Source: Rhodoferax sp. AJA081-3
GTDB lineage: Bacteria > Pseudomonadota > Gammaproteobacteria > Burkholderiales > Burkholderiaceae_C
Reading direction: 5' to 3'
Length of the DNA: 64,000 nt
Assembly (NCBI RefSeq): GCF_017798165.1
Contig: NZ_CP059068.1
Coordinates: forward strand, 372,001-436,000
Notes under the pieces: generated by a model
Seen by the model: the letters and a program-made list of their open reading frames with translations, nothing else
Told to the model about the DNA's origin: nothing
Databases searched by the model: none
Translations under genes and position numbers: made by a program
Shown: in pieces, positions 1 through 64,000 of the stretch
Numbering within the stretch: position 1 is the first letter of the stretch
How the letters are laid out: each line of letters opens with the position of its first letter

Positions 1-935
1 TCGCCGAACCCCAACAGGTCTGCCATGGCAGACAGCGGCAGTTTGTCTTGCGCCAGGTACTTGCGTGCCAACTCGCTGCGAACCTCGTCGAGCAGTTGCT
101 GGTACGACGTGCCCTCGGCGCGCAGGCGGCGTTGCAGTGTTCGGTCGGTGAGTGCCAGCAAGGCGGCTATATCTTCGCGGCGCGGCTCACCCTGGCCCAG
201 GCGCTGCATGACGTGTTCACGCACCTTGTTGCTGACGGTGGTGCTGCCCAGGTGGCTGAGCTGTTCATCCATGATGCGTTCATGCAGGGCCAGCATGGCG
301 GGGCTGCGCGAGGGCAGGGGGGTTGCCAGATCGGTGCCGGCCAGCAGCAGGCGTGTTACGGGCTGCCCAAAACGCAGCGGGCAGTCAAACGCCTTACGGT
401 AGGGCAACTCACATTCCGGTTGCGGAAAGATGAACTCGGCCGCCAATGGGCGCACATCGCGGCGTGTCAGCCAACTGCACAGGATCTGCAAGGTAAGGAT
501 GGCGTGCTCCTGGCGCTGCCGGGGCAGGCGCAAGGTGTTGCCGATGTGGCCGATGACGAGCCAGCTGTGTGGGCCAGCGTGGACGTCGTCCACGAGCTCA
601 ATGGTCGTGGCATCGGATATCAGGGCCAGGTACCGCGACAGGCTTTCCAGGCCACTGCGCAGGTCGGGGCTGGACATCATGGCATGGCCCACCACATCGA
701 AATTCACAAAACGCGCCACCAGCTCGCGGTCTATGCCCAGAGCCGGATTGCCCGATGCCTGGATCGCTAGGTCCCACAGGCGAATCACGGCATCGGCGCC
801 AACACGGGCTCCGGCTTGATCAAGTGCACTGCTGTCGATGCCGGCTCCCAGCATCAGGCGCTGCACATCCAGCCCCTGAGACGCAAACATATCCAGAACG
901 CCCTTGATCCAAGTTGAAGAACTGGTTCGGTTCAT
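1..935 (-). CDS. AraC-family transcriptional regulator, 3' end outside window
   Basis: Reading the minus strand from the ATG at 933-935 gives an open frame that runs off the left edge (about 311 residues, no stop). The N-terminus begins MNRTSSSTWIKG and resembles the arabinose-binding-like effector domain found in OruR/ArgR-type AraC regulators. The C-terminal part carries an AraC helix-turn-helix: a first helix pair around DIAALLALTDRTLQRRLRAE and a second helix beginning LSAMADLLGFG at the window edge. It is a DNA-binding one-component activator. It is divergent from the carboxylesterase gene, 169 bases away, so that gene or the whole downstream uptake block is its likely target (inference). 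The effector cannot be read from sequence. Confidence 0.85.
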   Translation of the reverse strand, partial: MNRTSSSTWIKGVLDMFASQGLDVQRLMLGAGIDSSALDQAGARVGADAVIRLWDLAIQASGNPALGIDRELVARFVNFDVVGHAMMSSPDLRSGLESLSRYLALISDATTIELVDDVHAGPHSWLVIGHIGNTLRLPRQRQEHAILTLQILCSWLTRRDVRPLAAEFIFPQPECELPYRKAFDCPLRFGQPVTRLLLAGTDLATPLPSRSPAMLALHERIMDEQLSHLGSTTVSNKVREHVMQRLGQGEPRREDIAALLALTDRTLQRRLRAEGTSYQQLLDEVRSELARKYLAQDKLPLSAMADLLGFG

Positions 936-1104
936 TGAAAAAATGGCTCTCCAAAGTCACTAGATTGGATGCGTTGGGACAGTAATTTCACCAGACACGA
1001 TTTTTAGAATTCTTGCACCGCACCAAGGCCATGCGAGCGGGCAATTTCAATGGATTTTGCGCCAGTTTGCAAGCTGCGGCTTACCCTATAAGGAGACAAA
1101 GAGA

Positions 1105-2823
1105 ATGAAAGTAGCAAGCAGAATTCTGTGGGCACCGTGTGTGGCCATTGCAGCGTTGGTGGGTGCCTGTGGCGGCACAGGCAATGGGGTGGACCCGGCG
1201 CTGAGCCGCAGCACCAGCTACGGTGTTGTTGTGGGTAGTGACGACGCAGCGGGCTCTGGGACCTACGCCTGGAAAGGCATTCCCTTTGCCAAGGCCCCCG
1301 TGGGTGCGCTGCGCTGGAAAGCCCCGGTGGAGCCCGATGCATGGCAGGGCCAGCTGGTCACCAAGGCCTTTGGCAACGCCTGTCTGCAAAATGGCCGCAT
1401 CTACGGCCCGGGTGCCAACAACCGCTACGACAGCACAATTGCCAGCACGCTCAATACCCCGGTGGGGCATGAGGACTGTTTGACGCTCAACGTCTGGCGG
1501 CCCGCCAATGACAGCGCCAACTTGCCGGTCATCGTGTTTGTTTATGGCGGCAGCAATATTTCGGGCTACACGGCGGACCCGGTGTACGACGGTGCAGCCC
1601 TGGCAAAAGCCGCCAATGCGGTGGTGGTAACGACCAACTACCGGCTGGGCATTTTGGGCTTCATGAACCTGCCGCAGTTGAAGACCGGTACCGATGCCGC
1701 ATCGGACTCTGGCAATTTTGCGTTGCTGGACATTGTGCAAGCGCTGAAGTTTGTGAAGAAAAATGCAGCCGCCTTTGGCGGTGCGGCAGACAACGTGACC
1801 CTGATGGGACAGTCGGCAGGCGCCATCAATACCTGGGCGCTGATGGCGTCGCCATTGGCGGCAGGCTTGTTCCATAAAGTTGTACCCATCAGCGGTGGTA
1901 TTTCACTGGCCAGCAATTTGCCAGCCGGCATGTTGCCCACACTGAACCCCGCGAGCACCTATTTGGCGCAGGGCAATGGTCTATTGGTCAAATTGCTGGT
2001 CGCCGATGGCAAGGCTGTGGATGCAGCTGCGGCCGCGGCCTACATCGCGACACAAAGCAGCGCACAGATTGCCGACTACCTGCGCGCCAAGTCGGGCGCC
2101 AGCATTTTGTCCACGCTATTGGCCAATGGCTTGACCGGCTCAGGGCCTATTCCCGATGGGGTGGTGGTGCCCACGGATCCGATTGCAGCCATGGCCGCAG
2201 GCCGATACAACAAGGTGCCGGTGCTGGCGGGCAACACGGCTGATGAAGGCAAACTGTTTGCGCCATTCCTGACCCTGCTGGGTGGCAAACCAGGCCACAA
2301 AATCAGCGACGCCGAACGCTTTGCGCTGATGGCGAATTTCAACCCGGATGCCCCCACCACGCTGACAGCAGCCGACATACTGGATGCGTCTTATCTGCCC
2401 GTGACAACGCCGGTCACCGGATTCAATGCGAAGACTGCATTGCTCGGCAATGTGTTTACCGCGCCCAGCCGCGACAACGTGCTCAACACGCTGGCCACGC
2501 AGCAAGCGGGTTCGGTGTGGCACTACCAGTTCAACTGGGCGCAAGAGCCAGCGCCGTGGAACGCGGTGTACGGCGCGGCCCATGCCTTTGATCTGCCGTT
2601 TTTGTTTGGCAACTTTGGTCCTTCGGTGTTCTCGAATGCCGTCAATAGCAGTGCCAACAAAGCGGGTCGTGTGGCACTGTCGAGCGCCATGATGGCGAGC
2701 CTGGGCAACTTCGTGCGTACCGGCAATCCGAATGCCGCGCCCCTGGGGACGACCTGGCAACCCTGGCCCAAGAAACTGGTCTTTGATGCCACGCTGAACC
2801 AGGCCCTTATTTCATCGCAGTAG
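1105..2823 (+). CDS. Type-B carboxylesterase, predicted lipoprotein
   Basis: The 572-residue protein starts at the ATG at 1105, chosen because AAGGAGA lies just upstream; an in-frame start at 1057 lacks this. Residues 1-22 form a lipoprotein signal ending in the lipobox LVGAC (Cys22), so the enzyme is probably anchored to a membrane facing the periplasm or surface. The alpha/beta-hydrolase fold of the cholinesterase/carboxylesterase B family is shown by EDCLTLNVWRP near 123-133, the oxyanion segment VYGGSN, the nucleophile elbow GQSAGA (Ser237), a probable acid in TADEGKLF and a probable catalytic His in AHAFDLPFLFG. It should hydrolyse carboxylic esters; the substrate is unknown. Its position ahead of an organic-acid importer and a CoA ligase suggests it releases the acid that is then imported. 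Confidence 0.9.
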   Translation: MKVASRILWAPCVAIAALVGACGGTGNGVDPALSRSTSYGVVVGSDDAAGSGTYAWKGIPFAKAPVGALRWKAPVEPDAWQGQLVTKAFGNACLQNGRIYGPGANNRYDSTIASTLNTPVGHEDCLTLNVWRPANDSANLPVIVFVYGGSNISGYTADPVYDGAALAKAANAVVVTTNYRLGILGFMNLPQLKTGTDAASDSGNFALLDIVQALKFVKKNAAAFGGAADNVTLMGQSAGAINTWALMASPLAAGLFHKVVPISGGISLASNLPAGMLPTLNPASTYLAQGNGLLVKLLVADGKAVDAAAAAAYIATQSSAQIADYLRAKSGASILSTLLANGLTGSGPIPDGVVVPTDPIAAMAAGRYNKVPVLAGNTADEGKLFAPFLTLLGGKPGHKISDAERFALMANFNPDAPTTLTAADILDASYLPVTTPVTGFNAKTALLGNVFTAPSRDNVLNTLATQQAGSVWHYQFNWAQEPAPWNAVYGAAHAFDLPFLFGNFGPSVFSNAVNSSANKAGRVALSSAMMASLGNFVRTGNPNAAPLGTTWQPWPKKLVFDATLNQALISSQ

Positions 2824-2940
2824 TGGTTGCGGGCGAGGGTGTTGTCGTCCAGACGACACCGTTTGCATGTGGTCTGGTGTGCAAGCACACTCTCGCCGGT
2901 CGTTGGTAACAAACGAACAAACATAAAAAAGGAGACAGCC

Positions 2941-4095
2941 ATGGTGAAAGCAATGGGGTTTTGGACAAAGCTGGTGGGCGTTGTGTTGTGTGTATGTCTG
3001 CAGCATGCACACGCGGGTGAAGCCGGTGTCACCGACACGGAAATTCTGTTGGGGCAGCCCGCGGGTATCACCGGACCTCTGGCTGAAATGGCGCCCGATA
3101 TTCTGAATGCCACCAAGGTCTACTTGGACAACGTCAACGAAAAAGGCGGTGTACACGGGCGCAAGATCCGAACCCTGACCATGGATGACGGTTACAAGGT
3201 GGACAACACGGTCAAGGTGGTGGGCCACATGATCGACAAGGAGCCCGTGTTTGCATTGATGAATATGACCGGCACCTCCAACGTGGCGGCCATCTTGCCA
3301 TTGCTGGAAAAGGCGACGCCTCCACTACCGCTGATCGCACCCTTTACCGGTGCCGATTTGATGCGTGTGCCAGCCATCAACCACGTATTCAACATCCGGG
3401 CCAGTTATGGTGACGAGGCGGAAAAAATCGTCCAGCACCTCACCACCCTGGGTACACAGCGCATTGCCGTGCTGTGGAGCAACAATGGCTTTGGCAAAGA
3501 CGGTCTGGCCGGTGTACAAAAGGCACTCGAAAAGCGTGGCAAGAAGGTTTACGCCGATGCGCCCATCGAGCAGAACGCATCGGATACGGACAAGGCCGTC
3601 GCTGCCTTGCACGATACGCGGCCCGAGGTCATCATCATGATCACGGCGGGTGCGCCCACGGTGACTTTTATCAAGGCCTACAACAAGGTTCGCAAGGGCA
3701 TGCAGTTTTACACCCTGTCGGTCATGGGCAACCAGGCGACCCTGCGTGCCCTGGGCGCGGATGGCGTGGGTGTGGTGCTGACGACCGTGGTGCCGTTCCC
3801 CTGGGACATGACCCATCCCTTGGCACGGGAGTACCGTGCGGCCATGCTCAAGGCTGGTTACAGCAGCAATGTGTCCTTTCTGGGCTTTGAGAGTTATATC
3901 AACGCCAAGGTGCTGGTGGAGGCATTGCGTATGGGCGGCCGAGACATCACCCGAAAGAAGTTTGTGGATGCACTGGCCAACACCCGGCGACTCGATCTCG
4001 GTGGCTTCACCGTTGGCTTCAGCAAGGACTCGCGGCAGGGCTCGCGGTATGTGGGCTTGGCAATCGTCAGCCCCGGCGAAAAGTTCACAAAATAA
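2941..4095 (+). CDS. Liv-type ABC transporter periplasmic substrate-binding protein (first copy)
   Basis: The 384-residue protein starts at the ATG at 2941 behind AAAAAAGGAGACAGCC; an upstream extension to 2827 has no ribosome site. A Sec signal peptide (hydrophobic VGVVLCVCLQHAHA) is followed by a LivJ/LivK-type type-I periplasmic binding fold, beginning VTDTEILLGQPAGITGPLA and containing the usual KVYLDNVNEKGGVHGRK segment. Such proteins capture branched-chain amino acids, amides, aromatic acids or short fatty acids for the LivHMGF importer. It lies 117 bases after the esterase and 88 bases before the CoA ligase, in the same direction. It differs clearly from the second binding protein at 5930, so the permease may have two ligands. 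Confidence 0.9.
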   Translation: MVKAMGFWTKLVGVVLCVCLQHAHAGEAGVTDTEILLGQPAGITGPLAEMAPDILNATKVYLDNVNEKGGVHGRKIRTLTMDDGYKVDNTVKVVGHMIDKEPVFALMNMTGTSNVAAILPLLEKATPPLPLIAPFTGADLMRVPAINHVFNIRASYGDEAEKIVQHLTTLGTQRIAVLWSNNGFGKDGLAGVQKALEKRGKKVYADAPIEQNASDTDKAVAALHDTRPEVIIMITAGAPTVTFIKAYNKVRKGMQFYTLSVMGNQATLRALGADGVGVVLTTVVPFPWDMTHPLAREYRAAMLKAGYSSNVSFLGFESYINAKVLVEALRMGGRDITRKKFVDALANTRRLDLGGFTVGFSKDSRQGSRYVGLAIVSPGEKFTK

Positions 4096-4183
4096 ACAGG
4101 GTCTCCTAGGCTACAACCCGTCTATTATTTTTGCCACAAACTACTATGATGATTTTCAGTGTCCATCGTCTCAAGGAGTATCC

Positions 4184-5812
4184 ATGTTAGGGTTAATGCA
4201 AAGCCAGCAACTGCTGATTTCATCGCTGATCGAGTTCGCAGAGCGCCACCATGCTGAAGCGGAAGTGGTGTCGCGCAGGGTAGAGGGTGACATCCACCGC
4301 TGCACCTACAAGGACATTGCGGTGCGCTCCCGCCAGGTGGCCAATGCGCTGGACAATATGCAGCTTGCCTTCAGTGACCGTGTGGCCACGCTGGCCTGGA
4401 ATGGTTATCGGCACCTGGAGCTGTATTTTGGTGTCAGCGGCTCCGGCCGCGTGTTGCATACCCTGAACCCGCGCCTGCATCCTGAGCAAATTGCCTGGAT
4501 TGCCAACCACGCCGAAGACCAGGTTCTGTGTTTTGACTTGTCGTTCCTGCCTATCATCAAGGCCATCCACGGGCACTGCAAAACGGTCAAACACTACATC
4601 GCCTTGTGTGATGCCGACAAGCTGCCTGCGGACTCTGGCATCCCCGGCCTGCAGAGCTACGAAGCCTGGATAGGCGCGCAGCCCACTAGCTACACCTGGC
4701 CCGAGTTTGACGAGAACTCTGCCTCCAGCATGTGTTACACCAGCGGCACCACCGGCAACCCCAAGGCGGCCCTGTACAGCCACCGCTCGACCATGTTGCA
4801 TGCCCTGGCCGGTGCGTTGCCTGACGCGCTGAGCATGAGTGCGCGCGACTGTGTGTTGCCCGTGGTGCCCATGTTCCACGTCAACGCCTGGGGCCTGCCG
4901 TATTCGGCCGCCATGACCGGCGCCAAGCTGGTGTTCCCTGGCCCGGCAATGGATGGCAAGTCGATCTTTGAGTTGATCGAGTCCGAAAAGGTGAGTTTTG
5001 CGGCGGGTGTACCCACCGTCTGGCAAATGATGCTGGCCCACATGCAAGCAGGTGATTTGCGCTTCTCCACACTCAAGCGCACGGTCATTGGTGGCTCGGC
5101 ATGCCCACCGGCCATGATCACTGCCTTCAACGACGTGTATGGTGTGGAGGTGTTGCACGCTTGGGGCATGACCGAGATGTCGCCACTGGGCACCGTCTGC
5201 ACGCTGAAGAACAAACATTTGCCTTTGGACTCTGCCGACAAGATGAAGGTGCGGCTCAAACAGGGGCGTGGCATCTTCGGCGTGGACATGAAAATTGTGG
5301 ACGACGCTGGCAAACAACTGCCATGGGATGGCAAGGCCTATGGCGACTTGCTGGTCAAAGGCCCCTGGGTTATCAGCGAGTATTTCAAAGGCGAGGGCGG
5401 CTCACCCCTGGTGGACGGCTGGTTCCCCACCGGTGACGTGGCCACCATCGACCCCGATGGCTACATGCAGATCACCGACCGTAGCAAAGACGTCATCAAG
5501 TCGGGTGGCGAGTGGATCAGCTCCATCGATGTCGAAAACGTGGCCATGGCCCACCCGGCGGTGGCGATGGCGGCCTGCATTGGCATGAAACACCCCAAGT
5601 GGGACGAACGCCCCATCATCGCCGTGGTCAAGAAGCCTGGACAAGAAGTAACCCGCGATGAACTGATTGCGTTTTATGACGGCAAGACCGCCAAGTGGCA
5701 AATTCCCGATGACGTGGTCTTTGTGGATGCCATTCCCTTGGGCGGCACCGGAAAGATGCAGAAGACCAAGTTGCGCGAGCTGCTGAAAGACTACCAATTG
5801 CCCGGCATCTGA
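4184..5812 (+). CDS. AMP-forming acyl-CoA ligase (medium-chain fatty acid/AlkK-like)
   Basis: The 542-residue protein starts at the ATG at 4184 behind CAAGGAGTATCC; the open frame upstream overlaps the previous gene and has no ribosome site. It belongs to the adenylate-forming ANL superfamily. Visible motifs are the P-loop [16 protein letters not shown], the A5 motif GMTE, the hinge [15 protein letters not shown] and the C-terminal catalytic-lysine region [13 protein letters not shown]. It converts a carboxylic acid, ATP and CoA to acyl-CoA, AMP and pyrophosphate in the cytoplasm. The whole-length similarity is to AlkK-like medium-chain fatty-acid ligases, but ANL specificity is hard to read, so aromatic acids remain possible. 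Placement between two Liv binding proteins points to activation of the imported substrate. Confidence 0.9.
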
Positions 5813-5929
5813 GTCGCATGCACTTTACACGGGCCCAGTCACCAAGGTGATACGGTCTAGGGGAAACCCTCGTGTTGCGGTGCAATGCTTCCAGTACGCT
5901 CACTACAGTATTTTTCCAAGGAGACACTT

Positions 5930-7162
5930 ATGAAGTTTGGTTTGAAGTTCGTTGCAGCTTCGGTTGCGCTGGTGTGTGCCCAAGGCGCTTTTGCGCAAAG
6001 CGGCGAGACGGTTAAATTGGTCCGTATTGATCCGCTGACAGGCCTACTCGGTCCCGTCGGTGTCAACCAGGACAAGAGCTACAAGTTCTTTGCGGAAAAA
6101 TTCAGTGGCGCGGGCAACCCTGCGGGCGTCAAGTTCGAGTTCACAACGATTGATAACAAGCTCAGCCCTACCGAGAGCTTGAATGCGCTCAAGGCAGCGA
6201 TTGACCAGGGTGCGCGTTACATCATCCAAGGCAATGGTTCTTCTGTTGCGCTGGCCCTGTCCGATGCGGTGACCAAATACAACGAACGTAACCCCGGCAA
6301 AGAGGTGATTTACCTCAACGACTCTGCCGTGGACCCTGACCTGACTAACAGCAAGTGCAGCTTCTGGCACTTCCGTTTTGATGCCGACACCTCCATGAAA
6401 ATGGAAGCCATGTCCAGCTTCATGAAGGACCAGAAAGACATCCAGAAGGTGTACATCCTGGGCCAAAACTACTCCCACGGTGTGCAGGTTGCCAAGTTCG
6501 CCAAAGAGACATTGGCCCGCAAGCGCCCCGACATCCAGATCGTGGGTGAAGACCTGCACCCACTGGCACAGGTGCGAGACTTCGCGCCCTACATCGCCAA
6601 GATCAAGGCATCGGGTGCTGACACGGTGATCACCGGCAACTGGGGTTCTGACCTGTCCCTGCTGATCAAGGCTGCCAACGAAGGTGGCTACACCGGCAAG
6701 TTCTTTACCTACTACGCTGGTGTGACCGGCACACCAACCGCTCTGGGTACCAATGGTGCCGGCCGCGTCTACCAGATTGCCTACAACCACTACAACATGG
6801 GTGGCCAAATGGACAAGTGGATGACCGAGTTCAAGACCAAGTACAACGATGACTTCTTCACAGGCTCCGTCATCCGTGTTTACCAAACTCTTGGTGCAGC
6901 CATGGCAAAGGCCAAGTCGACCGATCCGGTCAAAGTGGCACAGGCCATGGAAGGTTTGAAGTTCACCAGCTTCAACGGCGAAGTAGAAATGCGCAAGACC
7001 GACCACCAGTTGCAACAGCCGCTGTACATGTCGGTCTGGCAAAAGGCGGACAAGAAGTACCCCTACAGCCCCGAGAACACAGGCATGACTTTGGCGCCGG
7101 TTAAAGAATTCGCCAACTACGTGTCCAGCACGCCGACCAGCTGTGCGATGAAACGCCCATAA
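5930..7162 (+). CDS. Liv-type ABC transporter periplasmic substrate-binding protein (second copy)
   Basis: The 410-residue protein begins at the ATG at 5930 behind CAAGGAGACACTT. The signal peptide MKFGLKFVAASVALVCAQGA ends at about residue 22 (FA|QSGE). The mature part is a type-I periplasmic binding protein of the LivK class, with VKLVRIDPLTGLLGPVG at its start and segments such as YIIQGNGSSVALALSDAV. It captures the ligand for the LivHMGF genes that follow directly. The gap to livH contains a hairpin with a T-run, which would let the binding protein be made in excess over the membrane parts, as is usual in binding-protein-dependent operons. Ligand unknown; an organic acid or amino acid. 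Confidence 0.92.
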   Translation: MKFGLKFVAASVALVCAQGAFAQSGETVKLVRIDPLTGLLGPVGVNQDKSYKFFAEKFSGAGNPAGVKFEFTTIDNKLSPTESLNALKAAIDQGARYIIQGNGSSVALALSDAVTKYNERNPGKEVIYLNDSAVDPDLTNSKCSFWHFRFDADTSMKMEAMSSFMKDQKDIQKVYILGQNYSHGVQVAKFAKETLARKRPDIQIVGEDLHPLAQVRDFAPYIAKIKASGADTVITGNWGSDLSLLIKAANEGGYTGKFFTYYAGVTGTPTALGTNGAGRVYQIAYNHYNMGGQMDKWMTEFKTKYNDDFFTGSVIRVYQTLGAAMAKAKSTDPVKVAQAMEGLKFTSFNGEVEMRKTDHQLQQPLYMSVWQKADKKYPYSPENTGMTLAPVKEFANYVSSTPTSCAMKRP

Positions 7163-7205
7163 ACCTCGGCCTTGGGGGCAAGCCCTTGGGGCGCTAAGAC
7201 ATCAG

Positions 7206-7240
7206 GAGCCCGAGCGGGTTTGCCGCATCGGGCTCTTTTT
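7206..7240 (+). terminator. Intrinsic terminator/attenuator between binding-protein gene and livH
   Basis: The 8-bp perfect stem GAGCCCGA (7206-7213) pairs with TCGGGCTC (7228-7235), separated by a 14-nt loop and followed by five T residues. Because livH starts only 30 bases on with no other obvious promoter, I read it as a partial terminator that lowers permease expression relative to the binding protein. Confidence 0.75.
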
Positions 7241-7269
7241 CATTCAACGACGATAAAGGCTTGTCGATT

Positions 7270-8304
7270 ATGGAGTTCTTCATCATCTCAATGCTCAATG
7301 GGCTGAGTTATGGCCTGTTGCTGTTCATGCTGAGCTCAGGGCTCACGCTGATCTTCAGCATGATGGGCGTATTAAATTTTGCGCATGCCAGCTTCTACAT
7401 GCTGGGTGCTTATGTGGGTTACACGGTGTCACGTTTTGTGGGTTTTTGGCCTGCGTTGGTGATCGCCCCCTTGGTGGTTGGTGCATTGGGTGCGCTGTTT
7501 GAGCGCCTGTGCCTGCGCAAGGTGCACAAGTTCGGTCACGTGCCCGAGTTGATGATTACCTTTGGCCTGTCGTATGTGATCCTGGAACTGGTGCAGTTGA
7601 TCTGGGGCCGCATCGCGCTGGAGTTTCAGCCGCCCGCAGCGCTGCAGGGACCGGCCTTCACGCTCATCAACCATTCCATCAATGGGTTGAGCCTGTTGTG
7701 GGGCGCCGCACCCGCTGAGATGTGCAGTGCTGCCGATGCCGCCATACGGGTGGTTTGCTCACCATTCCCGGCTACCCGGGGCTTCATGATGTTGGTTGCA
7801 TTGGTGATGTTGCTGAGCGTGTGGCTGCTGCTGACACGCACGCGTATTGGTCTGGTCATTCAGTCGGCGTTGACCCACCCGGATGCGGTGGAGGCCCTGG
7901 GCCACAACGTGCCCCGGATTTTTATGCTCGTGTTTGGCGCGGGTGCCGCACTGGCTGGTTTGGCCGGTGTGATTGGTGGCAGCACCTACCTGACGGAACC
8001 AGCGATGGCGGCAACCGTGGGTTCGGTGATCTTTGTGGTGGTGGTGGTCGGCGGCATGGGCTCGCTGTCTGGCGCGTTCCTGGCCTCCGTACTGATTGGT
8101 GTCATCCAGACCTTTGCGATTGCATTTGACTATTCGGTGGCTACCCTGGCACAACAATTGGGTCTTCAACTGAGCGCGGGTACGCTCAACAACACCTTCG
8201 TCAAATTGACACTGTCACAGGTCGCGCCCATCTTGCCGTACCTGTTTTTGGTGTTGATTCTGATCTTCCGGCCCAAAGGTCTCTTGGGTACACGGGAGGG
8301 ATAA
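7270..8304 (+). CDS. livH: Liv-type ABC transporter permease LivH
   Basis: The 344-residue membrane protein is the first permease subunit of a branched-chain-amino-acid-type importer. It is strongly hydrophobic with about eight membrane segments. It shows the family features: an N-terminal SGLTLIFSMMGVLNFAHASF (the conserved G-x-x-NFAHG/A-like stretch) and the C-terminal cytoplasmic coupling segment VVVGGMGSLSGAFLASVLIG. I prefer the ATG at 7270 (MEFFIISML) to the TTG at 7261, since AAAGG lies about ten bases before it. It is followed four bases later by livM. An insert of roughly 30 residues around residues 145-170, containing CSAADAAIRVVCSPFP, lies in a periplasmic loop and may be specific to this subgroup. 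Confidence 0.9.
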   Translation: MEFFIISMLNGLSYGLLLFMLSSGLTLIFSMMGVLNFAHASFYMLGAYVGYTVSRFVGFWPALVIAPLVVGALGALFERLCLRKVHKFGHVPELMITFGLSYVILELVQLIWGRIALEFQPPAALQGPAFTLINHSINGLSLLWGAAPAEMCSAADAAIRVVCSPFPATRGFMMLVALVMLLSVWLLLTRTRIGLVIQSALTHPDAVEALGHNVPRIFMLVFGAGAALAGLAGVIGGSTYLTEPAMAATVGSVIFVVVVVGGMGSLSGAFLASVLIGVIQTFAIAFDYSVATLAQQLGLQLSAGTLNNTFVKLTLSQVAPILPYLFLVLILIFRPKGLLGTREG

Positions 8305-8308
8305 GAGC

Positions 8309-9601
8309 ATGCGCAACAACAACACACAATCCAAACCCTTCAATACCGGGCGTTGGCTGGTCTGGGGCCTGTTTGCCCTGGCCTTGGCCGTGGCACCCAT
8401 GCTGTTTACTGGCGGCCTGGGCCTGACCGTCTTGTCGCAAATGGGCATTGCCATCATCGCCTGCCTGTCCTACAACATGTTGTTGGGGCAGGGCGGCATG
8501 CTGAGTTTTGGCCACGCGGTGTACACCGGCCTGGGGGCTTTTGTGGCCATCCACGCGCTCAATTCGGTTGCCGGGGGCTCTTTGCCCATACCTGTTTCCA
8601 CCGTACCTTTGGTAGGTGGTCTTGCGGGCATGGGCTTTGCAGCGCTGTTTGGTTATGTCACCACCCGCAAGTCGGGGACCACGTTCGCGATGATCACCTT
8701 GGGCCTGGGTGAACTGGTGTTTGCCATGTCGCTGATGATCCCCGAGTTCTTTGGGGGCGAGGGTGGCGTGTCGGGCAATCGCGTCATTGGCAGTCCGTTC
8801 ATGGGCATCACCTATGGCCCCGCGATCCAGGTCTACTACCTGATTGCGGTCTACACCTTCATTTCGGTGGTGGCCATGTTTGCCTTTACGGCCACACCGC
8901 TGGGTCGGATGCTGAACGCCGTACGGGACAACCCTGAGCGTGTGGAGTTCGTGGGTTACAACACGCAGCGCATACGCTACACGGCCTTCATCATTGCCGG
9001 ATTTTTTGCCGGTATATCGGGTGGCTTGGGCGCCTTGAACTTCGAGATCGTGACTGCAGAAGTGGTGCATGCTGCGCGCTCCGGTGCCTACCTGCTGTTC
9101 ACCTTCCTGGGTGGTGCAACCTTCTTCTTCGGTCCCATCATTGGCGCCGTCTTGATGGTGCTGGCCTTTGTGCTGTTCAGCGAGTTCACCCAGGCCTGGT
9201 TGTTGTACCTGGGGCTGATTTTCCTGTTCATGGTGATGTATGCCCCTGGCGGTATTGCCAGCCTGATCATGATGAACCTGCGGGTCGCCATGTTTGGCAA
9301 GCTGCGTGGATTGGCCTTGAACTACCTGGCCCTGGCCGTTACGGGCCTGATCGCCCTGACGGGCGCTGCTGCCATGATCGAGATGACCTACCACCTGCAG
9401 CTCAGTGCGTCACAGGGTCCAGACATCGCGTTTATGGGTTTGACGCTGAATACGACTGGTGTGCAAGCCTGGTTGGGTGCGTCGGTGGTCCTTGCCATTG
9501 GGTTTGTGCTGTTTGAAATGGCCCGCCGTCGGTTTGCGCTGAAATGGGAGGCAATCCAAGCCTTCATTGAAAAACAAGTGAACAAGGAGGATGCGCAATG
9601 A
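8309..9601 (+). CDS. livM: Liv-type ABC transporter permease LivM
   Basis: The 430-residue protein is the second permease. It has an N-terminal hydrophobic leader, then the LivM core beginning MGIAIIACLSYNMLLGQGGMLSFGHAVY, where LLGQGGMLSFGHA is the family signature. The coupling region is near YTAFIIAGFFAGISGGLGAL. The C-terminus is longer than in most LivM proteins: about 100 residues after the standard core, with two extra predicted membrane segments (near LNYLALAVTGLIALTGAAA and WLGASVVLAIGFVLFEMA). Its stop overlaps the livG start (ATGA at 9598-9601), indicating translational coupling. Confidence 0.9.
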   Translation: MRNNNTQSKPFNTGRWLVWGLFALALAVAPMLFTGGLGLTVLSQMGIAIIACLSYNMLLGQGGMLSFGHAVYTGLGAFVAIHALNSVAGGSLPIPVSTVPLVGGLAGMGFAALFGYVTTRKSGTTFAMITLGLGELVFAMSLMIPEFFGGEGGVSGNRVIGSPFMGITYGPAIQVYYLIAVYTFISVVAMFAFTATPLGRMLNAVRDNPERVEFVGYNTQRIRYTAFIIAGFFAGISGGLGALNFEIVTAEVVHAARSGAYLLFTFLGGATFFFGPIIGAVLMVLAFVLFSEFTQAWLLYLGLIFLFMVMYAPGGIASLIMMNLRVAMFGKLRGLALNYLALAVTGLIALTGAAAMIEMTYHLQLSASQGPDIAFMGLTLNTTGVQAWLGASVVLAIGFVLFEMARRRFALKWEAIQAFIEKQVNKEDAQ

Positions 9602-10383
9602 CGGCAACAACGGATACCTTTGCGCTGGAACTGAAGGATTTGCGCAAGAGTTTTGGCAAAACCGAGATCATTCGCGGTGTCAACCTGGCCGTGCGCCACG
9701 GTGAGCGTGTGGCCGTTATCGGCCCCAATGGCGCGGGCAAGTCCACACTGTTCAACTTGATCAGTGGCCGCTTTGGGGCCAGCAGTGGTGACGTGTTGCT
9801 CAACGGCACGGTGATCAACGGTATGAAGCCCTACGAGATCAACCGCCTGGGGCTGTCGCGCAGCTTCCAGATCACCAACATCTTCCCCAAGCTGAGTGTG
9901 TTTGAGAACCTGCGCTGCAGTGTGTTGTGGAGCATGGGCTACAAGTACAGCTTCTTCCGTTTTCTCTCCAGCCTGCACGACGCCAACGCACGTGCCAACG
10001 AACTGCTGCACATGATCCAGCTGGACAAAAAACATGACGTGCTGGCCATGAACCTGACCTATGCCGAGCAGCGTGCACTGGAGATCGGCATCACCATCGG
10101 CGGCGGTGCCAATGTGATTCTGCTGGACGAGCCCACCGCCGGCATGAGCCGCAGCGAAACCACCCGTTTCATCGCCCTGATCAAACAGGTCACCGAGGGC
10201 AAGACCCTGCTGACGGTGGAGCACGACATGGGCGTGGTGTTCGGCCTGGCCGACAAGATTGCCGTGGTGGTCTACGGTGAGGTGATTGCCTTCGATACAC
10301 CCGACGCGGTGCGGGCCAATGCCCGTGTGCAGGAAGCCTACCTGGGCTCTGCCGTTGCCGACGCACAAGCAGGAGGACACTGA
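9598..10383 (+). CDS. livG: Liv-type ABC transporter ATPase LivG
   Basis: The 261-residue cytoplasmic ATPase has an intact Walker A (GPNGAGKST), Q-loop region (LSRSFQITNIFPKLSVFENL), Walker B with catalytic Glu (VILLDEPTAGM) and H-loop His (TVEHDMGVVF). The ABC signature position reads MNLTYAEQRALEIG rather than LSGGQ; degenerate LSYGEQR-like signatures are normal for LivG, and this one is slightly more divergent. The long C-terminal tail after the H-loop is characteristic of the BCA_ABC_TP_C extension. The ATG overlaps the livM stop. It should pair with LivF, whose own Walker A is altered, so LivG may supply most of the ATP hydrolysis. Confidence 0.92.
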   Translation: MTATTDTFALELKDLRKSFGKTEIIRGVNLAVRHGERVAVIGPNGAGKSTLFNLISGRFGASSGDVLLNGTVINGMKPYEINRLGLSRSFQITNIFPKLSVFENLRCSVLWSMGYKYSFFRFLSSLHDANARANELLHMIQLDKKHDVLAMNLTYAEQRALEIGITIGGGANVILLDEPTAGMSRSETTRFIALIKQVTEGKTLLTVEHDMGVVFGLADKIAVVVYGEVIAFDTPDAVRANARVQEAYLGSAVADAQAGGH

Positions 10384-10385
10384 GA

Positions 10386-10470
10386 CCATGTGCCCCCACG
10401 TTCGTCACTTTGTGTACTCACTGCCCCCCATGGGGGCTCAGCCCTCCTTGGGGCGGCCCTACGGAGGTCT
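10386..10470 (+). repeat. GC-rich intergenic repeat, copy 1 (between livG and livF)
   Basis: The 90 bases between livG and livF are mostly a repeat-like sequence containing a perfect hairpin GCCCCC-CAT-GGGGGC and ending CTTGGGGCGGCCC. It matches, with gaps, the sequence just after livF at 11168-11242 (shared blocks CCCCCAC, TCG, ACT, GTGT, TGCCCCCC, GGGGGC, GGCGGCCC). I believe this is a dispersed intergenic element of Comamonadaceae genomes, but only these two copies are shown here. Confidence 0.6.
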
Positions 10471-10473
10471 GTC

Positions 10474-11169
10474 ATGCTAAAGGTATCCAATTTACACGCC
10501 TACTACGGCAAGAGCCATGTGCTGCATGGTGTGGACATGCATGTCAAAGAGGGCGAGATTGTGGCCCTGCTGGGGCGCAATGGTTCGGGCCGCTCCACCA
10601 CCGCCAAGGCCATCATGGGTCTGGTGGATTGCCAGGGCTCTGCCTTGTGGAAGGGCAAGGAAGCCCTTGGCAAAAAGACCTTTGAGATCGCCCACCTGGG
10701 CCTGGGCTACGTGCCGGAGAGCCGCGATATTTTCCCCAAGCTCACGGTGTACCAAAACCTGTTGCTGGGGCAAAAACGCGGCCAAAAGAATCCGCGCTGG
10801 TCGTTTGACGACATGTACAAGATGTTCCCCCGCCTCAAGGAGCGTGAACATACCGAGGCGGGAGTGCTGTCTGGTGGCGAGCAGCAGATGCTGACGCTGT
10901 GCCGCACATTGATGGGTGACCCGGACCTCATCATCATTGATGAACCCACCGAAGGCTTGGCGCCCAAGATAGTGGAACTGGTGGCGGAGTACCTGAAAGA
11001 GCTGCGCAAACGGGGTGTCTCGGTTTTGCTGATCGAGCAGAAGCTGACGATTGCGATGCAGATTTCGGATCGTTGTTTTGTGATGGGCCACGGCAGCATC
11101 GTCTTCGAGGGCACACCCGAGGAACTGCGCAACAACAGCGAAATCCGCAAGGAATGGCTGGAAGTATGA
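10474..11169 (+). CDS. livF: Liv-type ABC transporter ATPase LivF with altered Walker A
   Basis: The 231-residue ATPase starts at the ATG at 10474 behind ACGGAGGTCTGTC; the frame upstream to 10390 is repeat-derived. It has a standard LivF layout: Q-loop GLGYVPESRDIFPKLTVYQN, signature VLSGGEQQML, Walker B DPDLIIIDEPTEGLAP and H-loop LLIEQKLTIA (Gln in place of His, as is usual in LivF). The Walker A is GRNGSGRSTT, with Arg40 (codon CGC at 10591-10593) where the invariant lysine GK[ST] is expected. This would be expected to weaken or abolish phosphate binding in this site. It completes the importer of the LivHMGF set. Another repeat copy abuts its stop codon. Confidence 0.9.
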   Translation: MLKVSNLHAYYGKSHVLHGVDMHVKEGEIVALLGRNGSGRSTTAKAIMGLVDCQGSALWKGKEALGKKTFEIAHLGLGYVPESRDIFPKLTVYQNLLLGQKRGQKNPRWSFDDMYKMFPRLKEREHTEAGVLSGGEQQMLTLCRTLMGDPDLIIIDEPTEGLAPKIVELVAEYLKELRKRGVSVLLIEQKLTIAMQISDRCFVMGHGSIVFEGTPEELRNNSEIRKEWLEV

Positions 11170-11250
11170 CCCCCACAGTCGCCCACTGCGTGTGGCTCCT
11201 TGCCCCCCGAGGGGGCCGCGTTTCAGCTTGCGGCGGCCCGGCGCTGAAAC
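11168..11250 (+). repeat. GC-rich intergenic repeat, copy 2 (after livF)
   Basis: It begins at the livF stop codon. It holds two hairpins: GCCCCC-CGA-GGGGGC, and GTTTCAGC (11220-11227) pairing with GCTGAAAC (11243-11250). The first part and the GGCGGCCC block align with copy 1 at 10386-10470. It may act as a transcript 3' end stabiliser or weak terminator for the liv operon; there is no T-run directly after the stem. Confidence 0.6.
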
Positions 11251-11288
11251 ATCGCCCGCCTCTTTTGTCCCAACAGTGACAAGTCCGC

Positions 11289-11316
11289 TTTCAACGTCCG
11301 TAAAAACCCCTACAAT
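11289..11316 (+). promoter_or_regulatory. Candidate sigma-70 promoter of the fadBA pair
   Basis: A TTTCAA hexamer at 11289-11294 and TACAAT at 11311-11316 are separated by 16 bases. The -10 is good and the -35 is weak. The predicted start point falls in or next to the palindrome at 11324-11335, so this promoter would be blocked by a bound repressor. This is inferred from sequence alone. Confidence 0.45.
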
Positions 11317-11323
11317 TTAAAAC

Positions 11324-11335
11324 GAACGATCGTTC
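11324..11335. promoter_or_regulatory. Palindromic operator upstream of fadB (TetR-type)
   Basis: A 12-bp perfect palindrome GAACGATCGTTC sits in the context AACGAACGATCGTTCTATTT, downstream of the -10 and 40 bases before the fadB start. Short palindromes with ACGNNCGT-like centres are typical TetR/AcrR-family sites, and TetR-type repressors control beta-oxidation genes in many bacteria. No such regulator gene is in the window, so the binding protein is unknown. Confidence 0.55.
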
Positions 11336-11375
11336 TATTTTGAATGTTCCACTACTTACCCTGAGGAATGCAAGC

Positions 11376-13475
11376 ATGACCGCCCAATACCAAGTCCAAG
11401 GTGACGTCGCCATCATCACGCTCGACAACCCGCCCGTCAACGGCCTGGGTTTGTCCACCCGACAGGGCATAACCGATGGCATGGCCAAGGCCAATGCCGA
11501 CGCGGCGGTCAAGTCCATCATCATTACCGGCGCGGGCAAGGCCTTCAGCGGCGGTGCGGACATCAAGGAATTTGGTAAACCCACGGCCCTGCAAGAGCCC
11601 AACCTGATCAGCGTGATCGGTGTGCTGGAAAACTCCACCAAACCCGTGGTCGCTGCCATCCACACGGTTGCCATGGGCGGCGGTCTGGAGCTGGCCCTGG
11701 GTTGCCACTACCGCATCGCGGCACCCGGCACCAGTGTGGCCCTGCCCGAAGTCAAACTGGGCCTGCTGCCTGGCGCCGGTGGCACGCAGCGTCTGCCCCG
11801 CGTGCTGGGTGTGGAAGCTGCACTGAATATCATCGTCAGCGGCGAACCCATTAAGAGCGAAATGCTGGCCATGCTGCCCGGTCAAAAGTTGTTCGACAAG
11901 ATGGCAACATCTGCGGAAAGCCTGGCCGAAGAGGCGCTGGCATTTGCCCGCTCCGTGGCCGATGTGCGCCCGTTGCCCTTGGTGCGCGACATGAAGTGCA
12001 AACACCCACAGGGTGATGCCTACTTCCAGTTTGCCCGCAACATGGTCAAGGGCATGTCCAAGAACTTCCCGGCCCCGGCCAAGTGTGTGGATGCCGTTGA
12101 AGCCGCTACCAAGAAGAAGTTTGACGAAGGCATGGCGGTGGAGCGCGAGATCTTCATCAACCTGATGTGGACCGCCGAAAGCAAGTCCCTGCGCCACTTG
12201 TTCCTGGCCGAGCGTGCTGCATCAAAAATACCCGATGTCCCCGCGGATACTGCACAGCGTGCTATCAACTCCGTAGCGGTCATCGGTGCTGGCACCATGG
12301 GTGGCGGCATTGCCATGAACTTCCTGAACGCCGGTATCCCCGTCAAGATGCTGGAAATGAAGCAAGAAGCCCTGGACCGTGGCGTGGCCACTATCCGCAA
12401 GAACTACGAAGCCCAGGTCAAGAAGGGCAAGCTCAAGCAAGACAAGTACGACCAGCGCATGAGCCTGCTGACCACCACATTGAGCTACGACGACCTGAAC
12501 GGCACCGACATGGTCATCGAAGCCGTGTTCGAAGAAATTGGTGTGAAGGAAGCCGTGTTCAAGGAACTGGACCGCGTCATGAAGCAGGGCGCGATTCTGG
12601 CCTCCAACACTTCCACACTGGACGTGGACAAGATTGCTTCCTTCACCAAGCGCCCGCAAGACGTGGTGGGCCTGCATTTCTTCAGCCCCGCCAACGTCAT
12701 GAAGCTGCTGGAAGTGGTGCGCGGCAAAGAAACCGCCAAGGACGTCATGGCCACTGTGATGTCGGTCGCCAAGAAGATCCGCAAGACGGCGGTGGTTTCC
12801 GGCGTGTGCGACGGCTTTATCGGCAACCGCATGATCGAACAGTATGGCCGCCAGGGCGGCTTCCTACTGGACGAAGGCTGCACCCCAGCCCAGGTCGACA
12901 AGGCCATGGAGAAATTCGGCATGGCCATGGGCCCGTTCCGCATGGGCGACCTGGCCGGCAACGACATCGGCTGGGCCATCCGCAAGCGCCGCTACACCGA
13001 AAAGCCCGACATGAAGTACAGCAAAACCGCTGACCTTCTGTGCGAAAAAGGTCGCTTTGGCCAGAAGGTAGGCAAGGGCTGGTACGACTATGTTGAAGGT
13101 AAACGCGACGCCATCCCCAATGCCGAAGTGGTGACCATGATCGAAGAGCACCGCAAGGCGCTGGGCATCACGCCCCGCAAAATTTCGGACGAAGAAATTG
13201 TGCAGCGCCTGGTGTTCAGCCTGGTGAATGAGGCGGCCCACATTCTGGAAGAAGGTATTGCCAACAAGGCCAGCGATATCGACATCGTTTACATCTTTGG
13301 CTACGGCTTCCCCGCACACCGCGGCGGCCCCATGAACTACGCCGACCAGGTGGGCTTGTTCAATGTGGTGCAGGCCATGAACCGCTTTGCCCAGAACCCG
13401 CTGGATGACGCCAAGTTCTGGAAGCCAGCCCCTCTGTTGGCCAAGTTTGCAGCCGAAGGCAAGAGCTTCAACTAA
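11376..13475 (+). CDS. fadB: Bifunctional enoyl-CoA hydratase/3-hydroxyacyl-CoA dehydrogenase (FadB/FadJ family)
   Basis: The 699-residue protein starts at the ATG at 11376 behind GAGGAATGCAAGC; an in-frame TTG at 11340 lies in the operator and is unlikely. Domains in order are: crotonase fold (about 1-190; oxyanion stretch [11 protein letters not shown] and [15 protein letters not shown] with the catalytic Glu region), a linker, the NAD-binding 3-hydroxyacyl-CoA dehydrogenase domain ([20 protein letters not shown] near residue 305, catalytic His in [16 protein letters not shown]), then two C-terminal dehydrogenase domains ([15 protein letters not shown] and [14 protein letters not shown]). 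It performs hydration and oxidation in beta-oxidation and passes 3-ketoacyl-CoA to the thiolase 33 bases downstream. It fits with the CoA ligase and importer upstream. Confidence 0.93.
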
Positions 13476-13508
13476 GCGATCAGGCTTTTTACCGAATAAG
13501 GAATCACC

Positions 13509-14684
13509 ATGACATCCGCAGTTATTGTTTCTACCGCCCGCACCCCCCTGGCCAAGAGCTGGAAGGGTTCCTTCAACATGACCCACGGCGCCACACTGGG
13601 TGGCCACGCGGTCGAGCACGCCATCAAACGCGCTGGTATTGAAGCCGGTGAGGTGGACGACGTCATCATGGGCTGCGCCACACCCGAAGGCGCCACCGGC
13701 GCCAACATCGCGCGCCAGGCCGCTCTGCGTGCGGGTTGCCCCGTCACCGTGTCGGGCATGACCATCAACCGCTTCTGTTCGTCGGGTTTGCAGACCATTG
13801 CAACCGCAGCACAGCGCATCATTTCCAACGAAGGCGACATTTATGTGGCCGGTGGTGTGGAAGCGATCTCATGTGTGCAACAAGAGATGAACACCCACAT
13901 GATGGCCGACCCCTGGTTGGTCAAGAACAAGCCAGAGATCTACTGGAACATGTTGCAGACCGCTGAAAACGTGGCCAAGCGTTACAACATCAGCCGCGAA
14001 GCCATGGACGAATACGGTGCCGCCAGCCAGCAAAAGGCCAGCGCCGCGCTGGAAGCCGGCCTGTTCAAGGCCGAAATCGCCCCCATCACCGTCACCATGG
14101 GAGTGGCCGACAAGGTCATGGGCCTGATGACCAAACAGGTCACGGTCAGCGATGACGAAGGCATCCGCGCTGGCACCACGTACGACGGTATCAAGGGCCT
14201 GCGCTCTGCCGTGCCCGGTGGCCTGGTCACCGCCGGTAACGCCAGCCAGTTCTCCGATGGTGGCGGCGCCGTGGTGGTGATGCACGAAAAAATTGCCGAG
14301 CAAAAAGGCCTCAAACCCCTGGGCCGTTTCCTGGGCTTTGCAGTGGCCGGTTGCGAGCCAGACGAAATGGGCATTGGCCCCGTGTTCGCCATCCCCAAAG
14401 TGCTGGCACGCCTGGGCCTGAAGGTTAGCGACATCGATCTGTGGGAACTGAACGAAGCCTTCGCCGTGCAGGTCTTGTACTGCCGCGACAAGCTGGGCAT
14501 CCCGGCGGACCGTTTGAACGTGAATGGCGGCGCCATTGCCGTCGGCCACCCCTATGGTGTGTCCGGCCAACGCCTGACCGGCCACGCCCTGATCGAAGGC
14601 AAACGCCGCGGCGCCAAACGCGTCTGCGTGACCATGTGTATTGGTGGCGGCATGGGCGCAGCGGGCGTGTTTGAAGTGCTGTAA
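13509..14684 (+). CDS. fadA: Acetyl-CoA C-acyltransferase (3-ketoacyl-CoA thiolase)
   Basis: The 391-residue thiolase cleaves 3-ketoacyl-CoA with CoA to acetyl-CoA and a shortened acyl-CoA. The nucleophile Cys90 lies in NRFCSSGLQ, the catalytic His in [16 protein letters not shown] and the second catalytic Cys in [14 protein letters not shown]. Length is typical. The start ATG is preceded by AATAAGGAATCACC. It follows fadB by 33 bases in the same transcript and is closed by a strong terminator, so fadB-fadA form one unit. The VGHPYGVSG variant (Tyr for the more usual Leu/Ile/Phe) is minor. Confidence 0.94.
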
Positions 14685-14720
14685 ACCAGCGGCGGGTCAC
14701 TGACCCGTTTGAATTTACCG

Positions 14721-14759
14721 AGAGGGGAAAGGTCTACAGAGGGCCTTTCCCCTCTTTTT
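14721..14759 (+). terminator. Intrinsic terminator after fadA
   Basis: A 12-bp perfect stem AGAGGGGAAAGG (14721-14732) pairs with CCTTTCCCCTCT (14744-14755), with an 11-nt loop and a run of T residues immediately after. It ends the fadBA transcript. Confidence 0.92.
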
Positions 14760-14842
14760 CTTTTTTGGTAGCTATCTGGTTCACCCGACAAGTCCGCGTG
14801 GCACGTCCTTTACCATCGCCGATCCACACCAAATGGGATGTT

Positions 14843-15274
14843 ATGAACCACACCTACGAAATAACAACGGACCCAAGCCGCATGGACGTTACCGCGATCC
14901 ATGCCTTCTTGTCCCAAAGCTATTGGTCCCCCGGTATTCAGCTGGCCCTGGTGCAACGCGCCATGGCCAACTCGCTGTGTTTTGGCGCGCTGCTCAACGG
15001 TGAGCAGGTCGGCTTTGCGCGGCTGATTACCGACCGGGCCACGTTTGCATATTTGGCCGATGTGTACGTGCTGGAAGCGCACCGCGGTAAAGGTTTGTCG
15101 CGGCGCATCATGGACCATGTGGTGGCCCACCCCGATCTGCAGGGGCTGCGGCGTATGCTGTTGGCGACCCGCGATGCCCATGCGCTGTACGCCAAGTACG
15201 GCTTCAAGCCTTTGGCCTCGCCAGCCAGCATGATGGAGGTGCACCAACCCCATGTCTACGCTGGCATGGCCTAG
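14843..15274 (+). CDS. GNAT-family N-acetyltransferase
   Basis: The 143-residue cytoplasmic protein starts at the ATG at 14843 (MNHTYEITTDPSR); the longer open frame from 14765 has no ribosome site. The acetyl-CoA-binding motif A is visible as VYVLEAHRGKGLSRRIMDHV (R/Q-x-x-G-x-G/A pattern), with FARLITDRATFAYLADV before it and the C-terminal YAKYGFKPL typical of GNAT folds. It transfers an acetyl group from acetyl-CoA to an unknown amine. It lies downstream of the fadA terminator and nine bases before the cytochrome-b-like gene, so these two are probably co-transcribed; a functional link is not evident. Confidence 0.85.
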   Translation: MNHTYEITTDPSRMDVTAIHAFLSQSYWSPGIQLALVQRAMANSLCFGALLNGEQVGFARLITDRATFAYLADVYVLEAHRGKGLSRRIMDHVVAHPDLQGLRRMLLATRDAHALYAKYGFKPLASPASMMEVHQPHVYAGMA

Positions 15275-15283
15275 ACGAACAGC

Positions 15284-15904
15284 ATGACAACTACTCTGCG
15301 CACACTCCACCGCACGTCCGCCATGGTGATTGTGGCCTTTGTGTGTTTGCACCTGGCGAATCACATGGTCTCCCTGCAGGGCGTTGCGGTCCACATTGCT
15401 TTCATGAAAGCCGCACGGGCCGTGTACCGGCAGCCGGTGGTTGAAGCGCTGCTGTTGGCCTGTGTGGCATTCCAGGTGTACAGCGGGTTGCGCCTGGCCT
15501 TGCGCGGCTGGCGGCAGCGCCGCGGCCTGATGCCGTGGCTGCAAGCACTGTCTGGCGTCTACCTGGCGGTGTTTTTGTCGGTGCATGTGGGGGCGGTTAT
15601 GTTTGGCAGGGCAGTGTTGAACCTGGACACCAACTTCTATTTTTCTGCGGCAGGTTTCCACGTGCCGCCTTACCCGATGCTGTTTGCACCGTATTACTTC
15701 ATGGGTGTGTTTGCTTTGTTCACCCATCTGGGGTGTGCGGCCTATTGGTATGTGCCACCAACGTCGCGCGTGGCACGCATACTGGCGGTGGCGTTGCCCA
15801 TGGTGGTGGGTGCCGTGTTGGCGTTGCTGCTGGTGCTGTCGCTGGCGGGCATGATCCAGCCGGTTGACGTGCCGGCCGAGTACAAGGCAACCTACGGGGG
15901 CTAA
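15284..15904 (+). CDS. Orphan cytochrome-b-like membrane protein (succinate dehydrogenase membrane-anchor type)
   Basis: This 206-residue integral membrane protein has about five predicted membrane helices (approximately 13-30, 53-70, 86-108, 133-153 and 165-185). Histidines inside or at the edges of helices (His23, His27, His101 and His148) could ligate haem. The overall pattern recalls the membrane subunit of succinate dehydrogenase/fumarate reductase, but no flavoprotein or iron-sulfur subunit is nearby. I recognise it as a conserved hypothetical type rather than a named gene. It could take part in quinone-linked electron transfer or haem sensing. The start ATG at 15284 follows the GNAT gene by nine bases. 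Confidence 0.6.
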   Translation: MTTTLRTLHRTSAMVIVAFVCLHLANHMVSLQGVAVHIAFMKAARAVYRQPVVEALLLACVAFQVYSGLRLALRGWRQRRGLMPWLQALSGVYLAVFLSVHVGAVMFGRAVLNLDTNFYFSAAGFHVPPYPMLFAPYYFMGVFALFTHLGCAAYWYVPPTSRVARILAVALPMVVGAVLALLLVLSLAGMIQPVDVPAEYKATYGG

Positions 15905-15933
15905 GTAGCTAGGCCAGGGCGCCAGCCCGTGCC

Positions 15934-17637
15934 TCAGGCCCTGAGTTTGGATGCAAGTGCCAGGCGGGGCAGGGTGACAACCGTGGAGGGTTTTACAAAC
16001 GCTGCCTTGACCCGACTGGTATCCGCCGTGGGTGTTTTGACCTTGCCTTGCAACACGTCGCCTTCCAGCTTGAAGATGGCCACGATGTCCACCAGCTCGT
16101 TGGCCTGGCTCTTGAGGCTGCTGGCGGCGGCAGCCATTTCTTCGACCAGGGCTGCATTTTTTTGCGTGGCCTGGTCCATCTGTGTCATGGCTTCGCCAAC
16201 CTGCGCAAAACCTGCCGCCTGACCATGGCTTGCGGCATTGATCTCTGCCATGGTGTCGGTTACGCAGCGGATGCTGCGTACCACTTCGTCCATCGTTGTG
16301 CCTGCTTTGTCGACCAGGGCAGAGCCCTTGTCGACCCGCTCCACGCTGGCACTGATCAGTGCCTTGATTTCCTTGGCGGCGTCGGCCGAGCGCCCGGCCA
16401 AGGAACGCACCTCGCTGGCTACCACCGCAAAGCCCCGACCCTGCTCACCTGCGCGTGCGGCTTCCACAGCAGCATTGAGCGCCAGTATGTTGGTCTGGAA
16501 TGCAATGCCATCGATGACACCGATGATGGCCGCAATCTTGTGTGATGCGTCGTTGATGCCTTTCATGGTGTCCACCACCTGCGCTACCACTTCACCGCCT
16601 TCCATGGCCACTTTGGACGCATTCAGAGCCAACTGGTTGGCCTTCTCGGAGCTCTGCGCGTTCTGTTTAACAACGGACACCAGTTCTTCCATGGCGGCAG
16701 TGGTTTCTTCCAGTGCGCTGGCTTGCTGTTCGGTGCGTGAGCTCAGATGGTGGTTGCCCTGGGCAATCTCGGCACTGGCGGTGGCCACTTCGTCCGCACC
16801 CTGGCGTACGCTGCCCACTACTGCCGCCAAACGGGTCTGCATTTCCTTGAGGGCGGCCACAATGCTGCGCTGATCACCCATCAACATGGGAATATTGATG
16901 GACAAATTGCCTTGTGCCACATGGCGGGCAACCTGTGCGGCGACCAGGGGTTCGCCTCCCACGTCGGACCACACCGAGCGTCGAATCCAGAACCCGACAC
17001 CAACCAACAACACGGCCGCCACGGCTAGCCCCATGCCTTGCATCCAACGCATGGTCTGGGTGGTGGCGCTGTAGTGGGCGATGGATTGGTCGGCAAAGGC
17101 CATGGACTCCTTGACCGTGGTGTCCACACCCGCCCGGTGGGCGAGGTAGGTACCGTGGGCGGCTTTGAGGGAAGCCTGCACGGCGTCTGGGGCAGCACCA
17201 GACGCCAGCAAGCCAAGGGTCTTGTTGGCCAGGCCAATGAAAGCCAGACCCTCCTGGTGCTGCGCGCCCAGCAAGCGGCTTTCCAGTCCGTACGGTGGGT
17301 TGGCGCGCCAGAATGCAGCGCGGTCTTCGTATTCGGTCTGCAGGCGTTTGAGCTCGGACTTGGCCACCTCGATACCCATATTGCCTTCCACCGCCTGCGA
17401 CAGAACCAGCCGCATTTCAATGAGGTACATGGGTGGGGGAAGTATGTCGGCCGTGACGTCTTTGGCCACAAACGATTTGCTGGCCGCGTTGCCGCTGGCC
17501 TGTGACCCCCAGAACGACAACCCGCTGATGGCAAGCGCCGCTACCAGCGCAATGCCCGTCAAAGTGTTGAGCATGGCCCGCAGGCCCATGCGGTGGTCGG
17601 AATCATGAACCAAGGAACCGGAGGAACTTTTCGGCAT
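15934..17637 (-). CDS. Methyl-accepting chemotaxis protein
   Basis: The 567-residue protein begins at the ATG at 17637 ([13 protein letters not shown]); a TTG nine codons upstream is less likely. A first membrane helix (about 22-42, [19 protein letters not shown]), a periplasmic four-helix-bundle-like sensor of about 150 residues, a second helix ([18 protein letters not shown]), a HAMP-like segment ([20 protein letters not shown]) and a cytoplasmic signalling domain follow in order. The signalling hairpin tip is very conserved, [20 protein letters not shown], with methylation-helix patterns on both sides. It controls the CheA kinase in response to an unknown ligand. It ends without the NWETF-type CheR/CheB-tethering pentapeptide. 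It is convergent with the cytochrome-b-like gene and divergent from the yceI-like gene. Confidence 0.93.
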
Positions 17638-17773
17638 GGCAGACACCTGTGGAGTGAATGGCAAACTCTAGCGACCCAACGCCCGCTGCACCATCCCATA
17701 TTCAGGTGAGTTTGTTGATTTTCCACCGATACCGGTGGGTACACTGCGCGGTCACTGTGCCAAAAGGGAATCC

Positions 17774-18505
17774 ATGGCTTCGCGACTGATAACACTCCTG
17801 CTCGTAATGTGTCTGTTTGCCTGTTCCAGCGCGCCCGCCGTGCGGGAGCTTGGGCCGGCAGAAACTGTGGGCATTGGCCCATCCGCCGAAGACCTCCAGA
17901 GTGTGTACGCCGCGTTGGCGCAGCCGGGTGGGCGGGTGTTCCGGTTGAATCCCAATACTTCCAATATCCGTGTGCTGGCCTTCAGGGCCGGGCGGGCCGC
18001 CCGGTTTGGCCACAACCATGTGTTGTCCGCGCCGGTGTTTGACGGGTTTTTTTACCTGGCGCCAGACGGTACGGCGGCCTCCCGGTTTGACCTGGCCTTC
18101 CGCCTGGACCAGCTGGTGTTTGACCTACCAGAGCACCGCGCCGAGCTGGGCCCGGCGTTTGCGTCGACCATTTCCGCAGAAGACATTGCCAGCACCCGCA
18201 ACAACATGCTGGGCGACAACAGCTTCCAGGCGGCGCGGTTTCCATGGTTGCGCATCCAGTCTTTGCAGATCGTTGGTGAGGCGCCCAAGTTTGCCGTCAG
18301 GGTGGCCATAACCCTGCACGGGCAAACGCGTGAAATATGGACGCCACTCACCGTGACCGGCCTGCCAGAGCAGCTCAAGGCACAGGGTGCCCTGGTGTTC
18401 AAACAATCGGACTTTGGCATCAAGCCGTTTTCGGTGTTTGGCGGCATACTGGCCGTGCACGATGAAGTGGTCGTCGAATTCAGCCTTGCCGCAGACACGC
18501 CATGA
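17774..18505 (+). CDS. YceI-like domain lipoprotein
   Basis: The 243-residue protein starts at the ATG at 17774 behind AAAGGGAATCC. Residues 1-18 are a lipoprotein signal with lipobox LFACSS. The mature domain resembles the YceI lipocalin-like fold, which binds polyisoprenoid or amide lipids: it opens with a strand pair (FRLNPNTSNIRVLAFRAG), has RFGHNHVLSAPVFDGFFYLAPDG, and ends with VFGGILAVHDEVVVEFSL. The His in GHNH is typical. Its stop overlaps the next start (ATGA at 18502-18505), so it is translationally coupled to the CAT-like acyltransferase. Lipid handling is plausible, but the ligand is unknown. Confidence 0.75.
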   Translation: MASRLITLLLVMCLFACSSAPAVRELGPAETVGIGPSAEDLQSVYAALAQPGGRVFRLNPNTSNIRVLAFRAGRAARFGHNHVLSAPVFDGFFYLAPDGTAASRFDLAFRLDQLVFDLPEHRAELGPAFASTISAEDIASTRNNMLGDNSFQAARFPWLRIQSLQIVGEAPKFAVRVAITLHGQTREIWTPLTVTGLPEQLKAQGALVFKQSDFGIKPFSVFGGILAVHDEVVVEFSLAADTP

Positions 18506-19176
18506 GCACCAACGACCCCAACCCGCAGTACCTGGATCTGGACAGCTGGCACCGGCGTTCGGCTTTTGATTTCTTCCGCGGTTTTGACATCCCGACCTTC
18601 AACCTGTGTGCGCGGCTGGATGTTGCGTTGTTACGCCAGGCGGTGAAAGACCTGGGTGTGGGCAGCCTGTCGCTGGCCTACCACTTCATTGCCATACAGC
18701 TGGCCAATGACATCGAACCCTTTCGCTACCGGCTGGAGGGGGACCGTGTACGTGTGTACGACACCGTACATGGCAGTACCACCGTGTTGCGCGAGGACGA
18801 TTCCTTTGGTTTTGCCACGCTGGAATACAACCGCAATTTCGCGGCCTTCTGTGCCCAGGGCGCGCAAGCCCTTGCCAGAGGCCGCCTGCGCGACGCGCCG
18901 TTCGAGCCCTCCAAGCACCAGACCGCAACACTGCACATGACAACCTTGCCCTGGGTGCACTTCAGCAGTTACTCCAATGCCCGCCAGTGGGGTGCACACG
19001 ACTCCATACCTACCTTTGCCTTTGGCCGCATAGAGACGGACGGTGCACGCCAGTGGATGCCGCTGTCAGTCGAGGTGCACCACGCCCTGATGGACGGCTT
19101 GCACGTTGGACGTTACTTCCAGGGATTTGAGGCTGCATTGCGTGCACCTGAAACCTGGCTGCGCGACAGGGCGTAG
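18502..19176 (+). CDS. Chloramphenicol-acetyltransferase-like acyltransferase
   Basis: The 224-residue protein has the whole-length pattern of type-A chloramphenicol acetyltransferases: FFRGFDIPTFNLCARLDV near the start, FRYRLEGDRVRVYDTVHGST, LPWVHFSSYSNA with the conserved active-site Ser region, DSIPTFAFGRI, and the catalytic motif VHHALMDGLHVGRYF (His194 and Asp198). CATs are trimeric and use acetyl-CoA. The physiological acceptor of such chromosomal homologues is usually unknown, so resistance should not be assumed. It is coupled to the YceI-like lipoprotein, which is unusual for a drug-resistance gene and hints at a housekeeping acyl acceptor. Confidence 0.85.
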   Translation: MSTNDPNPQYLDLDSWHRRSAFDFFRGFDIPTFNLCARLDVALLRQAVKDLGVGSLSLAYHFIAIQLANDIEPFRYRLEGDRVRVYDTVHGSTTVLREDDSFGFATLEYNRNFAAFCAQGAQALARGRLRDAPFEPSKHQTATLHMTTLPWVHFSSYSNARQWGAHDSIPTFAFGRIETDGARQWMPLSVEVHHALMDGLHVGRYFQGFEAALRAPETWLRDRA

Positions 19177-19204
19177 ACCTGCTGAATCCGGGGTGGTTTC
19201 TTGA

Positions 19205-19253
19205 TGCTACCAAATGCATAGCAATACAGCTATATTTCACGGGGGCTAGAGGC
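19205..19253 (+). repeat. Degenerate intergenic repeat, core ACGGGGGCTA, copy A
   Basis: This AT-rich stretch followed by the 17-nt core ATATTTCACGGGGGCTA (19232-19248) and AGAGGC lies upstream of sucA. The same 17 bases occur inverted at 25227-25243, and shorter versions at 48903-48950 and inside the coding region at 55330-55385. It resembles a small dispersed element common, to my knowledge, in Comamonadaceae intergenic DNA. Confidence 0.65.
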
Positions 19254-19294
19254 ATAAAACACTCAGAACGATCTGACCGGCCCGCAGACTGCGG

Positions 19295-19323
19295 TTGGCC
19301 CAAACCCAAAACGGTGGCACAAT
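19295..19323 (+). promoter_or_regulatory. Candidate promoter of the sucA-sucB-lpd operon
   Basis: TTGGCC (19295-19300) and CACAAT (19318-19323) are 17 bases apart, giving a fair sigma-70-type match. It leaves a 5' leader of about 125 bases before sucA. Rated low because GC-rich intergenic DNA gives many chance matches. Confidence 0.3.
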
Positions 19324-19453
19324 CCGCTCCGTAACTAGGCCCTTCCCACGCCACAGTCGCATCCGCCAAACGGTTCAGCCGTGCCGCGGAAGGTTAATCA
19401 AAACAGCTTTAACCAGCTAATGTTTCCTGAAGGGAAACGGAGGTCAGCGGAAT

Positions 19454-22345
19454 ATGAGTGAAACAACGTCGCAGAAGACGAGCCCAGCGTCTGTCTATAG
19501 CGCTTACGCAAGCAATACGTACCTTTTCGGTGGCAATGCGCCATACGTCGAAGAGATGTACGAAAACTATCTTTCCAACCCCGGCAGCGTGCCCGATTCT
19601 TGGCGCGACTACTTTGATGCGCTGCAGCACGTGCCAGCGGTCGACGGCACCAATGCCCGCGACGTACCACACCTGCCGGTCATCAACGCCTTTGCCGAGC
19701 GCGCCAAACAGGGCGGCACCCAGGTGGTGCTGGCCACCGGCGCAGACTCCGAAATGGGCCGCAAGCGCACCGCGGTGCAGCAGCTGATTGCCGCCTACCG
19801 CAACGTGGGCGCACGCTGGGCCAATCTGGACCCGCTGAAGCGCCAGGAGCGCGACAACATCCCTGAGCTGGAACTGTCGTTTTACGGCTTCAGCGACGCG
19901 GACCAGGAAACGGTTTTCAACACCAGCAACACCTTCTTCGGCCGCGACTCCATGAGCCTGCGCGACCTGATGAACGCGCTGCACGAAACCTACTGCGGCA
20001 CCATTGGCGCCGAGTACATGTACACCACGGACCAGAACCAGAAGCGCTGGTGGCAACAAAAACTGGAAACCATCCGCAGCAAACCCCAGTTCAGCGCCGA
20101 GAAGAAGAAACAGATCCTGGACCGCCTGACCGCGGCCGAGGGCCTGGAGCGTTTCCTGCACACCAAATACGTGGGGCAGAAGCGTTTCTCGCTGGAAGGT
20201 GGTGAGAGCTTCATCGCCGCCATGGACGAGCTGATCCAGCAGGCCGGCGCCAAGGGCGTGCAGGAAATCGTGATCGGTATGGCCCACCGCGGCCGCCTGA
20301 ACGTGCTGGTCAACACCCTGGGCAAGATGCCCAGCGACCTGTTCGCCGAGTTTGACCACACCGCCCCCGAAGAGCTGACCGCCGGCGACGTGAAGTACCA
20401 CCAGGGCTTCAGTTCGGATGTGTCTACGCCTGGCGGCCCGGTTCACCTGTCCCTGGCGTTTAACCCCTCGCACCTGGAAATCGTCAACCCCGTGGTTGAA
20501 GGCTCGGTGCGCGCCCGCATGGACCGCCGTGGCGACCCGTTGGGCAACCAGGTGCTGCCCGTGCTGGTGCACGGTGATGCCGCATTCGGTGGCCAGGGCG
20601 TCAACCAGGAAACCCTGTGCCTGGCCCAGACCCGAGGCTACACCACCGGCGGTACGGTGCACATCATCATTAACAACCAGATCGGTTTCACCACCTCTGA
20701 CCCGCGCGACATGCGCTCCAGCGCCTTCTGTACCGACATCGTCAAGATGGTTGAGTCGCCCGTGCTGCACGTCAACGGTGATGACCCCGAAGCCGTGGTG
20801 CTGGCCACCCAGCTGGCGCTGGAGTACCGCCTGGAATTCCGCCAGGACGTGGTGGTGGACATCACTTGCTTCCGCAAGCTGGGCCACAACGAGCAGGACA
20901 CACCGGCGCTGACCCAGCCGCTGATGTACAAGAAGATCGCCGCCCACCCCGGTACCCGCAAGCTGTACGCCGACAAGCTGGCCGCGCAAGGCCTGGGCGA
21001 AACCCTGGGCGAGGACATGGTCAAGGCCTACCGTGCCGCCATGGACGCCGGCAAACACACGGTCGATCCCGTGCTGACCAATTTCAAGAGCAAATACGCC
21101 GTGGATTGGGCACCCTTCCTGGGCAAGAAGTGGACCGATGCCGGCGACACCGCCATCCCGCTGACCGAATGGAAACGCCTGGTTGAAAGGCTGACCACGC
21201 TGCCCGCCACCATCGCACCCCACTCGCTGGTCAAAAAGGTGTACGACGACCGTGCGGCCATGGGCCGTGGCGATATCAATGTGGATTGGGGCATGGGCGA
21301 AAGCATGGCCTTCGCGTCGCTGGTCGCCAGCGGCTACCCGGTGCGTTTGTCGGGCGAAGACAGTGGCCGCGGCACGTTTACCCACCGCCACGCGGTGATC
21401 CACGACCAGGCCCGTGAGAAGTGGGACGCCGGCACCTATGTGCCCCTGTCCAATGTGGCCGACAACCAGGCTCCCTTTGTTGTCATCGACTCCATCCTGT
21501 CTGAAGAGGCTGTGCTGGCCTACGAATACGGCTATGCGTCGAATGACCCCAACACACTGGTGATCTGGGAAGCCCAGTTCGGCGACTTTGCCAATGGCGC
21601 CCAGGTGGTCATCGACCAGTTCATCGCGTCCGGCGAAGTGAAGTGGGGCCGTGTCAACGGCATCACGCTGATGCTGCCGCACGGCTACGAGGGCCAGGGT
21701 CCTGAGCACAGCTCGGCACGCCTGGAGCGCTTCATGCAGTTGGCGGCCGATGCCAACATGCAGATCGTGCAGCCCACCACAGCGGCCCAGATCTTCCACG
21801 TGTTGCGCCGCCAGATGGTGCGCAACCTGCGCAAACCGCTGATCATCTTCACACCCAAATCCTTGCTGCGCAACAAGGATGCGACATCGCCGCTGAACGA
21901 GTTCACCAAGGGCAGCTTCCAGACCGTGCTGGGCGAGAGCGCGACGCTGAAGGCCGACAAGGTCAAGCGTGTGGTGGCCTGCTCGGGCAAGGTGTACTAC
22001 GACCTGGTCAAGAAGCGCGAAGAAAAGGGTCTGGAAGACGTGGCCATCATCCGTGTGGAGCAGCTCTATCCTTTCCCACACAAGGCATTTGCGACTGAGT
22101 TGAAGAAGTACCCCAATGCGACCGACATCGTGTGGTGCCAGGACGAGCCACAGAACCAGGGGGCCTGGTTCTTCATCCAGCACAACATCCACGAAAACAT
22201 GGCCGATGGCCAGCGCCTGGGTTACTCCGGCCGCGCCGCGTCGGCTTCGCCGGCAGTGGGTTATGCCCACCTGCACCAGGAACAGCAAAAGGCTTTGGTA
22301 GAGGGCGCGTTTGGCAAGCTCAAGGGCTTCATCCTGACCAAATAA
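19454..22345 (+). CDS. sucA: 2-oxoglutarate dehydrogenase E1 component
   Basis: The 963-residue thiamine-diphosphate enzyme decarboxylates 2-oxoglutarate and transfers the succinyl group to the lipoyl arm of SucB in the TCA cycle. The N-terminus shows the E2-docking region (YLFGGNAPYVEEMYENYLSN). The catalytic domain has the substrate/ThDP region KRFSLEGGESFIAAMDELI and GMAHRGRLNVLVN, the metal-binding GDAAFGGQGVNQET...NNQIGFTT region, and the C-terminal transketolase-like half with SGEDSGRGTFTHRH and LPHGYEGQGPEHSSARLER. The start ATG has GGAGGTCAGCGGAAT upstream. It is first in the operon sucA-sucB-lpd-zapE. Length is typical. Confidence 0.98.
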   Translation: MSETTSQKTSPASVYSAYASNTYLFGGNAPYVEEMYENYLSNPGSVPDSWRDYFDALQHVPAVDGTNARDVPHLPVINAFAERAKQGGTQVVLATGADSEMGRKRTAVQQLIAAYRNVGARWANLDPLKRQERDNIPELELSFYGFSDADQETVFNTSNTFFGRDSMSLRDLMNALHETYCGTIGAEYMYTTDQNQKRWWQQKLETIRSKPQFSAEKKKQILDRLTAAEGLERFLHTKYVGQKRFSLEGGESFIAAMDELIQQAGAKGVQEIVIGMAHRGRLNVLVNTLGKMPSDLFAEFDHTAPEELTAGDVKYHQGFSSDVSTPGGPVHLSLAFNPSHLEIVNPVVEGSVRARMDRRGDPLGNQVLPVLVHGDAAFGGQGVNQETLCLAQTRGYTTGGTVHIIINNQIGFTTSDPRDMRSSAFCTDIVKMVESPVLHVNGDDPEAVVLATQLALEYRLEFRQDVVVDITCFRKLGHNEQDTPALTQPLMYKKIAAHPGTRKLYADKLAAQGLGETLGEDMVKAYRAAMDAGKHTVDPVLTNFKSKYAVDWAPFLGKKWTDAGDTAIPLTEWKRLVERLTTLPATIAPHSLVKKVYDDRAAMGRGDINVDWGMGESMAFASLVASGYPVRLSGEDSGRGTFTHRHAVIHDQAREKWDAGTYVPLSNVADNQAPFVVIDSILSEEAVLAYEYGYASNDPNTLVIWEAQFGDFANGAQVVIDQFIASGEVKWGRVNGITLMLPHGYEGQGPEHSSARLERFMQLAADANMQIVQPTTAAQIFHVLRRQMVRNLRKPLIIFTPKSLLRNKDATSPLNEFTKGSFQTVLGESATLKADKVKRVVACSGKVYYDLVKKREEKGLEDVAIIRVEQLYPFPHKAFATELKKYPNATDIVWCQDEPQNQGAWFFIQHNIHENMADGQRLGYSGRAASASPAVGYAHLHQEQQKALVEGAFGKLKGFILTK

Positions 22346-22390
22346 CGCAGCAGCACCCCTACCCAATCAAACCCAAACGGAAAGAACAAA

Positions 22391-23653
22391 ATGGCAATCG
22401 TAGAAGTAAAAGTTCCCCAGCTGTCTGAGTCGGTGGCTGAAGCCACCCTGTTGCAGTGGAAGAAAAAAGTCGGCGACTCGGTGTCGGTGGACGAGATCCT
22501 GATCGAAGTGGAAACCGACAAGGTTGTCTTGGAAGTGCCCGCGCCCAGCGCTGGCGTCATCGTGGAGCTGGTCGCAGGCGACGGCGCCACCGTAGCGGCG
22601 GAGCAGTTGATTGCCCGCATCGACACCGAAGGCAAAGCGGGCGCCGTAGCGGCCCCCGCCGCCGCGCCTGCCGCCGCCGTTGCATCTGCACCCGCAGCGC
22701 CTGCCGCTGCCACGGGCGGTTCCAAGGGTGATGTGGCCATGCCCGCAGCCGCCAAGCTTTTGGCGGACAACAACTTGGCGGTGGGTGCCGTAGCCGGCAC
22801 CGGCAAAGACGGCCGTGTCACCAAGGGTGATGTACTGGGCGCTGTGGCAGCCGGTGCTTCTGCTCCTAAAACAGTAGCGGCAGTGGCAATCCCCACGGGG
22901 GCTCCCACCAAATCTTTGCCACAGGTTGCGGCTCCTAGCGTGCACCTGGGTGACCGCCCCGAGCAGCGTGTGCCCATGAGCCGCCTGCGCGCACGTGTGG
23001 CCGAGCGTCTGCTGCAATCCCAAAGCACCAACGCCATCCTGACCACCTTCAACGAAATCAACATGGCGCCGGTCATGGAGATGCGCAAACGCATGCAGGA
23101 GCGTTTCGAGAAGGAACACGGCGTCAAGCTGGGCTTTATGAGCTTTTTCGTCAAGGCTGCTGTGCACGCCCTGAAGAAATTCCCGGTGCTGAACGCGTCG
23201 GTGGACGGCAACGACATCGTTTACCACGGCTACTTTGACATCGGTATTGCGGTGGGCTCGCCCCGCGGTCTGGTGGTGCCCATCTTGCGCAATGCGGACC
23301 AGATGAGTTTTGCCGAGATTGAGAAAAAGATCGCTGAGTTTGGCCAGAAAGCCAAGGACGGCAAGCTGGGTATTGAAGACATGACCGGCGGTACCTTTTC
23401 CATCTCCAACGGTGGCACCTTCGGCTCCATGATGTCCACCCCCATCATCAACCCGCCACAGTCGGCCATCCTGGGTGTGCACGCTACCAAGGACCGCGCC
23501 ATGGTGGAAAACGGTGTGGTGGTGGTGCGCCCCATGAACTACTTCGCCATGTCCTACGACCACCGCATTATCGACGGCCGCGAAGCCGTGCTGGGCCTGG
23601 TGGCGATGAAAGACGCGCTGGAAGATCCTGCACGTCTGTTGTTTGATATCTAA
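22391..23653 (+). CDS. sucB: Dihydrolipoyllysine succinyltransferase, E2 of 2-oxoglutarate dehydrogenase
   Basis: The 420-residue core enzyme has one lipoyl domain (about 1-77, lipoylated Lys44 in ETDKVVLEV), an Ala/Pro-rich linker, a peripheral-subunit-binding domain (about 113-150, [20 protein letters not shown]), a second linker, and the catalytic domain (about 195-420) ending with the active-site [16 protein letters not shown]. It accepts succinyl from SucA and gives it to CoA. It lies 45 bases after sucA. The second linker (about residues 157-185) includes a stretch that resembles the ACGGGGGCT intergenic repeat of this genome. A long hairpin lies between this gene and lpd. Confidence 0.97.
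22861..22907 (+). repeat. Possible intragenic copy of the ACGGGGGCTA repeat (copy E) in the SucB linker
   Basis: Within sucB the bases CTAAAACAGTAGC (22866-22878), then CAAT and ACGGGGGCT (22895-22903), follow the order and spacing of the dispersed repeat seen at 19205, 25211, 48903 and 55330. It encodes part of the Ala/Thr/Pro linker. The match is degenerate, so this could be chance in a low-constraint linker. Confidence 0.35.
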
Positions 23654-23674
23654 AACCTTGAGGGATTGACCCGG

Positions 23675-23760
23675 AGTCTGGGCCGCAGAGGGCTCTGCTC
23701 CGTGTCCCCCGCCCTACGGGCTCCTCCTTTACCTGCGCAGAACCCTCTGCAGCCCAGAAT
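23675..23760. repeat. Long hairpin element between sucB and lpd
   Basis: Arms 23675-23698 and 23737-23760 are inverted copies of 24 bases with three mismatches, enclosing a 38-base loop rich in C and T (23699-23736). The 3' arm ends 13 bases before the lpd start. There is no T-run, so it is not a standard terminator. It may modulate lpd expression or mRNA stability, or be an inserted palindromic element; the open frame across it encodes nothing recognisable. Confidence 0.7.
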
Positions 23761-23773
23761 CCTAGGAAAATGT

Positions 23774-25201
23774 ATGAGTAAACAATTCGACGTGATCGTC
23801 ATTGGCGGTGGCCCCGGTGGTTATATCGCCGCCATCCGCGCCGCCCAGTTGGGCTTCAACGTAGCCTGTATCGATGAGTGGAAGAACGAGAAGGGTGGCC
23901 CAGCCCCCGGCGGTACTTGCACCAATGTGGGCTGTATTCCGTCTAAGGCCTTGCTGCAGTCGTCTGAGCACTTCCACCACGCCAACCACCACTTTGCCGA
24001 ACACGGCATTTCGGCTACGGGTGTGAGCATGGATGTGGCCAAGATGCTGGCCCGCAAGAACACCGTGGTGAAACAGAACAACGACGGCATCCTGTACCTG
24101 TTCAAGAAGAACAAGATTGCCTTCTTCCACGGCCGTGGTTCGTTCGTCAAGGCCTCCGACGGTGGCTATGAGATCAAGGTGGCAGGCGCTGCCGAAGAAA
24201 CCCTCACCGGCAAACAAATCATCATCGCCACCGGCTCCAATGCCCGTGCGCTGCCCGGCACTCCGTTTGATGAAGTTAATGTGTTGTCCAACGACGGCGC
24301 CTTGAACATCGGCGCCGTACCCAAAAAGCTGGGCCTGATCGGCTCCGGCGTAATCGGCCTGGAAATGGGCTCGGTCTGGAAGCGCCTGGGTGCAGACGTC
24401 ACCATCCTCGAAGGCCTGCCCACTTTCCTGGGCGCGGTGGACGAAGGCGTGGCCAAGGAGGCGTTCAAGGCCTTCACCAAGCAGGGTCTGAAGATTGAGC
24501 TGGGCGTCAAGGTCGGCGAGATCAAGAACGGCAAAAAAGGCGTGTCCGTGGCCTACACCAATGCCAAGGGTGAAGCACAGACGCTGGACGTCGACAAACT
24601 CATCATCTCCATCGGCCGTGTGCCCAACACCATCGGTCTGAATACCGAAGCGGTGGGCCTGGCGCTGGACGAGCGCGGTGCCATCGTGGTGGACGCCGAC
24701 TGCAAGACCAATCTGCCCGGCGTATGGGCGGTGGGCGATGTGGTGCGTGGCCCCATGCTGGCGCACAAGGCGGAGGAAGAGGGCGTTGCCGTGGCGGAGC
24801 GTATTGCTGGCCAGCACGGGCACGTCAACTTCAACACCGTGCCCTGGGTGATCTACACCAGCCCCGAAATTGCGTGGGTGGGCCGTACCGAGCAGCAGCT
24901 CAAGGCGGATGGCGTGGCCTACAAGGCTGGGCAGTTCCCCTTCCTGGCCAACGGCCGCGCACGTGCGTTGGGCGACACCACCGGGTTTGTCAAGTTTCTG
25001 GCTGATGCCACGACCGACGAAATCCTGGGTGTACACATCGTGGGTCCGCAGGCATCTGAATTGATCTCCGAAGCCGTGGTGGCCATGGAATTCAAGGCCA
25101 GTGCCGAGGACATCGCCCGCATTTGCCATGCCCACCCGTCCTTGAGTGAGGCGACCAAGGAAGCCGCATTGGCGGTGGACAAGCGGACATTGAATTTCTA
25201 A
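23774..25201 (+). CDS. lpd: Dihydrolipoyl dehydrogenase, E3 component
   Basis: The 475-residue flavoprotein starts at the ATG at 23774 ([17 protein letters not shown]); the frame upstream to 23666 is the hairpin element. It has an FAD-binding [10 protein letters not shown], redox-active disulfide [13 protein letters not shown] (Cys49/Cys54), NAD-binding [13 protein letters not shown], second FAD motif [22 protein letters not shown] and the C-terminal His-Glu pair in HAHPSLSEA. It reoxidises the dihydrolipoyl arm of SucB with NAD+. The ribosome site is TAGGAAAATGT. Confidence 0.97.
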
Positions 25202-25210
25202 TTGACTTCT

Positions 25211-25268
25211 TGGTCAAATAGCTTGTTAGCCCCCGTGAAATATGGTCCGTTAGCTATTAAATTAATAG
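25211..25268 (-). repeat. Degenerate intergenic repeat, core ACGGGGGCTA, copy B (inverted)
   Basis: On the minus strand it reads CTATTAATTTAATAGC, a short spacer, then ATATTTCACGGGGGCTA, identical over 17 bases with copy A. It fills most of the 83-base gap between lpd and zapE. No terminator was seen there, so zapE probably stays in the suc transcript. Confidence 0.65.
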
Positions 25269-25284
25269 TGTTCGGAGGGGCTTC

Positions 25285-26385
25285 ATGGTGAGCGTCAAAC
25301 AAACCTACGAGGCCGAGCTGGCCAGCCGTGGTTATGTGGCCGACCCCGCGCAGTTGCGCGCGGTCGATGCGCTGGAGCGCTGTGCACGCGAGTGGGCAGA
25401 CTTCAAGGAGCAGCGCTCCAACGCCTTCAAGAAGCTGATCAACCGCCCCGATGTCCCCCGCGGGGTCTACCTGTACGGTGGCGTGGGGCGGGGCAAGAGT
25501 TTTTTGATGGACTGCTTCTACAACGCGGTCCCCCTCAAACGCAAGACACGTCTGCACTTCCACGAGTTCATGCGCGAGGTGCACCGCGAACTATCGGACC
25601 TGCAGGGCACGGTCAATCCCTTGGACGAGCTGGGAAAACGCATAGCCAAGCGTTTCCGCCTGATCTGTTTTGACGAATTCCATGTGGCGGACATAACCGA
25701 CGCGATGATCCTGCACCGCTTGTTGTCGGCGCTGTTCGAGAACGGTGTGGGTTTTGTCACCACGTCCAACTTCAAGCCCGACGAACTGTACCCGGGCGGA
25801 CTGCACCGCGACCGCATCCTGCCCGCCATTGCGCTGCTAAACGAGCGCCTGGAGGTGCTCAACGTGGACAACGGCACCGACTACCGCAAGCGCACGATGG
25901 ACTCGCTGAAGCTGTACCACATGCCCAACGGACCGGCCGCAGATGCGGCCATGGAGCAGGCCTTCAACGCGCTAGAAGAAACCCACGACGAAGAGCCGGT
26001 GCTGAACATTGAGTCGCGCAAGATCTGGGTGCGCCGCAAGGCAGGCGGGGTGGTGTGGTTTGATTTCAAATCGTTGTGTGGCGGGCCGCGTTCGCAGAAC
26101 GACTACCTGGAAATCGCCACCCAGTTCCACACGATTTTTCTGAGTGACGTGCCCCATATGCCCTTGCGCATGGCGTCCGAGGCGCGGCGGTTTACCTGGT
26201 TGATTGATGTCCTGTATGACAGACGTGTCAAGCTGATCATGTCGGCCGAGGTGGCGCCGATTGACCTGTACACCGATGGGCCCATGGCCCACGAGTTTCC
26301 GCGCACCGTGTCGCGCCTGAGCGAAATGCAGTCGCAGGAATACCTCTCGCAGGAGCGGCGTGTGGTGGATACAGGCCTGACATGA
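25285..26385 (+). CDS. zapE: Cell division ATPase ZapE (AFG1-like)
   Basis: The 366-residue AFG1-family P-loop ATPase begins MVSVKQTYEAELASRGYV behind CGGAGGGGCTTC. Walker A is GGVGRGKSFLMD, followed by the family segment RKTRLHFHEFMREVH; Walker B is LICFDEFHVADITDAMIL; sensor region FVTTSNFKPDELYPGGLHRDRILPAI. In E. coli ZapE acts at the Z-ring under stress. Location after lpd is common in betaproteobacteria. Its stop overlaps the next start (ATGA at 26382-26385). Confidence 0.93.
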   Translation: MVSVKQTYEAELASRGYVADPAQLRAVDALERCAREWADFKEQRSNAFKKLINRPDVPRGVYLYGGVGRGKSFLMDCFYNAVPLKRKTRLHFHEFMREVHRELSDLQGTVNPLDELGKRIAKRFRLICFDEFHVADITDAMILHRLLSALFENGVGFVTTSNFKPDELYPGGLHRDRILPAIALLNERLEVLNVDNGTDYRKRTMDSLKLYHMPNGPAADAAMEQAFNALEETHDEEPVLNIESRKIWVRRKAGGVVWFDFKSLCGGPRSQNDYLEIATQFHTIFLSDVPHMPLRMASEARRFTWLIDVLYDRRVKLIMSAEVAPIDLYTDGPMAHEFPRTVSRLSEMQSQEYLSQERRVVDTGLT

Positions 26386-26993
26386 TGCGCCGCTGGTGGG
26401 TGGTGTTATGGCTCGCAGGCCTGGGCACCGCGGTTTGGAGCCAGGATGCCCCAAATGTGGTGGGGGGTGGCCAGGCTGAGCGTCTGCGTATTGACAGCAT
26501 GCGCCAGCAAAAGACGGCGGAGTTGGATGCAGAAGAGTCGGCCTGTTTGTCACGGTTTGCAGTCACCGACTGCCAAAACGAGGTTAGTGTGCGGCGACGT
26601 CAGATGTTGTCTGACCTGAAACGCCAGGAAGCGGTCCTCAATGCCGCGGACCGAAAACAACGAGGCGTTGAGCAGTTGCAACGGGAAGAACTGAAAGCGG
26701 CCGACAACGTGCAGCGCCAACGGGACGCACAGACACGCACCGAAAAAAGCGTGCTGCAAGACCGGCAAAAAACGCAGGACGACAAACAGCGCTCCCACCA
26801 CCAACGGGCGCAACCGGTCAAAAGCCAGGCAGCGGTTGCCAAAACTGGCGCAGTGCTGAATGCTGAGACGATTGAAAAGAATCGCCAGGCCTACAGTGAT
26901 AAACAGAAGGCACTGGAAAAACGCCGCCAGGAACGTGACCAGCGGCTGCTGGACCATGGAAAGGGCAGTCAGCCACTACCGCTGCCGCCCTGA
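26382..26993 (+). CDS. Exported coiled-coil protein of unknown function
   Basis: The 203-residue protein is translationally coupled to zapE. A signal peptide (MMRRWWVVLWLAGLGTAVWS, cleaved near SQ|DAPN) precedes a highly charged alpha-helical, coiled-coil-like chain rich in Gln, Arg, Lys and Glu. Only two cysteines occur in the mature part (ACLSRFAVTDC), ten residues apart and likely to form a disulfide in the periplasm; this CxxRFxVxxC segment looks like the conserved core. The tail is KxRQER-rich and ends in a short proline run. I recognise it only as a conserved betaproteobacterial hypothetical protein. Coupling to zapE suggests an envelope role linked to division, but this is inference. 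Confidence 0.75.
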   Translation: MMRRWWVVLWLAGLGTAVWSQDAPNVVGGGQAERLRIDSMRQQKTAELDAEESACLSRFAVTDCQNEVSVRRRQMLSDLKRQEAVLNAADRKQRGVEQLQREELKAADNVQRQRDAQTRTEKSVLQDRQKTQDDKQRSHHQRAQPVKSQAAVAKTGAVLNAETIEKNRQAYSDKQKALEKRRQERDQRLLDHGKGSQPLPLPP

Positions 26994-27016
26994 GGCCCTA
27001 ACCCTTGAACGCGAAA

Positions 27017-27778
27017 CTAGGGCGTGAGGGGTTCGAGCTTGACCACCACAATCGACAGGTTGTCACCCACACCGCGGCCGCGGGAGCGGGCCTTTTCGAT
27101 CAAAAACTCGGTGGCCTCACGTGCACTCAGCGTGGACAGGACGGAACCGAGTTCGCCCGTGTTGAAGTAGTGCCAAATACCGTCGCTGCAGGCCATCAGC
27201 ACGTCGCCGGGGCGCAACTGGGAGATGAAATGGAAATCCACCGGAGGATCGTTCTCGGTACCCAGGCAGCCCATCAGGATATTGGACTGCGGGTGTACGG
27301 CCGCTTGCTCCTCGGTGATCTCACCGCGGTTGACCAGGGCCTGCACATACGAGTGGTCCATGGTGCGCTTGACGAAGCGGTTGCCGTGGAAATGGTAAAT
27401 ACGGGAATCGCCCGTGTGGGCCCAGTGGCAGTCGCCACCGGCGTTGATCAGGAAAGCCGCCAGGGTGCTGTGGGGCTCTTCTTCTGAGGAAATGGCTGTG
27501 AGCTTGATGACTACGTGGGCTTCCTGCACCACCTGTGCCAGGATGGCTGAGGCGTCGTCGGTGTCGGGGTCGTAACGCTCGAAGAGTTGCTTGGAGGTCA
27601 TCATGACCTGATCCGAGGCCTTGCGGCCGCCGCTGCGTCCACCCATGCCATCGGCCACGATGGCCAATATGCAACCATTGATACGCGGGTGTTTCAAGAG
27701 CGCGATCTGGTCCTGCTGGTACTCGCGGTCGCCCTTGTGTATACCTGTGGAAGCAGTGAGTCGGTAACCAGTGGCCAT
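27017..27778 (-). CDS. PP2C-family serine/threonine protein phosphatase
   Basis: The 253-residue protein starts at the ATG at 27778 (MATGYRLTASTGIHKGDRE); an in-frame TTG at 27811 would add 11 residues. The PP2C (PPM/Stp1) metal-binding motifs are present in order: GDREYQQDQ, ADGMGGRSGG, AHTGDSRIYHFHG, ACSDGIWHYF and GDNLSIVVV. It should dephosphorylate phospho-Ser/Thr proteins using Mn or Mg. No Hanks-type kinase gene is in the window, although such pairs are often adjacent. It is divergent from the small DUF465 gene. Ribosome site is weak. Confidence 0.9.
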   Translation of the reverse strand: MATGYRLTASTGIHKGDREYQQDQIALLKHPRINGCILAIVADGMGGRSGGRKASDQVMMTSKQLFERYDPDTDDASAILAQVVQEAHVVIKLTAISSEEEPHSTLAAFLINAGGDCHWAHTGDSRIYHFHGNRFVKRTMDHSYVQALVNRGEITEEQAAVHPQSNILMGCLGTENDPPVDFHFISQLRPGDVLMACSDGIWHYFNTGELGSVLSTLSAREATEFLIEKARSRGRGVGDNLSIVVVKLEPLTP

Positions 27779-27889
27779 GTTGATTTGCTTAAGAAGCAAT
27801 ACTTTCTGCAAAAGGACAGTAAGGTCGTATTATCAAGCCAGCACGACCCTTGGTGCCGTAGTTTAAACCCGTACTTGCTTGCATTGCCC

Positions 27890-28093
27890 TTGGTAACAAA
27901 TCTCCACTCACCTGAACGCCATTTGATCGAGTTGCGGATGGAGCATGCCGACCTGGATGCTCTGATAGACCGCGCGGCCAATGATGCGCCGGTAGACGAA
28001 CTGATGATGCGCAGGCTCAAAAAACGCCGTTTGTCCCTGCGTGACGAAATTGCGCGTGTGGAGCGTGAATTGCAGCCCAACGAGCCGGCCTGA
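27890..28093 (+). CDS. DUF465/YdcH-like small helical protein
   Basis: About 67 residues; the conserved part runs SPERHLIELRMEHADLDAL, ends in ARVERELQPNEPA and includes the family core RRLKKRRLSLRDEI. DUF465 proteins are small coiled-coil proteins of unknown function. The start is uncertain: homology requires residues upstream of the ATG at 27941, so a TTG at 27884 or 27890 is the best candidate, and no clear ribosome site is visible. The stop is three bases before the helicase start, so the two genes are probably co-transcribed. Confidence 0.7.
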   Translation: MVTNLHSPERHLIELRMEHADLDALIDRAANDAPVDELMMRRLKKRRLSLRDEIARVERELQPNEPA

Positions 28094-28096
28094 CGC

Positions 28097-30106
28097 ATGG
28101 GTCTGCAGGATCTGGTCGCGCGGGCGTTTGACGTTGATGGGGCCTTGGCGCAGTGTGTAGACGAGTTCACCCCCCGAAGCGGACAGACTGCGATGGCAAA
28201 TGCAGTGGCGGCCACTTTGGAGAGTGGTGGGGCACTGGTGGTCGAGGCCGGAACGGGTGTTGGCAAAACCTTTGCCTATCTGGTGCCAACCCTGCTCAGT
28301 GGTGAACGCGTCCTGCTGTCCACAGCGACAAAAACTCTGCAGGACCAGTTGTTTGGACGCGATATTCCACGCCTGGTGGCCGCGCTGGGCATGCCGGTGC
28401 GTGCGGCGCTGTTGAAGGGGCGCAGCAGCTACCTGTGCATGCTCCGCTTGGGGGACGCCAGGCACAGTGAAATGGCACATAAAGCCTCTGTGCAGCGGGA
28501 TTTGGGCCGTGTTGAGGCCTGGTCTCAAACCACCCGTGCGGGGGATATGGCCGAGTTGACGCAGCTCGATGAACGTTCGCCGGTCATACCCCTGGTCACG
28601 TCCACGCGGGACAACTGCCTGGGCGCCCGATGCCCGCAGATCAGCAATTGCCACGTCAACCTGGCGCGGCGCGAGGCCATGGCGGCCGATGTGGTGGTCA
28701 TCAACCACCACCTCTTTTTTGCCGATCTGAACATCCGCGAATCGGGTGTGGCCGAGTTATTGCCGACGGTGCGGGCCGTGGTGTTTGACGAAGCGCACCA
28801 GCTCAACGAAATCGGCGTTAACTTTTTGGGCCGTCAGCTGACAACCCACCAACTGGACAATTTCGGGCGCGATCTGGCGCTGCAAGGGCACAAGATGGTC
28901 CTGGCCCACACCGCGTGGCCCGACATGTTGGTGGAGCTCAGCCGCAGTGTGCAGGCGTTGCGCGCGTTGTGTGGTGGTAGCCAGGCCACCGGGCGTATCG
29001 CGTGGGAGGCTGAACAGCCCGCAGGCATTGCTGCGCAGGATTGGCAGGCTGTGGTGTCGGATGTGCATACGGCACTGCAGCACACGGATGTGGTGTTGCG
29101 CAGCATGGAAGATCTGTCGCCCGAGCTTCAGGCGCTGCATGAACGTGCCTCGCGCCTGATGGCTGAGCTGGACGTGTTTTCACACGCCGTGCAAGCCGGT
29201 GCCGTACGCTGGCTGGAGGTGGGCAGTTCACAGGTTCGGCTGGTTCAGTCACCGCTGGACATTGCAGATGCGATGCGATCACGTGTGAACAGCGCTGAAA
29301 CCGATGGAGGCAATCACAAGTCCTGGATTTTTACGTCAGCCACCCTGGGGCATGACGCGCACATGGCACATTTTGTGGCGTCATGTGGGCTGGAGGGCGC
29401 GCAGGTGTTGCAGGTTCAAAGCCCCTTCGACTACATGGCCCAGGCAGCGTTGTACATCCCTGAACACATGCCCAAGCCGGGTGATGCGGGGCATAGCACC
29501 GCAGTGGCCCGGCTGGTGGCCCAGGGTGCCGCCGCGTTGGGCGGGCGAACCCTGGTGTTGACGACCACATTGCGGGCCATGCGCGACATTGCAGCAGCTT
29601 TGCGTGAGCACTTTGGTGCCTTGTCGTTCATGGATGTGTTGCTGCAGGGAGAGTCCCCCAAGCGCGAACTGACCGAGCGTTTTGTAAGGGGCGCCGTGGC
29701 CGGAAACAATGGTTGCATCCTGGTTGGCTCGGCGTCGTTCTGGGAGGGGATAGACGTTCCGGGTGACGCGCTGCAAATGGTGGTGATAGACAAACTTCCG
29801 TTTGCCCCGCCAGGAGACCCGGTGGTAGAAGCGCGGTCGAGGCAGCTGGAAGCCAGTGGCAGCAACCCGTTTCACCACTACCATGTGCCCCAGGCGGCGA
29901 TCGCCCTCAAGCAGGGGGCCGGCCGTTTGATCCGTCGGGAAACTGACCGTGGGATGCTGGTGGTGTGTGATGTGCGGCTAAGCCAGATGGCCTATGGACG
30001 CCGTATTCTGGCGGCCTTGCCGGCCATGCGGCGCATCACCTCGCAAGACCAGTTTGTCCAGGTGCTCGAAGGTCTGTTTACCAGACCTTCCACCACGGGT
30101 CATTGA
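28097..30106 (+). CDS. yoaA: DinG/YoaA-family ATP-dependent DNA helicase (iron-sulfur, XPD-like)
   Basis: The 669-residue superfamily-2 helicase has Walker A EAGTGVGKTFAYL, a four-Cys iron-sulfur region (SSYLC, then NCLGARCPQISNC), helicase motif II VVFDEAHQLNE, motif III-like FTSATLGHD, motif V ASFWEGIDVPGD and motif VI KQGAGRLIRRETDRG. These 5'-3' helicases resolve damaged forks and R-loops. The protein is closer in size and Fe-S spacing to YoaA than to DinG; the symbol is given on that basis. Its 3' end overlaps the convergent bamD by 29 bases. Confidence 0.88.
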   Translation: MGLQDLVARAFDVDGALAQCVDEFTPRSGQTAMANAVAATLESGGALVVEAGTGVGKTFAYLVPTLLSGERVLLSTATKTLQDQLFGRDIPRLVAALGMPVRAALLKGRSSYLCMLRLGDARHSEMAHKASVQRDLGRVEAWSQTTRAGDMAELTQLDERSPVIPLVTSTRDNCLGARCPQISNCHVNLARREAMAADVVVINHHLFFADLNIRESGVAELLPTVRAVVFDEAHQLNEIGVNFLGRQLTTHQLDNFGRDLALQGHKMVLAHTAWPDMLVELSRSVQALRALCGGSQATGRIAWEAEQPAGIAAQDWQAVVSDVHTALQHTDVVLRSMEDLSPELQALHERASRLMAELDVFSHAVQAGAVRWLEVGSSQVRLVQSPLDIADAMRSRVNSAETDGGNHKSWIFTSATLGHDAHMAHFVASCGLEGAQVLQVQSPFDYMAQAALYIPEHMPKPGDAGHSTAVARLVAQGAAALGGRTLVLTTTLRAMRDIAAALREHFGALSFMDVLLQGESPKRELTERFVRGAVAGNNGCILVGSASFWEGIDVPGDALQMVVIDKLPFAPPGDPVVEARSRQLEASGSNPFHHYHVPQAAIALKQGAGRLIRRETDRGMLVVCDVRLSQMAYGRRILAALPAMRRITSQDQFVQVLEGLFTRPSTTGH

Positions 30107-30884
30107 GTGCACGCGAGCCATGCACCAGAAAGTCGGACTTGGGATAGTTCTTTTCCAGCACGCGTTTGGCGTCGTCCCGTAGCTGTGTCATGCCAAGTGC
30201 TTCGTACGAGCGGTACATGATGTACAAGGCCTCTTCGACGGCTGCAACCTCTCGGTAGTCGGAGACGGCAACTTGGGCGCGGTTGACGGCGGCCAGGTAG
30301 GCGCCGCGTTTGTAGTAGTAGCGGGCCACATGTACTTCGTATTGGGCCAGCGCACTCACGATGTAGTTCATGCGCAGGCGCGCGTCACTTGCATAGCGAG
30401 AATCTGGAAAGCGGTCTACCAGTTCCTTGAAGGCTTCAAACGACTCTTTGGAGGCTTTCTGGTCGCGTTCGGTCAAATCCTGTCGCGTGAACTTGGCAAA
30501 CAAGCCCAGGTCATCGTTGAAGTTGATCACGCCCTTGAGGTAAATGGCATAGTCCATGGCGGGGCTCACTGGATGCAGCTTCATGAAACGCTCCAGCGTT
30601 GCCAAAGCCTGTGCGGGCTCTGCTGATTTGTACTGTGCGTAGGCTTTGTCCAACTGTGCCTGTTGCGCCAGCGGTGTACCGGCAGCTCTTGCTTCCAGCT
30701 TTTCAAGCAAGGGTATCGCCCGTTCCCACTGGCTCGCTGCCATCTCTTCCTTTGCCTCCGAGTAAATCCTGTTGGGACTCATCGTGGCTGTCTTGTCCAC
30801 CGTGGTGCTAGAGCAGCCGGCGGTCAAGAGTGTGACGGTCGCCAGCAGTGAAACGCAAACGACCGATAATTTGACACGAAGCAT
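30078..30884 (-). CDS. bamD: Outer membrane assembly lipoprotein BamD
   Basis: The 268-residue lipoprotein has a signal with lipobox LTAGCSS (Cys24). The mature part is a TPR-like repeat protein (YSEAKEEMAASQWERAIPLL, then repeats including FPDSRYASDARLRMNYIVSAL) typical of BamD/ComL. It is an essential part of the BAM complex that inserts beta-barrel proteins into the outer membrane. It is divergent from rluD, 14 bases apart, the usual bamD/rluD pair. A tail-to-tail overlap of 29 bases with the helicase gene is seen. Confidence 0.96.
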   Translation of the reverse strand: MLRVKLSVVCVSLLATVTLLTAGCSSTTVDKTATMSPNRIYSEAKEEMAASQWERAIPLLEKLEARAAGTPLAQQAQLDKAYAQYKSAEPAQALATLERFMKLHPVSPAMDYAIYLKGVINFNDDLGLFAKFTRQDLTERDQKASKESFEAFKELVDRFPDSRYASDARLRMNYIVSALAQYEVHVARYYYKRGAYLAAVNRAQVAVSDYREVAAVEEALYIMYRSYEALGMTQLRDDAKRVLEKNYPKSDFLVHGSRALNDPWWKVW

Positions 30885-30898
30885 GTTAGGAAACTTTC

Positions 30899-31927
30899 TT
30901 GAAACAGAGCACAGGAATTATATCGAGCGCCCCGGTGCCGAACGACTCTGAGGAGTTGGAGGACGCCGCAAACGACGTTGAATGGCGCAAGCTTAGCGTG
31001 TCTGCAGAACAACACGGCGCACGGCTGGACAAGGCCCTGGTCGACGCGGCACCCGAGTTCTCCAGAAACTACCTGCAGCAATTGATTGAAGCGGGCCGCG
31101 TCACTATCAACTCGCAGCCTGCCCGCAAGGCGTCGCACAAGGTCAAGGCGGGGGACGAGTTGGTGATCGAGCTTCGGCCCACACCCCAAAGCCAAGCCTT
31201 TAAACCCCAGGCCATGCCATTGGACGTGGTGTTCCAGGACGCCCACATTCTGGTCATCAACAAGCCAGCGGGGTTGGTGGTTCACCCCGCGCCGGGCAAT
31301 TGGAGTGGCACCTTGCTCAACGGCCTTCTGGCATATGACACGGCGATTGCAACCGTGCCCAGAGCCGGTATCGTGCACCGCTTGGACAAAGACACCAGCG
31401 GGCTGATGGTAGTGGCCCGCAGCCGCACCGTGATGGACGCCCTGGTGCAGTCCATCGCTGCGAGGGATGTGAGCCGGCAATACCTGGCTGTCGCGCACCG
31501 TCCCTGGACCGGACCGACGCGCCAGACCGTGGATACGCCCATAGGCAGAGACCCACGCAACCGTTTGCGCATGGCCGTCGTGGATCTGGACAGCCAAGCG
31601 GGTAAAGCGGCGAAGACGGATGTGGTGTTTCTGGACAATGCCGACAGTGGATGTCTGGTTCGCTGTATTTTGCATACGGGGCGCACCCATCAGATCAGGG
31701 TGCACATGGCTTCGTTGGGCCATCCTTTGGTGGCCGATGTGGTGTACGGAGGTGTCTGTGTTGCTGCCATGCATCGGCAAGCCCTGCACGCTACCCATCT
31801 GGCCTTTGACCACCCTGTGACCGGGGTGCAGATGACCTTCGACGCACCACCACCAGAAGATTTCCAAGCACTTCTCGCCGCTTGGGGCCTGCGTTACAAT
31901 CCAAATGCACGGGTCGAAAACCCGTAA
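30899..31927 (+). CDS. rluD: 23S rRNA pseudouridine(1911/1915/1917) synthase RluD
   Basis: The 342-residue protein starts at a TTG (30899) with TAGGAAAC upstream; no suitable ATG is available. An N-terminal S4 domain (ARLDKALVDAAPEFSRNYLQ, about 42-105) is followed by the RluA-type catalytic domain with the active-site Asp in GIVHRLDKDTSGL and the motif HTGRTHQIRVHMASLGHPL. It isomerises uridines in helix 69 of 23S rRNA. Divergent with bamD; the 14-base gap between starts means their promoters must overlap each other's coding regions. Confidence 0.94.
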   Translation: MKQSTGIISSAPVPNDSEELEDAANDVEWRKLSVSAEQHGARLDKALVDAAPEFSRNYLQQLIEAGRVTINSQPARKASHKVKAGDELVIELRPTPQSQAFKPQAMPLDVVFQDAHILVINKPAGLVVHPAPGNWSGTLLNGLLAYDTAIATVPRAGIVHRLDKDTSGLMVVARSRTVMDALVQSIAARDVSRQYLAVAHRPWTGPTRQTVDTPIGRDPRNRLRMAVVDLDSQAGKAAKTDVVFLDNADSGCLVRCILHTGRTHQIRVHMASLGHPLVADVVYGGVCVAAMHRQALHATHLAFDHPVTGVQMTFDAPPPEDFQALLAAWGLRYNPNARVENP

Positions 31928-32041
31928 GCGCCTCGTGACATGCCGAGGTGAGGCACGGTGAATTCTTCACATCTGCTGCCGTCTGTTTGGAATCTCATTG
32001 ATTGCTCACCGGGATGGTGGCGTTTCCGATAAAGCCTGACT

Positions 32042-32719
32042 ATGAACATGGCAGATGCAAAACGGGTCCTGGAGACCGCGTTAATTTGCTCTCAGCAACC
32101 CTTGCCGTTGCGCGATATGCGTTCGCTCTTCAATGAGTCTTTGGGTGCAGACACGCTCAAAAGCCTGCTCGAAGAGTTGGGCAGCGAATGGGCGGGCAGG
32201 GGCGTTGAGTTGGTCAATGTTGCTTCCGGATGGCGCTTTCAAAGCAGGCCGGAAATGCGCGAGTACCTGGACAGGCTGCATCCCGAAAAACCACCCCGTT
32301 ACACACGGGCGACGTTGGAGACGCTGGCCATCATTGCCTACCGCCAGCCGGTGACGCGGGGCGATATGGAGGACATCCGTGGTGTGACCATCAATTCCCT
32401 GTTGATTAAACAACTGGAAGACAGGGGCTGGGTCGAGGTGATTGGACACCGGGAAGCAGCAGGGCGCCCGGCACTGTATGCGACCACCCGGCAATTTTTG
32501 GATGACCTGGGGCTGAAGTCTCTGGATCAGCTGCCATTGTTGGAGAGTGTGGCGAATCAGGACGGAGTTTTTGGCGCCCTGGTTGAATCAGCCGGAGAGA
32601 CCGTCGCGTTGCAAGCCGCCGAGGAGCTTGTGTTGGGCGACGAAAAGATGCAATTGGATATGCCACTGGAAGCCGTCAATCTAGAAGTGCCTCCACCTTT
32701 AAATGGATTCTCAGAATGA
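32042..32719 (+). CDS. scpB: Segregation and condensation protein B
   Basis: The 225-residue protein has the two winged-helix domains of ScpB ([46 protein letters not shown] with IRGV and [20 protein letters not shown]). It forms the kleisin-associated part of the SMC condensin complex for chromosome segregation. scpA is not adjacent in this window. The stop overlaps the rluB start (ATGA at 32716-32719). Confidence 0.95.
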
Positions 32720-34089
32720 ACGAAAACACGCCTGCACAGCCAACGCCCGAAGAGCTTGCTCCCGAAACTGCCGCATTACCCAGCACTGAAGTAGACGGCA
32801 CCGCACCGGTAGCGTCGGCTGCGCCCTCTCTCCAGGCCGATCTGGCGGTTGTACCTGCTGGGCAGACAAAGGCGGCGTTCGACAACCGCTTCAGTGACGT
32901 CATTTCGGGCCAGTTTGACGCTGACGAGGAGTTGGTGGAGCTGGTGCTGCCCAAACGCGTGCTGGCACCGATGGCCGAAACGCCTAAGCTGCACAAAGTA
33001 TTGGCCCAGGCTGGCATGGGCTCGCGCCTGGAGATGGAGCAGCTCATTATGGAAGGGCGTATCTCGGTTAACAATGAGCCTGCCCACATTGGTCAGCGTA
33101 TCCAGTTTGGCGACAACATCAAGGTCAATGGCAAGCCCATCCGTTTTCGTATCGATCCCCCACCGGCCCGGGTGATCGCTTACCACAAGCCTGTGGGCGA
33201 AGTGGTGACCCATGATGACCCACAAAACAGGCCCACCGTGTTTCGACGGCTGCCCAAGCTGCACCAGGGTAAGTGGCAGTCGGTCGGGCGCCTGGACCTG
33301 AACACCGAAGGCTTGCTGCTGTTTACCAGTTCTGGTGAGTTGGCCAATAACCTGATGCACCCCCGATTCGGCCTTGAGCGCGAGTATGCGGTGCGGGTAT
33401 TGGGTTCCTTGAACAAGGAAGAGAAAAAAATGCTGCTGGAAGGCGTCAAGCTGGACGACGGCATGGCGCAGTTTGGCTCGATTGAAGATGGTGGTGGCGA
33501 AGGCTCCAATTGCTGGTACCGCGTAACCATTTCTGAGGGCCGAAACCGCGAGGTGCGCCGCATGCTGGAGGCGGTGGGCCATGCCGTGAGCCGATTGATC
33601 CGCATCCGATACGGTGCCATGGTTTTACCGCGCGGGCTGAAGCGTGGCGGTTGGATGGAGTTGGACGAGGCTGATATTCGATCCCTGGTACAGGCGGCTG
33701 GTGGCGGACGGGCACCAGCGGAGGGTGTTCGGGAAGAGGGTGCACCACGTGGCAACCCGGGTCGTGGTGGTCCACAAGGCAATGGCCAACGCCGCGGTGG
33801 TCGCACGGGCGGCCCCCGTGGAGCCAATGCAGGCGGTCAGCCAAACCCGACGGCCCCAAGCGGCTTTAAGGGTCGCGGCGGCCAGGGTGGACCCAAAGGG
33901 GGTGGGCGTCCAGATGGGAATCGTTTTGATGCGCCGCGCGATGGGCGGGGTGGGGCTGCGCAGCCGGACCCTATGAAAACCGCCTTTGGTTACATTGGTG
34001 CAGATAGCTTTACGCGCCAACGTCAGGACGGCGGGCAAAGACCATCCGGTGGGCCTGGTGGTCAGCGCCGCAAGGGACGTAGCCGCTAG
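32716..34089 (+). CDS. rluB: 23S rRNA pseudouridine(2605) synthase RluB with long Gly/Arg-rich tail
   Basis: The 457-residue protein has an acidic/Ala-rich N-terminal leader (about 1-85), an S4 domain ([20 protein letters not shown]), the RsuA/RluB catalytic domain ([20 protein letters not shown] with the catalytic Asp) and [20 protein letters not shown], then a disordered tail of about 120 residues (from near 325) rich in RGG, GGP and QG. It makes pseudouridine in helix 89 of 23S rRNA. Such RGG-like tails occur in Burkholderiales RluB and probably bind RNA. It overlaps scpB by four bases. Confidence 0.93.
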
Positions 34090-34165
34090 GCGGCAATGCT
34101 AAAATAGCAGGCTTTGCCCCGCTTCGGAGCAATAGGTCAGATTCTCAATCAGTTCAGGAAATATT

Positions 34166-34591
34166 ATGACAATCGAACGCACTCTCTCCATCATCAAACC
34201 CGACGCCGTTGCCAAGAACGTCATCGGACAAATTTACGCCCGTTTCGAAGCAGCTGGCCTGAAGGTCGTTGCTGCTCGCATGGCGCATTTGTCCCGCGGC
34301 GAGGCAGAAGCTTTCTACGCGGTCCACAAGGCGCGTCCTTTCTTCAAAGACCTGGTGGATTTCATGATCTCCGGTCCTGTGATGATCCAGGCACTGGAAG
34401 GCGAAAACGCCATTCTGAAGCACCGTGACCTGATGGGCGCTACCGACCCCAAGAAAGCTGCGCCCGGAACCATCCGTGCCGACTTCGCCGACAGCATTGA
34501 TGCCAACGCAGTGCACGGTTCCGACGCAGCAGAGACCGCCGCAGTCGAAATCGCGTTCTTCTTCGCTGGCGCGAACGTTTTTTCCCGTTAA
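34166..34591 (+). CDS. ndk: Nucleoside diphosphate kinase
   Basis: The 141-residue enzyme transfers the gamma-phosphate between NTP and NDP through phospho-His117 ([12 protein letters not shown]). The start [18 protein letters not shown] is typical, as is length. A possible -10 TAAAAT lies inside the small palindrome TGCTAAAATAGCA (34097-34109) upstream. rlmN follows after eight bases. The ndk-rlmN-pilF-rodZ-ispG order is the usual one for this class. Confidence 0.97.
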
Positions 34592-34599
34592 GTTATGCA

Positions 34600-35760
34600 A
34601 TGACGGCCAACCTGCTTGATTACGATCTGGACGGATTGGCCGCCTTTTGCGAGCGGCTCGGGGAAAAACGCTTCCGTGCGACCCAGCTTTTTCGGTGGAT
34701 TCACCAAAAAGGGGCTGCTCAATTCGAGGATATGAGTGATCTCGCTAAGTCTTTGCGCGAGAAACTCAAGACTACCGCACACGTCCAGGCACTTCCGGTG
34801 CTTTCTCAGCACATCTCTGTGGACGGAACCATCAAATGGTTGTTTGATGTGGGTGGTGGCAATGCCATAGAGACCGTATTTATCCCGGAAGACGACCGCG
34901 GCACGCTCTGCGTTTCGTCTCAAGCCGGTTGCGCCGTTGCGTGTCGGTTTTGCTCTACCGGGCACCAGGGGTTTAGCCGCAATTTGACGGCTGGCGAGAT
35001 TGTGTCGCAGCTCTGGTTTGCCGAACATTTTTTGCGCAAGCATTTGAAGAAGGACGAACGCGTCATCTCCAATGTAGTGATGATGGGTATGGGCGAGCCT
35101 CTGCAAAACTATTCAGCGTTGGTTCCGGCCCTGCGGGTCATGTTGGACGACCATGCGTATGGTTTGTCGCGCCGCCGTGTGACGGTTTCCACGTCGGGCG
35201 TGGTCCCGATGATGGACAGACTGGGCCAGGATTGTCCCGTTGCGCTGGCGGTGTCCTTGCATGCGCCCAATGATGCACTCCGAGACGATCTGGTTCCGTT
35301 GAACCGCAAGTACCCTATTGCGGAGTTGCTGGACGCCTGCAAGCGCTATTTGGAGGTGGCGCCCAGGGACTTCATCACCTTTGAGTACTGCATGCTGGAT
35401 GGAGTGAATGACACGCCAGCACATGCAGCCGAATTGGTGAAGCTGGTGCGTCCCGTTAAGGGTGAACGGGCTTGGTGCAAATTCAACCTTATCCCCTTCA
35501 ACCCTTTTCCTGCCTCTGGACTGGTCCGCTCCCAACAAAGCGCAGTCCTCGCCTTCTCCAAAATATTGAGTGACGCGGGCATCGTAACGACAATCCGCAA
35601 GACCCGTGGCGACGATATCGATGCTGCGTGTGGTCAACTAGCGGGCGATGTGCAAGATAGAACGAATATTCAGACACGAATCAGCAAGCGACGCACTATC
35701 ATCATCACGCCCGAAAATGAATTGGCTCCACAGGGGAGAGAGGATATTGTTAATGACTGA
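34600..35760 (+). CDS. rlmN: Dual-specificity RNA methyltransferase RlmN
   Basis: The 386-residue radical-SAM enzyme methylates C2 of A2503 in 23S rRNA and A37 in some tRNAs. The SAM iron-sulfur motif CxxxCxxC is seen as [12 protein letters not shown] (Cys111, Cys115 and Cys118). [26 protein letters not shown] and the C-terminal active-site Cys in DIDAACGQL complete the signature. The last eight bases overlap the pilF start. Confidence 0.97.
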
Positions 35761-36580
35761 TAAGTTGCGGATTGGCGTTGCAGCGCGCTCATGGATCGTG
35801 TGGTCCAGTCTGGTCGCTGTGACCGTCGTGTTGTTTTCTGGTTGCGCGTCCAATATGCCGGGCGCCTCCATGAATTCGGACCGTGAGACAGAGTCAGATG
35901 AGCCGGAGGCACGCAAACGCGCGCGGTTGCGGCTGGAGTTGGCTGTGGCCTACTTTGACAAAGGCCAGACCACCGATGCGCTGGATCACCTCAAACAATC
36001 CATTACGGCTGATCCCGGTTTGTTTGAGGCCTACAACCTGCGTGGGTTGATCTACATGCGGCTGAATGAGATGCCGCTTGCGGAAGAAAGTTTTCGCAGG
36101 GCACTTGCCATTAATACCAAGGCAGCTAGCGTGCAGCACAACTACGGTTGGATGTTGTGCCAACAATCCCGATTCACTGAGTCGACGCAACTGTTCAATA
36201 GTGCCTTGGCGAATCCGGCCTATGGCGAACGCGCCAAGACTTGGATGGCCATGGGCTTGTGCCAGATGAAGGCCGGTCAGTCCGCCGAAGCCGAAAGCAG
36301 TTTTGTACGTGCCTACGAGTTGGATGCTGGAAACCCCATCACGGCGTATAACCTTGCGCAGTTGTTGTACCAACGCGGGGAGTTTGTGAGAGCCCAGTTT
36401 TATGTTCGGCGCTTGAACAACAGCGAGCTGGCAAATGCCGAGTCCCTGTGGCTGGGAATTAAAGTGGAGCGGCGCATGGAAAACCGTGATGCGATGGCAC
36501 AACTGAGCGGTCAGTTGAGGAAGCGTTATCCACAATCTCGGGAAAACTTGGCTTTGGAGCGAGGTGCCTTCAATGAGTAA
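35753..36580 (+). CDS. pilF: Type IV pilus biogenesis lipoprotein PilF/PilW (TPR)
   Basis: The 275-residue protein starts at the ATG at 35753, overlapping rlmN, behind GGGGAGAGAGGAT. It is a lipoprotein (signal through VVLFSGCAS) with about six tetratricopeptide repeats ([60 protein letters not shown]). PilF/PilW is the pilotin that carries the PilQ secretin to the outer membrane. It overlaps rodZ by eight bases. The position between rlmN and rodZ is the conserved one. Confidence 0.92.
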
Positions 36581-37595
36581 TGTGGGGGCTTCCGATGAAG
36601 TGGGTCTGGGAGAGGCGCAGGCGTCGCCGGATACGGTAACTGCCGGAGCAATGATGCGCAGTGCCAGAGAGGCCGCCGGCTTGCACGTGGCAGCCTTGGC
36701 GGTTTCCATGAAGATACCGGTAAAGAAGCTTGAAGCGCTGGAGGCAGACCGTCTGGACTTGCTGCATGACGCGGTTTTTGTACGGGCATTGGCCGCAAGT
36801 GTTTGCCGTGCGCTGAAAATTGACCCTGCCCCGATATTGCACAAGCTTCCGCTGACCACAGCACCCAAGTTGAACCCAGACGAGCGTGGTATCAACGCTC
36901 CGTTTCATTCGCCCAGTGATGCGACTACGATGCCGCTTCCCGCATTGCTGACCAAACCTTCAACGCTGATTGTTGCTGCCCTTGTATTGGCGGGCATAGC
37001 GGTGTTCTTCATGCCGGGTATTCAAGAGCCGGAAGTCTCTGGTGAAATCGCCACCCAACCGAAGGAAACCTTTGACAGCAGCGTAGGGCAAATCCAGGCG
37101 GTGCCGCCTTCGGCGCCGGTTTTGAGTGCTAGCCCAGAGCCAGTTGCTGAGGCAAGCTCTGTGGTTCGCAACCCAAATGAAACGGCTACCACGTCAACAA
37201 CGCCCGTTGTGGAAGCACCGCCCATGAAGGCTGCAACGCCGTTAGGCCCCGCGGTCGCGGCCAGCCAACCCGTGGCGCTTGCGAGTCGGCCAACACAGCC
37301 TGCTAGTTCTCCGGCAGTGGCGGCAAGTCGCCCTTCCAGCGCCCCTGTGTTGCCAACGACAGGCACGGTTGTGTTTAAAGCCAGAGGTGTTACCTGGGTC
37401 AAGGTTGTAGATGCCAAGGGCATGGTGCAGTTGAGCAAGACTCTGGCCGAAGGTGAGGTGGTGGGTGCTTCTGGCGCGGCGCCTCTGTCGGTTGTCATCG
37501 GTCGGGTAGATGCCACGGATGTTGAGGTTCGTGGACAACCTTTTAGTTTGTCGGCGGTATCCCGCGACAACGTTGCACGTTTTGAGGTGAAGTAG
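36573..37595 (+). CDS. rodZ: Cytoskeleton protein RodZ-like (HTH, transmembrane, DUF4115)
   Basis: The 340-residue protein starts at the ATG at 36573. It has a cytoplasmic HTH_25 domain (about 27-95, [19 protein letters not shown]), one membrane helix (about 132-150, [18 protein letters not shown]), a Pro/Ser/Ala-rich periplasmic linker of some 100 residues, and a C-terminal DUF4115 beta domain ([20 protein letters not shown]...). RodZ links the MreB cytoskeleton to the wall-elongation machinery. Its stop shares one base with the ispG start. Confidence 0.92.
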
Positions 37596-38869
37596 TGGAT
37601 TCCAGTTTGGCTATTGCTTTGTCAACTCCGGTGCGGCGCAAGTCGTTGCAGGCGCGTGTCGTGTGGGGTGGGCGTGTGGTCACCTTAGGTGGCGATGCGC
37701 CTGTGCGTTTGCAGTCTATGACCAACACCGACACCGCAGATGCCATTGGTACCGCTATTCAGGTGAAGGAGTTGGCAATCGCAGGATCAGAGATGGTCCG
37801 CATTACCGTGAATACCCCAGAGGCTGCCCAGGCAGTACCCTATGTGCGGGAGCAATTGGATCGCATGGGCATTGATGTGCCATTGATAGGCGATTTCCAC
37901 TTTAACGGGCATCGCTTACTGACAGACTACCCTGAGTGTGCCAAAGCACTGTCCAAATACCGCATCAACCCTGGCAATGTGGGCAAAGGCGATAAGCGGG
38001 ACAAACAGTTCTCTCAGATGATCGAAGCCGCTTTACGGTGGGATAAGCCTATTCGCATCGGTGTGAATTGGGGCAGCCTGGACCAGGAGCTGCTTGCCTC
38101 CATGATGGACGAAAACAGCCGGCGTGCGGTGCCTTGGGACGCAAAGCCGGTGATGTACGAGGCCTTGATCACGTCAGCTATTGAGTCCGCCCAAAGAGCG
38201 GAAGCTATTGGCATGGACCCGGGTCAGATTATCTTGTCATGCAAAGTCAGTGGTGTACAGGATTTGGTTGCCGTTTACCGGGAGTTGGGACGTCGATGTG
38301 CGTATCCATTGCATCTCGGCCTGACCGAGGCGGGGATGGGGACCAAAGGAACGGTCGCGTCGTCAGTGGCGTTGGGCGTGTTATTGCAAGAGGGTGTAGG
38401 TGATACGATCCGTGTCTCGCTGACCCCTGCGCCAGGTGAGTCGCGTTCCCAAGAAATTGTTGTAGCGTCTGAAATCATTCAGGCCTTGGGTCTGCGCAAT
38501 TTTGTGCCCAGCGTTACTGCCTGCCCAGGATGTGGCCGAACCACCAGTACGACTTTTCAGGAACTCACACAGCAGATTGATGATTTCCTGCGAGAGAAAA
38601 TGCCAGTCTGGCGCAAAAGTTTTCCTGGCGTGGAAAATCTCAAGGTGGCCGTGATGGGGTGCATCGTGAATGGACCTGGCGAGAGCAAACACGCGGATAT
38701 CGGTATCAGTTTGCCTGGTACCGGTGAGGCACCTGCCGCTCCGGTGTTCATTGATGGCGAAAAGCGCATGACTTTGCGCGGTGAATCCATCGCATCAGAT
38801 TTCCAGAATGTCGTGGAAGACTACATCCAAAAGCGCTTTGGCACTTCGGCTGAACGCGCAACGCAATAG
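37595..38869 (+). CDS. ispG: 4-hydroxy-3-methylbut-2-enyl diphosphate synthase IspG
   Basis: The 424-residue iron-sulfur enzyme of the MEP isoprenoid pathway starts at a GTG that overlaps the rodZ stop by one base. Cluster cysteines are Cys310 and Cys313 (CPGCGRT) and Cys356 ([10 protein letters not shown]); the TIM-barrel part shows [13 protein letters not shown]. It converts methylerythritol cyclodiphosphate to HMBPP. In related genomes hisS follows; here a 73-base gap leads directly to yfgM. Confidence 0.96.
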
Positions 38870-38942
38870 AAAACACGTGTCCGAGAGCCTCTTGTCGCTG
38901 AGGTTCAACAACCTACAATCCCCGGCTTAACTGAATAATCAC

Positions 38943-39626
38943 ATGGCAAACCATTTAGACCTCGAAGAACAAGAGCAGCTTGACCAACTCAAGCATTTTT
39001 GGAAGCAATACGGAAACCTCATCACCTGGGGTTTGATCGTGGTGTTGGGTGCTGTAGCTGCCTGGAATGGTTACCACGCTTGGCAGCGGAACCAGTCTGT
39101 GCAAGCCGCTGCCATGTTTGATGAAGTTGAAAAGGTGGTGCGCAGTGGTGATGCACAAAAGGCCGAACGCGCTTTTTCGGATATGAAGGATCGCTTTGCA
39201 AAAGCTTCCTATACCCAACAGGCAGGTCTTCTGGTTGCCAAGATGGCTTATGAAGCGGGGAAGGTTGATGCTGCAAAGACGACACTGAACTGGCTTGCGG
39301 ACAACGCGGCGGACAAAGGGTACGCTTCAGTTGCGCGGTTGCGGCTCTCCGCCATCTTGATCGATGCCAAAGCCTATGACGATGCCTTGAAGATTCTGGG
39401 TACTGGCATCGCCGAAGAGTTTTCTGCTTTGGCAGACGATAGAAAAGGCGATGTGTACATCCTGCAGGGGAAAAAATCAGAGGCCAAAGCGGAGTACCAA
39501 AAAGCATTCAAGGCCCTGGATGAACAGTCCGAGTACCGTCGTCTGGTAGTTGTAAAGTTGAATGCTTTGGGCGTGGACCCTCTGGCAGATACTAAAACTG
39601 CCGCTGTTGCGGGGGGCGCGAAGTGA
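38943..39626 (+). CDS. yfgM: YfgM-like membrane-anchored TPR protein
   Basis: The 227-residue protein begins with a cytoplasmic acidic segment (MANHLDLEEQEQLDQLKHF), one membrane helix (about 28-47, LITWGLIVVLGAVAAWNGYH) and a periplasmic TPR_21 domain. In E. coli YfgM works with PpiD and the SecYEG translocon in periplasmic folding. Its stop overlaps the bamB GTG start by four bases, matching the conserved yfgM-bamB pair. Confidence 0.93.
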   Translation: MANHLDLEEQEQLDQLKHFWKQYGNLITWGLIVVLGAVAAWNGYHAWQRNQSVQAAAMFDEVEKVVRSGDAQKAERAFSDMKDRFAKASYTQQAGLLVAKMAYEAGKVDAAKTTLNWLADNAADKGYASVARLRLSAILIDAKAYDDALKILGTGIAEEFSALADDRKGDVYILQGKKSEAKAEYQKAFKALDEQSEYRRLVVVKLNALGVDPLADTKTAAVAGGAK

Positions 39627-40753
39627 CCGTTATTCGCCAAGCTTTGAGCAAGTGGGCGCTGTCCGTCGGCATCATATTGACGCTGAGTGCATGTGCAGGT
39701 CCTGATAAATCCAAGCAGCTCGATCTCGGGCCTAATACACCGCTGATAGGAGTCCGCTCCGCGTGGACTTCGACGGTAGGATCTGTCGATTTTCCGCTGG
39801 AAATTCGGCCCGTTGGCAGCCTGGTCTTCGTGGCTGGCTCGGATGGAACTGTTGCCGCAATCGATGCCAGAACAGGTGGTGATTTGTGGCGTACGTCGGT
39901 CGGGGTCAAATTGTCAGCCGGCGTAGGAAGTGACGGCCGTTATGCTGCAGTTGTCAGCAAAGAAAACGAACTGATCGTATTGGATGGCGCAAAAGAACTG
40001 TGGCGCCAAAAGCTGGGTGCAGTGACGCTGACGGCGCCTTTTGTTGCAGGTGCACGGGTTTTTGCGATGTCCGCCGATCGTTCGGTGTCTGCCTTTGACG
40101 TGGTGACCGGACGCAAACTCTGGCAGCAACAACGCAGTGGCGAGGCGCTGGTATTGGGGCGCTCAGGTATCGTGATGGCTATCGGCGATACGCTGGTAAC
40201 TGGTCTGGCCGGACGGTTGGTGGGTATGAATCCGCTCAACGGCAAGATCAAGTGGGAGGCCCAAGTTGCCAATAGCCGCGGTACCAATGAGGTTGAGCGC
40301 CTTGTGGACCTTGTCTCCGGCGTTAGCCGCCAGGGAAATCAGGTGTGTGTCCGGGCTTTCCAGTCTGCCGTTGGTTGTGTGGATGGTGTCAGAGGAAACT
40401 TGGTCTGGAGCAAGTCTGCGTCAGGATCCACGGGAGTGGATGGTGACGAGTCCGAGGTGTTTGGAACCGAGAGTGACGGTCGTTTGATTGCCTGGAAGCG
40501 CGCCGATGGCGAGCGTCTTTGGGTATCGGAGCGACTGCGCTTTAGAAGCCTTACGGCCCCCGTCCTGGTTGGCCGATCCTTGGTGATCGGTGATGAGGTC
40601 GGTACCGTGCACTTTTTGTCGCGCCAGGACGGCTCGCCACTGAACCGCCTATCCACGGACGGTTCTGCTATTCGGTCCGCGCCCGTATTGGTCGGTCAGA
40701 CGCTTGTGGTTGTGACCCAGCGTGGCGGTATTTTTGGCTTCAAACCGGAGTGA
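39623..40753 (+). CDS. bamB: Outer membrane assembly lipoprotein BamB
   Basis: The 376-residue lipoprotein (GTG start; lipobox LSACAG, Cys23) folds as an eight-bladed PQQ-like beta-propeller, shown by repeated GTVAAIDARTGGDLWRTSV, FDVVTGRKLWQQQ, NPLNGKIKWEAQV and AWKRADGERLWVSE segments. It assists BamA in outer-membrane protein assembly. It is coupled to yfgM and 18 bases before der. Confidence 0.95.
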   Translation: MTVIRQALSKWALSVGIILTLSACAGPDKSKQLDLGPNTPLIGVRSAWTSTVGSVDFPLEIRPVGSLVFVAGSDGTVAAIDARTGGDLWRTSVGVKLSAGVGSDGRYAAVVSKENELIVLDGAKELWRQKLGAVTLTAPFVAGARVFAMSADRSVSAFDVVTGRKLWQQQRSGEALVLGRSGIVMAIGDTLVTGLAGRLVGMNPLNGKIKWEAQVANSRGTNEVERLVDLVSGVSRQGNQVCVRAFQSAVGCVDGVRGNLVWSKSASGSTGVDGDESEVFGTESDGRLIAWKRADGERLWVSERLRFRSLTAPVLVGRSLVIGDEVGTVHFLSRQDGSPLNRLSTDGSAIRSAPVLVGQTLVVVTQRGGIFGFKPE

Positions 40754-40771
40754 TGGTCTGAACCATACAAC

Positions 40772-42115
40772 ATGAAACCTGTTATCGCATTGGTTGGCCG
40801 TCCCAACGTCGGCAAATCAACCCTGTTCAACCGTCTCACCAAAACCCGTGATGCCATTGTGGCCGATTACGCGGGGTTGACGCGGGATCGCCACTACGGA
40901 AACGGCAAGCAGGGACAACACGAATTTATCGTCATCGACACGGGCGGATTCGAGCCGGATGCCACCTCTGGCATTTACAAGGAAATGGCCAAACAGACAC
41001 GGCAAGCCGTGGCCGAGGCCGATGTTGTCTTGTTTGTGGTCGATGCCCGTGCCGGGCTCTCTGCACAAGACTACGAGATTGGAAAATACCTGCGCAAGCT
41101 CGGCAAGCCTTGTGTTTTGGTGGCGAACAAGTCAGAGGGTATGACGGCAGGTGCCCAACTGGTGGAGTTTTTTGAGTTGGGGTTGGGTGAGGTATTCCCC
41201 ATTTCTGCAGCCCACGGCCAAGGCATACGGCCTTTGGTCGATCTCGCATTGGGTCCGCTGGTGCCGCCTGATGATGGCTTGGAAGAGATTGCCGATGAGC
41301 CTGGTGTCATCAAGTTGGCAGTGGCTGGTCGTCCCAATGTTGGCAAGTCAACACTGATCAATACTTGGTTGGGTGAGGAGCGCTTGGTCGCTTTTGACCT
41401 TCCGGGCACGACGCGTGATGCTATTTCCGTGCCGTTCGAACGCAAAGGTCAACGCTTCGAGTTGATCGATACGGCAGGCTTGCGTCGCAAAGGCCAAGTA
41501 TTTGAAGCCATAGAGAAATTCTCGGTGGTTAAAACGCTGCAAGCCATCGAGTCGGCAAGCGTCGTGTTATTGCTCATTGACGCTACCCAAGGCGTGACGG
41601 ACCAGGATGCCCATATTGCTGGATATGTGCTGGAGTCTGGGCGCGCTGTGGTGGTCGCGGTTAATAAGTGGGATGCGATGGATGACGACTACGCACGCGA
41701 ACTGGTCAAACGTTCCATAGAAACACGCTTGGGTTTTTTGAAGTTTGCGGCGCTGCACATGATCTCTGCGCAAAAGCGGCAGGGCCTTGGCCCAGTATGG
41801 GACTCCATTGCACAGGCCCACAAGGCGGCAAACTGCAAGATGTCCACTCCGGTGTTGACGCGCTTGTTGCTGGAGGCTGTGCAGTTCCAGACACCCAAGA
41901 AAACGGGAATGTACCGTCCCAAGTTGCGTTACGCGCACCAAGGGGGCATGAATCCACCCATCATCATCATCCACGGTAACTCGCTGGAACACGTGACAGA
42001 TGCCTACAAGCGATTTCTGGAGGGACGATTCCGCAAGGAATTTAATCTGATAGGTACGCCATTGCGTATACAGATGAAGTCTTCCTCGAATCCCTATGCC
42101 GATAAAGACGACTAA
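40772..42115 (+). CDS. der: Ribosome biogenesis GTPase Der (EngA)
   Basis: The 447-residue protein has two tandem G domains (G1 motifs GRPNVGKST at about 8 and 187; DTAGLRRKG and DTGGFEPD switch-II regions; NKSE and NKWD G4 motifs) and a KH-like C-terminal domain. It is essential in 50S subunit maturation. Translation start [17 protein letters not shown] is unambiguous. Confidence 0.97.
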
Positions 42116-42235
42116 TCAGGCTTTACGCGTGTAAAAAACGCCATTTGCACCGGGAATGGTGTGCATCGCACCGGGTCACCGGCCTTGGTGTGGTATCGTC
42201 CAGTCTTCTTAATCTTCTTGAACACGGAGAATATC

Positions 42236-42484
42236 GTGAGCAACAAAGGGCAGTTACTGCAGGACCCATTTCTCAACGCTTTGCGGAGGGAACATGTTCC
42301 GGTCTCGATTTATTTGGTTAACGGCATCAAACTGCAAGGGCAAGTGGAGTCTTTCGACCAGTACGTAGTGTTGCTGCGCAATACGGTTACCCAAATGGTA
42401 TACAAGCACGCCATTTCCACGATTGTTCCTGGTCGCGCGGTGAATTTTGCTGCACCGAATGTGGATGCACCAGACGCTGCTTAA
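42236..42484 (+). CDS. hfq: RNA chaperone Hfq
   Basis: The 82-residue Sm-like protein starts at a GTG (42236) behind CACGGAGAATATC. It has the Sm1 region [20 protein letters not shown], the Sm2 motif YKHAIST and the Q8/Y55/K56/H57-type RNA-binding residues. It makes hexamers that pair sRNAs with mRNAs. The C-terminal tail is short, as in other betaproteobacteria. It sits in the usual der-hfq-hflX order. Confidence 0.97.
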
Positions 42485-42538
42485 GTTTCGGGGCCCTAGC
42501 GGCTCAGTTGTTCAAAAGCCAGCTTTCCAGTAGACCAT

Positions 42539-43711
42539 TTGACAGCAGCGCTTCAAACTGCCAGAACGCCGACCATACTGGTGGGTGTGGACTTGGGCAC
42601 TCCAAATTTTGACAGTGAACTGGAAGAGCTGGGTTTGCTGGCCGAATCCGCCGCTATGGAGCCAGTGGCACGCGTCACCTGCAAGCGGCGTGCGCCTGAC
42701 GCGGCACTTTTCATAGGTTCAGGCAAGGCGGATGAGATCAAGTTGTTGGCTACACAATTGGGTGCCAAAGAGGTATTGTTTGATCAAAGCCTGAGTCCGG
42801 GCCAGCAGCGCAACCTGGAGCGCCATTTGGAGTTGCCGGTCAACGACCGTACCTTTCTCATTCTGGAAATATTTGCCCAACGCGCACGCAGCCATGAAGG
42901 CAAGCTGCAGGTTGAGTTGGCACGGCTGCAGTATCTGAGTACACGTCTGGTGCGTCGGTGGTCACACTTGGAGCGCCAAAGCGGTGGCATCGGCATGCGC
43001 GGTGGCCCTGGAGAAGCGCAGATCGAGCTGGACCGCCGCATGATTGGCGACACTATCAAACGTACCAAAGAGCGTCTGGCCAAGGTCAAAAAACAACGAC
43101 AAACCCAAAGACGCCAACGTGAACGCCGAGATGCCTTCAATATCTCCCTGATCGGTTACACCAATGCAGGCAAGTCCACGCTATTCAACGCACTGGTAAA
43201 GGCGCGGGCCTATGCGGCCGACCAGCTCTTCGCAACTCTGGATACGACCACCCGCCAGCTTTATTTGGGGGAGGCGGGGCGCTCGGTGTCTCTCTCTGAC
43301 ACGGTGGGCTTCATCCGCGATCTACCTCACGGTTTGGTCGATGCTTTTCAGGCAACACTCCAAGAAGCCATAGACGCCGACCTGTTGTTGCATGTTGTGG
43401 ATGCGGCCAATCCCCGTTTTGCCGAACAAATTTTGCAGGTCCAAAGCGTGTTGAAAGAAATCGGGGCCGATGGAATTCCCCAGTTATTGGTTTTCAACAA
43501 AATCGACGCCTTGGATGCGGAACACCAGCCGCTGAAGCTGGAGGATCAATTCGAGATCGATGGCGTACAAACCCCGCGTATTTTTGTCAGCGCGCGAGAC
43601 GCAACAGGCCTTCCCGCCTTGCGCAAGCGCTTGGCTGACATTGCGCGTGTGCCATCCTCTGACGAGAATCCAGTGGAGCTATCCCCCGCAAGCCCTGGGG
43701 ACGACCGCTGA
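42539..43711 (+). CDS. hflX: Ribosome-splitting GTPase HflX
   Basis: The 390-residue GTPase starts at a TTG at 42539; no better ATG keeps the N-terminal domain (TPTILVGVDLGTPNFDSELEE). It has the HflX domain with GGIGMRGGPGEAQIELDRR, the coiled coil before the G domain, G1 GYTNAGKST, G3 DTVGFIRDLPH and G4 NKID. It rescues stalled ribosomes during heat stress by splitting them. It lies between hfq and hflK. Confidence 0.95.
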   Translation: MTAALQTARTPTILVGVDLGTPNFDSELEELGLLAESAAMEPVARVTCKRRAPDAALFIGSGKADEIKLLATQLGAKEVLFDQSLSPGQQRNLERHLELPVNDRTFLILEIFAQRARSHEGKLQVELARLQYLSTRLVRRWSHLERQSGGIGMRGGPGEAQIELDRRMIGDTIKRTKERLAKVKKQRQTQRRQRERRDAFNISLIGYTNAGKSTLFNALVKARAYAADQLFATLDTTTRQLYLGEAGRSVSLSDTVGFIRDLPHGLVDAFQATLQEAIDADLLLHVVDAANPRFAEQILQVQSVLKEIGADGIPQLLVFNKIDALDAEHQPLKLEDQFEIDGVQTPRIFVSARDATGLPALRKRLADIARVPSSDENPVELSPASPGDDR

Positions 43712-43735
43712 GTAGGCACAATCCGGGACAGATCT

Positions 43736-45130
43736 ATGAAAAACGACGCAATGAAACCACCTGTTCGTACATTTGCTTTCCCCGCAGTCTCTGCGCCCCG
43801 TTGGCTGCAAAGAATGTTTAACTTGAACGACTCCCGTTGGGGACGTGGTGACGACAAGCCCACGGAAGGTAACAACACAGACGGAACACCACCACCTGAA
43901 AATGAACCGTATAAGCCCCCGCAGGACAGTGGCCCTTCCAACGGCCGCCGGAATACGCCGGCTGGTGGACCGCCGGATCTGGAAGAGGTTTGGAAAGACT
44001 TCAACCGAAAATTGGGTGGTCTCTTCGGCAAGGATCCGCAGTCGCCGCGTGGCGGCGGTGGCGGTGGTTTTCAGCCCGACATGAAGAATGCCGGTATTGG
44101 GGCGGGGTTGATCGTTGCGGTGCTGGCCCTTATCTGGTTGGGCACTGGCTTCTTTATCGTTCAAGAAGGTCAGCAGGCGGTGATTACGCAGTTTGGCAAG
44201 TACAAGGGCACAGTGAATGCCGGTTTTAACTGGCGACTGCCTTACCCCATTCAAAACCATGAACTGGTTTTTGTAACGCAAATTCGCTCGGTCGATGTGG
44301 GGCGCGACAACGTGCTCAAGGCCACTGGCTTGCGCGAGTCGGCCATGCTCACAGAGGATGAAAATATTCTGGACATCAAGTTTGCGGTTCAATACCGTTT
44401 GAACGATGCCCGGGCTTTCCTCTACGAAAGTAAAAACCCCGCCGAAGCAGTTGTTCAGGCCGCTGAAACCTCGGTGCGTGAGGTTTTGGGCAAGATGAAG
44501 ATGGACGCGGCGCTGTCGGAAGAGCGTGACCAGATTGGCCCCCGTGTACGGGCCATGATGCAAGTGATTCTGGATCGGTACAAAGTTGGCGTGGAGGTGG
44601 TGGGTATCAACCTCCAGTCTGGCGGTGTGCGACCACCGGAGCAGGTGCAGGCTTCCTTTGACGATGTCCTGAAGGCAGGACAAGAGCGCGAGCGCGCCAA
44701 GAATGAAGCCCAGGCCTACGCCAACGATGTGATTCCCCGCGCCGTGGGTTCTGCCTCCCGTTTGAAGGAAGAGGCCGAGGCCTACAAAGCGCGTGTAGTG
44801 GCGCAGGCACAGGGTGATGCCCAGCGCTTCCGTTCGGTGTTTGCCGAGTACCAAAAGGCACCACAGGTGACCCGGGACCGTATGTACCTGGATACCATGC
44901 AGCAAATTTATGGCAACGTGACCAAGGTGCTGGTGGACTCCAAGCAGGGCTCCAACCTGTTGTATTTGCCTTTGGACAAAATTATGCAAATGGGCGCAGG
45001 GGCGGGTGAGTCAGGTGCGCCGCTTTCACCGGCAGTGGCTCCGCCCATCCAGGTGGTTCCGTCTGCCGGATCCGGAAGTGATGCCCGCAGCCGTGAAGCT
45101 GCCCGTACCCGTGAACGCGAATCCCGCTAG
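43736..45130 (+). CDS. hflK: FtsH protease modulator HflK
   Basis: The 464-residue SPFH/prohibitin-family membrane protein has a Gly/Pro-rich N-terminus, one membrane helix (about 120-143, AGLIVAVLALIWLGTGFFIV), the SPFH domain (VQEGQQAVITQFGKYKG) and a coiled coil (KEEAEAYKARVVAQAQGDAQ). With HflC it forms the cage around FtsH in the inner membrane. The start at 43736 has GGGACAG upstream; a second candidate at 43814 (MFNLNDSRWGRGD) matches the typical HflK N-terminus better, so the first 26 residues are uncertain. Confidence 0.94.
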   Translation: MKNDAMKPPVRTFAFPAVSAPRWLQRMFNLNDSRWGRGDDKPTEGNNTDGTPPPENEPYKPPQDSGPSNGRRNTPAGGPPDLEEVWKDFNRKLGGLFGKDPQSPRGGGGGGFQPDMKNAGIGAGLIVAVLALIWLGTGFFIVQEGQQAVITQFGKYKGTVNAGFNWRLPYPIQNHELVFVTQIRSVDVGRDNVLKATGLRESAMLTEDENILDIKFAVQYRLNDARAFLYESKNPAEAVVQAAETSVREVLGKMKMDAALSEERDQIGPRVRAMMQVILDRYKVGVEVVGINLQSGGVRPPEQVQASFDDVLKAGQERERAKNEAQAYANDVIPRAVGSASRLKEEAEAYKARVVAQAQGDAQRFRSVFAEYQKAPQVTRDRMYLDTMQQIYGNVTKVLVDSKQGSNLLYLPLDKIMQMGAGAGESGAPLSPAVAPPIQVVPSAGSGSDARSREAARTRERESR

Positions 45131-45139
45131 GAGCTCCCC

Positions 45140-46042
45140 ATGAATCGGATTGGATTGATTTTTTCGTCGTTTTTGGTGCTGATTGCGTTGGCAAGCTCGA
45201 CTCTGTTTGTGGTGGACCAGCGCCAATTTGGTGTGGTCCTTGCCTTGGGTAAGTTCAAGGATGTGATCTCCGAACCAGGGCTCAACTTCAAGTTGCCACC
45301 ACCGTTCCAGAACGTGATCTACATTGATAAGCGCCTGTTGACCTTGGACAGTTCGGATACCGAGCCCATGTTGACAGCCGAGAAGCAGCGCGTGGTGATC
45401 GACTGGTATGTACGCTGGCGCATTTCTGAGCCTACCGAATACATCCGCAATGTGGGATTGAACGAAGGTGCAGGAACCATCCAGTTGAACCGCGTGGTGC
45501 GTAATGCCTTCCAGGAAGAAGTTAACAAACGCACGGTCAAGGAGCTGCTGTCGCTCAAACGTGAAGACCTGATGGCCGACGTCAAAGCAGAAGTGCTGGC
45601 CAAAGTGCGCGGTGCCAAACCTTGGGGTGTCGACATAGTTGATGTGCGGATCACCCGTGTGGACTATGTGGAAGCGATTACCGAATCGGTCTACCGCCGC
45701 ATGGAAGCAGAGCGTAAACGGGTCGCCAATGAGCTGCGTTCTACTGGCGCGGCTGAGGGTGAAAAAATTCGTGCCGATGCAGATCGGCAGCGCGAAGTCG
45801 CCATTGCCAATGCCTACCGCGACGCGCAAAAGATCAAGGGTGAGGGTGATGCCGAGGCCGCACGTATTTACGGTGAAGCCTTTGGCAAAGACCCCCAGTT
45901 CGCGCAGTTTTACCGCAGCCTGGAAGCCTACAAGACCAGTTTCGCCAACAAGAGCGACGTGATGGTGCTGGATCCCTCTTCGTCCGAGTTTTTCAAGGTG
46001 TTCCGCGGGGGTGTTGCACCCGCCGCCAACAACAAGAAATAA
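45140..46042 (+). CDS. hflC: FtsH protease modulator HflC
   Basis: The 300-residue SPFH protein has an N-terminal membrane anchor (GLIFSSFLVLIALASSTLFV) and the prohibitin-like domain (DQRQFGVVLALGKFKD; RVDYVEAITESVYRRMEAER). It partners with HflK to regulate FtsH. The gene follows hflK by nine bases with AGGAGCTCCCC as ribosome site, and precedes the broken DUF2065 gene. Confidence 0.95.
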   Translation: MNRIGLIFSSFLVLIALASSTLFVVDQRQFGVVLALGKFKDVISEPGLNFKLPPPFQNVIYIDKRLLTLDSSDTEPMLTAEKQRVVIDWYVRWRISEPTEYIRNVGLNEGAGTIQLNRVVRNAFQEEVNKRTVKELLSLKREDLMADVKAEVLAKVRGAKPWGVDIVDVRITRVDYVEAITESVYRRMEAERKRVANELRSTGAAEGEKIRADADRQREVAIANAYRDAQKIKGEGDAEAARIYGEAFGKDPQFAQFYRSLEAYKTSFANKSDVMVLDPSSSEFFKVFRGGVAPAANNKK

Positions 46043-46045
46043 GGT

Positions 46046-46237
46046 GTGAGCGGCGATACCATCTGGCTGGCCGTCGCCTTGGTGCTGGTCATCGAAGGGC
46101 TCTATCCGTTTGTGTCGCCCGAAGGGTGGCGCAAGATGTTCGCACAGCTGCTGTTGTTAACGGATGGGCAGAGACGCTTCTTTGGCATGTGCAGCATCTA
46201 GGGTGGTTTGCTGTTGATTTGGCTGACCGGCGCGTGA
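46046..46237 (+). pseudogene. DUF2065 (YjeT-like) gene interrupted by an in-frame TAG
   Basis: A GTG start at 46046, three bases after hflC, opens a frame resembling the small two-helix inner-membrane protein YjeT: SGDTIWLAVALVLVIEG, then LTDGQRRFFGMCSI. TAG at 46199-46201 stops it after 51 residues, but the same frame continues GGLLLIWLTGA to TGA at 46235-46237, exactly the expected second membrane helix. DUF2065 members are about 60-65 residues, so a single nonsense change is the simplest reading. The remaining product would lack its second helix. Sequencing error, readthrough or a recent pseudogene are all possible. Confidence 0.8.
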
Positions 46238-46239
46238 AA

Positions 46240-46258
46240 ACCGGGCACCAAGCCCGGT
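46240..46258. other. Short GC hairpin between DUF2065 remnant and hisZ
   Basis: ACCGGGC pairs with GCCCGGT across a five-base loop. On the plus strand it is followed by AAAATC rather than T residues; on the minus strand by TTTT. No minus-strand gene would need it, so it may be only a weak structure or part of the hisZ promoter region. Confidence 0.35.
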
Positions 46259-46291
46259 AAAATCTAGGTTTTAATAGCCTGCACTTTCCAC

Positions 46292-48878
<2,587 letters not shown>

Positions 48879-48902
48879 GTTGGACCGATCTTTTAAGCGA
48901 AA

Positions 48903-48950
48903 TTGGGCTCTAGCCCCCGTAAACATTGCGTAAGCAGCTATAAATACAGG
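48903..48950 (-). repeat. Degenerate intergenic repeat, core ACGGGGGCTA, copy C (inverted)
   Basis: On the minus strand it reads TATTTATAGCTGCTTACGC, then AATGTTTACGGGGGCTAGAGCC-like bases. It shares ACGGGGGCTAGAG with copy A and the ATAGC block with A and B. It occupies most of the 80-base gap before the phosphoribosyltransferase gene. Confidence 0.6.
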
Positions 48951-48958
48951 AGCATCCT

Positions 48959-49483
48959 ATGTTGACAGAAGACGGCAAACACCTCTACGTCAGTTATGAC
49001 GAATACCACAACCTGATCGAAAAACTAGCGATCAAGATCCACCAGTCGGGTTGGGAATTCGACACCATCCTGTGCCTGGCCCGTGGCGGCATGCGCCCAG
49101 GTGACATCCTGTCGCGCGTGTTTGACAAGCCCCTGGCCATCATGTCCACCAGCTCTTACCGTGCCGAGGCTGGTACGCAGCAGGGCAAGCTGGATATTGC
49201 ACGTTACATCACCACACCCAAGGGCGAAATCGCCGGCCGCGTCTTGCTGGTCGACGACCTGGCCGACTCCGGCCACACGCTCAAAGCCGTTGTGCACCAG
49301 TTGAAGCACGACTACGAGCCCATCAGTGAATTGCGCAGTGCTGTGATCTGGACCAAGGCCATGTCCACGTTTGTGCCAGATTATTCGGTGGAATTTCTGC
49401 CCACCAACCCGTGGATCCACCAGCCCTTTGAAGGGTATGACGCGATGCGTCCGGAGCAGTTGATCCAGAAGTGGAGCGTGTAG
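48959..49483 (+). CDS. Purine phosphoribosyltransferase-like protein
   Basis: The 174-residue type-I PRTase has the PRPP-binding motif VLLVDDLADSGHTL and the hood-side loop LARGGMRPGDILSRV. It resembles xanthine/hypoxanthine/guanine PRTases (Xpt/Gpt class). It would salvage a purine base with PRPP to the nucleotide, which fits its place after purA. The start has AGGAGCATCCT upstream. Substrate not determined. Confidence 0.85.
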   Translation: MLTEDGKHLYVSYDEYHNLIEKLAIKIHQSGWEFDTILCLARGGMRPGDILSRVFDKPLAIMSTSSYRAEAGTQQGKLDIARYITTPKGEIAGRVLLVDDLADSGHTLKAVVHQLKHDYEPISELRSAVIWTKAMSTFVPDYSVEFLPTNPWIHQPFEGYDAMRPEQLIQKWSV

Positions 49484-49490
49484 TTTTTGT

Positions 49491-49569
49491 CCTGCCATAG
49501 TGTGCAGTGCCGGGGGCTCAGAGGCGCTTCGCTTGCCAAGTCGCCCCCGACACTGCACACCATGGCAGG
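49491..49569. repeat. Long hairpin 1 of an inverted-loop pair
   Basis: The arms at 49491-49517 and 49543-49569 are inverted repeats of 27 bases with two mismatches (25 of 27 pair). They enclose a 25-base loop at 49518-49542 beginning TCAGAGGCGC and ending CCAAGTC. The left arm begins seven bases after the stop of the phosphoribosyltransferase gene. No T-run follows, so it is not a canonical terminator. The loop is the exact reverse complement of the loop in hairpin 2. Confidence 0.9.
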
Positions 49570-49603
49570 AAGCTGCATTACTGGTAGTGGACAGCCACAA
49601 AAC

Positions 49604-49682
49604 CGCCGCAGAAGGGATAGCGCCAAGGCCGACTTGGCAAGCGAAGCGCCTCTGAGGCCTTGGCGCTATCCCTTCTGCGGCG
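49604..49682. repeat. Long hairpin 2 of an inverted-loop pair
   Basis: The arms at 49604-49630 and 49656-49682 are a perfect 27-base inverted repeat (CGCCGCAGAAGGGATAG... type). They enclose a 25-base loop at 49631-49655 beginning GACTTGGCAAG and ending CCTCTGA, exactly the reverse complement of loop 1. The stem sequence is unrelated to stem 1. It ends 43 bases before the metC start. Confidence 0.92.
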
Positions 49683-49725
49683 CGCCCGCTACGCTACGTC
49701 ACACCCAAAGAGAACGGACTTTCAC

Positions 49726-50931
49726 GTGACCCACCCCACCACCAACCTCATCCACCACCCGTACGTTCCTCCGGAAGGTTTTGAGGCCCCGCAGCCGGGC
49801 GTCTTCAAGGCATCTACCGTGTTTTTCCCGACCGTGGCCGCCATGCGCAGCCGCGAGTGGAAGGACAAAACCGCCTACACCTATGGCCTGCACGGCACGC
49901 CCACCAGCTATGCGTTGGAAGAGCGTCTGGCCACGCTGGAAGGCGGTAAGCAGTGCCTGCTGGTGCCCAGTGGCCTGGCCGCCTTGGGTCTGGTAGCCCT
50001 GTCGCTGCTCAAGAGCGGCGACGAGGTGCTGTTGCCCGACAACGTGTACGGCCCCAACAAAACCCTGGTCGAAGGCGAGTTGATGGGCTGGGGCATCACC
50101 CACCAGTATTACAACCCCATGGACCCCGAGGATCTGGAAGCCCAGATTTCCAGCCGCACCAAGCTGGTCTGGCTGGAGGCTGCGGGTTCGGTCACGCTGG
50201 AGTTTCCCAATCTGGTGGAGCTGGTGCACATCTGCCAGCGACGCAAGGTCTTGACGGCGCTGGACAACACCTGGGGTGCAGGCCTTGCCTTTGCCCCGTT
50301 TGATCTGGTGCCAGGCGCCAGCCCAGCGGTGGGTGTGGACATTTCGGCCCATGCCCTGACCAAGTACCCCAGTGGTGGTGGCGATGTGCTGATGGGCAGC
50401 GTCATCACGCGGGATGCCGGTCTGCACCTCAAGCTCAAGCTCACCCACATGCGCTTTGGCCTAGGTGTGGGTATGAACGATGTGGAACTGGTGCTGCGCT
50501 CTCTGCCGAGCATCGCACTGCGCTACCGCGCCCACGACGCCGCCACACGTGTACTGGCAGCCTGGGCGCAGACCCAGCCCGAGTTTGTACAGGTCTTGCA
50601 CCCGTCCCTGCAGGAGTCGCCAGGCCATGCCCATTGGATGGCCCTGTGCGGAGAAGCGCAGGGCAGGGCAGCAGGGCTGTTCAGTGTGATTTTGGATGCC
50701 CGGTTCACCCGGGACCAGACCGATGCATTTTGTAACGCACTCAGGCTGTTCCGCCTGGGTTATAGCTGGGGTGGCCCCATCAGCCTGGTGGTGCCTTACG
50801 ATCTGGACAGCATGCGTTCGGGTTGGCCCAGCCACTTGCTGCCCGGCACGCTGGTTCGTTTCTCGGTGGGTCTGGAAGATGTGGCCGATCTGCAGACCGA
50901 CATCACACAGGCGTTGAACGTCCTGCGCTGA
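49726..50931 (+). CDS. metC: Cystathionine beta-lyase/trans-sulfuration PLP enzyme
   Basis: The 401-residue enzyme of the Cys/Met metabolism PLP family starts at a GTG (49726, MTHPTTNLIHHPYVPPEGF); the frame upstream to 49660 lies in hairpin 2. PLP-lysine is in SAHALTKYPSGG; other family features are YGLHGTPTSYALEERLATLEGG, DNTWGAGLAFAPFDLG-like and SLVVPYDLDSMR. It cleaves cystathionine to homocysteine, pyruvate and ammonia. Substrate is inferred from closest overall pattern (MetC rather than MetB); gamma-lyase remains possible. The twin hairpins lie between it and the previous gene. Confidence 0.9.
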   Translation: MTHPTTNLIHHPYVPPEGFEAPQPGVFKASTVFFPTVAAMRSREWKDKTAYTYGLHGTPTSYALEERLATLEGGKQCLLVPSGLAALGLVALSLLKSGDEVLLPDNVYGPNKTLVEGELMGWGITHQYYNPMDPEDLEAQISSRTKLVWLEAAGSVTLEFPNLVELVHICQRRKVLTALDNTWGAGLAFAPFDLVPGASPAVGVDISAHALTKYPSGGGDVLMGSVITRDAGLHLKLKLTHMRFGLGVGMNDVELVLRSLPSIALRYRAHDAATRVLAAWAQTQPEFVQVLHPSLQESPGHAHWMALCGEAQGRAAGLFSVILDARFTRDQTDAFCNALRLFRLGYSWGGPISLVVPYDLDSMRSGWPSHLLPGTLVRFSVGLEDVADLQTDITQALNVLR

Positions 50932-50947
50932 GTGTTGCCTAACCAGC

Positions 50948-50976
50948 GCCTGCACCGCGCAGGCTCTGCGCGTTTT
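50948..50976 (+). terminator. Terminator after metC
   Basis: CGCGCA (50956-50961) pairs with TGCGCG (50967-50972) over a five-base loop, followed by TTTT. A competing stem, GCCTGC (50948-50953) with GCAGGC (50959-50964), overlaps it. Outside them TTGCCTA and TAGGCAA also pair. The first stem with its T-run is the likely terminator. Confidence 0.6.
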
Positions 50977-51018
50977 CCTCAGTAGGCAAAGGCCCACAGC
51001 CACTTTAAGCTGTCGGCC

Positions 51019-51870
51019 ATGCAGAGCACAGACACCACAGACCACATGGAGCAGACGCAGGCCATGCAGCCTGCGCCCTATGTGCCACCACCCTCCGGCG
51101 CACCGCGCAAGACCATTGTTGCGCTCACCTGGGGCCAACCCTTTGTCTGGTTGCGCAAAGGTGCTGTCGACCTGCTGGCACACCCCGGTATCGCTGCCTT
51201 TTATGGTGTGGCTTTCTGCACCATGGCCATAGTGTTGGCGGCGGTGTTCCGCGCCAAACCCGAATACACCATGTCCATCGCCTCGGGCTGCCTGCTGGTG
51301 GGGCCGTTTCTGGCCATGGGTTTGTACGAAGTGAGCCGCCGGCGTGAGCTGGGCATTGCGCCAGAGCTTGGGGCATCTGTGACCTGTTGGGATCGCCATT
51401 TGGCCAGCATGGGGCTGCTGGTCTTGGTTCTGGTGGTTCTGGAACTGTTGTGGGGCAGGGCATCACTGGTGGTGTTCGCGGTGTTTTTTAATACCGGCAT
51501 GCCGTCCACCACGGGCGTATTACAGGCGGTGTTCAACCCGCAGAATTGGGAGTTTGTAGCCGCCTATGCCGCCGTGGGTGGTGCATTTGCCATGCTGGTG
51601 TTTTCTACCGCGGTGGTGTCTATCCCCATGATTTTGGATCGGGATACCGATGCCATCTCTGCGGCTATCACCAGCTTGGAAGTCGTGTTCAACAACACCG
51701 GCGTGATGGTGTTGTGGGGCCTGTTGCTGACCACCTTGGTGGTGTTGGCCATGTTGTTGCCCTGGAGTCTAGGCTTGTTGGTGGTGGGGCCCTGGCTGGG
51801 TCACGCAAGCTGGCATGCCTACCGCGGCAGTGTGGCCTGGCCCGCTGAATCGGCAGTTGCTGGGGGCTGA
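51019..51870 (+). CDS. DUF2189-family integral membrane protein
   Basis: The 283-residue protein has a soluble N-terminus of about 60 residues and then about six membrane helices. The DUF2189 mark GPFLAMGLYEVSRRRELG is clear, as is LLAHPGIAAFYGVAFC. Similar proteins are encoded near cytochrome or electron-transport genes in proteobacteria; no role is established. The first start (MQSTDTTDHMEQ) has no strong ribosome site; the ATG at 51046 (MEQTQAMQP) is an alternative. Confidence 0.85.
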   Translation: MQSTDTTDHMEQTQAMQPAPYVPPPSGAPRKTIVALTWGQPFVWLRKGAVDLLAHPGIAAFYGVAFCTMAIVLAAVFRAKPEYTMSIASGCLLVGPFLAMGLYEVSRRRELGIAPELGASVTCWDRHLASMGLLVLVLVVLELLWGRASLVVFAVFFNTGMPSTTGVLQAVFNPQNWEFVAAYAAVGGAFAMLVFSTAVVSIPMILDRDTDAISAAITSLEVVFNNTGVMVLWGLLLTTLVVLAMLLPWSLGLLVVGPWLGHASWHAYRGSVAWPAESAVAGG

Positions 51871-51905
51871 GGTGGTAAAGTGTCGCCAACAACAGAAAGT
51901 ACACC

Positions 51906-52094
51906 TTGGCAACACCCAACTACGGCTACGAAAAACGTCAGAAAGAACTGGCAAAGAAGAAGAAGAAAGAAGAAAAGCTCAAGGAGAAGAATGAGCGCAA
52001 AGCCCACGGCCCTGGCGACGACGGCATGGCCGGGCCCGGTGACACCACATCCCCTGCGGATGAGGGGGCGGCACCCGGCCCACAGGGCGGTTAA
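51906..52094 (+). CDS. Small basic/acidic conserved protein, 62 residues
   Basis: A TTG start at 51906 opens MATPNYGYEKRQKELAKKKKKEEKLKEKNERK, with the Lys-rich middle and a Gly/Pro/Asp tail (to EGAAPGPQGG). I recognise the MATPNYGYEKRQ start from small conserved Burkholderiales hypothetical proteins. The first half is probably a charged helix; no function is known. It overlaps the end of the convergent mnmH by four bases. The start lies 35 bases after the DUF2189 stop. Confidence 0.7.
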   Translation: MATPNYGYEKRQKELAKKKKKEEKLKEKNERKAHGPGDDGMAGPGDTTSPADEGAAPGPQGG

Positions 52095-53182
52095 GTTTGC
52101 ACCGGTGCGGGGGGCTGCACAGCCCCCATGTCTTGCACCATACGCTGCGCCAGTTCACCCATCGACGCAAGTGATCGGTCCCCCGGCGTAATGGCCATAG
52201 CCCGTGGGTACTGCACAAAATTGCGCTGCATGGATTGCAGGTACACCGGGTCGTAGTGCTGCGTCAGCAGGTCTTGCACGACTGGCGCAAAATTGCCCGC
52301 GGCGACCTGGTCTTTCCATGCCTGCACCACGGCCTTGCCGCGAAAGTCTGCCAGTACATCCAGGCGTTCGCAGAAGTGCGCGCTGTCCCTGACAAAGAAG
52401 TCGTAGTCTTCTAGTAACAAGGCCACACGTTCGGTCATGGGCAATGTCAGGTCCCAGCAGGGGCTGGCGCGCATACGCTCCACCAGAGCGGTTGGCACGG
52501 ACACATTGCCCACCTTTTTGCTCTCACTTTCCACAAACACCGGGCGCAGCGGGTCAAACCGGCGCAGGGCATCCCATATCAGGGTGTCAAAACGTTTTTG
52601 TGTGGGCTGTGTCTGCCCGGGAAGGGCACCCAGCACCGAACTGCGGTGCCGCGCCAATGCCTCCAGATCCAGCACCTGGGCGCCAGCCGCTGCAAGGGCT
52701 TGCAACAGCCGTGTCTTGCCCGATCCGGTGGTGCCGCACACGACTTGAAAATTCAAATGCAACACTTTCTCGACAATGTCCAATAGCATGGCCGCCCTGA
52801 AGGCCTTGTAGCCACCCTCCACCAGGGTGACCCTGAAACCGATCTGGTCCAGTATCAGAGACAGCGAACCGCTGCGCTTGCCACCGCGCCAGCAGTAGGC
52901 CAGTGGTTTCCAGTCCTTGGGCTTGGCAATGACCTCGCGCTCAATATGGTTGGCAATATTGCGCGCTGCAATGGCCGCGCCGCGTTTCTTGGCCTCGAAC
53001 TGGTTGACCTGCACATACATGGTGCCGACCAGCTTGCGCTCTTCGTCGTTCAGCGTGGGCCAGTTCACTGCGCCAGGCAAGTGGTCCAGCGCAAACTCGC
53101 TCTCGCTGCGGGCATCGATGATGGTGTCAAAACCATCCATTTGTGCCAACAGCGCAGCAGCGGGCAGTATTTGAAGGCTCAT
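52091..53182 (-). CDS. mnmH: tRNA 2-selenouridine synthase MnmH (SelU/YbbB)
   Basis: The 363-residue protein starts at the ATG at 53182 (MSLQILPAAALLAQMDG), inside the tesA stop (ATGA overlap), so translation is coupled to tesA. An N-terminal rhodanese domain has the catalytic Cys97 in YCWRGGKRSGSLSL, and a C-terminal P-loop domain has GTTGSGKTRLLQAL. It replaces sulfur by selenium, via geranylation, in 2-thiouridine at tRNA position 34. It needs selenophosphate (SelD), which is not in the window. Confidence 0.93.
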   Translation of the reverse strand: MSLQILPAAALLAQMDGFDTIIDARSESEFALDHLPGAVNWPTLNDEERKLVGTMYVQVNQFEAKKRGAAIAARNIANHIEREVIAKPKDWKPLAYCWRGGKRSGSLSLILDQIGFRVTLVEGGYKAFRAAMLLDIVEKVLHLNFQVVCGTTGSGKTRLLQALAAAGAQVLDLEALARHRSSVLGALPGQTQPTQKRFDTLIWDALRRFDPLRPVFVESESKKVGNVSVPTALVERMRASPCWDLTLPMTERVALLLEDYDFFVRDSAHFCERLDVLADFRGKAVVQAWKDQVAAGNFAPVVQDLLTQHYDPVYLQSMQRNFVQYPRAMAITPGDRSLASMGELAQRMVQDMGAVQPPAPVQT

Positions 53183-53826
53183 GACAGCTGCTTTTTCACG
53201 GCGGGCCACACATTGTTCAGTATGGTGGGGTGGGCGGCCTCCGTCGGGTGTATGCGGTCGTTCTGGAACAGGCGCAGCGCGTCCGGACCATCCGCCACGT
53301 CCTTCAACAGAAAGGGCACCAGGCCGGTTTTGTGGGTCTTGGCAACGGTGGCAAACAGCGCGGCGAAACGATCCGCATAGTCCTGGCCGTAGTTGGGCGG
53401 CATCTGCATGCCCAGCAGCAGCACCTTGGCCTTGGTGGCTTGGGCCGCCTGGGTCATAGCCTGCAGGTTGTCTTGGGTCATGGTCAGTGGCAGGCCGCGC
53501 AGTGCATCGTTGCCGCCCAACTCGATGATGACCACGGTGGGCTTGTGTTTGGCCAGCAGGGCCGGCAGACGTGACCGCCCGCCAGACGTGGTGTCACCGC
53601 TGATGCTGGCATTGATGACGGTGGCGGCAATCTTTTCCTGCACCAGGCGTTGCTCCATCAGCGCCACCCAGCCGGTGCCGCGTTTGAGGCCATACTCGGC
53701 ACTGAGGGAGTCACCCACAACCAGAATGGTGGCGGGTGTGCGGGCCGGCGGCTGGGCTGCTTCTGCGGGTAAAAACCCCGCGAGCCCGGCCAACAGGCCA
53801 AGCGCGATACAGTGTCGACGAACCAA
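53179..53826 (-). CDS. tesA: Arylesterase/thioesterase I-like SGNH hydrolase (TesA)
   Basis: About 215 residues from a TTG start at 53826 (MVRRHCIALGLLAGLAGF, a good signal peptide); an ATG at 53853 adds nine residues but has no ribosome site and would overlap the divergent ybbA start. SGNH blocks are visible: GDSLSAEYGL (nucleophile Ser), SGDTTSGG with its Gly, LGGNDALRG with Asn, and DRIHPTEAAH with the Asp/His. It is a periplasmic esterase/thioesterase/lysophospholipase. Divergent ybbA is the usual neighbour. Confidence 0.9.
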   Translation of the reverse strand: MVRRHCIALGLLAGLAGFLPAEAAQPPARTPATILVVGDSLSAEYGLKRGTGWVALMEQRLVQEKIAATVINASISGDTTSGGRSRLPALLAKHKPTVVIIELGGNDALRGLPLTMTQDNLQAMTQAAQATKAKVLLLGMQMPPNYGQDYADRFAALFATVAKTHKTGLVPFLLKDVADGPDALRLFQNDRIHPTEAAHPTILNNVWPAVKKQLS

Positions 53827-53836
53827 AGAGAGCCCT

Positions 53837-54508
53837 ATGAGTGAAGAAGTCATTATTTCTGTTGAACACGTTTGCAAGTCGGTGACCGATTCCACCGGCA
53901 CGCTAGAGATTCTGCGCGATATCGATTTTGCGCTCAAAGCCCGCGAGACCGCCGCCATTGTTGGCGCATCGGGTTCGGGCAAGAGCACCTTGCTGTCCAT
54001 CATCGCCGGTTTGGATACCCCCACCACCGGCACGGTGCATTTGGCGGGCACCGACCTGTTTGCGATGGATGAGGACGCCCGGGCGGGCCTGCGCGCCAGC
54101 AAGGTCGGTTTTGTCTTCCAAAGTTTTCAATTGCTGGGCAACCTTACGGCTCTGGAAAACGTCATGCTGCCCCTCGAACTGGCTGCGCGCAAAGACGCAC
54201 GCCAGGCCGCCACCGACATGCTGGCCCGCGTGGGGCTGTCGCAGCGACTGTCGTCTTACCCCAAGGTGCTCAGCGGGGGTGAACAGCAACGCGTGGCGCT
54301 GGCCCGTGCCTTTGTGGTGCACCCGGCCGTGCTGCTGGCCGACGAGCCCACCGGCAGCCTTGACTTTGCCACCGGCGAGAAGATCATGGAGCTGATGTTT
54401 GAACTGAACCGCGAGTTGGGGACAACGCTGGTATTGGTAACCCACGACCGGGCCATTGCCGCGCGCTGCGACCGGCGCATCACGATTGAAGCAGGCCGCG
54501 TGGTCTAA
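53837..54508 (+). CDS. ybbA: ABC transporter ATP-binding protein (YbbA/LolD-like)
   Basis: The 223-residue ATPase has Walker A GASGSGKST, Q-loop FVFQSFQLLGNLTALENVMLP, signature LSGGEQQRVALARA, Walker B AVLLADEPTGSLD and H-loop LVTHDRAIA. The MacB/LolD-type sequence implies an FtsX-like permease partner (YbbP), but none follows; rlmB comes instead. The start ATG at 53837 has AAAGAGAGCCCT upstream. It is divergent from tesA with the two starts only 10 bases apart. Confidence 0.9.
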   Translation: MSEEVIISVEHVCKSVTDSTGTLEILRDIDFALKARETAAIVGASGSGKSTLLSIIAGLDTPTTGTVHLAGTDLFAMDEDARAGLRASKVGFVFQSFQLLGNLTALENVMLPLELAARKDARQAATDMLARVGLSQRLSSYPKVLSGGEQQRVALARAFVVHPAVLLADEPTGSLDFATGEKIMELMFELNRELGTTLVLVTHDRAIAARCDRRITIEAGRVV

Positions 54509-54548
54509 GGACAGAATGGAGGCAGGCGAGGGCGGCGATAATCCCCCC

Positions 54549-55319
54549 ATGTCATCCCCCAAAGTCCTCTTCGGCTTCCATGCCCTGGGCGTGCGCCTCA
54601 AAACAGCGCCCCAATCCATCATCGAAATCTATTTCGAACCCACGCGGCGTGATGCCCGTATGCGCAGTTTTCTGGACCGTGCCAATGAGGCCGGTGTCAA
54701 ACTGATCGAATCCGACGGAGTTCGCCTGTCCAAGATGTGCGGCGGCCACGGCCACCAGGGCATCGCGGCCAAGGTGCAGGCCATCGCCCAAGTGCATTCG
54801 CTGGACGAATTGCTGGAAGACCTGGAGGCTGCCAATGCCGAGTTGCCGGTCGAACAACGCACCCAACCGCTGATTCTTGTCTTGGACGGCGTCACCGATC
54901 CGCACAACCTGGGCGCCTGCCTGCGGGTGGCCGATGGTGCCGGTGCCCACGCCGTGATCGCCCCCAAGGACCATGCCGCCGGCATCAACGCCACGGTGGC
55001 CAAGGTGGCCAGCGGTGCGGCGGAGACCGTGCCCTATTTCATGGTCACCAACCTGGCGCGTACCTTGAACGAGCTGAAGGAACGCAACATCTGGATCATT
55101 GGCACCAGCGACCAGGCACCCGCCACGCTGTACCAGACGGATCTCAAGGGCCCAGTGGCCCTGGTGCTGGGTGCCGAAGGTGCAGGCATGCGCCAGCTGA
55201 CGGCCAAGACCTGTGATGCGCTGGTGAGTATTCCCATGCGCGGAGCGGTCGAGAGCCTGAACGTGTCCGTGGCCAGCGGCGTCTGCCTGTACGAGGCACT
55301 GCGCCAGCGCACGGTGTAG
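54549..55319 (+). CDS. rlmB: 23S rRNA (guanosine-2'-O-)-methyltransferase RlmB
   Basis: The 256-residue SpoU-family enzyme starts at the ATG at 54549 (MSSPKVLFGFHALGVRLK), matching the family N-terminus better than the ATG at 54516. It has an N-terminal substrate-binding domain and the knotted SPOUT domain with motif 1 LDGVTDPHNLGACLRVADG, motif 2 LVLGAEGAGMRQLT and motif 3 SIPMRGAVESLNVSVASGV. It methylates G2251 of 23S rRNA. Confidence 0.94.
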   Translation: MSSPKVLFGFHALGVRLKTAPQSIIEIYFEPTRRDARMRSFLDRANEAGVKLIESDGVRLSKMCGGHGHQGIAAKVQAIAQVHSLDELLEDLEAANAELPVEQRTQPLILVLDGVTDPHNLGACLRVADGAGAHAVIAPKDHAAGINATVAKVASGAAETVPYFMVTNLARTLNELKERNIWIIGTSDQAPATLYQTDLKGPVALVLGAEGAGMRQLTAKTCDALVSIPMRGAVESLNVSVASGVCLYEALRQRTV

Positions 55320-55328
55320 GGGTAGCAA

Positions 55329-55688
55329 ATGGACGCTATTAAATCAAGAGCACTTGGTCTAGTAATGACGGGGGCTACAGCCCTATTTCTCTTAAGCGCT
55401 TGCACCCAGGAGCAGCAGAACAAGATCAGCCGCGATATCCAAAACTGGACCGGCACCAACGGCGTGCTGGAGATCTATGCCGGTGACAAGTTGGTGCGCC
55501 GCTTCATCAAGATCGACAAGCTCTCCACCGCCCTGGGTACCGAGGACGGCAAACCCAGGCCCTACCGTTTTGGTTATGGCGTGCTGGATGAAAACCTGAA
55601 CATGCTGGCCGACCCGGGCGAGAAAAAGGTGTACTTCGAAATCAGCGACTACGCGGGCAACTACGTGTTTTTCGAGAGCCCGCGTTAA
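55329..55688 (+). CDS. Small lipoprotein, unknown function; signal peptide overlaps a dispersed repeat
   Basis: The 119-residue protein has the signal MDAIKSRALGLVMTGATALF with lipobox LLSAC (Cys25) and a small mature domain (NKISRDIQNWTGTNGVLEIY, then DKLVRRFIKIDKLSTALGTE, ending SDYAGNYVFFESPR). I do not recognise a named family, though it looks like a conserved Comamonadaceae lipoprotein. The DNA for codons 2-18 matches the intergenic repeat with core ACGGGGGCTA. It follows rlmB by nine bases and is convergent with the chromate transporter genes. Confidence 0.7.
   Translation: MDAIKSRALGLVMTGATALFLLSACTQEQQNKISRDIQNWTGTNGVLEIYAGDKLVRRFIKIDKLSTALGTEDGKPRPYRFGYGVLDENLNMLADPGEKKVYFEISDYAGNYVFFESPR
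55330..55385 (+). repeat. Dispersed repeat with core ACGGGGGCTA, copy D, inside a coding region
   Basis: GCTATTAAAT (55335-55344), a middle block GAGCACTTGGTCTAG, then AATGACGGGGGCTA (55364-55377) and CAGCC follow the order of copies A-C. It lies exactly over the N-terminal signal-peptide codons of the lipoprotein at 55329. Confidence 0.55.
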
Positions 55689-55692
55689 GCCG

Positions 55693-56289
55693 TCACACCC
55701 ATCCTAAGGCGCCCAAGGCGGCGCCCGCCCCCAACAGCCACAGCATATGCAGCTTGGTGTGCCACACCAGCAGGGTGGTCACCACCGTTACCAGCCACAA
55801 ATGCCAATGCTCCAGCGGCTTGCCGTGGCTGGCCGCCAGAATCCAGCCGGTGGCGACCAGCAGGGCAATAACGATGGGCGCCATGCCCTGCTTGAAGGCG
55901 CGCACCGCCCGCAGTTCCCGGTTTTGGTGGGCCCAGCGTGTGGCCACAAAGGTTAATGTGGAGCTGGGCAACATGATGCCCACCATGGCGACCAGCACAC
56001 CGGCCAGCGCCATCCACCAGGCCCGCGGGCCGGCACCCATCCCACCTCCGGCATTCATGCCCACATTCCAGCCCAAGAGCGCCACAAACAGCACATTCGG
56101 TCCGGGCGCCACCTGCGCCAGCGCGATGGACGAGGTGAACTGGCTGTCGCTCAACCACGTTTTTTCATCGACCAGGTAGCCGTGCATGCCCGGCGCGGTG
56201 GTGATGGCGCCGCCAATGGCCAGCAAGGACATGGACATGAAATGCAGCAGCAGTGCCATCCAGTCTGCAGCGGCAAAAGCGGCGGTCAT
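55693..56289 (-). CDS. chrA: Chromate transporter, short-chain ChrA subunit (second gene)
   Basis: The 198-residue membrane protein (ATG at 56289, MTAAFAAADWMALLLHFMSM) has a single CHR domain: SLLAIGGAITTAPGMHGYLV, then SSIALAQVAPGPNVLFVALLGWN, with about six helices. Short-chain CHR proteins work as antiparallel pairs that export chromate. It overlaps the upstream chrA half by four bases (56286-56289). Its product could also move sulfate or another oxyanion. Confidence 0.88.
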   Translation of the reverse strand: MTAAFAAADWMALLLHFMSMSLLAIGGAITTAPGMHGYLVDEKTWLSDSQFTSSIALAQVAPGPNVLFVALLGWNVGMNAGGGMGAGPRAWWMALAGVLVAMVGIMLPSSTLTFVATRWAHQNRELRAVRAFKQGMAPIVIALLVATGWILAASHGKPLEHWHLWLVTVVTTLLVWHTKLHMLWLLGAGAALGALGWV

Positions 56290-56906
56290 GGCGTGCCCTG
56301 CGTCTGCCGGGCGCTGTCCAGTTGCCGATACGCCCAGATGCAGGCCAGGCCACCGACACTCAGCAGTACCCAGACCAGTGGCAGGCGCAAGAGCGCGATG
56401 GCCACAAAACTCAGCACTGCAAAGCCCCAGCACACGGCCAGCCCCATCACATTGTTTTTCAGTGTGCCAATCAGCTTGATGCCCGTGGCCGTGATCAGGC
56501 CCGCCGCCACGGCCCCCATACCGCGCAGGGCACCTTGGGCCGCGGCGGTGTCGGCAATACCGCCAAACAGCGCTGCAACGGCCAGCACCACCACCAGCGG
56601 AAAGGTGAGCATGCCCGCCAACGCCGCAAAGGCGCCGCGCCAGCCAAAGTAGCGGTCACCAATCATCAACGACAGGTTGACCACGTTGGGGCCGGGCAAG
56701 ATTTGGGCGACGGCCCAGTCTTCCAGGAACTCTTCCTGCGTCAGCCAGCGTTTTTTCTCGACCAGCTCGCGTTGCACGATGGCCAGCACGCCGCCAAAAC
56801 CCTGCAAGGCCAGTATGGAGAAAGAGACAAAAAGGTCGGTCTTGGATTGTGGGCGCGGGTGCTGCGCCAGGCCCGCAGGCTGCGGGTCAGGTTCCTGGGA
56901 TGTCAT
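56286..56906 (-). CDS. chrA: Chromate transporter, short-chain ChrA subunit (first gene)
   Basis: The 206-residue membrane protein starts at the ATG at 56906. The CHR-domain marks are FSILALQGFGGVLAIVQREL, WLTQEEFLEDWAVAQILPGPN and GDRYFGWRGAFAALAG. With the next gene it forms the two-gene short-chain CHR pair, coupled by an ATGA overlap. No chrB-like regulator is adjacent. It is divergent from cpdB with 90 bases between them. Confidence 0.88.
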   Translation of the reverse strand: MTSQEPDPQPAGLAQHPRPQSKTDLFVSFSILALQGFGGVLAIVQRELVEKKRWLTQEEFLEDWAVAQILPGPNVVNLSLMIGDRYFGWRGAFAALAGMLTFPLVVVLAVAALFGGIADTAAAQGALRGMGAVAAGLITATGIKLIGTLKNNVMGLAVCWGFAVLSFVAIALLRLPLVWVLLSVGGLACIWAYRQLDSARQTQGTP

Positions 56907-56996
56907 GCTCTCACTTTAACGGAAATACCTGACCTTGTAGTCAGATTGGTTACAGTCGCGGATGCTTGAAAACACTGCAGTGCAGAGGAGAAAAGA

Positions 56997-58967
56997 ATGG
57001 GCTCTTGTTTGAAAAAGATGTCTGCCGCGGCGCAGACCCTGGGACTGGTGGGTTTTGCCTGCCTGCTGGCCGGTGTGGTGCAGGCCGCCGAGGTGCGCTT
57101 GCGCATCATGGAGACCACCGACCTGCACATGAACCTGCTGAGTTACGACTACTACCAGGACAAATCTACCGACCAGTACGGACTGGACCGCACGCTGTCG
57201 CTGATCAAGGCGGCCCGTGCCGAAGTTCCCAACAGCCTGTTGTTTGACAACGGCGATTTGCTGCAGGGCAACCCCATGGGTGACTATGTGGCCAAGATCA
57301 AACCGCTGAAAGAGGGTGAGGTGCACCCCGCCTACCGGGTCATGAACCAGATGGGTTACGACGCGGCCAATATTGGCAACCATGAGTTCAACTACGGTCT
57401 GGAATTTTTGCGCCGTGCCATCAAGGGTGCCGCGTTTCCCTACGTCAATGCCAACATCTATGTGGACAACGCCGACAAGGACGGCGACAAGGCCCAACAC
57501 GCGTTCACGCCCTATGTGCTGCTGGACCGCCAACTGGTGGATGCAGAGGGCAAACGCCACGCGATTCGCGTGGGTGTCATCGGTTTTGCGCCACCACAGA
57601 TACTGTTGTGGGACAAGACCCATCTGGAGGGCAGGGTGGTTGCGCGGGATGTGGTCGAGACGGCCCGCAAATACGTGCCCCTGATGCGGGCCCAGGGCGC
57701 ACAACTGGTGGTGGCCATTCCGCACGCCGGGTTTGAGAAAGGGCCCGTGGCCCGGTTCTCGGAAAACGCCGTAGGCATTCTGACGACAGTGCCCGGCATT
57801 GACGCGGTGTTGTTTGGCCACGCCCATGCCGAATTTCCCAGCAAGGCCTTTGCCGACTACCCCCAGGTGAACCTGGAGCGCGGCACCATCAATGGCGTGG
57901 CGGCTGTCATGCCCGGGCGCTGGGGCGACCACCTGGGCGTGGTGGACCTGACGCTGGACAACACCACTGGCAGCTGGAAGGTGGTGGACAGCAGGGCCAG
58001 CATCCGTCCCATTTTTGACAAGACCGCACGCAAATCCCTTGCCGCGGCCGACCCCCTGGTTGCCCAGACGGTAGCTGATGTGCAGGCCGGCACACTGGAG
58101 TTCGTGCGCAACAAGGTGGCCGTGAGCAGCGCCCCCATTTACAGCTACTTTGCGCAGGTGGAAGATGACCCGTCGGTGCAGATCGTGGCCAATGCACAAA
58201 TCGCGTATGTGAAGCGTGCCATGCAGGGCACGGATTACGAAAAGTACCCGGTGTTATCGGCCGCGGCGCCCTTCAAGACCGGTGGTCGCCAGGGCTGGGA
58301 TTACTACACCGACATACCGGCGGGCCCCCTGGCCATCAAGAATGTGGCCGACCTGTATGTGTACCCCAACACCTTGAAAGCCATGCTGTTGACCGGCGCC
58401 GAGGTGCAGGAATGGATAGAGATGTCGGCCGGCCAGTTCAACCGGATTGACCCCAAGGGTGCGGCGATGCAGTCCGTGCTGGACACCAACTTCCGTTCCT
58501 TCAACTTTGACACGCTGGATGGCGTGAGCTACGAGATCGACGTGACGCAGGCCGCTCGCTATGACACCAATGGAAAACTGGTGGCGCCCGACGCGCACCG
58601 CGTCAAGAACCTGCGCTTCCAGGGCCAGCCGGTGCAACCGGATGCCAAGTTTGTGGTGGCGACCAACAACTACCGCGCCTATGGAGGTGGTAATTTTCCG
58701 GGGCTGAACGCCAGCAAGGTTGTGCTGGAGGCGCCGGATGAAAATCGCCAGGTGTTGATCGAATACCTGCGCATGATGGACACCTTGTCTGCCAACAAAC
58801 AGGTAAATCCCTCGGCCGACGGCAACTGGCGCATCACCCCGGTGCCCGGCGTGCGCCTGGGTTTTTCATCGGCCAGTGCTGCGCAGCGTTACTTGGCGAA
58901 CCATCCCCGCATCAAACTGGTCAAAGACAACGGCGATGGTTCTGCACTGTACGAGTTGTTGCCCTGA
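56997..58967 (+). CDS. cpdB: 2',3'-cyclic-nucleotide 2'-phosphodiesterase/3'-nucleotidase CpdB
   Basis: The 656-residue periplasmic enzyme (signal through LLAGVVQAA) has an N-terminal metallophosphatase domain (METTDLHMNLLSYDYYQD, FDNGDLLQGNPMGDY, GNHEFNYGLEF, GHAHAEFPS) and a C-terminal 5'-nucleotidase domain (near TNNYRAYGGGNFPGLNA). It hydrolyses 2',3'-cyclic nucleotides to 3'-nucleotides and then to nucleosides and phosphate. The start ATG has AGAGGAGAAAAGA before it. Its stop directly abuts the stop of the opposing gene (58967/58968). Confidence 0.93.
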   Translation: MGSCLKKMSAAAQTLGLVGFACLLAGVVQAAEVRLRIMETTDLHMNLLSYDYYQDKSTDQYGLDRTLSLIKAARAEVPNSLLFDNGDLLQGNPMGDYVAKIKPLKEGEVHPAYRVMNQMGYDAANIGNHEFNYGLEFLRRAIKGAAFPYVNANIYVDNADKDGDKAQHAFTPYVLLDRQLVDAEGKRHAIRVGVIGFAPPQILLWDKTHLEGRVVARDVVETARKYVPLMRAQGAQLVVAIPHAGFEKGPVARFSENAVGILTTVPGIDAVLFGHAHAEFPSKAFADYPQVNLERGTINGVAAVMPGRWGDHLGVVDLTLDNTTGSWKVVDSRASIRPIFDKTARKSLAAADPLVAQTVADVQAGTLEFVRNKVAVSSAPIYSYFAQVEDDPSVQIVANAQIAYVKRAMQGTDYEKYPVLSAAAPFKTGGRQGWDYYTDIPAGPLAIKNVADLYVYPNTLKAMLLTGAEVQEWIEMSAGQFNRIDPKGAAMQSVLDTNFRSFNFDTLDGVSYEIDVTQAARYDTNGKLVAPDAHRVKNLRFQGQPVQPDAKFVVATNNYRAYGGGNFPGLNASKVVLEAPDENRQVLIEYLRMMDTLSANKQVNPSADGNWRITPVPGVRLGFSSASAAQRYLANHPRIKLVKDNGDGSALYELLP

Positions 58968-60677
58968 TTACTTTTTAACTATTCGACCTGGTTCGATCTG
59001 CTCTAGCGCCTTGGGGTTCTCGGCCAGCCATTCGGCCAGCGCGTCGATGTCCATGCCCAGCGTTGCGCGGTCACGCCCTTGGCGCAGCACGCTGAGGTTG
59101 TCGCCACCGTCTGCTGTGAAAGAATTGACCACCACTCGGTAGTCTCGTGCCAGATCCAGGGGTTTGCCTTCAAAGGTGACGGATTCCAGCACGGGCTCGG
59201 CGCCAGCAGCCTGGCTCCATTGGTAGCGCAGGTTGTGCGAGACCTGCAGAGATGCGGGGCCCGGACGTTTGGGCAATGCCTTGCGGATCAGCTCCTGCAA
59301 TTGGCTTCCCGTGATGGTGAGGGCGATCAGATTGTTGCTGAATGGCTGGATCGCAAACAGGTCACTCATGGTCACCATGCGCCCTGGTTCCACGGTGAGA
59401 TCGGCGCGAATGCCGCCTGAATTCGTCATGGCCATATCGGCCTTTGCATGTTTCTTGCCGTGCGCCAGGTGGGCATCTGCCACCAGGTTGCCCAAGGGGG
59501 AATCGCCAAAAGGCGCTGTGGCCGAGCGCTGCGCACCGCGTGTGAGCAGGGCCACCGGTTTCTCACGCGCGGCAGTGGTCAATGCGGCTGCGCGCTGGAC
59601 CAGGGCGGCAAATGCGGGGTTGGGTGCGTATGCGCCCTGCAGCACCGGGTGGTTGATGGCCTCGGCCTCCAATACACGCCCGGTAGTGTCTAGCTTCAAA
59701 CGGCTCTCGGTCAACCAGCCGCCAAAACTGCCGGCCTGCACCAGCAAACGTCCATTGATTTTGCAGGTGTAGGCCTGGTGTGTATGCCCGCTGACGATGA
59801 TGGCGTAGGCCGGGTCCAGTCGTTTGGCAATGTCCACACCACGGCCTTGCAAACTGGGGCAAGCATAGCTGCGGTCATTGGCACCACCCTCATGCACGGC
59901 ACCTTCATGCATCATCGCCACCAGCACCTGGGCACCGGCCGCGCGCAGCTCCGGCACCAGGGCATTCAGCGTGTCCGCTTCATCGCCAAATCGCAAGCCC
60001 ACAATGGCACGCGGGCTGATCACCCTTGGGGTGTCCCGGGTGACGGCACCCACAAAGGCCACCTTCAAACCGCCAATGTCCTTGATCACATGGCTGGGCA
60101 AGATGCGTTTGCCGCTATCGGCATCGAACATGTTGGCGGCCAGGTAGGGAAAACTGGCGCCTTTGAACTCTGGCCACACACAGCCACCTACGGCACATTC
60201 GCCGCGTGTCTTGCGCAACAGCTCGGGCAAGCCGGCGTCCAGCTCATGGTTGCCCAAAGACGAGGCCAGCAGACCTAATTCACCCAAGGCAGACAACGTG
60301 GGCTCGTCTTTCAACATGGACGAGAGTTGGGGTGACGCACCCAGCAGATCGCCCGCCGCCACAAACACATGGTTCTTGCGCTGTGCACGCAGGTCGTTCA
60401 GTACGGTGGCCAGGTAAGCCACACCACCTGCGGCCTGTGGTTTGACTTCGCCCGTTTTGGGGTCCGGCAAACGTGGCATCAGCGGGGTAGGGGACTTGGG
60501 TTGGATATGACCATGGAAGTCGTTGAGCGAAAAAATACTCAGCTCAATGGTCGAGGGAGTTGACTCTAAAGTGGTGGGCGGTGGCGTCGCGCAAGCGGTC
60601 AACAAAGCGACCAGGGAAAACCCTAGAGTGGACGTAAAAATGCACTTAAAGGGTGCAATGAGGTGGTGCGGTTTCAA
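58968..60677 (-). CDS. 5'-nucleotidase/UDP-sugar hydrolase-family lipoprotein (UshA-like)
   Basis: About 569 residues from a TTG at 60677 (MKPHHLIAPFKCIFTST), chosen because GGAG lies ten bases before it and it gives a tidy lipoprotein signal with lipobox LLTAC; the open frame runs to 60773 but has no ribosome site. The metallophosphatase motifs are SLNDFHGHIQPK, GDLLGASPQLSS, GNHELDAG and SGHTHQAY; the C-terminal 5_nucleotid_C domain shows TNSGGIRADL and VNSFTADGGDNLSVL. It should dephosphorylate extracellular 5'-nucleotides. Divergent from the TonB receptor gene, convergent with cpdB. Confidence 0.88.
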   Translation of the reverse strand: MKPHHLIAPFKCIFTSTLGFSLVALLTACATPPPTTLESTPSTIELSIFSLNDFHGHIQPKSPTPLMPRLPDPKTGEVKPQAAGGVAYLATVLNDLRAQRKNHVFVAAGDLLGASPQLSSMLKDEPTLSALGELGLLASSLGNHELDAGLPELLRKTRGECAVGGCVWPEFKGASFPYLAANMFDADSGKRILPSHVIKDIGGLKVAFVGAVTRDTPRVISPRAIVGLRFGDEADTLNALVPELRAAGAQVLVAMMHEGAVHEGGANDRSYACPSLQGRGVDIAKRLDPAYAIIVSGHTHQAYTCKINGRLLVQAGSFGGWLTESRLKLDTTGRVLEAEAINHPVLQGAYAPNPAFAALVQRAAALTTAAREKPVALLTRGAQRSATAPFGDSPLGNLVADAHLAHGKKHAKADMAMTNSGGIRADLTVEPGRMVTMSDLFAIQPFSNNLIALTITGSQLQELIRKALPKRPGPASLQVSHNLRYQWSQAAGAEPVLESVTFEGKPLDLARDYRVVVNSFTADGGDNLSVLRQGRDRATLGMDIDALAEWLAENPKALEQIEPGRIVKK

Positions 60678-60882
60678 GGGGTTTGCTCCAAAGAAGGGAG
60701 TCGCTGGCGGGTGGCAGCAGACGTCGGCCGTTAGATCATAAATTGGTGTCTGGAATACAACAGTTGTCACCAAACTTTCCTGACTATATGGTTAACTTAA
60801 TGGGTATATTGCAGTTCTTTGCAAATATTTACACCCTACCAATAACCCCCCGTTGGGACCCATTCGCCTAGGAGCTATCAGG

Positions 60883-63800
60883 ATGCGTAGTAATCACCAC
60901 ATGAGTTTTTCCAGCTTTTCACGAACGGTGCTGAGCGCAGCCGTGGCCATCGTGGTGGCTGCGCCAGCGTTGGCACAGAACACCACTGCCGCGATTGGCG
61001 GGCAGATCACCGGTGTAGATGGCAAGCCCGTCGCCGGTGCAATGGTCAGCATCGTCCACGCGGAGTCGGGTTCGGCCAATCGCCTTGTCACGGATGCTGA
61101 TGGCCGTTACTCCGCACGTGGTTTGCGCGTGGGTGGTCCTTACACGATTGTGGTGACCAAGGGCAACGACAAGAGCACGCGTGATGATGTGTTTCTGCAA
61201 TTGGCCGAAAGCCTGACACTGGATTTGAAGGTGGGTGGAGAGGCCTTGCAGCAGGTGGTCGTGACTGGCGCTGCCAACAAGTTCAACTCAGCGTCCATGG
61301 GTTCGGGTACCAATATTGGTCGCCAGGAACTGAATGCATTTGCGTCGGTGCAGCGTAGCCTGAACGACTACGCGCGTATGGACCCCCGCCTGTCGCAAAC
61401 CGAAAAAGACCGGGGTGAGATTTCGGCAGCCGGCCAGAACTCGCGTTACAACTCGCTGACCATCGACGGCATGCGCACCAACGACACCTTTGGCCTGGAA
61501 GCCAACGGCATGCCCACAATCAAACAACCGATCTCCATCGATGCGATCCAGGCAGTCCAGGTCAACCTGTCCAACTACGATGTGACGCAGCAAGGCTACA
61601 CCGGCGCCAACATCAATGCCGTCACCCGCTCGGGCACCAACGAGTTCAAGGGCAGCGTCTACAGCGTGTACCGCGACAACCGCTGGCAGGGTGACCGTTA
61701 CAACCGCACCAACGATACCTATACCCCAGCACCGTCGTCCCGCGAAACCACCAACGGTTTTGTACTGGGTGGCCCCATTGTTGAAGACAAGCTGTTTTTC
61801 TTTACGAGCTTTGAAGAACTGCGCAGCAACCGCAATGCGCCCACCTTTGGTCCCCTGGGCAGCTCGCTGATCAACGTTGGTATCACACCAGCCCAGATTT
61901 CTGCAGCCCAGACGGCGGCGCAATCGCGTTACGGCATTGATGCCGGAACGGCCGATGTCCCTTCGTCTGTGCAGACCGTTGTTAAAGACGTTCTGTTGAA
62001 AGTGGACTGGAATATCAGCGAAAACCACCGCGCCAATGTGCGTTATGCCAAGACAACACAGACAGATCCGATCTTTCCGGGCAACTTCAACAACTCGCTG
62101 GCGTTGAGCTCACATTGGTACTCCACCGAAAAAACCATTGACACCGCGGTAGCGCAATGGTTTGGTGACTGGACGGACACCTTCTCGACGGAAGTCAAGG
62201 TTTCCGCCCGCAATTACGCCAGCGCACCTGCGCTGAACGCGAACACGCCCGAGGTTTACCTGATTTACACCGGTACGGCTCCGGCAGGCACCGCAACGGG
62301 TGACCGCACCTTGCGTTTTGGTACCGAAGAAACACGCCAGTTCAATGACTTGCAAACCAAGACGACCAACCTGTTTGCTGCGGGTACGCTGAACCTGAAC
62401 GACCACGAAATCAAGGGTGGTGTGGACATTGAGCGCAACCTGATAGTCAATGCCTTTGTGCGCGGCTCCAGTGGTCGCTACACCTTCCGCGGTGCTGATC
62501 CCGCGGCGCTGCTGGTTGCGGGCAACCCCACCACCTATTCGGTGCAGGTACCACTGCCAGGCCGCACCCTGCAAGACGGTGCCGCCGACTGGACCATGAC
62601 CAATACCGGTTTGTTCTTGCAAGACGCCTGGAAAGTCAACAAGAAGCTGACCGTGACCGGTGGCGTGCGTGTGGACATCCTGGGCACCAATGACCGCCCC
62701 ATTGCCAACCCCGCTGCGTCCGCTGCCGTAGTTGCCGGCAATCCTGCTACTGGCGCACGCCAGACCGGCGGTTTCGGTTATGACAACACCCAGACGCTGG
62801 ATGGCGAGAAGCTGTTCCAGCCCCGTGTTGGCTTCAACTACAACATGGACACGGAAGACAAGCGCAAGTCCCAACTGCGTGGTGGCTTCGGCTTGTTCCA
62901 GGGTTCGGCTGCCAACGTCTGGTTGACCAACCCCTTCCAGACCACGGGCGCTGCATTGACCACCTACGCCTGCGGTACCACCGGCAACCCTGCATGCCCA
63001 ACCAACTTGCGCATCAACTTTGACCCCCGCACCCAACCCACCATCACCGGTGTGGCGCCTGCTCCAGCGGTGGACTTTATTGCGCCAGGTGTGAGCCAGC
63101 CTTCGGTGTGGAAAGCCAACTTTGCATGGGATGCCGAGCTGCCATGGGCTGGCTTGGTTCTGGGTGCTGAGGTCTTGCACACCGACGTGAAACAAGGGCT
63201 GTACTACAAACATTTGAATCTGGGTGCACCCACCCGTACGGCACCAGATGGCCGCCAGATGTTCTGGAATGCAGCGGGTGTAAACCCCGCCTGCTACAAC
63301 GGTGGTGCCACGGTGCTGACAACCGGTGCCTGTGCAACTGGTACTGCCCGCCCCACCAGCAAGGCATTGAGCAACTCCAGCTTTGCCAACGTGACTCTGG
63401 TCGAAAAGACCAGCGAAGGTGGTGGCAATGCCTTCACCCTGTCACTGGCCGGCGCCATCGACAGTTCCATGCGCTGGAGCACCGCCTTCACACGCACCAC
63501 GGCAACCGAAGTGAGCCCGCTGACATCGTCCACGGCCAACTCCAACTTTGCCAATCGTGCGGTGTACAACCCCAACGAAGAGGTGGCAGCCAACTCGGCC
63601 TACCTGGTGCGCAACCGCCTGAACGCCTCGTTCAACGCGACCAAGTCCCTTTTCTCGGGTTACAAGACCACCTTTGGTGTGTTCTACGAAGGCAAGGACG
63701 GCCGTCCCTATAGCTGGACCTTTGGCAACGACATGAACGGTGACGGCGTGGTCAATGACCTGTTGTATGTGCCTTCCGGCAAGGGTTCGGGTGAAGTGTT

Positions 63801-64000
63801 GTACCGCGCTGCTTCGGGTTCCACAATGACTGCTGCGCAAGCCGAAGAAAAGTTCTGGAACATCGTGGATGCCAACGAAGGCCTGAGCAATTCCAGGGGC
63901 TCCGTCGTGTCGCGCAACTCCTCGTTCTCGCCTATCACACACCAGTTCGACGTGCGTATCAGCCAGGAAGTGCCAGGCTTCTTCCCCAAGCACAAGGGTA
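60883..64000 (+). CDS. Oar-like TonB-dependent receptor, 3' end outside window
   Basis: The open frame from the ATG at 60883 (MRSNHHMSFSSFSRTVLSAA, signal peptide through PALAQ) runs to the window edge, 1039 codons without a stop. An N-terminal carboxypeptidase-regulatory-like domain (AIGGQITGVDGKPVAGAMVS) precedes a TonB-box-like segment (LQQVVVTGAAN), a plug domain (LNDYARMDPRLSQ; NSLTIDGMRTND; GYTGANINAVTRSGTNEFKG) and beta-barrel strands. This is the architecture of Oar-type receptors, which bind large or adhesive substrates at the outer membrane. The gap to the divergent ushA-like gene is 205 bases. Its neighbours suggest nucleotide or organophosphate-linked uptake, but the ligand is unknown. 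Confidence 0.9.
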   Translation, partial: MRSNHHMSFSSFSRTVLSAAVAIVVAAPALAQNTTAAIGGQITGVDGKPVAGAMVSIVHAESGSANRLVTDADGRYSARGLRVGGPYTIVVTKGNDKSTRDDVFLQLAESLTLDLKVGGEALQQVVVTGAANKFNSASMGSGTNIGRQELNAFASVQRSLNDYARMDPRLSQTEKDRGEISAAGQNSRYNSLTIDGMRTNDTFGLEANGMPTIKQPISIDAIQAVQVNLSNYDVTQQGYTGANINAVTRSGTNEFKGSVYSVYRDNRWQGDRYNRTNDTYTPAPSSRETTNGFVLGGPIVEDKLFFFTSFEELRSNRNAPTFGPLGSSLINVGITPAQISAAQTAAQSRYGIDAGTADVPSSVQTVVKDVLLKVDWNISENHRANVRYAKTTQTDPIFPGNFNNSLALSSHWYSTEKTIDTAVAQWFGDWTDTFSTEVKVSARNYASAPALNANTPEVYLIYTGTAPAGTATGDRTLRFGTEETRQFNDLQTKTTNLFAAGTLNLNDHEIKGGVDIERNLIVNAFVRGSSGRYTFRGADPAALLVAGNPTTYSVQVPLPGRTLQDGAADWTMTNTGLFLQDAWKVNKKLTVTGGVRVDILGTNDRPIANPAASAAVVAGNPATGARQTGGFGYDNTQTLDGEKLFQPRVGFNYNMDTEDKRKSQLRGGFGLFQGSAANVWLTNPFQTTGAALTTYACGTTGNPACPTNLRINFDPRTQPTITGVAPAPAVDFIAPGVSQPSVWKANFAWDAELPWAGLVLGAEVLHTDVKQGLYYKHLNLGAPTRTAPDGRQMFWNAAGVNPACYNGGATVLTTGACATGTARPTSKALSNSSFANVTLVEKTSEGGGNAFTLSLAGAIDSSMRWSTAFTRTTATEVSPLTSSTANSNFANRAVYNPNEEVAANSAYLVRNRLNASFNATKSLFSGYKTTFGVFYEGKDGRPYSWTFGNDMNGDGVVNDLLYVPSGKGSGEVLYRAASGSTMTAAQAEEKFWNIVDANEGLSNSRGSVVSRNSSFSPITHQFDVRISQEVPGFFPKHKG

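Follow-up and report, generated by a model that had tools for sequence, protein, structure and literature searches.

Paired hairpins between two Rhodoferax genes are one copy of a dispersed palindromic element

The two long hairpins that lie between a phosphoribosyltransferase gene and a gene for a Cys/Met metabolism enzyme (the PRTase-metC locus) in Rhodoferax sp. AJA081-3 are one copy of a dispersed element. Its copies recur at other loci, are present or absent at orthologous sites, form a two-ended unit, have stems that change on both sides, prefer G.T over A.C mispairs on one strand and carry differing apical loops on the same stem. We favour, at a little better than even confidence, the explanation that the pair is an old copy of a non-autonomous REPIN/MITE-like palindromic element that has two different hairpin ends with outward folding strands and was moved by a putative factor. 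The window is the whole stretch of 64,000 nucleotides that was analysed (C1:372001-436000 of a 5.17 Mb genome, G000; G and L codes label genomes and loci), and the features of the locus are as follows.

48959..49483, + strand: phosphoribosyltransferase gene (PF00156), upstream neighbour, outside the element
49490..49517, - strand: 3' arm of hairpin 1 as read on the folding strand; this hairpin forms the left end of the unit (repeat search; model match G000:C1:421489-421571:-)
49518..49542, - strand: hairpin 1 loop, GACTTGGCAAGCGAAGCGCCTCTGA on the - strand, with internal loop GACTT/CTGA and apical hairpin (sequence)
49543..49570, - strand: 5' arm of hairpin 1 as read on the folding strand (repeat search); 26/28 Watson-Crick pairs, the remaining two G.T on the - strand
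49571..49603, no strand: spacer separating hairpins 1 and 2 (sequence)
49604..49630, + strand: 5' arm of hairpin 2 as read on the folding strand; this hairpin forms the right end of the unit (repeat search; model match G000:C1:421602-421684:+)
49631..49655, + strand: hairpin 2 loop, GACTTGGCAAGCGAAGCGCCTCTGA on the + strand (sequence)
49656..49682, + strand: 3' arm of hairpin 2 as read on the folding strand, paired 27/27 (repeat search)
49726..50931, + strand: Cys/Met metabolism PLP-dependent enzyme gene (PF01053), downstream neighbour, outside the element; GTG start assumed

Anatomy of the hairpins and changes in their stems

The sequence and a repeat search confirmed both hairpins in the window, with arms of 27-28 bp and 25-nt loops, each the exact reverse complement of the other. 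The original prediction of two hairpins with the same 25-nt loop in opposite orientation was thus correct, with the arms of hairpin 1 now set at 28 nt and 93% complementarity (26/28). Both mispairs in hairpin 1 are A/C on the + strand and therefore G.T on the - strand, so that all 28 positions of the - strand pair when G.T is counted. The RNA fold of positions 49470-49730 reached -153.2 kcal/mol, compared with a mean of -96.6 (s.d. 4.9; z = -11.65) for 200 dinucleotide shuffles, none of which (0/200) was as low. The 19-nt core of the loop matched twice within the window at up to three mismatches, against 0.04 matches expected from shuffles.

Copies of the element consist of a long stem of 25-29 bp and a loop of 24-29 nt, with an internal loop GATTT/ATGA (GACTT/CTGA in the present pair) and a genome-typical apical hairpin. 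Distant model matches keep GATTT...ATGA beside a long variable stem and differ in the apical hairpin. In an alignment of 49 of 139 hairpins, retained by a similarity filter and oriented by the best-folding strand, the consensus structure had 29 stem pairs, GGC/GCC, GC/GC and a triloop, with 95.2% of cells paired; covariation was 0.859, compared with 0.173 after shuffling and at most 0.155 for slid structures. As this alignment mixes arms of different loci, we give more weight to the count within 15 groups of similar stems, formed by stem similarity rather than by flanking genes, in which two-sided changes were found at 84/400 stem positions. Arms of matching hairpins in different species also change with compensation. 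These results support the selection for structure that had been proposed from the window, and correction of one arm by the other may also be at work.

The apical loop GCGNAGC, in which N is A, C, G or T among the hairpins seen, corresponds to a motif described as a very stable DNA mini-hairpin in an excerpt of PMC4686876; other loop types lack GCGNAGC. We do not take a GNA triloop to prove that the folded form is single-stranded DNA: types T2 and T3 have none, some T5 loops and the G072 loops have lost it, and the count of 15/28 distinct loops with it includes chance matches, for example T1. In L300 and L342 (496) the loops are compound: a further 22 nt resembling a hairpin lie between GATTT and the apical hairpin.

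We then counted mispairs on the folding strand, with stems located by loop sequence alone and arms scored by Watson-Crick pairs only. The 139 hairpins of the present loop type had 189 G.T and 30 A.C, and the 75 hairpins of other loop types had 134 and 10; an earlier count gave 219 G.T and 31 A.C in 151 hairpins. Gene direction cannot account for this bias because the hairpins of a pair are opposed, and part of the G.T excess could come from a mutation bias that depends on how the loop is oriented. Tolerance of G.T fits RNA and single-stranded DNA equally and does not discriminate between them.

Dispersal and the two-ended unit

The original prediction of an element family is borne out, as the loop recurs in its own genome on locus-specific arms. 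The 19-nt core occurs eight times in this genome with 0-1 mismatch, and a covariance model finds ten hairpins at five loci, each with its own arms (421 k, which is the pair described here, 1841 k, 3400 k, 4896 k and 4909 k). Covariance model matches were found in 30/299 sampled genomes of the family and 18/141 genera. The loop pattern at up to three mismatches was found in 6/198 genomes including this one, all six of the same genus, and a scan of named genomes yielded at least 120 stretches with the pattern. Among the matches listed, 75/80 have titles that name Limnohabitans, Rhodoferax, Curvibacter, Comamonadaceae or Burkholderiales/Burkholderiaceae. The arm score was at least 10 at 154 of the 183 loop matches scored (scanned stretches plus other loci), and loops numbered 2-15 per genome in 18 genomes chosen for having matches. 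Three records titled Akkermansia muciniphila (L054, L086 and L092) carry Limnohabitans-type loops, and L054 also has a polA-like neighbour; these are probably mislabelled or mixed assemblies.

For the PRTase-metC spacer, 72 genomes were searched, the gene was present in 68 and 30 loci were read. The pair was found in G000, G003 and G072 only and was absent in 27/30, and these 27 spacers showed no arm-like hairpin and no model match. Beside dcd, model matches were found at 8/30 loci, with a ninth via a pattern scan, and both the pgk and the acyl-CoA dehydrogenase locus had model matches at 1/30; among 16 stretches inspected upstream of acyl-CoA dehydrogenase, the 15 from other genomes showed no unit by eye. 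Some copies sit in frame inside genes: one such gene encodes an MmeI-type methylase, and a fused double-length uvrA gene holds 3-4 copies of one loop type in each of three species (L338, L342 and L344). The best outer motif was present in 39/197 hairpins, compared with 7/197 and 15/197 in controls, and a conserved outer motif was rejected as weak. No clear terminal inverted repeats or target-site duplication could be made out from these counts or by eye at the G541 site.

Hairpins 40-1000 nt apart were inverted in all 64 unique pairs (64/64), with the folding strands directed outwards in 57/64 and inwards in 7/64. Six of the seven inward pairs have a common stem, GACCCGC..., that belongs to a single Limnohabitans locus, where the genes are polA and thrB by eye, and the seventh is L366. 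L416 is an exception with two hairpins on the same strand, and 81/128 loci have a single hairpin. Paired loops were at least 92% identical in 50/64 pairs, for which the yardstick is crude (0.20 of 2,000 random cross-locus draws, mixed genomes), and paired stems were at least 70% identical in 2/64. In G541, two loci share both their left and their right stems, and the homology extends past the hairpins on both sides.

What lies between the two hairpins can vary. At the 4909 k locus of G000 (L019 15914-16750) and in G087 (L041 3613-8170) the flanking genes are similar by ORF similarity and the content between the hairpins differs, with a GNAT gene in L019 and, in L041, a 4.5-kb stretch that holds several other ORFs. 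The hairpins of L360 (1501-2773; G567) are about 1.2 kb apart and enclose a small ORF that is acetyltransferase-like by eye, and those of L189 (1501-2509; G448), about 0.9 kb apart, enclose small ORFs that look like an antitoxin/CcdB-like pair. Within a single Limnohabitans locus, L107, L129 and L063 carry the loop in the opposite direction, with respect to the genes, to that in L109, L115 and L131; the arms are alike by eye, as if the loop had been inverted in place.

Stem descent and loop exchange

The claim that the stems share nothing stands for hairpin 1 against hairpin 2 and falls for other loci, whose stems resemble stem 1 clearly and stem 2 weakly. The best identity of stem 1 was 0.75, to a stem at a non-orthologous locus of another species, which 0/200 shuffles reached; that of stem 2 was 0.667, to a stem elsewhere, which 2/200 shuffles reached. 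Within-genome stem similarity for G077 and G097 rests on 3 and 2 loci only, de-duplication having removed others.

Three orthologous hairpins combined arms that are 50-52/56 identical with inner loops that are 50-59% identical in gapped alignment. The comparisons were the dcd-left hairpin of G000 with G077, G006 with G097, and G006 with both G077 and G097; the flanks of these hairpins match at 77-91%, with no match in one of eight flank comparisons. As judged from these alignments, loops seem to have been replaced on old stems, which is not easily explained by ordinary descent. Because intermediate loops exist (T1-prime, L332), some types may have changed step by step. A genome can also hold a mixture of loop types, with three in G077 and several in G003. 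Loop exchange is the least explained part of the finding. Gene conversion confined to the loop could account for it, as could an incoming copy that takes the place of the old one, or a system that rewrites loops. A speculative version of the last, to which we give rather low credence, is that the apical loop itself is the copied unit and that a putative system rewrites resident loops from another copy, in a form of loop homing into folded single strands. Stems would then descend with the locus and loops would turn over across the genome, a corollary we hold just as tentatively.

Known repeats and competing explanations

In the excerpted description of PMC6006769, REP/REPIN sequences (BIME) are dispersed, mostly intergenic palindromes of species-specific sequence that have two inverted hairpins as their unit and are read as a folded single strand, and the defining mark of a REP is a tetranucleotide, GT[AG]G, on the 5' side of the hairpin foot. 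The present element is similarly dispersed, mostly intergenic and of species-specific sequence, with two inverted hairpins as the basic unit and a folded single strand as the form that would be read, but differs in the length of its stems (25-29 bp) and loops (24-29 nt) and in its fixed internal loop. GT[AG]G was found within the last 8 nt 5' of the hairpin foot in 1/135 hairpins, all of loop type T6, and no model match was found at 30 Y1_Tnp loci (L386-L415, about 1.5 kb on each side). Y1_Tnp was present in 25/25 genomes tested, as a single match in 22, and 10/25 had no loop match. We therefore rejected a RAYT partnership, given that Y1_Tnp also occurs in genomes without a loop match and that none of the 30 loci has a hairpin. 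A short-hairpin scan of four RAYT loci revealed REP-like TTAATTGGG...CCCAATTAA near a single RAYT-like gene in L393 and L400.

The nearest published name is the Beta-proteobacterial repeat element (BRE), an uncharacterised repeat that may be a relative, compared here by description only. The portion of PMC3110155 used here describes BRE as about 90 bp long (75-91 bp for full-length Bordetella copies), GC-rich, intergenic and sometimes intragenic, and reports it from Rhodoferax, Polaromonas, Delftia, Acidovorax and Bordetella. The present element is likewise GC-rich, of similar length, intergenic and sometimes within genes, with an overlapping host range; unlike it, BRE is described in that portion as tandem arrays, and the portion mentions neither paired hairpins nor an internal loop or an exchange of loops. 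Rickettsia palindromic elements, as excerpted from PMC10969869, are inserts of about 150 bp, in ten families, that can lie in frame within genes; by description, they share with our element a palindromic form that can sit in frame in genes, but belong to another phylum lineage. MITEs, in the same excerpt, are short, non-autonomous and present or absent at orthologous sites, as is the case here for presence and absence, whereas our element ends in long hairpins. No Rfam family was found at the gathering score for eight loci, which gave 39 sub-threshold matches at E <= 1 (microRNA-precursor models and one rsmX), and no description of the element turned up in listings of open PMC papers, BRE possibly excepted. 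The earlier remark that it was not recognised as a described element therefore agrees with Rfam and is qualified by BRE. The element resembles a REPIN or MITE in its working, yet lacks the foot tetranucleotide and the RAYT neighbourhood of REPs.

In the mobile-element explanation that we favour, a factor acting in trans would bind the folded single strand and would have moved the units; an endonuclease or a transposase is the likeliest candidate. Its contacts would be with the apical hairpin and with the internal loop GATTT/ATGA. The long stem would need only to fold, so that its sequence could drift with compensation, and the apical hairpin would follow the specificity of the factor, so that related loops would prevail within a genome and displace older ones. 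A kept structure with free sequence, one strand read and two outward ends could be the trace of a factor that binds a folded single strand at both ends. The copy at the PRTase-metC locus has probably settled and ceased to move, and probably does little more than keep two genes apart. No mobilising protein was identified; the candidate examined, Y1 transposase/RAYT, was not specifically linked to the element. The inward pairs, the same-strand arrangement of L416, the many single-hairpin loci and the impure loop types count against a mobile element.

Few copies and long compensated retention also count against mobility and suggest host use. A distinctly less probable explanation, though the first of the alternatives, is that mobility is over and that, after an old spread, the hairpins are selected locus by locus as a host-used structure such as a BIME-like insulator, a terminator-like block, an mRNA stabiliser or a protein docking site. 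In its favour, many Limnohabitans species have long kept the hairpins at the same loci with compensation in the stems, and the positions lie between housekeeping genes (gene names by eye). However, no preferred orientation towards genes is seen by eye, copies lie within coding genes and most relatives lack the element at the compared sites. A simple consensus scan of 49300-49900 also found no terminator-like or sigma-70-like site, in line with the absence of a terminator T-run noted originally.

We consider it unlikely that the hairpins are a regulatory RNA, with loops that either kiss each other or bind an RNA or protein acting in trans. The covarying stem, the invariant loop, the G.U-like tolerance on one strand and the complementarity of the paired loops are what such an RNA would show, but the folding strands are opposite, so that one transcript holds only one hairpin in the favoured form. 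The same opposition, of a G.T-tolerant and A.C-avoiding strand in the two hairpins, disfavours the kissing of loops in one transcript that had been suggested; both orientations to neighbouring genes occur, and the eight loci searched had no Rfam match. Fold-back or template-switch insertion, which would have enclosed a mobile loop in inverted copies of the flanks and was also raised by the original prediction, accounts for a constant loop on locus-specific near-perfect arms within one genome but is very improbable, as empty sites (27/30) have no arm-like hairpins, complete hairpins occur within genes, the stems of different loci are related (stem 1 to non-orthologous stems), arms end at about 25-31 bp and symmetric copying would not give the G.T bias.

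The finding describes a palindromic element of several genera of one bacterial family, with two parts that follow different evolutionary rules: stems stay with the locus, and loops are largely common within a genome and replaceable between species. The spread and uniformity of short repeats thereby become testable, and the copies offer a natural series of folded-strand baits for a partner protein.
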